This document shows positions 1 to 29,871 of a stretch of 29,871 nt of DNA, one piece after another. The notes beneath the pieces were generated by a model. The model worked only from the letters and a program-made list of their open reading frames with translations. It was not told where the DNA came from and did no database searches. Within the stretch, counting starts at the first letter, position 1; each line of letters starts with the position of its first letter. The position numbers were made by a program, and so were the translations under genes. Location: the IMG/VR virus record IMGVR_UViG_3300030451_001762, positions 1 through 29,871 of that record, one strand, 5' to 3'. This DNA comes from a virus.

Positions 1-760
1 CTCCCCACAGGGACGCGCTTCCGTCTATTATCTGGACTACGTGTACGGTAAAATGTCCACGGGTAAAAAAATCTACCACTCCAAAAGCATGGGCCCATTT
101 ATGTTGTCTGCCTCCTAACCATTTGTTCTTTTTATCAGACATGTCTTTTAAGCAACCTAATGACCATGCTGACTTTGGACCATCCATATGTGTTACAGAA
201 TCTTGCTGTAAACTATGATGATGTCCATACATTATATTACAACCTAACTTTCTTAAATGATTAGATGTATGATAATTACCACCAAAGTGGTGACCATGAT
301 AAAAGTACATTTTACCTATTTTAAGGTATTCTCCTGGCTTATGATAGGTATATCCACGTTCATCTGCTTTTATTGCCTTTTTAAACCCATATTGGCTTAA
401 ATAAGGGTATTCAGTTACAAAATGGTCTAACCATTCATCGTGATTACCAGCAGTTATATGTCTTTTTTTACATCCTGCTTTATCTAAAGAGCTATCTACT
501 TTATCTAAAAATTCATTAACAGAATCAACTTCTTTTTCTAAGTTTGGTAGTATATACTCCAATGGTGGTTTTTTCTTACGTTTCCATTGCCAATGTGATA
601 CACTTCCCCATTCCCCCAAATCACCAAGGTCTACATATATGTCAGGCTTGATTATCTCTATTGCTTGTAAAACTACGCTTGTAGCTTTAACATCGTGTAA
701 AGGAACATGCTTATCTGGTGTGATAATAGCACGTTTTACTACGCCTTTATCTCTATTCAT
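1..760 (-). CDS. metallophosphoesterase (3' end beyond window)
   Basis: This is a calcineurin-like metallophosphoesterase. The family hydrolyses phosphomono- or diesters with a two-metal centre. Translating leftward from the ATG at 758-760 gives 253 residues with no stop before the window edge, so the C-terminus is missing. All family motifs are visible in order: DKH (D16, H18), the GD of VDLGDLGEW, GNHDEW, GH in YHGHHFGG, and GHHH near the end. The metal ligands are therefore intact and the protein should be active. It is the most downstream late gene visible and follows the zinc-ribbon gene after 8 bases. Phage enzymes of this superfamily have been linked to nucleotide, RNA or protein phosphate removal. 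The substrate cannot be told here. The family call is secure. Confidence 0.9.
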   Translation of the reverse strand, partial: MNRDKGVVKRAIITPDKHVPLHDVKATSVVLQAIEIIKPDIYVDLGDLGEWGSVSHWQWKRKKKPPLEYILPNLEKEVDSVNEFLDKVDSSLDKAGCKKRHITAGNHDEWLDHFVTEYPYLSQYGFKKAIKADERGYTYHKPGEYLKIGKMYFYHGHHFGGNYHTSNHLRKLGCNIMYGHHHSLQQDSVTHMDGPKSAWSLGCLKDMSDKKNKWLGGRQHKWAHAFGVVDFFTRGHFTVHVVQIIDGSASLWG

Positions 761-768
761 TTATTCTC

Positions 769-1092
769 CTATGAGAACTCTGAACGCTCTTGAAATCCCC
801 AATCGTTTGGATTTGTAAATGTTTCTTTAACTAAGTCGAGCATTTTCTCTGTTCTCTGTACGCTAAAACGCCTCAACAGATTCCCACATTCAAGACAGCC
901 CCATATAATGGGGCCGTCATATGCTCCTAAGATTTCTATGCCTCTTATAGACTTGCTTCTACATTCAGGACAACACTTAGGTTTATTTCTGTAGGCATTG
1001 TATTTTTCATTAATACCTATGTCGCATAAGATGTCACCAGTGTTAGATTCAATCATGTCCTCATACACTATCATCCTATGCTTCATTGCCAT
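769..1092 (-). CDS. zinc-ribbon protein of unknown function
   Basis: This 107-residue protein carries two CxxC knuckles, CPEC and CLEC, about 25 residues apart. The arrangement is typical of a zinc ribbon and would bind one structural zinc. The segment between them (GAYDGPIIWGCLECGNLL) looks like the beta-hairpin of such a fold. The N-terminal 30 residues are acidic and unremarkable. The start overlaps the stop of the upstream membrane-protein gene by one base, so the two are probably translationally coupled in the late operon. Zinc ribbons of this size can bind nucleic acid or support protein contacts; the sequence does not say which. No catalytic motif is seen. Confidence 0.75.
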   Translation of the reverse strand: MAMKHRMIVYEDMIESNTGDILCDIGINEKYNAYRNKPKCCPECRSKSIRGIEILGAYDGPIIWGCLECGNLLRRFSVQRTEKMLDLVKETFTNPNDWGFQERSEFS

Positions 1093-1376
1093 TACTTATC
1101 TGACCTTAACCCTGCAATTAATCCTCTTACTGCTCCACCTACTAGATTGTCAATTAAGTCAATAAGCCAAGGCTCTATTGTTTTATTCCAAACACCTTTT
1201 GATACTTTCCATTTAGATAGACCTAGTGTCATAGCTCTACCTAAACCTTCAAAAGCTGTTTCTACAACAGAACAAATATGCTCATTTGGAACTTTCTTTA
1301 GTACCCATAGAACTATACCAGCAGAACCCCCGCCAGCTAATAATCCCATGTTTCCTGTAATAAAAGATAAATCCAT
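1092..1376 (-). CDS. small protein with N-terminal membrane segment
   Basis: This 94-residue protein has a glycine-rich hydrophobic segment at about residues 8-27 (GLLAGGGSAGIVLWVLKK), ended by lysines. One transmembrane helix is likely. The remainder is amphipathic, with a second mildly hydrophobic helix near the C-terminus (LIDLIDNLVGGAVRGLIAGL). A good AAGGAG ribosome site precedes the ATG. It lies after the fibre gene at the distal end of the late operon, where lysis or minor virion proteins are often coded. A holin-like or membrane-anchoring role is possible but not shown. It is one of two small late membrane proteins in this window (the other is at 4490-4648). Confidence 0.65.
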   Translation of the reverse strand: MDLSFITGNMGLLAGGGSAGIVLWVLKKVPNEHICSVVETAFEGLGRAMTLGLSKWKVSKGVWNKTIEPWLIDLIDNLVGGAVRGLIAGLRSDK

Positions 1377-1398
1377 GATTTCTCCTTGTTAGTTAATT

Positions 1399-2730
1399 TT
1401 ATACATCTATATCTATTGTTGGGGCTGTAGCAGCGTGAACTTGTCCTGATAAAAACCAAGTAGTTCCATCACATACTAAATCAATCCAAGTACCAGCTTT
1501 AGTATCACTTTTCAAGCTTATTCCTTCTTTCCCATCTGATATAACTGATTTTACTTCTGAAGTATCTCCATCTGCTGTGTCCAACCAATTTAAAGCGCCT
1601 TCAATTAAATTTCCACTAGCTGCGGCTCTTATTTCCAATATTTGTGCTAAATCAACAGATACTTTAATTTTAAAATTTAACCCATCAGCAACTGCAGGTA
1701 ATATTAAATCTCTTGAAGCTGTCGTAGCATGTTCTATTATTACATATTTGCCAGAATCAGCATCTGTTAATGTTAAATTAGCATCTCCCATTTTTTTAAC
1801 AGGAGATGTTACTCCGCCATTAAATGTAGCTTTACCTGCAAATGTATTTACTCCAGAACCGCTTTGAACTATATTCTGTGAAAAAGTAACTGCTCCAGCA
1901 GATGATATAGCAATAGCGTCTGTGTCACTAGTGCTCCCTATATTACCAGCATTTGGGATAACTAAGTTACCACCTAATGTCAATAAACCTGCTGATGTTA
2001 AACTTCCTCCACTATTAACAGTTAATGCATCTGCTCCATCTGTATAAGCTATTTTAGTAGTTCGTAATTCTCCATTACCTAAATGAAGATTTCCTGAGCT
2101 ATCTAAAACAAAATCATTATCTAACTTAGTAGCTTGAAAACCTGTTCCTGTATGTATTACAAAAGCACCTGCATTACTTTCTTGAGAATCATCGATTCCC
2201 ATCCATACTTCGCAAGTGTCGTGCCTAAAATTAATAGTTTTATCAGCAGCATCATCACCATCACCTATTACAATGTCATCGCCTTTTACAGTCAAATCTC
2301 CCAATACAGAAACATTGCTACTTGTATCTAAAACAATAGCATTCCCACCATTTGAATCTTGAATAATATTAGATGCGCCTAACTTAACATTTCCATCTTT
2401 TAATAAAACAGAATCTATAGAAACCCCATTAGCACTTGTTTTTTCTGCTATTGAATCAACATATAATACTTTTGCGGCAGTTAAAGAAACCCCTTGGTCA
2501 GCATCTAATGTTAAACATGCTTCTGCATCAGAATTATATATAATATTATTGCCAAGCTTTATACCTGCACTGGCTGTAATTAAACCACTTAAAGTCATTG
2601 GACTTGCAAGTGTAGTTATTTCTGTATCTACATCACTTCCATTAGTATAATATAGTTTATTGTTTGTTTCTTTTGTAAAAATAAGATTTTTATAAGTATC
2701 TGATATTACATTAGCTGATAATGTTCCCAT
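1399..2730 (-). CDS. phage tail fibre / tailspike-like repetitive protein
   Basis: This 443-residue protein is rich in Ser, Thr, Gly, Ala, Asp and Asn, with almost no Arg or Cys. It carries many short degenerate repeats of the kind LTLGGNLVIPNAGNIG, ISSAGAVTFSQ and VLGDLTVKGDDIVIGDG. These alternate small beta-strands with turns, as in the trimeric beta-helix or beta-prism shafts of phage fibres. The C-terminal about 110 residues (from KKMGDANLTLTDADSGKYVI) look like a globular domain with a repeated strand pattern, often seen in marine phage fibre proteins. The likely role is host receptor binding or particle decoration. No enzymatic or chaperone domain is recognisable. The structural class is fairly sure; the exact position in the particle is inference. 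Confidence 0.75.
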   Translation of the reverse strand: MGTLSANVISDTYKNLIFTKETNNKLYYTNGSDVDTEITTLASPMTLSGLITASAGIKLGNNIIYNSDAEACLTLDADQGVSLTAAKVLYVDSIAEKTSANGVSIDSVLLKDGNVKLGASNIIQDSNGGNAIVLDTSSNVSVLGDLTVKGDDIVIGDGDDAADKTINFRHDTCEVWMGIDDSQESNAGAFVIHTGTGFQATKLDNDFVLDSSGNLHLGNGELRTTKIAYTDGADALTVNSGGSLTSAGLLTLGGNLVIPNAGNIGSTSDTDAIAISSAGAVTFSQNIVQSGSGVNTFAGKATFNGGVTSPVKKMGDANLTLTDADSGKYVIIEHATTASRDLILPAVADGLNFKIKVSVDLAQILEIRAAASGNLIEGALNWLDTADGDTSEVKSVISDGKEGISLKSDTKAGTWIDLVCDGTTWFLSGQVHAATAPTIDIDV

Positions 2731-2738
2731 TATTACTC

Positions 2739-2984
2739 CTAAGTTGTTGTATTTCCATCATCACGAAACCAGCGTGATATATTATCTTTATTAAATCTTT
2801 CAAGTATTTCGTTAAAATGCACTCCAGTCATTTGCAATAAATTAAATGCGCCTGGAAGACCTTTTTTATTAGCTAAAGTATCATCTAAACCAGTATTAGA
2901 TATTTCTGAACCTTGACCTTGTTTATTAACATCTGCAGGTTCAACAGAATTATTCCCCTTAAATGATTGTCTAGTAAAAGCCAT
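2739..2984 (-). CDS. small hypothetical late protein
   Basis: This 81-residue protein was not recognised. It is polar at the N-terminus (many N, Q, S, G) and ends in a helix-like segment, FNEILERFNKDNISRWFRDD. There is no signal peptide, membrane segment or cysteine. The start codon overlaps the stop of the preceding gene in a TAATG arrangement, so it is translated by coupling within the connector and fibre section of the late operon. Short proteins between adaptor and fibre genes are often head-tail completion or fibre-attachment proteins. That is context only. Confidence 0.6.
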   Translation of the reverse strand: MAFTRQSFKGNNSVEPADVNKQGQGSEISNTGLDDTLANKKGLPGAFNLLQMTGVHFNEILERFNKDNISRWFRDDGNTTT

Positions 2985-3397
2985 TAAAAATCCTGGGGTG
3001 CAATAACACCAGTTTGTATATAATTACTTCTTGCAAATTTCTTTCCTTGCTTAACTACTTTTTCATACTCCATATCAAAATATTGAGCTATGTTAATATC
3101 CATAGCTGGTGGAGTTTTATATCCCATTGCAATCACTTTAAATACCAATGCTTCATGAAACTGGGGAGGAATATGCCCTAATGGACCAGCAGTAGAAGAC
3201 TCAAAGTCTGTTTCTTTTATTGCTGCTCCAGTATTAAAATGGTCTGCTTTACAAATTGTATTTAATCTAATAGGTTTTGCTTCTGATATTGTTTGATAGT
3301 TTGTTGTTGCGCCATCAACTGTAGTAGAGCCTTTCTTTTCAATTATAGCTAACCTATCATTGTCTACATAATAATATCTTTCTGGATTAGTATACAT
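2984..3397 (-). CDS. head-tail connector-like protein, C-terminal half of a possible split adaptor
   Basis: This 137-residue protein begins in strand-rich sequence (RYYYVDNDRLAIIEKKG) and ends in two helical segments, FHEALVFKVIAMGYKTPP and YFDMEYEKVVKQGKKFAR. In phage adaptor proteins of the short-tailed type, a strand region is followed by a helix pair of this kind (FHEALV, then FDxEYxxxVxxxKKxAR). The adaptor's first half, with NRASDDF and YTLPDEI motifs, is instead coded by the preceding gene. The two genes share a TAATG stop-start, and GAGGAG lies just before it, which favours reinitiation. It probably helps join the portal to the tail. The split interpretation is inference. Confidence 0.65.
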   Translation of the reverse strand: MYTNPERYYYVDNDRLAIIEKKGSTTVDGATTNYQTISEAKPIRLNTICKADHFNTGAAIKETDFESSTAGPLGHIPPQFHEALVFKVIAMGYKTPPAMDINIAQYFDMEYEKVVKQGKKFARSNYIQTGVIAPQDF

Positions 3398-3693
3398 TAC
3401 ATCTCCTCTGTAGTTGTATCGTCTATAATAGGCTTACCAGTCATTCTTGGTATTCTTACATTGTTAAGATATACTTCTCGTATTGTAAGTATCTCATCTG
3501 GCAACGTATAATATCTTTTATTTGCTGTTGTTGAATCAGGGTCTACATCAACACCTAAGCTAAAACTATGCTTAATAAGCTCTGTTTTAGCGCAAAAATC
3601 ATCAGATGCTCTGTTAAGTAGTAATCTAATTTCATTATCAGCCATATTAGGATGATGTTGTCTAATTAATTCTATCATTTCATTTAATGTCAT
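3397..3693 (-). CDS. head-tail connector-like protein, N-terminal half of a possible split adaptor
   Basis: I place the start at the second ATG (3693), giving 98 residues, because AGGAG directly abuts the first ATG (3699) and sits six bases from the second. The protein has two N-terminal helices (MIELIRQHHP and EIRLLLNRASDDFCAKTEL) and then strands (RYYTLPDEILTIREVYLNNVRI). This order is usual for the first half of phage adaptor proteins that bind beneath the portal. It ends TTTEEM at a stop overlapping the next ATG. Its start overlaps the end of the upstream 220-residue connector gene by 14 bases. Function is assigned by pattern and context, not by a catalytic motif. Confidence 0.65.
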   Translation of the reverse strand: MTLNEMIELIRQHHPNMADNEIRLLLNRASDDFCAKTELIKHSFSLGVDVDPDSTTANKRYYTLPDEILTIREVYLNNVRIPRMTGKPIIDDTTTEEM

Positions 3694-4342
3694 TTCCATC
3701 TCCTACTAATTGAAAAGGAAGCCCCAATCTTTGCAACTCTTCTTGAATCATTTTATCTATAGTGGCTATTTGACCTTGAGTCAAAGCAAATAATTCGTTG
3801 TCTTCTTCTTCTTGAACAGCTTCGCTTATTTTAGCTTGCAATAGATAAGAGCAGGCTTTTAATATTCCTAAGTTTAAAGCTTGTTGAGGAAAATCAAAAG
3901 TATCTCCAGAAGTTTTTTCAGTAATATCTTTATCTACTAAATAAGTATATCTATATATTGCAATATTTCCGCCAATAGGCCTTACAACCATTGTTCCATT
4001 AGGCTCAAAACTGTATATAGGGTTTTTGTAATTACCAGCATTATAATAAATACTAGTAGCATCACCCTCTCCTCTTTTCAACATATCTAAAGAAACTTCT
4101 TTAGCTACCCTATCATTCCCTCCATTGTCTTCTCTAGTAACTAAAATAATTTTAGAATTTGCCACATCTGTTGTTTCTACCGTAGAAGCTTTTATTAAAG
4201 CACTTCTCCACAATTCAGAGTCCGATGGAATTAAATCAGCAGCATGGTTAAAGCCAGAATTAATTAAATCTTTATAACCTTCTATTGAAGTAACTTCATC
4301 ACCTACAAGGTCTTTTATTCTTGTTATTATACTACTCGCCAT
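3680..4342 (-). CDS. adaptor/connector-like virion protein
   Basis: This 220-residue protein starts with a helix (IITRIKDLVGD), then a region with INSGFNHAADLIPSDSELW. A strand-rich centre follows (YSFEPNGTMVVRPIGGNIAIYRYTYLV) and it finishes with helices containing FPQQALNLGILKACSYLLQA and an acidic coiled segment. The helix-strand-helix plan with a C-terminal FPxxALxLGILKAC segment is common in marine phage proteins that form the ring below the portal. The ATG overlaps the end of the upstream small coiled-coil gene by 11 bases. Together with the two genes downstream it probably builds the portal-tail junction. There is no enzymatic motif. Confidence 0.65.
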   Translation of the reverse strand: MASSIITRIKDLVGDEVTSIEGYKDLINSGFNHAADLIPSDSELWRSALIKASTVETTDVANSKIILVTREDNGGNDRVAKEVSLDMLKRGEGDATSIYYNAGNYKNPIYSFEPNGTMVVRPIGGNIAIYRYTYLVDKDITEKTSGDTFDFPQQALNLGILKACSYLLQAKISEAVQEEEDNELFALTQGQIATIDKMIQEELQRLGLPFQLVGDGNDIK

Positions 4343-4490
4343 CTTCTACTTTTTCTTCAGCAGATTCCTCATCAAGAGATTCGAGTATCTCTATTGCACC
4401 TAATAACTTAAACTTAAGTTGCGTAAACTCTTCTAGTTTAATGTTTACTTGCTGTAAATCTGACTTTAATTTAGCTATTTTTTCTTCCAT
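4332..4490 (-). CDS. small acidic coiled-coil protein
   Basis: This 52-residue protein reads from the ATG at 4488-4490 to a TAG at 4332-4334. Its first half has clear heptads (IAKLKSDLQQVNIKLEEF, then LKFKLLGAIEILESL), so a parallel coiled coil is likely. The C-terminus is strongly acidic (DEESAEEKVEDGE). The start overlaps the stop of the small membrane-protein gene upstream in a TAATGG arrangement, and its end overlaps the next gene by 11 bases. Such tight overlaps on both sides support it being real. Short coiled-coil proteins next to a holin-like gene can be lysis accessory or virion proteins; nothing more can be said. Confidence 0.7.
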   Translation of the reverse strand: MEEKIAKLKSDLQQVNIKLEEFTQLKFKLLGAIEILESLDEESAEEKVEDGE

Positions 4491-4648
4491 TATCTTTTAA
4501 CCTCGTTTTTTATTTTTAGTATCATATATATTAAAGTAGCTATAGCTGTCAAAGCGCTTAAAAATGGAGGAATAACCTCTAGCCAAGCAACCATAGTACC
4601 ACCCATTCCGACAAAAGATGTTTTAACTGTATCTATTGAGCTACTCAT
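4490..4648 (-). CDS. small membrane protein, holin candidate
   Basis: This 52-residue protein runs from the ATG at 4646-4648 to a TAA at 4490-4492. A single hydrophobic stretch of about 25 residues (VAWLEVIPPFLSALTAIATL, then IYMIL) is followed by a basic tail, KIKNEVKR. The positively charged C-terminus after one helix resembles one-span holins, and the size is right. The gene sits in the late operon with overlapping neighbours on both sides. The lysozyme-like gene is about 9.5 kb upstream in the same operon. Holin function is inferred from size and topology only; a membrane-anchored virion protein is the alternative. Confidence 0.65.
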   Translation of the reverse strand: MSSSIDTVKTSFVGMGGTMVAWLEVIPPFLSALTAIATLIYMILKIKNEVKR

Positions 4649-4865
4649 CTGACGTCCAATCTGAGCTTAAAAGCTCTGTTAATATTTCGCTATGATTATA
4701 AGTTGTTATGCCATCAAAACATGCGGGTGTATCACCATCCCATTTTAGCACTGTTTTAGTTCCATCTAATGATTTTCTCAGTATTTTTCCTTCTAATGAA
4801 TTTGAAAGCATTTCATCAGTCACATCAGATACATTTAATATTACATAAGTTCTTGTATTAATCAT
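4641..4865 (-). CDS. small hypothetical late protein
   Basis: This 74-residue protein was not recognised. It opens with strand-like sequence (RTYVILNVSDV), then EGKILRKSLDGTKTVLKWDGDTP, and ends acidic (LLSSDWTSDE). The sequence suggests a small beta-rich fold. The ATG overlaps the end of the LamG gene by 8 bases, with AGGAG nine bases upstream of the start, and the stop region overlaps the next small membrane gene by 8 bases. Small proteins of this type directly after a fibre-like gene are often attachment or assembly partners of the fibre. That role is suggested by position alone. Confidence 0.6.
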   Translation of the reverse strand: MINTRTYVILNVSDVTDEMLSNSLEGKILRKSLDGTKTVLKWDGDTPACFDGITTYNHSEILTELLSSDWTSDE

Positions 4866-6195
4866 GAGGACTATCTCCTGTAATTACAACATCCCCTTCT
4901 CCTAAAAAAGGTGTTGCAGCTGTAATATTTGACGTATTTCGTAAAGAAAGTTGCCTATTTATTTTATAAAGATGTATTACTCTAATTCCTACATGACTAC
5001 CAATTGAATTGTCATCTGGGCCAATAGATAAATTTAATGTTGTGCCTGTAGAAGTAACTTGTTTTGATATTCTACTATTAGCACCACCTATATTCAAATT
5101 ATAATAATCAATACTATTTTGGCCTGACTTACCTACCTTAATATTAGTTGCATGGCTTGCATAAGCAGATTCTTCTTTCCAAAAACTTATAAAAAGCCAA
5201 TATTTAGCTCCATTTTCTACAGGTATAACAGCGTTCATTGTGCCATATTCAGTATCTGTATTTGCAATTTTTAATCTTGTTACAGTATCATGAGTTATTA
5301 AAGCTGTAGCATTATCTACTGTAAACAAAGAATTAGTTGCTACATTATACCCATCAGTTAACGATGCTGTTGAGGTGTTTGATTGAAAATTAAATCTAGT
5401 ATTATTATCACCATATATGTTTGCACCATTATTTGCAGCATCACTTGAATCAGCAGATATTAAATCAGTCATAAGTCCATAATTTGGAACTGTAGGGCTA
5501 TTACCACCACCTAGCATAGACCAAACTGTTAAATCTTTTGCATGTTTCCATTCATTGTGGTTAAAAGGATTTCTTTCATTATAAACTGTTTTAGCCATTT
5601 GATTGTCAAATTTTAATCCTTTATACACAGCAAAATCAGAAATCCACCCATGAAATGGCTGGCTATTGTTTCCATTATGTTGATTACTACCTAATGAAAG
5701 CTTTGAATTACTATTATGATTAGCGCTATGACTAGCTGAACTCCTTACATATGTAGCTGTTTGTCGAACACCGTTAAGCCAAAAAAGAGGAAGAAGTGTC
5801 CCTGGAGTATTATTTAAAGTTTGTTGACCTCCAAAATTCTGTCTTTCAAAGGACAAAATTGCATGCACCCATTTTCCAGAAAAATAATCTTCACTTAATT
5901 CAACCCCTATCCTTTCAGCTGCAGCTGAGTTATATCCTATTTCCCAATTATTGCCGTCTTTAACCATTAATAAACCAGGGTTAGAGCTTTCGACATTCCA
6001 CACTCTAAGGTTGGCTACTGCGCTAGGGTCTAATTTAAACCAAACAGCAATAGTATTAAAATCGCCATTATTTGATGATAAAGTATTAGCTGGACTATTA
6101 AATTGCAAAGCATCATCAACTCCATCAAAATATACAGAGTTGTCATTTCTAAATCTGTCGCCACTACAAAGTATTGTTCTATTTAATGGAAACAT
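4858..6195 (-). CDS. LamG/concanavalin-like domain virion protein
   Basis: This 445-residue protein has a typical LamG (concanavalin A-like) jelly-roll domain over about residues 20-210. It starts YFDGVDDALQF, continues NTIAVWFKLDPSA, then GKWVHAILSFER, FWLNGVR, and closes with HGWISDFAVYKGL. This domain type binds carbohydrate and is frequent in phage fibre and decoration proteins. The second half (about 240-440) is Ser/Thr/Asn-rich, with strand patterns such as AKYWLFISFWKEESAYASHA, perhaps a second carbohydrate-binding module. A likely role is recognition of cell-surface glycans. The start overlaps the stop of the upstream gene (TAATG). The domain call is strong; the virion location is inferred from the late operon. 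Confidence 0.8.
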   Translation of the reverse strand: MFPLNRTILCSGDRFRNDNSVYFDGVDDALQFNSPANTLSSNNGDFNTIAVWFKLDPSAVANLRVWNVESSNPGLLMVKDGNNWEIGYNSAAAERIGVELSEDYFSGKWVHAILSFERQNFGGQQTLNNTPGTLLPLFWLNGVRQTATYVRSSASHSANHNSNSKLSLGSNQHNGNNSQPFHGWISDFAVYKGLKFDNQMAKTVYNERNPFNHNEWKHAKDLTVWSMLGGGNSPTVPNYGLMTDLISADSSDAANNGANIYGDNNTRFNFQSNTSTASLTDGYNVATNSLFTVDNATALITHDTVTRLKIANTDTEYGTMNAVIPVENGAKYWLFISFWKEESAYASHATNIKVGKSGQNSIDYYNLNIGGANSRISKQVTSTGTTLNLSIGPDDNSIGSHVGIRVIHLYKINRQLSLRNTSNITAATPFLGEGDVVITGDSPHD

Positions 6196-6758
6196 TAGGA
6201 CTGAACAATTCCTATACGAGCTGTTAGTTTTCCTGTATCTGATGGAGTAAAATCGTCCCCACTTCTATTTATTGTATGAACATATATACTTCTAGTATCA
6301 GATTCTGCTCTTACAACTAAACCAATATTAGATTTAACTGCAAACTCGTTTGAGCTTGGCTTAAACGTACTCCAATTACTAACAGTTGTACTCCCCTGTA
6401 TTTTTGCCACAACCATACCATCATCACCCGCAGTAATAGCAGTACCTATACCTCCACTTGCTATAGTGGTAGTTTTTGCTGCAAAAATTAATTCTAGTGC
6501 AGGAGATTCAACATCATTGTCTGTGTTTTGCAAATAAATTGATTGTATAATTGCAGAACCGCCTTTTTCTGAAACTGCATTTGGAATTTCTATTGATTCT
6601 GAAATAACAGTATTATCTCCATGCGTACCCACTGCTGTTGTCAACGTTACATCAATAACCTTGACTATCATTTGATTTAAACGTTCTGAATTAGAACCCA
6701 TGCCAGGCCTACTCTGAGTAACAGTGCTACCCGCATGTGTTATTGTTAAATCACTCAT
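6195..6758 (-). CDS. hypothetical beta-rich structural protein
   Basis: This 187-residue protein is rich in Thr, Ser, Val and Gly. It shows a regular strand pattern (MIVKVIDVTLTTAVG, SAIIQSIYLQNTDND, ALELIFAAKTTTIA, KSNIGLVVRAESDTRSIYV) and no cysteine, membrane segment or catalytic motif. It is the first gene after a strong terminator and has its own good ribosome site (GGAGAAGAA before the ATG). It is followed in a TAATG overlap by the LamG protein. The composition suits a virion surface or decoration protein. I did not recognise a named family. Confidence 0.65.
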   Translation of the reverse strand: MSDLTITHAGSTVTQSRPGMGSNSERLNQMIVKVIDVTLTTAVGTHGDNTVISESIEIPNAVSEKGGSAIIQSIYLQNTDNDVESPALELIFAAKTTTIASGGIGTAITAGDDGMVVAKIQGSTTVSNWSTFKPSSNEFAVKSNIGLVVRAESDTRSIYVHTINRSGDDFTPSDTGKLTARIGIVQS

Positions 6759-6768
6759 TTCTTCTCCA

Positions 6769-6806
6769 TTTAAAAAATTATGCTAGGGGGCCATAAAGAC
6801 CCCCTA
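6769..6806 (-). terminator. intrinsic terminator below the capsid genes
   Basis: Read leftward, a perfect 7-bp stem TAGGGGG/CCCCCTA (6784-6790 with 6800-6806) with a 9-base loop is followed by GCATAATTTTTT. It lies in the short gap between the 160-residue protein and the gene at 6195-6758. It would end or reduce transcripts from the capsid genes, letting capsid protein be made in excess over fibre genes. Confidence 0.75.
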
Positions 6807-6818
6807 ACGATTACATCA

Positions 6819-7301
6819 TTATGATGGGTCAGCACCAATACCAGCAATACTAAAACCTATACTAGAATTAGTTCCATCAAGCCAAAGCTCGGTAGCTTCA
6901 GAACCTCCACCGTAACCATTTGCAGCAATCATAACAATCTTGACATATTGCGCATTTTTCGGTAAGAAAAACGCTTCAAGAGTATTATCTGCTGTTAGGC
7001 CAGTCTCTGCATTGCCTTCAGTCGCCTTGGCATCATACCAAGTTTGCGAACTAGAAGATAATGCAGCTGAAGGGTCTGCACCTACTCCGCCAACAGTTAC
7101 GTCTTGGCCAGAATCCATTGTATACTGAACTTTAGCAGTGATATTTGTAGCTTCATCAGCTTGCGCAAGAACAATTCTAGCTCCTGTGCATGGAAGAGAA
7201 CTTCCAGATGTTTCTACGGCTCCACCACTAGAATTAGCAGCAACAGTAATAGTTTCTGTAGCTTTAACGTAACCATCTTCTTTTGCGTATGTAAATGCCA
7301 T
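6819..7301 (-). CDS. capsid decoration-like protein
   Basis: This 160-residue protein is rich in Ala, Gly, Thr and Ser, low in basic residues, and strand-rich (ATETITVAANSSGGAVETSG, ITAKVQYTMDSGQDVTVGG, AQYVKIVMIAANGYGG). It directly follows the major capsid gene (11 bases) and precedes a strong terminator, so it should be expressed as highly as the capsid. A small beta protein in that place is usually a head decoration or stabilising protein, or a minor capsid protein. There is one Cys and no enzyme motif. The role rests on position and composition. Confidence 0.65.
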   Translation of the reverse strand: MAFTYAKEDGYVKATETITVAANSSGGAVETSGSSLPCTGARIVLAQADEATNITAKVQYTMDSGQDVTVGGVGADPSAALSSSSQTWYDAKATEGNAETGLTADNTLEAFFLPKNAQYVKIVMIAANGYGGGSEATELWLDGTNSSIGFSIAGIGADPS

Positions 7302-7312
7302 AATCAGACCTC

Positions 7313-8668
7313 CTAACTAAACTTAAGAACAGCGTGAGTTTCTGGTAAACTAATTTCAAGACCAGCTTCTGTAATCACTTGGTCTTGTCTTCCATCAACT
7401 CCGTTATCTTGTACGTTAGTTTCAATGTAAGTATCTCTGCTTATGCCATTTCCAACTAATGGTCTATATGCTACATTTTTCATGTCAACAGCAACACAGA
7501 AGTTTTCCCAAGGTCCTCTTAATAATGGCTCTGCAATAAAATGCAAATTACCAAATATAGTATTGACCATAGTTACATTGTGACCAAACGCTCCTTTTAT
7601 AGTTTGAACATCTAGCTTATATTGAGAAGAACCTACTGTATTGTTTAAGAAAGAACCACTACCTAGTTTATTTAAATAAGTAATAACTTTTCTTGAAGCA
7701 AGTACTAGTTTATTTCCAGAGTTTCCACTTTCTACTGCAAAGAAATCTTCCATTGCATCTAAGAAAGCATCATACCCAGAAGAAGCATATGTCATATTAT
7801 ACACTTTTCCATATTGCTCTGTATAAGGCAGTATTCCCCAACTATATCTTGTTGGAACTGTAGATACAGCCTCTGCTGAAGCTGAACCCACTCCAAATAA
7901 CATAGCTTGTTCAATATCCATCTTATGTTCCATGAGTTTATCTGTCCAGATTCTTTGAAACTCATTTTTAATGCCTCTGTATTCGGTAGCAAGTGCTGTA
8001 TTAGAAAAGATATTCATGCCAGTCTTAAAGATTTGGCAATATCCTTCCCTATCAAACAACTTATCTTCCCAACCAGTTGGACTGTCAGTACCTTCAGCAA
8101 ATGAAGAGCCAATTACTTGACCTTTTTTATCTGCTGCTATAGTAACTGCTGCTGGCCAATTAGATGCAGTAGTATCATTATTAACTGAATGTACAGCTAC
8201 TGTTAAATTAGCCTCATTAGCGTCTGTTGTTAAATCTACAGCAGATATTTTAAAATTAATAATCACTGAAGAGCTATCAGAATCATCAACAGCTTCCATA
8301 GCAAGTACTTGATTTGGAAGTAAAAAACCTGGCTGTGAATCTGCACTTAATCTTCCATAAGAATCGTAATCGCAATTTACCGCTAAAGCTGTAATCCCAC
8401 CATCAGGGTCTACGGAAGTTTTTGCGTCTACATTAACTACGTTTCTTCTTTGCCACTGATGTCTTTGTTCTAAAAACTTAAACACAGGGTCATTTGTTGC
8501 TTTTTTTGCCACTTTATTTAAATAAACGAAGAAAGGACTTTGCTGAGGAGCAAGTTCGGCAACCCTATCACCAAAATCAAACTTTCTACGAGTATCATTT
8601 AAAGAGACATTACTAGTTTGGACTGTATTTGGTCCACTAGCATTACTAAATACGGTTGCATTAGCCAT
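7313..8668 (-). CDS. major capsid protein (HK97 fold, SU10/DUF5309-like)
   Basis: This 451-residue protein is the probable shell protein. The N-terminal part contains a segment typical of SU10-like capsid proteins: DFGDRVAELAPQQSPFFVYL, followed by KFLEQRHQWQRRN. Later it has YCQIFKTGMNIFSNTALA, a helix of about 50 residues (EYRGIKNEFQRIWTDKLMEH) as in the HK97 spine helix, and a P-domain-like LVLASRKVITYLNKLG. The C-terminus (ITEAGLEISLPETHAVLKFS) has the usual strand end. A strong ribosome site, AAAGGAG, lies before the ATG. It follows the scaffold gene and precedes a decoration-like gene, the standard phage order. No protease gene is visible in the window. Fold assignment is by pattern. 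Confidence 0.87.
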   Translation of the reverse strand: MANATVFSNASGPNTVQTSNVSLNDTRRKFDFGDRVAELAPQQSPFFVYLNKVAKKATNDPVFKFLEQRHQWQRRNVVNVDAKTSVDPDGGITALAVNCDYDSYGRLSADSQPGFLLPNQVLAMEAVDDSDSSSVIINFKISAVDLTTDANEANLTVAVHSVNNDTTASNWPAAVTIAADKKGQVIGSSFAEGTDSPTGWEDKLFDREGYCQIFKTGMNIFSNTALATEYRGIKNEFQRIWTDKLMEHKMDIEQAMLFGVGSASAEAVSTVPTRYSWGILPYTEQYGKVYNMTYASSGYDAFLDAMEDFFAVESGNSGNKLVLASRKVITYLNKLGSGSFLNNTVGSSQYKLDVQTIKGAFGHNVTMVNTIFGNLHFIAEPLLRGPWENFCVAVDMKNVAYRPLVGNGISRDTYIETNVQDNGVDGRQDQVITEAGLEISLPETHAVLKFS

Positions 8669-8734
8669 ATTTATTCTCCTTTACTCTTAATTAACTCTCT
8701 CTCAGCTGTCGTGGGACCTTCGAGTAGAGTATGG

Positions 8735-9676
8735 TTACCACGGGTTTTTACTATTATAACCCGCTATTAAATTATCCATAATATTGTCTTCTACACTTCT
8801 TGCATCATTCCCGCCACCTTGACCTGTCTGAACACCCATCGGAGATGGTATCTGCTGAGCTCTTTGTGTTTGTTGAAACTCAGGACTTGGTCCAGCATTA
8901 GGTTGTGGTTGGCCTTGGCCTTTTTGCAGTCTGTATAACTGAACAAGATTATCTAAACTAAGTGAATTGGGGTCTGACATCTGTTGGATAAACTCTTGAG
9001 CATCAGCATCATTAAAGCCATAGTGGCCTTGAAGGTGATTGTTAACATCAGCCATCTGCTGCTGTTGTGCAGCTTGTGCTTGACGTCTTTGAATCTCTTC
9101 TTGACGCTGTTTCTCTTGAGCATCAAACTTTTCTTGCATCTGAGCTACGGTATACTCTTGTTTTAGAGTAGCGTATTCAGCCATGTTATCACGCCATTCC
9201 TCATAATCATCTAAGTACCTAGCACTTTCACTAGTTGGGTCGCTATACGCTTCCTCTCTACTGTAGTTTCTAGGCTTTTTGGGCCTTTCTGGTGGCTCAG
9301 GGAACTCCTCTACAGGTTCTGCTTCAGGTTGTGGTGCTTGCATTGCGTTCATTTGAGCCTGTAATTGCTCATTTTGTCGCTGAATTTCTGCTATTTGATT
9401 ATCTCTCTGAGCAGTTTGGCTTTGCCAATACTCAAATCGTTTCTCATCATTTTTAGCAGAATACTCTTGTGCTTGCTCCTGTATCGGAGCAGATTCAGGG
9501 GTCTCAGCCTCTGCTGGAGCCTGTTCCTGTGTTTCTGTTGTTTCCTGAGTGCCTAAAAAAGCATCCTCAATCGACATGCTATCATTAGAGCCTTCTGTAG
9601 GCCATGGTCCTTCAAATGCAGTAGATGCATCATTCGGATTGGCACTTTCCATCGGGGTGTCTACGTTGTCTGTCAT
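8735..9676 (-). CDS. capsid scaffolding protein
   Basis: This 313-residue protein is highly charged and Gln/Glu/Pro-rich. A long coiled coil spans about residues 78-115 (YWQSQTAQRDNQIAEIQRQN onward) and another spans 165-205, with runs of Q and R. The middle segment PEPPERPKKPRNYSREEAYS is a common feature of marine phage scaffolds. The C-terminus is Gln/Gly-rich and ends DNLIAGYNSKNPW, a plausible capsid-binding tail. It lies between portal and major capsid genes, exactly where scaffolds are found, and overlaps the portal stop by four bases (ATGA). It would guide procapsid assembly and then leave. The call is by composition and position. Confidence 0.85.
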   Translation of the reverse strand: MTDNVDTPMESANPNDASTAFEGPWPTEGSNDSMSIEDAFLGTQETTETQEQAPAEAETPESAPIQEQAQEYSAKNDEKRFEYWQSQTAQRDNQIAEIQRQNEQLQAQMNAMQAPQPEAEPVEEFPEPPERPKKPRNYSREEAYSDPTSESARYLDDYEEWRDNMAEYATLKQEYTVAQMQEKFDAQEKQRQEEIQRRQAQAAQQQQMADVNNHLQGHYGFNDADAQEFIQQMSDPNSLSLDNLVQLYRLQKGQGQPQPNAGPSPEFQQTQRAQQIPSPMGVQTGQGGGNDARSVEDNIMDNLIAGYNSKNPW

Positions 9677-11892
9677 TTCTTTTTACTCTCTTTCGACTTG
9701 CCCTGTTCGCCGCTTACAGGGGTAGAAGTCTCTGTTTTTATTGAACCAGCGATATCACGCTTGATTACGGCCATATTGTCGTCAAGTCGTTTTTCATAAA
9801 CAGACCCTGCAGCTTTTGCTTTATTACTAACCTGGTCAAGTTCTGTTTTAAACTTCTCAACTTCAATTCTTTTTCTAAGGTTAACTGACTCTCTATCTCT
9901 AGTTTGTAGGTCACCTTTTAATCTTTTAATTTCTTCTGTAGCTTGTTGTAATTGAGCCTGCAATCTTGAAGTAATGTCGGTTCTTTCAACAACACCCTCC
10001 ATATCAAATACTTCTGTCTTCTTGAGAACCTCAATTCTATCAACCAATCCTTTCTGATATGCATCCATATAAAACTCTAGCTCTGCATATCTATTAGATG
10101 GTAGTGTGCTACCTGCTAGATAAATTACGTCATATTCTCCAACTGTAATATCATTAAATACACTAATTTCACCTGTTTTATCATCAACAAGCTTTTTATT
10201 AATAGTAAATTCGCTTAATGAGTTATTAGGTTGGATAACTCTAAATGTTTTTTGCTGTGTATACAACTCTTGCATCAGAGGTATTGCAACTTGTGCAACC
10301 TTCGTTAAACCTGCTTCTATATCAGCCAACTTAGACTTTATCTTTCTTTGTCCAAACTCATCTAATGATATAGTCGCTTTATATGTTTGAGGTGCAGCCT
10401 GAGCATTACCCATCATCATTTCATATAATCCTAACTGATGGTCTATATCTTGCTTGGCTACTTGCTCACCGCTATATAGTTCGTTTGGAAGCGGAGAGGG
10501 TTGAACAGGCATTGGTGCGCCATCTGTTGGGTCATATGGAATTGCAACCCCAGGCTGTGCCCACTTTTGCTCAAACTCATTCATGTCTACACTTCCTTCT
10601 GGTACAAGTATCTTAGTATTAGTACTTGTAGTAGCATGAGCAACAATAAGTGAACGCATTTTGTTTATATACTCTTGCAATCCTTTTATCATTCGTACAT
10701 CAGATTGAGGATATGGTGTACGAGTATGTAAACTCATAAATGGTACAATTGGATATCTTTCTATTGGTAGTTCTCTAGAATATAAATGCTTATCACCCAT
10801 GATAACACACATCTTAACTCTTTTACACTGCGTAGTAACTACCTGTATTAATCCACGTTCTATAAGTTCTGCATGATTTAACTCTTCTACACTCATAGGC
10901 TGTGGCATTGCTGGCATTTCTGCGTCACCATCTAAACCAGCGCTCATCATACCTGCGCCCATCTCTGCTTCATACTGCTTACGCATTTGTTCCATCTGGG
11001 CAATCATTGCACTCGCTTGATTCATATCAGTAATAACCTGACCATTTATAATGTAAGCAGGTTTCTGTAAATACTGACCATATTCATCTTCATTTAAGAA
11101 ATGTTCTTTCCTAGAAAACGTTTCATAAATTCTGTATCTATCTACTGTAATTTTATAGTATCTTTCATATCCTCTTAGATACTCTGTATTATATGTTCTA
11201 TCTACATCTTCTGGGAAATGAGTAGCCATATCATTAGCTCTACCCGTTTCTGGTCTATCATGGTCATAATCACCATGGTTGTTAGCAGCATTTCTAATAG
11301 CTTTTTCATACATAGGGTATAAATCTGCTGCTTGTTCTCTAGTAAATAGTCTAGATATAATTATATTATCTGCATCTTCAAAAAACTTGTCCCTTGAATT
11401 AGGGTCTACATATACATCTAGTGGGTCTACATCTACAATACAAACCTCACCTTTACCCATGTCTTTCATTGGGTCTTGGTATACTTGTATATATCCTAGT
11501 CCCATAACATAGTAATCATCAATCATTTGACGTACTACGGTTCTTCCATCAGATATATCATACATATACGACAGCATAGCACTCATAACTTGAGCTACTT
11601 TATTATCAGAATCTTCTCTAGGAGCTACTCTAAATGATGGTCTATTAGCAGACATCATTGATTTTGCAGCTTCTACAGCTGGATGTACCCTATTAACAAC
11701 GATAGGGGCCTGACCCCTAGCTGTTAATATATCTTCTTGTTCCTTTGTCCACTGTCTGCCAAGTCGGAACTCTTTGTCTTCTTTAGCATGTTTTGCCCAG
11801 TTATCTCTTTTTGTGCTATACTTCTGAAACAGGTCAAGCGTCTCATCTACGAGAGGCTTACCTGTTAAGTTCTTTTTGGTTGTATATGCCAT
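9673..11892 (-). CDS. portal protein (P22-like)
   Basis: This 739-residue protein forms the DNA entry ring of the head. It resembles the P22-type portal family. The N-terminal helices include FQKYSTKRDNWAKHAKEDKE, then the family pattern WTKEQEDILTARGQAPIVVN with PAVEAAKSMMSANRPSFRVA. A wing region follows (MIDDYYVMGLGYIQVYQDPM, DVDPLDVYVDPNSRDKFFED). The stem/clip part has LHTRTPYPQSDVRMIKGLQE followed by NKMRSLIVAHATTSTN. A long C-terminal coiled coil (about 640-715) ends in a basic tail, SKESKKK. Length matches P22-like portals. It lies between the terminase and scaffold genes. The call is secure at family level. Confidence 0.93.
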   Translation of the reverse strand: MAYTTKKNLTGKPLVDETLDLFQKYSTKRDNWAKHAKEDKEFRLGRQWTKEQEDILTARGQAPIVVNRVHPAVEAAKSMMSANRPSFRVAPREDSDNKVAQVMSAMLSYMYDISDGRTVVRQMIDDYYVMGLGYIQVYQDPMKDMGKGEVCIVDVDPLDVYVDPNSRDKFFEDADNIIISRLFTREQAADLYPMYEKAIRNAANNHGDYDHDRPETGRANDMATHFPEDVDRTYNTEYLRGYERYYKITVDRYRIYETFSRKEHFLNEDEYGQYLQKPAYIINGQVITDMNQASAMIAQMEQMRKQYEAEMGAGMMSAGLDGDAEMPAMPQPMSVEELNHAELIERGLIQVVTTQCKRVKMCVIMGDKHLYSRELPIERYPIVPFMSLHTRTPYPQSDVRMIKGLQEYINKMRSLIVAHATTSTNTKILVPEGSVDMNEFEQKWAQPGVAIPYDPTDGAPMPVQPSPLPNELYSGEQVAKQDIDHQLGLYEMMMGNAQAAPQTYKATISLDEFGQRKIKSKLADIEAGLTKVAQVAIPLMQELYTQQKTFRVIQPNNSLSEFTINKKLVDDKTGEISVFNDITVGEYDVIYLAGSTLPSNRYAELEFYMDAYQKGLVDRIEVLKKTEVFDMEGVVERTDITSRLQAQLQQATEEIKRLKGDLQTRDRESVNLRKRIEVEKFKTELDQVSNKAKAAGSVYEKRLDDNMAVIKRDIAGSIKTETSTPVSGEQGKSKESKKK

Positions 11893-11907
11893 CTTGCAAT
11901 TTAACTC

Positions 11908-13404
11908 CTACATGGTCATCCAATCAAGGAATTTCTTTTTCTTTTTAGTTTTCTCGTTTTTTTCGGAATATTCCTTAATTCGGCATGGTTTCGCCCCATC
12001 GAGTGCAGTCCATATAGCATCCATAACATCATCATGTTTCCCTCTTGGATACGATAAAAACTCTTGTTGGGGTTTTATGTCTTCTGGTCTAAAATAAAAT
12101 TGTCCTCTTGCAAACATCGGCACCATCGACAATAGTCGTTCTGATTTCTTTGTTCTAGGCTTTACTCCTTTTTCTAGACCTGGTATGTATAATCCTTTTT
12201 CTCGCATTATATCACGCACTCCTACCCTAAGAGCTTCTTGATATCCTGTTGTTTCTATTTTCATTCGTCTCGGTTTGTACTTTGTAAAAGTATCAATAAT
12301 CTTTTGTGGTTGTTCTGATGGAGATATCCTATCCCTGTATATGTCAATTACATATTTGTTATTATCATTATCTATACCAATCGTTGCTATTACAAAATAG
12401 TCTGCTCTAACAGATAGCGATGACGCTGGGTCAACGCCTGTATATACTTCTATTGGTATTATCTTTTCTTCATCATCAATCTTTCTAACTAAACAACCTT
12501 GTCCATTTCTAATCTCGTAATCATTATGATGCATCTTAATCCATTCTGGTTTAAACGGAGCATTATCAGGAGATTGTGCTATATTCATGTATTCTTGATA
12601 GAATCCATTTAAGTTACCGATACTAGCAAATTCTTCTTTTATCTGCAGTATCCTTTCATGTGGGAATCGCTCTGGCCACAAACTCTTTTCATCATCATCC
12701 CATATACTATACCATAAGACTTTCCACGCTTTAGAGTTCTTTATCCAATATAAGAAACAATCTTCTGATATAACCGTACCTATCATCACCACTTTCCCGT
12801 CATCAGATAGCGATGGGATTACCGCTTCTGTCATCCACTTTTTATTCTTAGCACGAGATTCTGGGGTATACGCATTTAATTCTGATTCAAAGTCATCAAC
12901 TATAATTAGGTTTGGTCTTGTATCACCTTCAATAAAACCCCTAACTCTTTGACCTGTACCCACTGCAACTATTCTTGTACCATTGGCAAGTATAACATCG
13001 TTGTTTGTCCAACGCTTTGCAGTATTAGGACCCATATCTCCAAACAACTCAGAGAATGTATCGCTATGAGATAAGTGATACTTAATCCTAGATAAGAAGT
13101 TTATAGACTGAGTCTGTGATTCTGATATAATAACTATAAATAAATCTTCATCACTACGCTTGAATGCGGCTTTCCATAATGGATATATAAGTGATGTAGT
13201 AGTACTTTTGGCTGTACCACGGGGGGCTGCTATTGCAACCCTCCGTGTATCGCTATCGGATAAGGACTTATAGATGTCGAAGTGGAAAGGAGGTATCTCC
13301 TTTCGGAGGGCTGTTGGGAAGCAGTACCTTCCAAACAATGCCATATTGTGATATAACTTTTTTAACGCTTGTTGTTGAGCATACTTCTCTTCGTAATTAC
13401 TCAT
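11908..13404 (-). CDS. terminase large subunit
   Basis: This 498-residue protein is the DNA packaging motor and nuclease. The Walker A is APRGTAKST at residues 60-68, an atypical but well-known terminase form. The Walker B is NLIIVDDFE, around residue 170. An ATPase coupling motif, VVMIGTVIS, follows. The RNase H-like nuclease shows its acidic positions in YTGVDPASS, KIETTGYQEA and KHDDVMDAIW. The tail is very basic (KNEKTKKKKKF). The start overlaps the stop of the presumed small subunit by 8 bases. All catalytic parts are present and length is normal, so it should be functional. Which packaging type it uses (pac, cos or terminal repeats) cannot be read here. Confidence 0.96.
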   Translation of the reverse strand: MSNYEEKYAQQQALKKLYHNMALFGRYCFPTALRKEIPPFHFDIYKSLSDSDTRRVAIAAPRGTAKSTTTSLIYPLWKAAFKRSDEDLFIVIISESQTQSINFLSRIKYHLSHSDTFSELFGDMGPNTAKRWTNNDVILANGTRIVAVGTGQRVRGFIEGDTRPNLIIVDDFESELNAYTPESRAKNKKWMTEAVIPSLSDDGKVVMIGTVISEDCFLYWIKNSKAWKVLWYSIWDDDEKSLWPERFPHERILQIKEEFASIGNLNGFYQEYMNIAQSPDNAPFKPEWIKMHHNDYEIRNGQGCLVRKIDDEEKIIPIEVYTGVDPASSLSVRADYFVIATIGIDNDNNKYVIDIYRDRISPSEQPQKIIDTFTKYKPRRMKIETTGYQEALRVGVRDIMREKGLYIPGLEKGVKPRTKKSERLLSMVPMFARGQFYFRPEDIKPQQEFLSYPRGKHDDVMDAIWTALDGAKPCRIKEYSEKNEKTKKKKKFLDWMTM

Positions 13405-14155
13405 CAGATTCTTTAGTGGTCGTTCTTGACGCCGCTATTTGCGATTCCTCCTTTACAATATCATCAATCATTGTAACTGATTTCGACTCTATCTTGTCTA
13501 CAGTTTTCTCCATATGCTTTTCTTTCATACCATGCATATCCTGTAAGTTTTCAACAGCTCTTAATATATTAGACACATCTTTCTTTTCCTTGGCTATTTT
13601 AATACCTTCTTCTAATAAATCAAGAGTATAGCCCTCGGTTAGTCCGTGGTCTTGTAATAGTTTCTGTCTTTCTTCTCTTACCATCTTTTTGAAAACCTCC
13701 GTTTTCATTGTTCTTTTCCATTTGCGTCTTTGGGAACTAGTAACTGCTCCTAAAGCCCACTCAATGGCTAAATCGTAATCTGGTTTTATTGCAAACATTT
13801 CAGCAAGGTTTTTCATTTTATCCTGACCTGACTGAACTTCTATATAACTTTTACCTGTAAATGTTACGTTAGTCTTTCGACCAGCTACCACAAGTTTTTT
13901 AGAAGCATACTTAGGATTATAAAAGGTATACCCCCAAGCAAAGCGAAGATAAACACTAGCTCTGCCGTTGTCACCCACATACGTTCTTTTTGCGATGACC
14001 TTTGAAACATAGTTATCATCAGAGCTCGCATATTCTCCTTCTTCTGCATCTTTCCAGTACTTGTATTTGATTCCATATTTATCTGTTTCTTCTGTTCTAT
14101 AAACTTGATAGGTCGTAAGACCCTTATCCCTGTGATTAATTTCTATTTCGTACAT
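13397..14155 (-). CDS. probable terminase small subunit
   Basis: This 252-residue protein lies directly upstream of the large terminase, with an 8-base overlap. The N-terminal half is strand-rich and basic (KGLTTYQVYRTEETDKYGIK), a possible DNA-binding region. The C-terminal half is helical: KKMVREERQKLLQDHGLTEG, then LLEEGIKIAKEKKDVSNILR, AVENLQDMHGMKEKHMEKT. That pattern (helices with AKEKKDxxNxLRAxENLxDMxGMKEK) is usual in the oligomerisation region of small terminases. It would recognise viral DNA and load the motor. The N-terminal domain is not one I can name, so the assignment rests on the C-terminal pattern and gene order. Confidence 0.7.
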   Translation of the reverse strand: MYEIEINHRDKGLTTYQVYRTEETDKYGIKYKYWKDAEEGEYASSDDNYVSKVIAKRTYVGDNGRASVYLRFAWGYTFYNPKYASKKLVVAGRKTNVTFTGKSYIEVQSGQDKMKNLAEMFAIKPDYDLAIEWALGAVTSSQRRKWKRTMKTEVFKKMVREERQKLLQDHGLTEGYTLDLLEEGIKIAKEKKDVSNILRAVENLQDMHGMKEKHMEKTVDKIESKSVTMIDDIVKEESQIAASRTTTKESDE

Positions 14156-14703
14156 TATCCAATATCAAATATATTTTGATATGCTGGATTTACTATATCA
14201 TCTATAGACATATCATCTTCTATTGAAGGCTGATGAAATTGCGATTGTTTTATAAAATGTTTTCTTGTCCCTTCGCCTTCCATAGTATTCCAGTTTCTTT
14301 TCCAATAATCAGCTTGTCCTTCTAAATCTTTAGGAACTTTAGATGGAATATTCAATAAGCCCATTCTTGTTAATGCAGCTGATATGTATGGATTATGATT
14401 TTCTTTCAATAAATTTAAATTTAAAATATCAAAATCAGGTCTATTTAATTTTTTTTGCAAGTATTCATTTGCAATTTTAACTCTTTTTGCTCCTTCTTTA
14501 CCAGTAGCTCGTTGAACAATATCTTTATACCTGATAGGGTCTATTTGAGAGGCACCAAAAGAATAATCACCTAACCTATCTGTTCCGAGATTACTTTCTG
14601 TTGCAGCAACATTTCTCATAAATTGACCTACATCGTCATATCCCGCATCAGAGTATAGCTTATTTATTTCTTGTATTGCTTCTAGTGTTTTTTCTTTAGA
14701 CAT
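14155..14703 (-). CDS. lysozyme-like / lytic transglycosylase domain protein
   Basis: This 182-residue protein has a lysozyme-fold signature. A catalytic Glu is expected in ATESNLG (E36), followed about 12 residues later by YSFGASQIDP, the GxxQ-type strand that lines the active site in SLT and goose lysozymes. Further on are YKDIVQRATG and NPYISAALTRMGL, matching the helical second half of the fold. There is no signal peptide or membrane segment. The role may be cell-wall opening at infection (virion-borne) or lysis at exit. It overlaps the next gene by one base. C-terminal residues 150-182 are acidic and probably disordered. The fold is likely; substrate and timing are inference. Confidence 0.7.
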   Translation of the reverse strand: MSKEKTLEAIQEINKLYSDAGYDDVGQFMRNVAATESNLGTDRLGDYSFGASQIDPIRYKDIVQRATGKEGAKRVKIANEYLQKKLNRPDFDILNLNLLKENHNPYISAALTRMGLLNIPSKVPKDLEGQADYWKRNWNTMEGEGTRKHFIKQSQFHQPSIEDDMSIDDIVNPAYQNIFDIG

Positions 14704-15020
14704 TACTTGCTCATTGACCTAGCACGCTCTTTACTGCAGTTGCAGTTCCATTTACGCAATGCTTTGTTTATTCTGCTGTTTGGGTCGTTAGCCGTCTTCG
14801 CTCCCGTTAGTCTACGCTTCATTCCACACATCCTAGCGCAGAAAGAACTTCTTCTTTTAGCAGATTTACTGCCTTTCTTTAATTTACTTGGCTTAGTAGT
14901 AACAGCCATCTTTAGCTTAGAACCAGGATTTGCAGCTCTATACGATGCAATACCCTTTCTATTTAAGCCACCAGATTTACTTTTACCCGCTTTACGCTGC
15001 CATGCTGGTGTTTTAGCCAT
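14703..15020 (-). CDS. small basic protein with cysteine cluster (DUF6321-like)
   Basis: This 105-residue protein is very basic, with many Lys, Arg, Ser and Gly. It contains the phrase SGGLNRKGIASYRAANPGSK, found in many marine phage proteins grouped as DUF6321-like. Cysteines are at FCARMCGMK and WNCNCSKER, so it could bind a metal. It overlaps its neighbours by a few bases at both ends. In related phages such proteins lie near terminase genes, but their function is not established. The charge suggests contact with packaged DNA. Confidence 0.65.
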   Translation of the reverse strand: MAKTPAWQRKAGKSKSGGLNRKGIASYRAANPGSKLKMAVTTKPSKLKKGSKSAKRRSSFCARMCGMKRRLTGAKTANDPNSRINKALRKWNCNCSKERARSMSK

Positions 15021-15243
15021 TTTTATTACGTTTCCTTCCTGAAGCTGTTATTGACCAGTTTACATGATGTGGCCCAGTCTTCTTATATGCTTCTCTTTTT
15101 GGTATTCTACTGGCTATAGCAGCAGGTCTGCATGCAGGATAGGGTCTACCCTTGTCCTTTTTCCCACTTCTACCACATTTTTTACCAGTCTTAACATCTC
15201 TCCAGTCTTCTTTAAACCATTGAGTCAATCCACCTTTGGCCAT
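15013..15243 (-). CDS. small basic protein (DUF5872-like)
   Basis: This 76-residue basic protein has GGLTQWFKEDWRDVKTGKKC near the start and GRPYPACRPAAIASRIP in the middle. This arrangement (WxxEDWxDxxTGKxCGR, then YPxCRP) is shared by many phage and large-virus proteins of unknown function, described as DUF5872-like. Conserved cysteines and histidines (GKKC, PAC, GPHHVNW) hint at a metal site. Its ATG overlaps the stop of the upstream 44-residue gene by one base (TAATG). It belongs to a run of five tiny basic genes at the start of the late operon. Function is unknown; nucleic-acid binding is plausible. Confidence 0.7.
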   Translation of the reverse strand: MAKGGLTQWFKEDWRDVKTGKKCGRSGKKDKGRPYPACRPAAIASRIPKREAYKKTGPHHVNWSITASGRKRNKNG

Positions 15244-15377
15244 TAGTATGTACCTCCTCTGCGTTTGTACTCCTTAACTAGCCAAGCACTACCATAAGCA
15301 GAAGGCCATACCTTGAACTTCTTCTTAGCTAGTGCTTTAACTCGTAAATATAGTGATTTATTCTTTGGTTTAGCCAT
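15243..15377 (-). CDS. 44-residue basic protein with SAYxSAWLVKEYKRRGG motif
   Basis: The gene runs from the ATG at 15375-15377 to a TAA at 15243-15245. The product is 44 residues with LYLRVKALAKKKFKVWPSAY followed by GSAWLVKEYKRRGGTY. The motif KxxFxVxPSAYxSxxxVxEYKRRGG recurs in many marine phages and giant viruses as a short module of unknown role, often in this same gene neighbourhood. Its end overlaps the next ATG by one base, which supports translation. It probably belongs functionally with the two basic proteins downstream. Confidence 0.75.
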   Translation of the reverse strand: MAKPKNKSLYLRVKALAKKKFKVWPSAYGSAWLVKEYKRRGGTY

Positions 15378-15571
15378 TAACTGCCGTAACCCATCTTTTT
15401 CTTAGTTACAGCGTCTCTGTTACCTGCTTTTTTTAACATTTTTCTGTCTACAGCTGCTTTTCCAGCCATGGCTCCCATTTTAGCACCAGCCGCCATTGCT
15501 TTTTTAGCTTTAGCTGCAGCAGCCATCCCTGCTTTTGTGTATGGATACTTCTTTCCGCCTACATCTGGCAT
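15377..15571 (-). CDS. Ala/Lys-rich histone-like small protein
   Basis: This 64-residue protein starts MPDVGGKKYPYTKAGMAAAA and consists largely of Ala, Lys, Met and Gly repeats (KAKKAMAAGAKMGAMAGKAA). The composition is like the C-terminal tails of linker histones. The opening PxVGGKKYPYTxAGxxAA is common in small phage proteins. A good ribosome site (AGGAGG) precedes the ATG. It could bind or compact DNA in the head. That role is inferred from composition only. It overlaps the next gene by one base. Confidence 0.7.
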   Translation of the reverse strand: MPDVGGKKYPYTKAGMAAAAKAKKAMAAGAKMGAMAGKAAVDRKMLKKAGNRDAVTKKKMGYGS

Positions 15572-15595
15572 AATTACCTCCTACGTTAAGTTTTA

Positions 15596-15934
15596 TTAAA
15601 TATCAATATCCTGTGGTTCTCTAAATCTTCGTGGTAGTGTTTTGTAATCTGGAACATCTTTCTTAAGAAATCGAGGTGTAGGCGTTTTATTGCCATATTT
15701 ATCTACTTTAACAACTTTATAATCAGGTGGCCCAGTATTTATATAACCCTTTTTTAGCTTTAACTTTTTTCCACTAGGCAAAGTGATATTTTTCTTATCC
15801 TTACCAAAATTAATCTTTGCCGCTTTTATATCCTTGCTTTTGAAGCCCATTTTACGAGCTTTTTTTACTCCACTAGATAAACCATGCTTCCTTATCAAAG
15901 ATACAATAGTTCTTACAACTGCTGATATTGCCAT
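15596..15934 (-). CDS. basic hypothetical protein, first gene of the late operon
   Basis: I use the ATG at 15932-15934, which has GGAGGG four bases upstream, giving 112 residues. An upstream TTG in the same frame has no such support. The N-terminal helix (ISAVVRTIVSLIRKHGLSSG) is amphipathic, followed by lysine-rich sequence (VKKARKMGFKSKDIKAAKIN) and a strand-rich part with GKKLKLKKGYINTGPPDYKV. The end is acidic and proline-rich. No family was recognised. It is the first gene of the leftward block after the control region and is followed by other small basic genes. Confidence 0.65.
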   Translation of the reverse strand: MAISAVVRTIVSLIRKHGLSSGVKKARKMGFKSKDIKAAKINFGKDKKNITLPSGKKLKLKKGYINTGPPDYKVVKVDKYGNKTPTPRFLKKDVPDYKTLPRRFREPQDIDI

Positions 15935-16014
15935 TACACCCTCCAATTTGGTAGATAACTTAATAAAAAAACAGAATCAATTCCAAATATTAAATTTTTA
16001 CCTACTACCAGTAG

Positions 16015-16089
16015 TACTACTAGTACTTACATACGTTTATCTGTTGATACTAGGTACTATATGTTACCAATCTCACTACTACTAGTACT
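16015..16089. repeat. pair of 13-base direct repeats with dyad symmetry (iteron-like)
   Basis: TACTACTAGTACT occurs exactly at 16015-16027 and 16077-16089. Each copy contains ACTAGT and lies within longer near-palindromes made of AGTACT/AGTAGT units. They are 62 bases apart, close to six helical turns. They could bind a repressor or an initiator protein. Confidence 0.5.
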
Positions 16090-16204
16090 ACTATTAGTAG
16101 AATATAAGAAGTTTGGGGAATTTTCCAACAAAAAAATTTTCAAAAAAATTATTGTAGAATGGATGCACGTGATATACCATTGACTACACGGGGTTGATTT
16201 ACGG

Positions 16205-16253
16205 GCTGTGGGGGTCAACTCTCGTTGAAACTTGTATTTGTGTTGCCCCCAGC
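16205..16253 (-). ncRNA. G-rich hairpin in the leftward leader
   Basis: GCT, GGGGG and CAAC pair with GTTG, CCCCC and AGC with small bulges (16205-16219 with 16242-16253). It would lie in the 5' leader of a leftward transcript from the divergent promoter. A small alternative hairpin CAAC-TCTC-GTTG lies inside. Confidence 0.4.
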
Positions 16254-16262
16254 ACTGCCATC

Positions 16263-16357
16263 ACTCATAATCTCAACCAACTAGCTGTATACTACAAATA
16301 CTTGCTGTTTGTTTAGGCATTTGTGCTTGTGGTTATGGTTGGTTGAGAGTTATGAGT
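16263..16357 (-). ncRNA. long hairpin in the leftward leader
   Basis: A 19-bp stem with a single bulged base joins 16263-16281 to 16338-16357 (ACTCATAA-TCTCAACCAAC against its complement). A second short stem, ACAAAT/ATTTGT, lies inside the 56-base loop. There is no U-run beside it. As DNA it could be a cruciform at an origin; as RNA it would be a leader structure of the late transcript. Confidence 0.45.
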
Positions 16358-16371
16358 TGCGTACAATCGTA

Positions 16372-16412
16372 TTGTATTATACCTTTTTACTACACATACT
16401 GGTATAATACAA
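16372..16412. promoter_or_regulatory. symmetrical divergent -10 elements
   Basis: TTGTATTATACC (16372-16383) and GGTATAATACAA (16401-16412) are perfect inverted copies separated by 17 bases. Each contains TATAAT, one reading left (16381 to 16376) and one reading right (16403-16408). The rightward copy is an exact extended -10, TGGTATAAT. The dyad could also be an operator, letting one regulator control both blocks. No TTGACA-like -35 lies at the right distance for either. Confidence 0.55.
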
Positions 16413-16491
16413 CTTGTTGTGTCAACCCCTAGTAGCCAATCTTTTTCCTCTTCTAGTAGGTGATAATTTTAAATTTACAAAGGAGATAGAT

Positions 16492-16827
16492 ATGGAAAAG
16501 TTACAAGAAATAGTTAACAATTTAAAATTTACTGATACTATGAATCAGCTACTATCAAAGATAGTAGCACCAGATGCAGTATCAGTAATACCCTCAAAGA
16601 GCAAGAATGGAGTTGAGGGTATTAAGATTTACGGCATTCAATGCTTTAACAAAGCACAGCTGATGAAAGATGAAGATTTCTCAGCATTGAATGACGAAAT
16701 CAAAGCATCATCTAACCACAGTATGCTGGTACGTCACGATGATGCTTATGAAACTCCTATGGTTTGGATTGGACCAGGCTCTACCAGTAGCCAATCCAAA
16801 GAAGATAAGCAAACGTTGTTTGCTTAA
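16492..16827 (+). CDS. hypothetical early protein
   Basis: The start at 16492 is chosen for its strong AAAGGAG site; the product is 111 residues. It is the first gene behind the rightward promoter and is followed by a hairpin terminator, so it may be made strongly and early. The sequence opens with a helix (MEKLQEIVNNLKFTDTMNQL), then strand-like VSVIPSKSKNGVEGIKIYGI, and a polar C-terminus with VWIGPGSTSSQSKEDKQ. There is no Cys pair, membrane segment or known motif. I did not recognise it. Early position suggests a host-takeover or regulatory protein, by context only. Confidence 0.65.
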   Translation: MEKLQEIVNNLKFTDTMNQLLSKIVAPDAVSVIPSKSKNGVEGIKIYGIQCFNKAQLMKDEDFSALNDEIKASSNHSMLVRHDDAYETPMVWIGPGSTSSQSKEDKQTLFA

Positions 16828-16834
16828 TCTTCGG

Positions 16835-16853
16835 GGGAACTTACGTTCCCTTT
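16835..16853 (+). terminator. short hairpin terminator
   Basis: GGGAAC (16835-16840), a TTAC loop and GTTCCC (16845-16850) form a perfect 6-bp stem followed by TTT. It lies eight bases after the first early gene. The U-run is short, so read-through is likely. A TATAAT follows at 16865. Confidence 0.55.
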
Positions 16854-16870
16854 AAACGTTAATGTATAAT

Positions 16871-16936
16871 TGGTGGTGGCAAAAGTTCAAGGGTTGTTAC
16901 TAGTCCTTTCACTGCTTGGACGAGTAGCCACCACTA
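16871..16936 (+). ncRNA. stem-closed RNA element before the 46-residue gene
   Basis: TGGTGGTGGC (16871-16880) pairs with GCCACCACTA (16927-16936) over 10 bp with one G-U. Inside, GTTCAAG (16885-16891) pairs with CTTGGAC (16915-16921). The ribosome site GAGGT of the next gene lies just outside. A TATAAT (16865-16870) abuts the stem on the left. It is not a tRNA: the arms do not fit. A structured leader or processing element is likely. Confidence 0.5.
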
Positions 16937-16952
16937 TAACTATGAGGTAAAT

Positions 16953-17093
16953 ATGAATAAATTTAAAATAGTAAACTTATTAAATGGTGCAGTAACTGTA
17001 GTTGTGGCTAAATCTTACGTATCAGCTATCAAAAAAGGTAGAAGATACTTTAGTGAGCCTAATAGAACTAAAGTGCCTGTACAAGTGATATAG
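16953..17093 (+). CDS. 46-residue hypothetical protein
   Basis: The ATG at 16953 follows GAGGT at good spacing. The product is 46 residues, basic at the C-terminal half (SAIKKGRRYFSEPNRTKVPV), with a strand-rich start (FKIVNLLNGAVTVVVAKSYV). It ends nine bases before the next gene. It looks like one of the small early proteins common in phages. No family was recognised. Confidence 0.6.
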   Translation: MNKFKIVNLLNGAVTVVVAKSYVSAIKKGRRYFSEPNRTKVPVQVI

Positions 17094-17101
17094 AGGTTAT
17101 T

Positions 17102-17464
17102 ATGAATAACAGAATAAATGAACTGCCAATAATAGTAGGAATATTTGCATTATTTGCTACTATTGTTGCAGGTAAAATGGTATTAAGTGGAATGCTATCA
17201 GTATACTGGTTTCTTGGTGGTATACTGTTAGCGTTAGGCTTCTGGGCTGATGAAAAGGAATCTACAGTTATGGATAAATCAGACTATAAATTACTTTTTA
17301 AAGCACCAGACGAAACGGATTGGGAAGCTGAAGCTGCAATATCAGCGATAGAAGATAGTTGGGACGATTACGATAAAATGTGGGATAGTAAAGTCAATTG
17401 TAACAAATGTAAAAACGAGGTTTATTTGCACGTTTGTATGTGCAAGCCTGTAGTCAATGATTAA
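17102..17464 (+). CDS. membrane protein with C-terminal cysteine cluster
   Basis: This 120-residue protein has two hydrophobic segments near the N-terminus, at about residues 9-28 (IVGIFALFATIVAGKMVLSG) and 30-47 (LSVYWFLGGILLALGFWA). They form a likely membrane hairpin. The C-terminal part is acidic, faces one side, and ends with CNKCKNEVYLHVCMC, a possible zinc site. A GAGGT site precedes the ATG. It overlaps no downstream gene if the next one starts at 17562. Function is unknown; an inner-membrane early protein acting on the host is possible. Confidence 0.65.
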   Translation: MNNRINELPIIVGIFALFATIVAGKMVLSGMLSVYWFLGGILLALGFWADEKESTVMDKSDYKLLFKAPDETDWEAEAAISAIEDSWDDYDKMWDSKVNCNKCKNEVYLHVCMCKPVVND

Positions 17465-17467
17465 CGA

Positions 17468-17542
17468 AATAAAGCACGGGTTTATTAGAGGATACTCTGC
17501 GCCGATGGCAAGCTCAGTATTAGTCTCGGCTCGTGCTTTATT
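17468..17542 (+). ncRNA. stem-closed RNA element
   Basis: AATAAAGCACG (17468-17478) pairs perfectly over 11 bp with CGTGCTTTATT (17532-17542). Inside are small hairpins such as AGAG-GATA-CTCT and GCC-GAT-GGC, giving a branched shape. The reading frame is open across it, but the following gene has a good start and ribosome site (GAGGT) only after it, at 17562. It is probably an RNA leader or processing element. Confidence 0.5.
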
Positions 17543-17561
17543 ACTAACTAGTGAGGTAATA

Positions 17562-17927
17562 ATGAGATATAAAAAAGAAGTAGTAACATTTATTAGTGGA
17601 GCAATGGCTGTTATATTATTAGGATATTTATCATATAACGCAATGTCAACACGAGAAGTAGAAGTAATAAAAAAAGAAATAGTTTATGAAGACAGAGTTG
17701 TTAAAGTACCTATACAAGTACCAAAGTATGTTACTAAAACAATAACAGATACAATAACGCAGTTTGTACCATTGTATCTAAGCATAAACAAAACCGAGTT
17801 CGGTGAAGTATTTAACTATTACAGAAAAGAACGCGGTGCTTGTAGTACATTTGATTGGAACGGACAGCTATATCATACTAGATACGCAACAGAATCAAAA
17901 GATATATGCAGTCCTAAAATCCAATGA
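17562..17927 (+). CDS. membrane-anchored protein with phage FxxxFxxxRxxxG motif
   Basis: The start at 17562 is chosen because GAGGT lies just upstream and the longer frame before it is occupied by an RNA stem; the product is 121 residues. One membrane helix lies at about 9-28 (TFISGAMAVILLGYLSYNAM), after a basic MRYKKE. It therefore has an N-in topology with the rest outside the cytoplasm. Residues about 85-115 read FGEVFNYYRKERGACSTFDW then NGQLYHTRY. This F-x3-F-x3-R-x3-G ... FxWxGxxYxT pattern is common in phage and cyanophage proteins of unknown role. Its stop overlaps the next ATG by four bases (ATGA). Confidence 0.65.
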   Translation: MRYKKEVVTFISGAMAVILLGYLSYNAMSTREVEVIKKEIVYEDRVVKVPIQVPKYVTKTITDTITQFVPLYLSINKTEFGEVFNYYRKERGACSTFDWNGQLYHTRYATESKDICSPKIQ

Positions 17928-18067
17928 GCTACAGAATAAAACAATATTGTCCATATAAAACAAGATACGAGTTACTAGAATGGGCACAATCTCGGTATCC
18001 TTCAACCAAGTTTGATAGTAAGTGGTCTAAGAAAAGACTGTTCGCACTGTACTACAATACTAAATGA
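17924..18067 (+). CDS. 47-residue basic protein
   Basis: The ATG overlaps the previous stop as ATGA. The product reads MSYRIKQYCPYKTRYELLEW, then AQSRYPSTKFDSKWSKKRLF, ending in ALYYNTK. The pattern of a helix followed by RYPSTKF and WSKKRLxALYY resembles a widespread family of tiny phage proteins with a helical DNA-binding-like look. Its real function is unknown. The coupled start and dense basic residues support it being translated. The stop lies directly before the 18068 RNA element. Confidence 0.65.
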   Translation: MSYRIKQYCPYKTRYELLEWAQSRYPSTKFDSKWSKKRLFALYYNTK

Positions 18068-18268
18068 AGGTGGCGTAACTAGCCATTTACCAGTGGGTGT
18101 GTACTATGTTCCTTTGTACGTATCTTGTCGCGTACACGCCCACACAAATTTAAACTATGTTACCTCATAGTTGTAGGTGATGGGATTCCCATTATAAAGA
18201 TATTGACAGGCGAGTGATAACACAGATGAATAGATATCCAGGCAACACTAACGAGGGTCAAGCCACCT
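18068..18268 (+). ncRNA. 201-base structured leader upstream of the Ubl gene
   Basis: The stretch 18068-18320 has no gene. It is enclosed by AGGTGGC (18068-18074) pairing with GCCACCT (18262-18268). Inside are three hairpins: a 12-bp stem GTGGGTGTGTAC/GTACACGCCCAC with one G-U (18093-18104 with 18132-18143), AACTATG/CATAGTT (18153-18159 with 18166-18172), and ATGGG/CCCAT (18180-18184 with 18188-18192). The loop TTACCT of the second can pair with AGGT at 18175. It resembles a riboswitch or regulatory ncRNA in plan, but matches no class I recognise. The Ubl ribosome site lies about 40 bases beyond. Confidence 0.55.
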
Positions 18269-18320
18269 AAACTTTTAATTAAACAGATAACAAGATAACG
18301 ATAACGTAAGGAGTCATATT

Positions 18321-18590
18321 ATGGCAAACGCAACAAGTGCACCTAGCGGTGAAAGAGTAGTAAGTGTAAGTGAAAATGGTAGCTGGTCTACTAAAACAAT
18401 CGTAGCAAATACTATTGGCGAACTAAGAATAGCGTTAGATATACCTAACGAAGCTACAGTTAATGTTCAAGACCAATTGTATACAGATAATTCATCTGCT
18501 ATGCCAACTAACGAGCTAAATGATGATGGTACAACACGACCATTATGTATTGGCTGGGTAGCTAACAATAAAACAGGAGGCATAAAGTAA
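18321..18590 (+). CDS. ubiquitin-like (beta-grasp) modifier protein with masked GG tail
   Basis: This 89-residue protein is a candidate ubiquitin-like modifier. Residues 12-28 form a possible beta-hairpin (RVVSVSENGSWSTKTIV). TIGELRIALDIP (31-42) matches the helix seen in ThiS/MoaD and prokaryotic Ubls, ATVNVQDQLY (45-54) gives the next strand, and RPLCIGWVANNKTGG (73-87) the last strand and tail. The GG at 86-87 is followed by only Ile-Lys. Ubl precursors are cut after GG by a protease before activation, and a JAB protease is coded two genes on. TAAGGAG precedes the ATG. E2-like and E1-like genes follow in the same direction. Sequence similarity alone is modest; the tail and neighbours make the case strong. 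Confidence 0.82.
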   Translation: MANATSAPSGERVVSVSENGSWSTKTIVANTIGELRIALDIPNEATVNVQDQLYTDNSSAMPTNELNDDGTTRPLCIGWVANNKTGGIK

Positions 18591-18615
18591 TGTATCCTGA
18601 TAAGTAAATAATAAT

Positions 18616-18707
18616 TAAGGGGGACAATAAGCCAAGTAGTTCTAGTGGATATAGGTGGTGTTCACCGAACACAGAAACTAGACATAGACATCGGTGAGTC
18701 CCCCTTA
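18616..18707 (+). ncRNA. structured RNA element between Ubl and E2-like genes
   Basis: TAAGGGGGAC (18616-18625) pairs perfectly over 10 bp with GTCCCCCTTA (18698-18707). Inside, TCTAGT/ACTAGA (641-646 with 677-682 of the 18 kb) encloses the hairpin GTGTTC-ACC-GAACAC (18658-18672). Competing with it, TCACCGA (18662-18668) pairs perfectly with TCGGTGA (18691-18697). Two exclusive folds are thus possible, just before the ribosome site AAAAAGGAG of the E2-like gene. This is a plan typical of a switch. The same stretch is also an open frame joined to the E2-like gene. Confidence 0.55.
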
Positions 18708-18725
18708 CAAACAAAAAGGAGAATT

Positions 18726-20348
18726 ATGAATTTGTTATTAGATTTTAACTCAAGTCCAACAATCAATAAAAATATCGTAGAATGTAGTAAGTCTCCTGTG
18801 GAATTTACAGAAACAGGAGCGCGTATTAAATTTATTAGACCACCACGATATGATTCATTAGACCGACCATTGTGGATAGATATTCTTAATATTGATACAT
18901 TGTGGGATAATGTAGATGCAGAGCAGTTTGCAAATAATACAGGTATGCAAGACATAGTAGCATTTAAAGAAGAACTGGAAACAGTAAACACATGGTTGTA
19001 TGATGCTTTTGGAATAACAGATAAGATTGATGTTACTAAATCATATGGTTGGAAAAAAGGTTGTTACGATATTGTTAAAGATGCGATTGAAAGAGCTCAT
19101 AAGTTTAATATGAGACCAGCAGGCATGCCTAGTATATTCAACAGAATACAAGATAGTAGGTGGTTGTATGATAGGCTGCAAAGACAAATGCTAGGCCTTG
19201 ATGCTTATCGTAACAAAGCTAAATCAGCAGAAATAACACTTGATAGTAGTATTGAAAGTATTGTTGAAAGCCAGCGAGCAGCTTATGATAATATTATAGA
19301 AAGTACAAATCAAGCTAATGCTATGTCTGATTATTACAAAGTATATAATTATATTCAACCATCAACCGATAGTGTTGATATTCAATTATATACAATTGTA
19401 CATTGCAAGCCAAAAGACATGACTATCATTAACAATAGAAACGAAGAGATATGTAAGATGAGAGTACCTGAATGTTATCTTAAGTTTCATAGACCATTGT
19501 ACAGAGCATTAAATAATGGAAACAGATATGGATTACAATATACTGCAGCTGTTATGCACGGTAAACATCCATACATTAATGCAACACCATATCGAAGGTT
19601 AAATCATCCAAATATGGATAGATATGCATGGAGTACATTATGTTTATCTAGTTACACTGATGATATAGAACGTGCGTTGTACAAAAATGATTACATGTCT
19701 TTTGTTATGGGTATTATGAATTGGAATAATATTTATAATAAAGATGCAACTAACCCATATGCTGAAATTACACAAGTCATGACTTATGGTACATTTCCAG
19801 AAGTTGAAAATGAAGATGAACTACATAGAATAAGAACAGCTCTTAATATTAGCCTACACGAGTTCTTTCGTGCTAAATACTTTAAACACACAATGACAGA
19901 ATTAGATAGTGTTCAAAGAGATTGGAACGAAAGAATAACTAGAAATTACTCTCCATATGCAAGATATATTGTTGAAGAATATGATAGTAAGAATTGTCCA
20001 ACACGAAGTGTTTGTACTGGATATCAAAACCTTAAATCATATCTTGAATCAGATGCTCAGTATATGGTAGAAGAAATGGTAGGTAATTTTCTTATTAATG
20101 AAAATAGTAATGAGTTTGATGTAGGCTATGAGTTTCAAGACCTGGAATCAATATTAATGGCTATAAATAATTCTGCAAGACCTGAAAACTTGTGGGACCA
20201 ATTAAAGCAATTAAGGTATTCAGACGAAACTGATTACTGGGGTGAAGCCCCAACAAAAACCGATAACAACCATGATATTGCAGCGATGCAAGCTAAAATA
20301 TCACAATGGGAAGAACAATTAGCAGCCTCAGGAGGTATAAATGAGTAG
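18726..20348 (+). CDS. E2-like ubiquitin-conjugating protein, 540 residues
   Basis: The ATG at 18726 has AAAAAGGAG at good spacing. An in-frame open stretch continues upstream to 18615 with GTG at 18645, so a longer form cannot be excluded. The centre (about residues 215-375) reads like an E2 fold: strands VDIQLYTIVHCK and YGLQYTAAVMHGKHPYI, then HPN at 294-296, a cysteine at 306 (STLCLSSYTDD), helical YMSFVMGIMNWNNIYN and NPYAEI. Classical E2 enzymes have HPN about eight residues before the catalytic Cys, then a helix with a similar NPxA segment; here the gap is ten. The first 210 residues and last 165 are unrecognised helical regions. It overlaps the JAB gene by 8 bases. Confidence 0.72.
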   Translation: MNLLLDFNSSPTINKNIVECSKSPVEFTETGARIKFIRPPRYDSLDRPLWIDILNIDTLWDNVDAEQFANNTGMQDIVAFKEELETVNTWLYDAFGITDKIDVTKSYGWKKGCYDIVKDAIERAHKFNMRPAGMPSIFNRIQDSRWLYDRLQRQMLGLDAYRNKAKSAEITLDSSIESIVESQRAAYDNIIESTNQANAMSDYYKVYNYIQPSTDSVDIQLYTIVHCKPKDMTIINNRNEEICKMRVPECYLKFHRPLYRALNNGNRYGLQYTAAVMHGKHPYINATPYRRLNHPNMDRYAWSTLCLSSYTDDIERALYKNDYMSFVMGIMNWNNIYNKDATNPYAEITQVMTYGTFPEVENEDELHRIRTALNISLHEFFRAKYFKHTMTELDSVQRDWNERITRNYSPYARYIVEEYDSKNCPTRSVCTGYQNLKSYLESDAQYMVEEMVGNFLINENSNEFDVGYEFQDLESILMAINNSARPENLWDQLKQLRYSDETDYWGEAPTKTDNNHDIAAMQAKISQWEEQLAASGGINE

Positions 20349-21309
20349 ACCTAACTTTATTATTAAAGAGAAAGCATGGAATACCATGCAACAATATGCA
20401 AGCATTGCATATGACAAAGACAAGAACGAGATATCTGGGTTAATACCATACAGATTAACAAAACATCCTGTGTCAAACGAGACTGTGTATGAGTTATTTG
20501 ACCCAGTTATCTTAAAGCAAGAAAACTCAGGAACAACAACAGAGCTTGATGGTGAAGCATTACGAGATTACCAAGTTAAAGCTGGTATGAAATATGGAAC
20601 AGATATCAAATTCTGTTGGTGGCATTCACATCATACGATGGGTGCATTCTGGTCAGGAACAGACGATAAAGAAATAAAAGCATGGAAGAATGACTCATGG
20701 TCACTTGCACTTGTTATCAATCTGTTTGGAGAATACAAACTAAATGTATCTGTGTGGAAACCAATAGAGTTCTCTGAAGATGTACCATTAGAAATTGTAA
20801 GAGATATTCCTAAAGCAACAAAGAAACAGCTTAAAGAGTATGATGAGTTATGTTCTAATAAAACAGAAGTTATGCATACAGGCTGGCATACAAAAGGATA
20901 TACTCCACGCAGTCAAATGAATATGTGGTACAATAATAAAACAGAAGATGCACTAGACCCTGATGCAAACAAGAAACTAAAATGGGTTCAAGGAGAATCT
21001 CTATCTGTTTATGCAGAACTTATTGAATCATTAGATGAAGCAGTATCAGATGTGATAGATGAGTTTTGCCAAGGCACTATAGATTACAAAGAATATTCTA
21101 GTAGAATCAAAATGTTAAACAAGGACTTAAAGTCAAGAAATGCAAAGGTTAAAGTAAATATATTACCACAAGGTAGTGTACTTGAAAAAGCTATGACTAT
21201 GCAACCTTGGGAACATTTAAAATATGATAACGAAGCTGTAGAAAAATCATATGACGATGCTAGATTAACTAACTATCAAACAAACTATGGAGGTTATGGA
21301 TGGGTATAA
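20341..21309 (+). CDS. JAB/JAMM metalloprotease (Ubl processing or deconjugating)
   Basis: This 322-residue protein has a complete JAMM zinc site: E30 in NEISGLIPY, then H95-S-H97 with S105 and D108 in WWHSHHTMGAFWSGTDD. That matches HxHx7SxxD exactly. The family cleaves after the C-terminal GG of ubiquitin-like proteins, either to mature a precursor or to release it from a target. The domain fills about residues 1-150. The remaining 170 residues are mostly helical, contain GWHTKGYTPRSQMNMWYNNK, and are unrecognised. AGGAGG precedes the ATG. It overlaps the E2-like gene by 8 bases and the E1-like gene by 10, so the three are made together. Catalytic activity is well supported. Confidence 0.93.
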   Translation: MSRPNFIIKEKAWNTMQQYASIAYDKDKNEISGLIPYRLTKHPVSNETVYELFDPVILKQENSGTTTELDGEALRDYQVKAGMKYGTDIKFCWWHSHHTMGAFWSGTDDKEIKAWKNDSWSLALVINLFGEYKLNVSVWKPIEFSEDVPLEIVRDIPKATKKQLKEYDELCSNKTEVMHTGWHTKGYTPRSQMNMWYNNKTEDALDPDANKKLKWVQGESLSVYAELIESLDEAVSDVIDEFCQGTIDYKEYSSRIKMLNKDLKSRNAKVKVNILPQGSVLEKAMTMQPWEHLKYDNEAVEKSYDDARLTNYQTNYGGYGWV

Positions 21310-21971
21310 ACATGAGAAGTGAAGGCTTAGTAAATAACTTACACGAATATACTTTCCATATATTAGGTTGCGGAGCTATTGGTAGCTCTGCAGCCACTCA
21401 GCTGCTACGATGCGGTGCTAAGAAGTTTGTATTGTACGATATGGACAAAGTAGCAACAGAAAACATCGGAGTATCACAATATATGGATGAGCATATTGGT
21501 ATGTTAAAAACAGAAGCACTAGAAGAACATCTGATGAGTATTAATTGTAGAAACGTAGAAATAATACAATCGCCTGAGTATTTTAGCATGTTTCGTTATC
21601 AGAATAATAACGACATTGTTGTTTTAGGTTTTGATAGCATGAAATCTAGGAAGCATGCAGTACAGGAAATATGTTCTAATAAACAAACAAAACCATTTCT
21701 ATTGATAGATGGTAGAATGGGTGGCGAGCATTACCAGCAATATTTATTCAAAGACTTGACACTAAGTAAATACTTAAAAACATGGTATTCTGACGAAGAT
21801 GGTGATGCAGAACCATGTAATGTCAAAGCAACAAGTTATTGTTCAAATATGGCTGGTAGTATGATTGTAAACGCTATTAGGAAAGTAGTTACAGATAGTC
21901 CATACGAAACAATGTTGACTTTTAATTTTCCTACTATGACATTGCAAAAAACTACTTGCTTTCCACGGTGA
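21300..21971 (+). CDS. E1/ThiF-like Ubl-activating enzyme
   Basis: This 223-residue protein has the adenylation fold of E1, ThiF and MoeB enzymes. GCGAIG (23-28) is the nucleotide loop. YDMDK (D47 and D49) and ENIG (N55) follow, then a catalytic-type K70 in LKTEAL and FDSMKSR (D112 and R117). Candidates for the thioester Cys are C173 (EPCN) and C181 (SYCSNMAG). The family adenylates the C-terminal Gly of a Ubl and may pass it to its own Cys. It lacks long extra domains, so it is a minimal E1. GGAGG at 21289-21293 supports the start at 21300; ATG at 21312 is also possible. It ends the cassette; a hairpin follows. Confidence 0.93.
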   Translation: MGINMRSEGLVNNLHEYTFHILGCGAIGSSAATQLLRCGAKKFVLYDMDKVATENIGVSQYMDEHIGMLKTEALEEHLMSINCRNVEIIQSPEYFSMFRYQNNNDIVVLGFDSMKSRKHAVQEICSNKQTKPFLLIDGRMGGEHYQQYLFKDLTLSKYLKTWYSDEDGDAEPCNVKATSYCSNMAGSMIVNAIRKVVTDSPYETMLTFNFPTMTLQKTTCFPR

Positions 21972-21984
21972 CATTTAGTAAATT

Positions 21985-22017
21985 GATAGCTCGTCAACGC
22001 CCTGTTGGCGAGTTATC
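21985..22017 (+). terminator. strong hairpin after the Ubl cassette
   Basis: GATAGCTCGTCAAC (21985-21998) pairs with GTTGGCGAGTTATC (22004-22017) over 14 bp with two G-U pairs and the loop GCCCT. There is no U-run after it, so it is more likely an RNA stability or RNase III site than an intrinsic terminator. It separates the cassette from the recombination genes. Confidence 0.5.
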
Positions 22018-22043
22018 GTTAACAAGTAAAGGACAAAATAAAG

Positions 22044-22718
22044 ATGAAACTAACAAAAGAAAAGAGAAAAGCTATCTCTGTTAATCCCTCGACTTTATTA
22101 TTGTATGGAGCACCTAAAGTTGGTAAGACTACTATGTTATCACAATTAGATGATTGTCTAATTATTGATACAGAAAAAGGTAGTCGTATGATTGAAGGTT
22201 ACATACAAGAAGTAAATAGTAGAGATGAGTTGATTGAAACATTGATAGCTATAAAAGAAAGTAAAGATGTAAAGTATAAATATATAGCTATTGACACAAT
22301 TGATAAAGTAGCAGAATGGGCTGAACGCAGAGTATGTGAAGAAGAAGGCGTAAACTCTATTGCTGACTTAGCATTTGGTAAGGGCTATGGACTTGTACGT
22401 GAAAAAGTAGCTAAAACTATTTCACATTTCAAAGAAGTCGCAGAGCATCTTATTATCATTGGACATAGAAAAGTAGCATATGCAGTAACAGAAGGTAACC
22501 CTATAGTAATACCAGAATCTCTTGATTTAACAGGTAAACTAAAAAATGTTATTATGGCTGGTTGTGATGCTATTGGTTATGTGTATCGTGATGATAAAGA
22601 GAATCTAATGGTATCATTCAAAGCTAATGACAGCATAGAAGCAGGTAGTAGATGTCCACATCTCAAAGGGCAGGAAGTTAAATTTGAATGGAAAAATATA
22701 TATAAGGAGGCTAAATAA
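22044..22718 (+). CDS. Sak4-like RecA-fold ATPase (AAA_24)
   Basis: This 224-residue protein is a phage recombination ATPase of the Sak4/AAA_24 type. The Walker A is GAPKVGKT (22-29). LIIDTEKGSRMIEGYIQEVN follows, and the Walker B is YIAIDTIDK. Later come LIIIGHRK and the C-terminal strands DAIGYVYRDDKENLMVSFKA typical of the family. Sak4 proteins have been linked to single-strand annealing and pairing together with a phage SSB. The next gene, which it overlaps by a base (TAATG), is such an SSB-like protein, which supports the call. Length is normal for the family. Confidence 0.88.
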   Translation: MKLTKEKRKAISVNPSTLLLYGAPKVGKTTMLSQLDDCLIIDTEKGSRMIEGYIQEVNSRDELIETLIAIKESKDVKYKYIAIDTIDKVAEWAERRVCEEEGVNSIADLAFGKGYGLVREKVAKTISHFKEVAEHLIIIGHRKVAYAVTEGNPIVIPESLDLTGKLKNVIMAGCDAIGYVYRDDKENLMVSFKANDSIEAGSRCPHLKGQEVKFEWKNIYKEAK

Positions 22719-23326
22719 TGGCTATATTCAAACCAGAAACAACAAGTACAACAACAGCACCTAAATCTTCATACTTAGGAGCAATAGAAGTAGGTCCAGT
22801 AGGATTCAAAGATAGAAGTGGTGATTTCCCAGGACAAGACTGGGCTGAGGTATTCTTAGAGATAGAACTATCTGTTAAGGGTAGCGAATACACAAACAAA
22901 ATGTCTTTATTAGGTAGATTAGATAAAGATGCAGAAGGTAAGATAGTTGGAGGTAGCGTACTAAAAAGAATGTACAATATCTTTGATATGATTGGATTCA
23001 AAGGTGGTCTTACTATTGATAAAAAATGGGAAGACGAAAATGGTAATCAGATAACTAATATTGCAGAACATCTCAATAACAACTTTAAAATGGATGGACA
23101 AGACTTCATTGCGTATGCATACAAAAAGAAGCCTAAGAAGCCAGGAGATAAAGTATATACAGAGATGTGGCCTAAGCTATGGCTAAATACAGAAGGTGGC
23201 AGAATGCAATGCGACAAAGATGTTAAATGGCTTAAAGAAAATGGTTATCTAAAAGAAGCTACACAAGATGATTTGGCTCCAAAAGGTCAAACCAACTTAG
23301 CAGACAACGCATTAGCTAATCTATGA
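22718..23326 (+). CDS. phage single-stranded DNA-binding-like protein
   Basis: This 202-residue protein is likely to bind single-stranded DNA. The core is strand-rich: FLEIELSVKGSEYTNKMSLL, GGLTIDKKWEDENGNQI, then DFIAYAYKKKPKKPGDKVYT and EMWPKLWLN. This pattern and its place after a Sak4-like gene match the phage proteins often called DUF669-like, paired with recombinases. The N-terminus is Thr/Ser/Pro-rich and disordered, and the C-terminus is acidic and helical, as in many SSBs that recruit partners through their tails. It starts in a TAATG overlap with Sak4 and overlaps the primase-helicase gene by four bases. Confidence 0.72.
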   Translation: MAIFKPETTSTTTAPKSSYLGAIEVGPVGFKDRSGDFPGQDWAEVFLEIELSVKGSEYTNKMSLLGRLDKDAEGKIVGGSVLKRMYNIFDMIGFKGGLTIDKKWEDENGNQITNIAEHLNNNFKMDGQDFIAYAYKKKPKKPGDKVYTEMWPKLWLNTEGGRMQCDKDVKWLKENGYLKEATQDDLAPKGQTNLADNALANL

Positions 23327-25089
23327 AATACGTAGAGGTAGCAGTCGGAGGTCCTCATAACCGAGGAAACCTAGTTTTGCGTAGTGAGCTTGGCCATTAT
23401 CTCCCTAAAGATGGAAGCCCACTGTATCGCTCTGTTTATCTCTACGGTGATGATGCAAAAGAATATGCTGATTCACATAGGACGTTAAAAGGCTATCACG
23501 GTAAGCGTGGTATTGATAATATACTTATTGATATAGACAGAAAAGATAACTCAGATGAATACACACTAAAACAATTGCGTGCTACTCTTCAGCATCTAAA
23601 TACCCTAGAAGTCCTAGATGAGAGTATACAATGTTACTTTAGTGGTACTGGTTATCATATCGTCATAACAAACAAAGTATTCAATTTCCAAGCTAGTGAT
23701 AGCCTGCCCTATCAAGTAAAACAAACCATGTCGAATCTGTTTGAAGATATTGACTCAAGTATCTACATGAGAAGTGGAATATATCGTGTGACACACACAA
23801 AAAACCAGAAAACAGGTTTATATAAAATACCTATTACACTACATGAAGCATATAACAAAACATATCAACAGATACACGAGATGGCTAAAGACCCACGCTT
23901 TGAGTACCCATATGAATTATTAGATGGAGATTGTGAGTTAGAAGGCTATATATGCCTAGATGTACCAAAAATACGTCAACAAGGCAAAGTTAGTGAACCT
24001 ACGAAGGTAGTACCTTGTGTACAAACAATGCTTAGGAATGGCCCAATACAAGGCTCTAGGCACAATACACTACTTAGGATAGCTAGTTATCTAAAAAGAA
24101 ATGGAGTACCCAGCGATTATGCAAAAGTAATGATATTGCATTGGAATAACAATATGATGGATGAAGAAGCAGTCATACAAAAGATAGAATCTGTTTACAA
24201 TGGAAACTACAGATACAGTTGTCATGACTCAGTTATGAAAGAACATTGTCAAACTAAATGCATCTATTTCAAAAACAAGAACTATCATATTGATGTAAAA
24301 GATTCTGATACATTGCAGAAAGAATATGAAGAACGTTTAGAAACCAACTTTCAAGGTAGAACTGTACCTTTATCAGATATGTTTGGTTTAAAAGGATATG
24401 ATACACAAATATATCCAGGCGAACTTGTTACAATATTCGGTCCAACAGGGTCTAACAAAACTACACTCGCACAGAATCTTGCATTGGGTGTAGATTTTAA
24501 AAACGATAGAATAAACAAACAATGGCAGATACCAACATTGTTTTTATCACTAGAGCTGTCAGCATGGTACATGCACAGACGTCACTTGCAAATAGTATCT
24601 GGCTTATCAAAAGAAGAAGTGAATGCTAATTACAAAGAAGTATACAAGCGTCATTCTGATGAGCTACAGCATCTACATATACAAACAGTCACACCAACAC
24701 TAACATCAATACAAGACAAAATAAAAGAACTAAGTCCATATCTTGTGGTGGTTGATTATATAGATTTGGTGGATACGCCAAAAGATGTTAAAGGAGAATA
24801 TGAACAGATTAAATACATATCTCATAACTTATCTAATATGGCTGTTAATCTAGATGTTATTATTATACAAGTATCACAAGTTAGTAGAGAATATAGTAGA
24901 AATGAAGTTCTAGACCTGTATGCAGGTAAAGGTTCAGGTGCTATTGAGAATGCATCACGTAAAGTGATTGGTCTTAATGGACAAGCTGATTCCAACATAA
25001 AAGAAATTCATATGTATAAGAATACTGACGGTGAATTATTTGACGTTGATGTAGAGTGGAATGAAAGCTTTAGGCTAAGGAGAGTATAA
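23323..25089 (+). CDS. primase-helicase (AEP-like primase fused to DnaB/RecA-fold helicase)
   Basis: This 588-residue protein combines two replication activities. In the N-terminal part, LIDIDRKD (D70, D72) and SGTGYHIVI (H112) are the metal-binding and sGxGxH motifs of archaeo-eukaryotic-type primases. A cysteine/histidine cluster, YSCHDSVMKEHCQTKC (about 305-320), may bind zinc. The C-terminal part is a replicative helicase: Walker A FGPTGSNKTT (372-381, K379), LFLSLELSAWYMHRR, Walker B LVVVDYIDLV (D478), and IIIQVSQVSREY. Such fusions both prime and unwind at the fork. It follows the SSB-like gene with a four-base overlap. No DNA polymerase is in the window; it may lie outside or come from the host. 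Confidence 0.87.
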   Translation: MKYVEVAVGGPHNRGNLVLRSELGHYLPKDGSPLYRSVYLYGDDAKEYADSHRTLKGYHGKRGIDNILIDIDRKDNSDEYTLKQLRATLQHLNTLEVLDESIQCYFSGTGYHIVITNKVFNFQASDSLPYQVKQTMSNLFEDIDSSIYMRSGIYRVTHTKNQKTGLYKIPITLHEAYNKTYQQIHEMAKDPRFEYPYELLDGDCELEGYICLDVPKIRQQGKVSEPTKVVPCVQTMLRNGPIQGSRHNTLLRIASYLKRNGVPSDYAKVMILHWNNNMMDEEAVIQKIESVYNGNYRYSCHDSVMKEHCQTKCIYFKNKNYHIDVKDSDTLQKEYEERLETNFQGRTVPLSDMFGLKGYDTQIYPGELVTIFGPTGSNKTTLAQNLALGVDFKNDRINKQWQIPTLFLSLELSAWYMHRRHLQIVSGLSKEEVNANYKEVYKRHSDELQHLHIQTVTPTLTSIQDKIKELSPYLVVVDYIDLVDTPKDVKGEYEQIKYISHNLSNMAVNLDVIIIQVSQVSREYSRNEVLDLYAGKGSGAIENASRKVIGLNGQADSNIKEIHMYKNTDGELFDVDVEWNESFRLRRV

Positions 25090-25289
25090 TGGGTTACATA
25101 ATAACAATCATATTAGATGAGAATCTTGCTATGATAGAGTTGTTTCGTACGTTTAGAATAGGAGTTGCTTGGATAGATGATGAAATAGGTAAAGCAACTT
25201 CATTAATACTAGGCATACGAAAAGTAGAAACTAACATTACGTTAGCCCTACGCAAACAAATGCAGTGGCATGAGACAGGTGAAGCGTAG
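25089..25289 (+). CDS. small hypothetical protein
   Basis: This 66-residue protein has a hydrophobic start (GYIITIILDENLAMIELFRT), then two helix-like segments ending in ALRKQMQWHETGEA. It starts in a TAATG overlap with the primase-helicase stop, so translation by coupling is plausible, and overlaps the start of the HNH gene by 20 bases. The first segment is too charged for a clear membrane helix. No family was recognised. Confidence 0.5.
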   Translation: MGYIITIILDENLAMIELFRTFRIGVAWIDDEIGKATSLILGIRKVETNITLALRKQMQWHETGEA

Positions 25290-25746
25290 AATCAATAAAA
25301 AAGTTAAGTTCTGGGAGGACAAGTTCCTCCCAAAGCTTAAAAAACACCATGGCAACAGAAGTAAAGGTGTTTTTCACAGAGTGATGAAAAAATCATCTAC
25401 CCTAAGAACATCACTCAAAAGGAGAAGCAGAGAATATGAAGTATTATTTGACATTAGTCTTAAAGAAATTAGAGAACTTATTTTACATGCATACGGAAAG
25501 CAGTGTAAATATTGTAATGACATACTTAAAGTTAATAATATGGTGTGCGACCATACTAATCCTATTAGCCATGGCGGAGAATCTGTTAGGGCCAACCTAC
25601 AAATGATTTGCGCTAGATGCAACACCAGAAAAGGTCCGCTTACAGATAAAGTATATAGAAAACTATTAGGATGGTTAAAAAGACAAAACAAAAATTCAAG
25701 AGATTACATTTTAAGGAAGCTTTCTAAAAGCGATGTATTTAAATAA
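25270..25746 (+). CDS. HNH endonuclease
   Basis: This 158-residue protein has an HNH nuclease domain over about residues 75-125. CKYC (C79, C82) and CARC (C114, C117) form the zinc ribbon, CDHTNPISHGG carries the catalytic DH (D94, H95), N109 lies in ANLQMIC and N118 in CNTRKG. The N-terminal 60 residues are strongly basic and would bind DNA. Free-standing HNH genes in phage replication modules can be homing endonucleases or act in recombination or DNA processing. There is no intron-like signal near it. The start lacks a clear ribosome site, so coupling to the upstream gene is possible. Confidence 0.9.
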   Translation: MRQVKRRINKKVKFWEDKFLPKLKKHHGNRSKGVFHRVMKKSSTLRTSLKRRSREYEVLFDISLKEIRELILHAYGKQCKYCNDILKVNNMVCDHTNPISHGGESVRANLQMICARCNTRKGPLTDKVYRKLLGWLKRQNKNSRDYILRKLSKSDVFK

Positions 25747-25843
25747 GCAGTGGAGAGATGTTAGCGTGAGCGCATACACAGGGTTTTTACGGGGTTCTTA
25801 TTCTATTCCCCATCCTTATTGTCCCTGATTTACGACACTGCTT
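25745..25843 (+). ncRNA. 99-base branched RNA element
   Basis: The gap 25747-26034 has no gene. AAGCAGTG (25745-25752) pairs perfectly with CACTGCTT (25836-25843). Inside, CAGGG (25779-25783) pairs with CCCTG (25823-25827), enclosing GGGG (25791-25794) with CCCC (25808-25811). A small GCG-TGAG-CGC hairpin lies on the 5' side. The nested plan suggests a real RNA structure, though the inner stems are short. It begins at the HNH stop codon. Confidence 0.5.
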
Positions 25844-25904
25844 AAAATTAACTGGCTGGAAGTTGCAGTATAAAAACTCCAACAACGTAACTAATAATCG
25901 CAGT

Positions 25905-26014
25905 TATAATATAATAAATATAACTAGATGTTACGAAATCGAAGAAGAAAGGGGAGAGTCAAACAATTAACAATTAACGGGAGTTATTATCAATAGTTTG
26001 GTGCAGCTCTCCCC
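25905..26014 (+). promoter_or_regulatory. possible promoter and second hairpin before the nuclease gene group
   Basis: A TATAAT (25905-25910) lies in an A/T-rich stretch (AGTTATAATATAATAAATAT), itself a weak hairpin, without a clear -35. Downstream, GGGGAGAG (25951-25958) pairs perfectly with CTCTCCCC (26007-26014). ACAATTAACAATTAAC in the loop is a direct repeat. The strong ribosome site AAGGAGG of the next gene follows. This may be an internal promoter with a structured leader. Confidence 0.4.
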
Positions 26015-26034
26015 GCTCACATTAAGGAGGTAAC

Positions 26035-26292
26035 ATGATATTATTTGGAATGGTAATTAAATGCTATACAATACTTACTTTTGCAACAATAACAGATGAA
26101 ATATGGAACTTAAAGAATCCACGTCCATATCCACAAGATAAGTATTATCAATTAGCAAATTGGGAAGAAAAAGACTTTATCTTTTATACTAATGGAACAT
26201 ACGTATTAAGAGAAAAAAGAAAAGCAGACAACACAACAAAAGCAGAGGCTAGGAGACAATGGCATGAACGTAAAGCTAAGCAAGCTAAATAA
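26035..26292 (+). CDS. small hypothetical protein
   Basis: This 85-residue protein has a perfect AAGGAGG site. The start (ILFGMVIKCYTILTFATITD) is hydrophobic, followed by WNLKNPRPYPQDKYYQLANW and a very basic helical tail (REKRKADNTTKAEARRQWHE). No family was recognised. The tail could bind nucleic acid. It heads the last gene group of the rightward block, and the small HTH gene begins inside its last 29 bases. Confidence 0.6.
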   Translation: MILFGMVIKCYTILTFATITDEIWNLKNPRPYPQDKYYQLANWEEKDFIFYTNGTYVLREKRKADNTTKAEARRQWHERKAKQAK

Positions 26293-26395
26293 AATAGGAA
26301 TAAAGGTAAAAAGATGGTTAGGAGTAGACATAAATACACTAGCGAAGAAATACAACGTATCAAAGAGAACAGTTTACAGAGTATTAAAAAAATAA
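26264..26395 (+). CDS. 43-residue helix-turn-helix protein
   Basis: The ATG at 26264 has AGGAG eight bases upstream. The 43-residue product ends with VDINTLAKKYNVSKRTVYRV and LKK. The part LAKKYNVSKRTVYRVLKK is a textbook helix-turn-helix: a support helix, the turn at NVS and a recognition helix rich in K/R. The rest is a short basic N-terminus. It is too small for other domains, so it would act as a minimal DNA-binding regulator or an accessory protein. It overlaps the end of the upstream gene in another frame. A competing frame at 26314-26490 was judged less likely. Confidence 0.65.
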   Translation: MNVKLSKLNKIGIKVKRWLGVDINTLAKKYNVSKRTVYRVLKK

Positions 26396-26458
26396 TCAAG
26401 TACCAAGAAAAGCTATACAATTTAAACTTTAAAAATGGTAAATGGGTAAGGAGATATA

Positions 26459-26692
26459 ATGCAAAAAATAAAACCAAAAAAGAAAAATAAAAGCAATTAC
26501 ACAGCAGTCAATCTATCTAATGAAAGAAGAAGAGATGTCCATCGCAAAGGCAAAAAACCAAGATTTGTAATTAAAGACACACAACAAGCTATTAAAGAAG
26601 CAGCAAATGGTTGTTGGTGGATAGAGCAGTATTTACGAGCATCTTATAGTTGGAGAGATACAGCTAGATATGGTATAGACGATGCATACTAA
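26459..26692 (+). CDS. small basic hypothetical protein
   Basis: This 77-residue protein starts with an extremely basic run (MQKIKPKKKNKSNYTAVNLS), continues ERRRDVHRKGKKPRFVIKDT, and ends in a helical part, IKEAANGCWWIEQYLRASYS. AAGGAG precedes the ATG. The charge suggests binding to nucleic acid. It overlaps the next nuclease gene by 11 bases, so it may work with it. No family was recognised. Confidence 0.6.
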   Translation: MQKIKPKKKNKSNYTAVNLSNERRRDVHRKGKKPRFVIKDTQQAIKEAANGCWWIEQYLRASYSWRDTARYGIDDAY

Positions 26693-27071
26693 ATTTTACG
26701 ATATAGACCTACCTTTTGGTCTAAAGTATGAAGGTACGCTATCAGAACTATTAACAGCTAAAACTAATAAGCTTATTGAAGTAAAAACTGAAAGAGATAT
26801 TTGGAAATCTACAGGTAATATATTTGTAGAGTTCACATGGCGTGGGGCCTTGAGTGGCATAACAACTACTAAGGCTGGTTGGTGGGCAGTAATATTAACC
26901 TTTGAAGATAACATTGAAGGTATTATATTATTGCCTACCCCAATATTTAAAAAGAAAGTAAAAAAGCTAATACAAAAAGGCATAGCTCAATACCCAGTAA
27001 AAGGTGGAGATGATAATGCTAGCGAAGGTGCATTAGTACCTATTAAGGAGTTGATGAACTATGAAGAATAA
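26682..27071 (+). CDS. PD-(D/E)XK superfamily nuclease-like protein
   Basis: This 129-residue protein resembles small phage nucleases of the PD-(D/E)XK superfamily. EVK (E33-x-K35 in LIEVKTERDIWKSTGN) is the ExK part. IFVEFTWRGALSGITTTKAG with WWAVIL gives the second half; the pattern TGNxFxExxxxGxxSGIxxTxAxxW is frequent in such enzymes. The first catalytic acid may be D7, D9, E17 or E22. It may resolve or cut branched DNA, as in Holliday-junction or recombination nucleases. It overlaps the gene before it by 11 bases and the next, a RecB-type nuclease, by 11. Confidence 0.72.
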   Translation: MHTKFYDIDLPFGLKYEGTLSELLTAKTNKLIEVKTERDIWKSTGNIFVEFTWRGALSGITTTKAGWWAVILTFEDNIEGIILLPTPIFKKKVKKLIQKGIAQYPVKGGDDNASEGALVPIKELMNYEE

Positions 27072-27798
27072 AATAGAGCTATACAAAGAAAGCCTAGATA
27101 TTAGAAGACATGAGTCAGGAGCCAGGTGGTATGCACCAGTTGGCTCTTATGACTGGAAGCCTTCAGTTACCACTATTATAGGCGAAACACTAAACAAAGG
27201 CAAGGGATTTGAACAATGGTTAGGTAACCATCCCAGCTACAAAATTGCGTGTGAAGAACGTGATAAAGCAGCAGATAGGGGGACACTCGTTCACGACCTT
27301 GCCGAAAAATACATGCATGGCGAATCTGTTGAATCAGAAGATGAGGAGATATGCAAACACCTTATGTCATTTGAAAAATTCTGGAGAGAAAATGAAATAC
27401 AGATGATTGATACAGAATTGTTCATGTGGCATAAGGATGTGCCGTGGGCAGGTACTTGTGATATAATAGCTAAAATGAACGGTAAATATGCTATTATAGA
27501 TATAAAGACAGGAGGCTATTATAAGTCTCATGAAATACAGCTAAATATGTACGCAGAACTGCTATCTAAGATAACAGGAGAAGAAGTAGGTATATTAGCA
27601 GGATTATACACTAAAGGAAAATGGATAAGAGAACCTAACTATCAACTAAAGAAGTTTAAGTTTAACTTAGATATAGCAATATCTGTTGATAATGTATGGA
27701 GATTTTTAAATGGTGGTAATCCAAAACCAAAAATGAAAGCAAAACTAAAAACTAAATTCGAAATAAGGAGTAGTAAAGATGAGTACGAGCTTTTATAG
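27061..27798 (+). CDS. RecB/Cas4-like PD-(D/E)XK exonuclease
   Basis: This 245-residue protein has the full motif set of RecB-family nucleases. RGTLVHD gives H78. E119 lies in TELFMW. GTCDII gives D134. IIDIKTGG gives D147 and K149. QLNMYAELL gives Q160 and Y164. Family members are 5'-3' or processive exonucleases. With a Sak4-like ATPase and an SSB-like protein in the same block, the most likely job is resection of DNA ends for phage recombination. AAGGAG precedes the ATG. There is no cysteine cluster as in Cas4, so no iron-sulphur site is expected. Confidence 0.9.
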   Translation: MKNKIELYKESLDIRRHESGARWYAPVGSYDWKPSVTTIIGETLNKGKGFEQWLGNHPSYKIACEERDKAADRGTLVHDLAEKYMHGESVESEDEEICKHLMSFEKFWRENEIQMIDTELFMWHKDVPWAGTCDIIAKMNGKYAIIDIKTGGYYKSHEIQLNMYAELLSKITGEEVGILAGLYTKGKWIREPNYQLKKFKFNLDIAISVDNVWRFLNGGNPKPKMKAKLKTKFEIRSSKDEYELL

Positions 27799-28033
27799 AG
27801 ACAAAGTGCAAAAGTTACAACAAATCATCGACAAAAAGGATGAAGTAATACAGCATTTAGAAAATGAATTATTGCTATGCAAAGAGTCTAAAAAAACTAT
27901 GCAAACAGAAGAACAATTGCGTAAGTGGGAAATAAATACAACTCCCGCACCTAAATACGAAAAATCTTCTATTAATAGGATATTAAAAGGTAAAAACAAA
28001 GCAATGATTAAATTTACGGAGAAAAAAAGATGA
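27779..28033 (+). CDS. small coiled-coil protein
   Basis: This 84-residue protein has heptads from about residue 8 to 36 (VQKLQQIIDKKDEVIQHLEN, ELLLC) and then a basic, Lys-rich C-terminus (INRILKGKNKAMIKFTEKKR). AAGGAG precedes the ATG. It overlaps the exonuclease gene by 20 bases and the next gene by four (ATGA). It might tether or regulate the nuclease next to it. No family was recognised. Confidence 0.6.
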   Translation: MSTSFYRDKVQKLQQIIDKKDEVIQHLENELLLCKESKKTMQTEEQLRKWEINTTPAPKYEKSSINRILKGKNKAMIKFTEKKR

Positions 28034-28278
28034 GCACACCTAAGTACAAAAACATAGGCAAAAAACAAATAATCACAGCATTCAATGGGCTAGCTAATAA
28101 AACAGAAGCAATAGAAATGACACTCAATCTATTGATAATGATGTTAGAAGATAAAAAAGTTATGACTGCTGAAGAGTTTAATGAGTTCATGAAAAGCAAA
28201 TTAGGAGGTAAGGATGGAGTACCAACAGATGAAAACTCTGATGGAGATGGAGATACTACCACAGATAACAAAGACTAG
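28030..28278 (+). CDS. small hypothetical protein
   Basis: This 82-residue protein has a helical centre (NKTEAIEMTLNLLIMMLEDK) and AEEFNEFMKSKLGG, followed by a Gly/Asp/Thr-rich acidic tail (DENSDGDGDTTTDNKD). The centre may form a coiled coil. The next gene begins inside its last 65 bases in another frame, an unusually long overlap that includes the acidic tail. No family was recognised. Confidence 0.55.
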   Translation: MSTPKYKNIGKKQIITAFNGLANKTEAIEMTLNLLIMMLEDKKVMTAEEFNEFMKSKLGGKDGVPTDENSDGDGDTTTDNKD

Positions 28279-28531
28279 AGATGCTGGACAAAAAGAATAC
28301 GCTCACGATGTAAACAATGTCTTTGCAAACTTTGAGAGAGTTGCAGAGGCATTGAATACAACACGAGAAAAAGTATTAATGGTCTATTTACTAAAACACA
28401 TTGATGGCATATCTGCTTATACTAATGGTATGAAATCACAAAGAGAAGATGTGCGAGGTAGATTAACAGATGCTATAGTATATCTTATGTTATTGTGGGG
28501 TATGGTAGCAGATGACTTAGAAGAGTCCTGA
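28214..28531 (+). CDS. DUF6378/MazG-like helical protein
   Basis: This 105-residue protein has AGGAGGT before its ATG, which places a well-supported start inside the previous gene. Its helical core reads GQKEYAHDVNNVFANFERVA, LNTTREKVLMVYLLKHIDGI, and REDVRGRLTDAIVYLMLLWG. The order (RxxxY..F, then LKxxR-like helix, then DxxxYxxLL) resembles the small phage domain described as DUF6378, which is distantly similar to MazG-type nucleotide pyrophosphohydrolases. The E/D metal-binding set of active MazG is not clear here, so enzyme activity is uncertain. It is the last gene of the rightward block and overlaps the convergent gene by 15 bases. Confidence 0.65.
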   Translation: MEYQQMKTLMEMEILPQITKTRDAGQKEYAHDVNNVFANFERVAEALNTTREKVLMVYLLKHIDGISAYTNGMKSQREDVRGRLTDAIVYLMLLWGMVADDLEES

Positions 28532-29871
28532 CCCTGGAGTTGGGACTTTTCTTTCTTCACCTTTTCTTAATTCTTTAGACGCTCTACTTAATCCTATTAG
28601 TGGTATTCCTGTCCACTTATCTACAAGTGACATTGGATTTTCTATTAAGTTATTTTTAGCAACAAAATCTCTAGATATTCTTCCGAATGGATACATAGTG
28701 TGTACGTAATAGTTAGCTACTCGTTCCCAATCATCTTCTAATATTGCTCTCATAGATGCCATTGGAAGTCGTGCTATTGGTGGAGTAATTAATTGTAATG
28801 GTGCAATTGGCTGTGGCCATTGACCGAAAAATGCTCTTTTCTTATCTTTCTCATCACCAAACAACCATTCACTAGTATCTTGCATCCAGTTCCATGGCGA
28901 TGGCATTGCAGTATCAAACAATGAATATGCAAAAGCATTACCTAATGCAAATACAAATAAGTCTAACTGCATTATTCGTGCAGCTCTTTCAGCTTCTTTA
29001 CCTTTAAAGCCGTAGAGTCTAGCTTGTTTCAATGCTTCTTTTCTAAAACGTACAGCATTCCATCCCCATAACTGAAAACGTGTCATTACTTTACCTAGCG
29101 CTGTTCTTGCGAATAATGGCCTAAATGGAGCAGAATATAAGAACTGTGTAGACTTAACACCTTTCTTAGCTAATTCTATTAATATGGGATGGTCAAACTC
29201 ACGTATAGCACCATTAAACTTCTTATACCAAAACAGATAATGTGCCATAAACGCATCTCTTCTTAATGCTCTTTCTGGTACTGACATAAACTTAGCGGCT
29301 AATTCTGTAATAGGTCTTGTTATTCCTTTTTCTTTAGCCATATCTAGAACAGATTCTTTTGATAAATCAGGGTTTCTTCCTAGTTTACGTGCAACAGACT
29401 CTATAAACTCTTTATTCTTTGAAGATTGATATTCTGTTGCTAATCCATATTCCTCGAGTAATTGCTCAGGTAGTACGCCTTGTTTAATTACAAACGCTTC
29501 TCTTGCTTCTTTTGATGAAAACTTTTCACTAAGTGCAGCCATATACTTATTGTTTCTAGCTTCCATCCAAGTCTTCATACCAACAGATTGAACAGTGTGC
29601 ATAGTACCACCAAAGATATTAGCAACAACAGACTTAGGGTGTGCTAGTAGTGATGCCAACTCAAACTTAGCTTCTAAGTTACTCCAGTTACGTACATCAT
29701 TTAAATCTAAACCTCTAAGGTCCTCTGGCAATTCTTTCTTAATTAATCCTAATTTGTCGCCTATCTTATTAAGTCTATCCTTAACTCTATTATCAGCCCA
29801 CCATCCAAATGGCGTTCCTTTTATTTTCATATTAGGATTCTCATAAACATACTCAGGGATTACATCTGGGT
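28517..29871 (-). CDS. large phage protein, C-terminal part (virion or polyvalent type)
   Basis: The frame stays open past the right edge (it reads PDVIPEYVYENPN before the ATG at 29828-29830), so the N-terminus is missing; 451 residues are visible. It is rich in Ala, Leu and Trp, with many amphipathic helices (KFELASLLAHPKSVVANIFG, FRPLFARTALGKVMTRFQLW, AARIMQLDLFVFALGNAFAY). It ends KVPTPGSGLF. Large helical proteins with this sort of tail are common as internal virion (ejected) proteins or multi-domain polyvalent proteins in short-tailed phages. No catalytic motif is visible in this part. Its direction is that of the late block, so I favour a virion protein. Confidence 0.6.
   Translation of the reverse strand, partial: PDVIPEYVYENPNMKIKGTPFGWWADNRVKDRLNKIGDKLGLIKKELPEDLRGLDLNDVRNWSNLEAKFELASLLAHPKSVVANIFGGTMHTVQSVGMKTWMEARNNKYMAALSEKFSSKEAREAFVIKQGVLPEQLLEEYGLATEYQSSKNKEFIESVARKLGRNPDLSKESVLDMAKEKGITRPITELAAKFMSVPERALRRDAFMAHYLFWYKKFNGAIREFDHPILIELAKKGVKSTQFLYSAPFRPLFARTALGKVMTRFQLWGWNAVRFRKEALKQARLYGFKGKEAERAARIMQLDLFVFALGNAFAYSLFDTAMPSPWNWMQDTSEWLFGDEKDKKRAFFGQWPQPIAPLQLITPPIARLPMASMRAILEDDWERVANYYVHTMYPFGRISRDFVAKNNLIENPMSLVDKWTGIPLIGLSRASKELRKGEERKVPTPGSGLF
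28524..28557 (+). terminator. possible terminator between convergent genes
   Basis: AGTCC (28524-28528) pairs with GGACT (28543-28547), with further CCC/GGG pairing inside, and TTTTCTTTCTT follows on the rightward strand. It lies across the overlapping ends of the two convergent genes. It would end rightward transcripts. The stem is short and coding on both strands. Confidence 0.4.

Follow-up and report, generated by a model that had tools for sequence, protein, structure and literature searches.

The BilABCD system of bacteria encodes a ubiquitin-like protein (Ubl), an E2, a JAMM deubiquitinase and an E1 in that order, with the JAMM enzyme maturing the Ubl; its Ubl has two tandem beta-grasp domains, its E1 combines an inactive and an active adenylation domain with a Cys domain of approximately 80 amino acids and its E2 carries a CEHH motif (PMC11354881). 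An equivalent four-part set (Ubl, JAB, E1, E2) is found in the PRTRC plasmid system and in operon type 6d of Iyer 2006, while in the Lambda-type tail the pair TAPI and TAPK provides a phage Ubl plus a JAB (PMC1779556). CBASS type II likewise joins a fused E2-E1 protein to a JAMM partner (Cap2/Cap3), with a CD-NTase as neighbour, and the eukaryotic UBA5-UFC1-UFM1 relay depends on a compact E1.

The window, the whole 29,871-nucleotide stretch of viral DNA analysed here, has four rightward open reading frames (ORFs) encoding in turn a Ubl, an E2-like protein, a JAMM protease (JAB) and an E1. That these form a Ubl-E2-JAB-E1 cassette in a phage early operon beside replication genes was proposed in a sequence-only reading, and is supported by the conservation of the four proteins, by their predicted folds and by a gene order shared among many viral contigs. 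The same reading likened the cassette to Bil operons, and the order of the four activities does agree while the defining features of Bil do not: the cassette is phage-encoded and lies in a replication module, its Ubl family consists of single-domain proteins of 69-111 amino acids, its E1 of 223 amino acids has one ThiF adenylation domain without a separate Cys domain and CEHH occurs in none of 51 E2-like sequences. The cassette differs from CBASS type II, to which its E1 is related in sequence, in having E1 and E2 as separate ORFs and a dedicated Ubl, and no CD-NTase was recognised among the genes neighbouring it. Matches to PRTRC_A (14.7 of 101.8 bits) and PRTRC_ThiF (24.6 of 144.8) fell far below the NCBIfam cut-offs with no match to PRTRC_B or PRTRC_C, and, unlike the 6d E2, in which the classical His is missing and a His follows the Cys, the cassette E2 keeps a His-Pro before its Cys. 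Identity with Bil, CBASS or PRTRC was rejected, several defining features having been sought and found absent. TAPI/TAPK is a structural-gene pair outside the replication module and has neither E1 nor E2, while the UBA5-UFC1-UFM1 relay has a UfSP protease where the cassette has a JAMM enzyme, and the E2 families are unrelated by sequence. No complete pathway of phage origin was known to the earlier reading, and searches of the open-access literature likewise turned up no account of a Ubl-E2-JAB-E1 pathway encoded by a phage.

The modifier and the JAMM protease

The first gene (18321..18590, plus strand, as are all the features below) encodes a predicted Ubl precursor of 89 amino acids ending NKTGG-IK, in which the Gly86-Gly87 codons (18576..18581) specify the predicted mature C-terminus and are followed by the codons for the tail IK (18582-18587). 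K84-[TV]-G86-G87 is present in 42/42 aligned Ubls and K[TV]GG in all 50 Ubls compared, of which 28 end exactly there, 20 continue into unrelated tails of 1-11 residues and two are fused to a domain of approximately 118 residues. What follows the GG may thus be nothing, C, IK, AK, KK, SK, VINK, CAVVLS, KGK, KGE, YTR, KKQ, SVEHKVYVYVV, WTYYIIR, LESVVYYVIG or the fused domain, and such a fixed GG followed by a changeable extension is what ubiquitin precursors show. The precursors of UFM1-type modifiers also have a short tail beyond the last Gly. As a lone sequence the Ubl gave no match in family searches, while its AlphaFold model has a beta-grasp fold, as the earlier reading expected, with ubiquitin-like domains making up most of the best structural matches. 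Conservation and modelling together point to a beta-grasp modifier with an exposed C-terminal Gly-Gly.

The third gene (20341..21309) encodes a JAB/JAMM metalloprotease with a predicted role in processing and deconjugating the Ubl. The complete JAMM site (E plus HxHx7Sx2D) noticed in the sequence holds throughout the family, with E30, the HSH of residues 95-97 (H95 and H97), S105 and D108 conserved in 27/27 sequences. The match to Pfam Prok-JAB (8.8e-4) was below the Pfam cut-off, and the family profile matched Rpn11-like JAMM deubiquitinases at 6e-6. All 28 groups in which the Ubl already ends at GG have kept an intact JAMM motif, and its retention where trimming is not needed argues for a deconjugating role.

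The E1-like and E2-like proteins

The fourth gene (21300..21971) encodes an E1-like adenylating enzyme of the single-domain ThiF/UBA5-like type. The ThiF/E1 fold with GxGxxG, N, K, D and R positions read from the sequence agrees with a match to Pfam ThiF at 1.8e-20, above the cut-off, and with conservation of GxGxxG, R37, N55, K70, D112 and C173 in 26-27 of 27 sequences. The best PDB match of the E1 profile was UBA5 (1e-18), Cap2 was also matched and comparison with CBASS E1-E2 models gave 2e-13. The candidate catalytic residue Cys173 (codon 21816..21818) lies within a PC[NST]xKxT motif and was present in 27/27 sequences compared; since the C-terminal E1 segment by itself found no match in the PDB, the assignment of Cys173 is based on conservation and the motif rather than on alignment with a solved E1. 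The protein thus appears to have both the ATP-site residues of an E1 and a candidate Cys nucleophile.

The second gene (18726..20348) encodes the E2-like protein of 540 amino acids, with a predicted UBC-like domain at residues 181-356 and a pair of cysteines towards the C-terminus (C424/C430). The ORF as read from a GTG begins at 18645, while the start shared with relatives is the ATG at 18726 with AAGGAG just upstream. The predicted active-site residue, Cys306 (codon 19641..19643), is invariant in 51/51 sequences, in keeping with the sequence-only reading, which had also taken HPN (294-296) as the E2 motif; this was rejected as HPN is not conserved among relatives, and the conserved motif is instead HPY at 281-283 (H in 38/51, P in 48/51 and Y in 47/51), with residue 281 being F or Y in 13/51 sequences. 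The AlphaFold model (pLDDT 84) gave UBC-type E2s as nearly all of the best 50 aligned PDB entries, over residues 181-356 with Z scores of 5-6 across approximately 130 residues. This UBC likeness is one of structure, Z 6 being middling, and Foldseek found no significant match to the model in the PDB, while among viral models it recovered apparent family members together with a CBASS-E2 and a giant-virus E2 at low confidence. Searches of families with the lone sequence, a Pfam scan of all members for an E2 family and tblastn against a phage collection found no match, and profile searches of PDB sequences gave nothing useful for either the Ubl or the E2-like protein. As these searches were uninformative, family-level conservation and structure were needed for both proteins, which represent new families. 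For the E2-like protein they support a UBC fold and an active Cys with moderate strength. The sequence-only reading had named a Ubl lacking a beta-grasp fold together with an E2-like protein lacking a UBC fold, or a loss of GG and Cys306 among relatives, as grounds for refuting it, and on both counts the results came out in its favour.

A single-domain ThiF-type E1 beside a Ubl would also suit sulfur transfer, with the Ubl donating thiocarboxylate in the manner of ThiS/MoaD and the E1 activating it as ThiF does, for thiolation of RNA, a nucleotide or a cofactor, and Pfam ThiS was indeed matched by 6/42 Ubl members. This is highly improbable given that an E2-like protein with the invariant Cys is present in every case, that the JAMM enzyme is retained where the Ubl requires no trimming and that no rhodanese, SirA or tRNA-thiolase genes were recognised beside the cassette.

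Genomic setting and spread of the cassette

The last two junctions of the cassette, E2-JAB and JAB-E1, are overlaps of 8-10 nt, while the Ubl and E2 genes are separated by a strong RNA hairpin (18617..18706). A hairpin occupies this position in most relatives with a sequence that differs among them, and an Rfam search of the region matched no RNA family; a role in expression control is possible. Downstream lie genes for a Sak4 or Erf recombinase, an SSB-like protein and a primase-helicase, and the position of the cassette in this replication/recombination module is constant although the type of the adjoining recombinase varies. In the window the cassette is part of an early block on the opposite strand to, and away from, the structural genes.

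The cassette is not unique to the phage of the window. A search for the same gene order among viral contigs, as the earlier reading had suggested, found it in 49 distinct virus-contig groups of the lineage, and relatives of the E1 are encoded on 390 viral stretches, and each of six phages checked has a single ThiF copy in its genome. No clear copy on a bacterial host chromosome was found, the sole sizeable match (L124) being a crAss-like fragment. All four genes are under purifying selection, with dN/dS values against L014/L015 of 0.04-0.14 in the E1 and JAB genes, and of 0.13-0.18 in those of the Ubl and E2. Apparent divergent versions overlooked by annotation are present in cultured crAss-like phages (crAss001 gp79-gp76 and DAC15) and Flavobacterium phages (Fpv), again located in the replication/DNA-metabolism module. 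Comparison of the window group with these cassettes gave 2e-15 for E1, 2e-12 for JAB and 4e-4 for the Ubl, the crAss Ubl ending in KSG[A/T/K] rather than a strict GG. For E2 the profile comparison with crAss was weak (p 0.06), and uninformative with three crAss sequences, yet H281 and C306 align, and the E2 model is matched (E 4e-4) by a viral protein of 420 amino acids, as long as the E2 of Fpv.

Bacterial Ubl systems are reported to act against phages (PMC10097602; PMC11153139; Hor 2024 as cited in PMC12660748), and JAMM proteases on Borg elements have been suggested to counter such defence (PMC12660748). The cassette, with its CBASS-like E1, could similarly oppose Bil or CBASS type II immunity in the host through a decoy Ubl and a JAMM enzyme stripping host conjugates. 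This is quite unlikely, as a decoy or stripper would require the Ubl or JAB alone whereas E1 and E2 catalytic residues kept intact by purifying selection imply active conjugation, and the linkage is constant to replication genes and not to variable accessory genes.

A proposed reversible modification pathway

Taken together, the conserved genes point to a self-contained, reversible ubiquitin-type pathway of protein modification that the phage produces at an early stage of infection, and this is considered likely. Where a tail is present the JAMM protease would remove it after Gly87, following which the E1 would adenylate the Ubl C-terminus using ATP and load the Ubl onto Cys173. From there the Ubl would be handed to Cys306 of the E2-like protein, which, with its large flanking helical domains, may place it on target lysines without a separate E3; no E3 or proteasome was identified. 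The JAMM protease would then strip the Ubl from its targets, so that infection by these phages probably involves the reversible tagging of other proteins with a small one.

A guess from synteny, and the best available, is that the targets lie among the DNA replication and recombination proteins of the phage or its host, since the cassette stays in this module even when the adjoining recombinase changes type. Modification of capsid, tail or portal proteins for assembly or ejection would be chemically suitable, as Bil is reported to conjugate its Ubl to virion proteins and to hinder phage assembly (Hor 2024 as cited in PMC12660748 and PMC13288928). With the cassette away from the structural genes and adjoined by replication genes in the groups read, virion targets are nonetheless unlikely. 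More broadly, it is tentatively suggested, with confidence a little short of even, that environmental, crAss-like gut and Flavobacterium phages share a widespread phage-owned ubiquitin/SUMO-like system, distinct from bacterial Ubl defence, that reversibly tags phage or host replication and recombination proteins to run the infection programme.

Bacteria are known to use Ubl conjugation mainly as anti-phage defence, and here the phages themselves own a full predicted pathway. Several genes of abundant gut phages annotated as 'hypothetical' or 'thiamine biosynthesis' thereby gain a concrete hypothesis of their role, and the apparent cognate genes in cultured crAss-like phages make the question testable in existing phage-host pairs. 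The cassette also has a bearing on the origin of eukaryotic-type E1-E2 relays.

The four genes and their products

The 29.9-kb window, an IMG/VR virus record, derives from a tailed phage, with terminase (phrog_38), portal (phrog_156) and major head protein (phrog_1328) genes on the minus strand and a plus-strand early block in which the cassette is followed by genes for a Sak4 annealing protein, an SSB-like protein (so labelled from gene position), a primase-helicase, an HNH nuclease and an exonuclease. The sequence-only reading had placed the four cassette genes correctly.

As a single sequence the window Ubl (18321-18590, plus strand) found no match in a family search. K[TV]GG was present in all Ubls of the family (76 loci, 50 distinct groups), followed by nothing in 28 groups, by unrelated tails of 1-11 residues in 20 and by a second domain of ~118 residues, weakly DUF7303-like, in two. 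Close relatives whose Ubls are 97-99% identical differ in their tails, which read IK, AK or C. Conservation that runs up to the Gly-Gly and not beyond is characteristic of a ubiquitin precursor that is processed. The AlphaFold model (pLDDT 77) has a beta-grasp fold, and most of the solved structures nearest to it are ubiquitin-like domains (Z up to 6.8). ThiS was matched by 6 of 42 members; a sulfur-carrier pathway is given lower weight as a reading of the cassette. The two fusions, in which the Ubl continues past KTGG (contig loci L034:2465-3079 and L036:2288-2878), resemble ubiquitin-ribosomal protein fusions and are candidate natural JAMM substrates.

For the E2-like gene (18726-20348, plus strand) the ATG at 18726 is the more probable start, since relatives begin there, behind AAGGAG. 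No Pfam E2 family matched any of 51 members, in all of which C306 and P344 are kept, with P282, Y283, W333, Y337 and C424 each in at least 90%. The HPN (294-296) previously taken as the E2 motif is not conserved among relatives; instead HPY (281-283) stands N-terminal to C306. In the AlphaFold model (pLDDT 84, pTM 0.77) residues 181-356 align to UBC E2s, including UBE2E1, UBE2S, UBE2D2, Ubc12 and Ubc13, which make up nearly all of the best 50 PDB entries (Z 5-6, ~130 residues, rmsd mostly 3.5-4). A Z of 6 is by itself middling, and the case for an E2 is made by consistent structural matches together with the invariant Cys and operon context. The large helical regions outside 181-356, with two conserved C-terminal Cys, perhaps bind targets.

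The JAB (20341-21309, plus strand) keeps the JAMM residues E30, H95, S96, H97, S105 and D108 in 27/27 sequences, its family profile matching Rpn11-like deubiquitinases (6e-6). An intact JAMM site is present in each of the 28 groups in which the Ubl stops at GG and needs no trimming; the protease must therefore have another job, most simply tag removal.

The E1 (21300-21971, plus strand) matches Pfam ThiF (1.8e-20) and CBASS E1-E2 models (2e-13), with UBA5 the best PDB match of the family profile (1e-18), followed by Cap2, MoeB and ThiF. Across 27 sequences, including those of crAss and Flavobacterium phages, G23, G25, R37, D47, D49, N55, K70, D112, R117 and C173 are invariant. C173 sits within PC[NST]xKxT, which resembles the catalytic-Cys motif of eukaryotic E1s; no alignment to a solved E1 in the PDB supports assigning this candidate as catalytic.

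Distribution and divergent relatives

E1 relatives are encoded by 390 stretches in viral contigs, and all four genes occur in the same order in 49 of 76 distinct groups compared, most of the remainder appearing to be cut by contig ends. GTDB genomes gave two weak E1 matches only, the better being a fragment with crAss gene order. That contig, SABI01000248.1, carries a Spirochaetia MAG label, probably through mis-binning, and is a piece of a crAss-like phage (gene order ThiF, unknown, UDG).

Among named phages 76 records matched the E1, some of which were read for gene content. A cognate four-gene set was found in crAss001 (gp79-gp76), DAC15, 'frurule', cr85, cr106, cr111, cr112, cr126, cr128, bajarodcaudo virus 1, Dulem virus 41 and Flavobacterium phage Fpv3, labelled hypothetical, metalloprotease, thiamine biosynthesis or ThiF, and once E1 enzyme family. 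Here the E2-like protein has His-Ser-His, then Cys-x-Gly (Cys in 12/12), and the Ubl ends KSG[A/T/K/G], usually continuing as a long extension. The E1 and JAB are clearly homologous to those of the window; for the Ubl homology is supported (p 4e-4), and for the E2 it is no more than suggestive (p 0.06). In cr106_1 (L138:3196-3991) an HNH endonuclease gene directly follows a Ubl cut to KSGKF, and another short ORF precedes the E2-like gene. The crAss-like loci also encode a fifth protein of no known family between E1 and uracil-DNA glycosylase (L133:7806-8618 and equivalents), which may be a partner or target.

Genome context, regulation and role

The cassette lies within a replication/recombination module in the groups examined, with Sak4 downstream in most and Erf in others, and primase-helicase genes at a greater distance. 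Primase and uracil-DNA glycosylase flank the cassette in crAss-like phages, where Sak4 is close by. Modification of virion proteins is given lower weight. No defence genes were recognised adjoining the cassette. All four genes are under purifying selection, strongest in E1 (dN/dS 0.04-0.11) and loosest in E2 (0.13-0.61), and a decoy role likewise carries lower weight. In one contig (L013:2555-3415, shared with L004) a gene for a radical-SAM protein resembling spore photoproduct lyase (SPL match 5e-22) stands between the Ubl and E2 genes.

Between these two genes most relatives have a stable hairpin, of differing sequence, that could make Ubl more abundant than the enzymes. A dispersed structured RNA-like element, with hairpin arms around CAATAACTGGTCC...GGCAAAGGAATATGTGAG, occurs in this gap in six loci (L017:3320-3382, L100, L110, L115, L031, L021) and at further places in L057, L105, L067 and L033, always on the coding strand of the cassette; it has no match in Rfam, and a window variant lies at ~18617-18706.

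The gene order equals BilABCD, as the sequence-only reading had held, but Bil has a two-domain Ubl, a two-adenylation-domain E1 and a CEHH E2 motif (review PMC11354881), all absent from the window cassette, as are the CBASS and PRTRC features tested. The cassette works like Bil, CBASS and PRTRC yet belongs to none of them, and the open-access literature searched contained no description of such a phage pathway. The cassette is most simply read as an active, reversible conjugation pathway that serves the phage itself, with targets likely to lie in DNA replication or host take-over.
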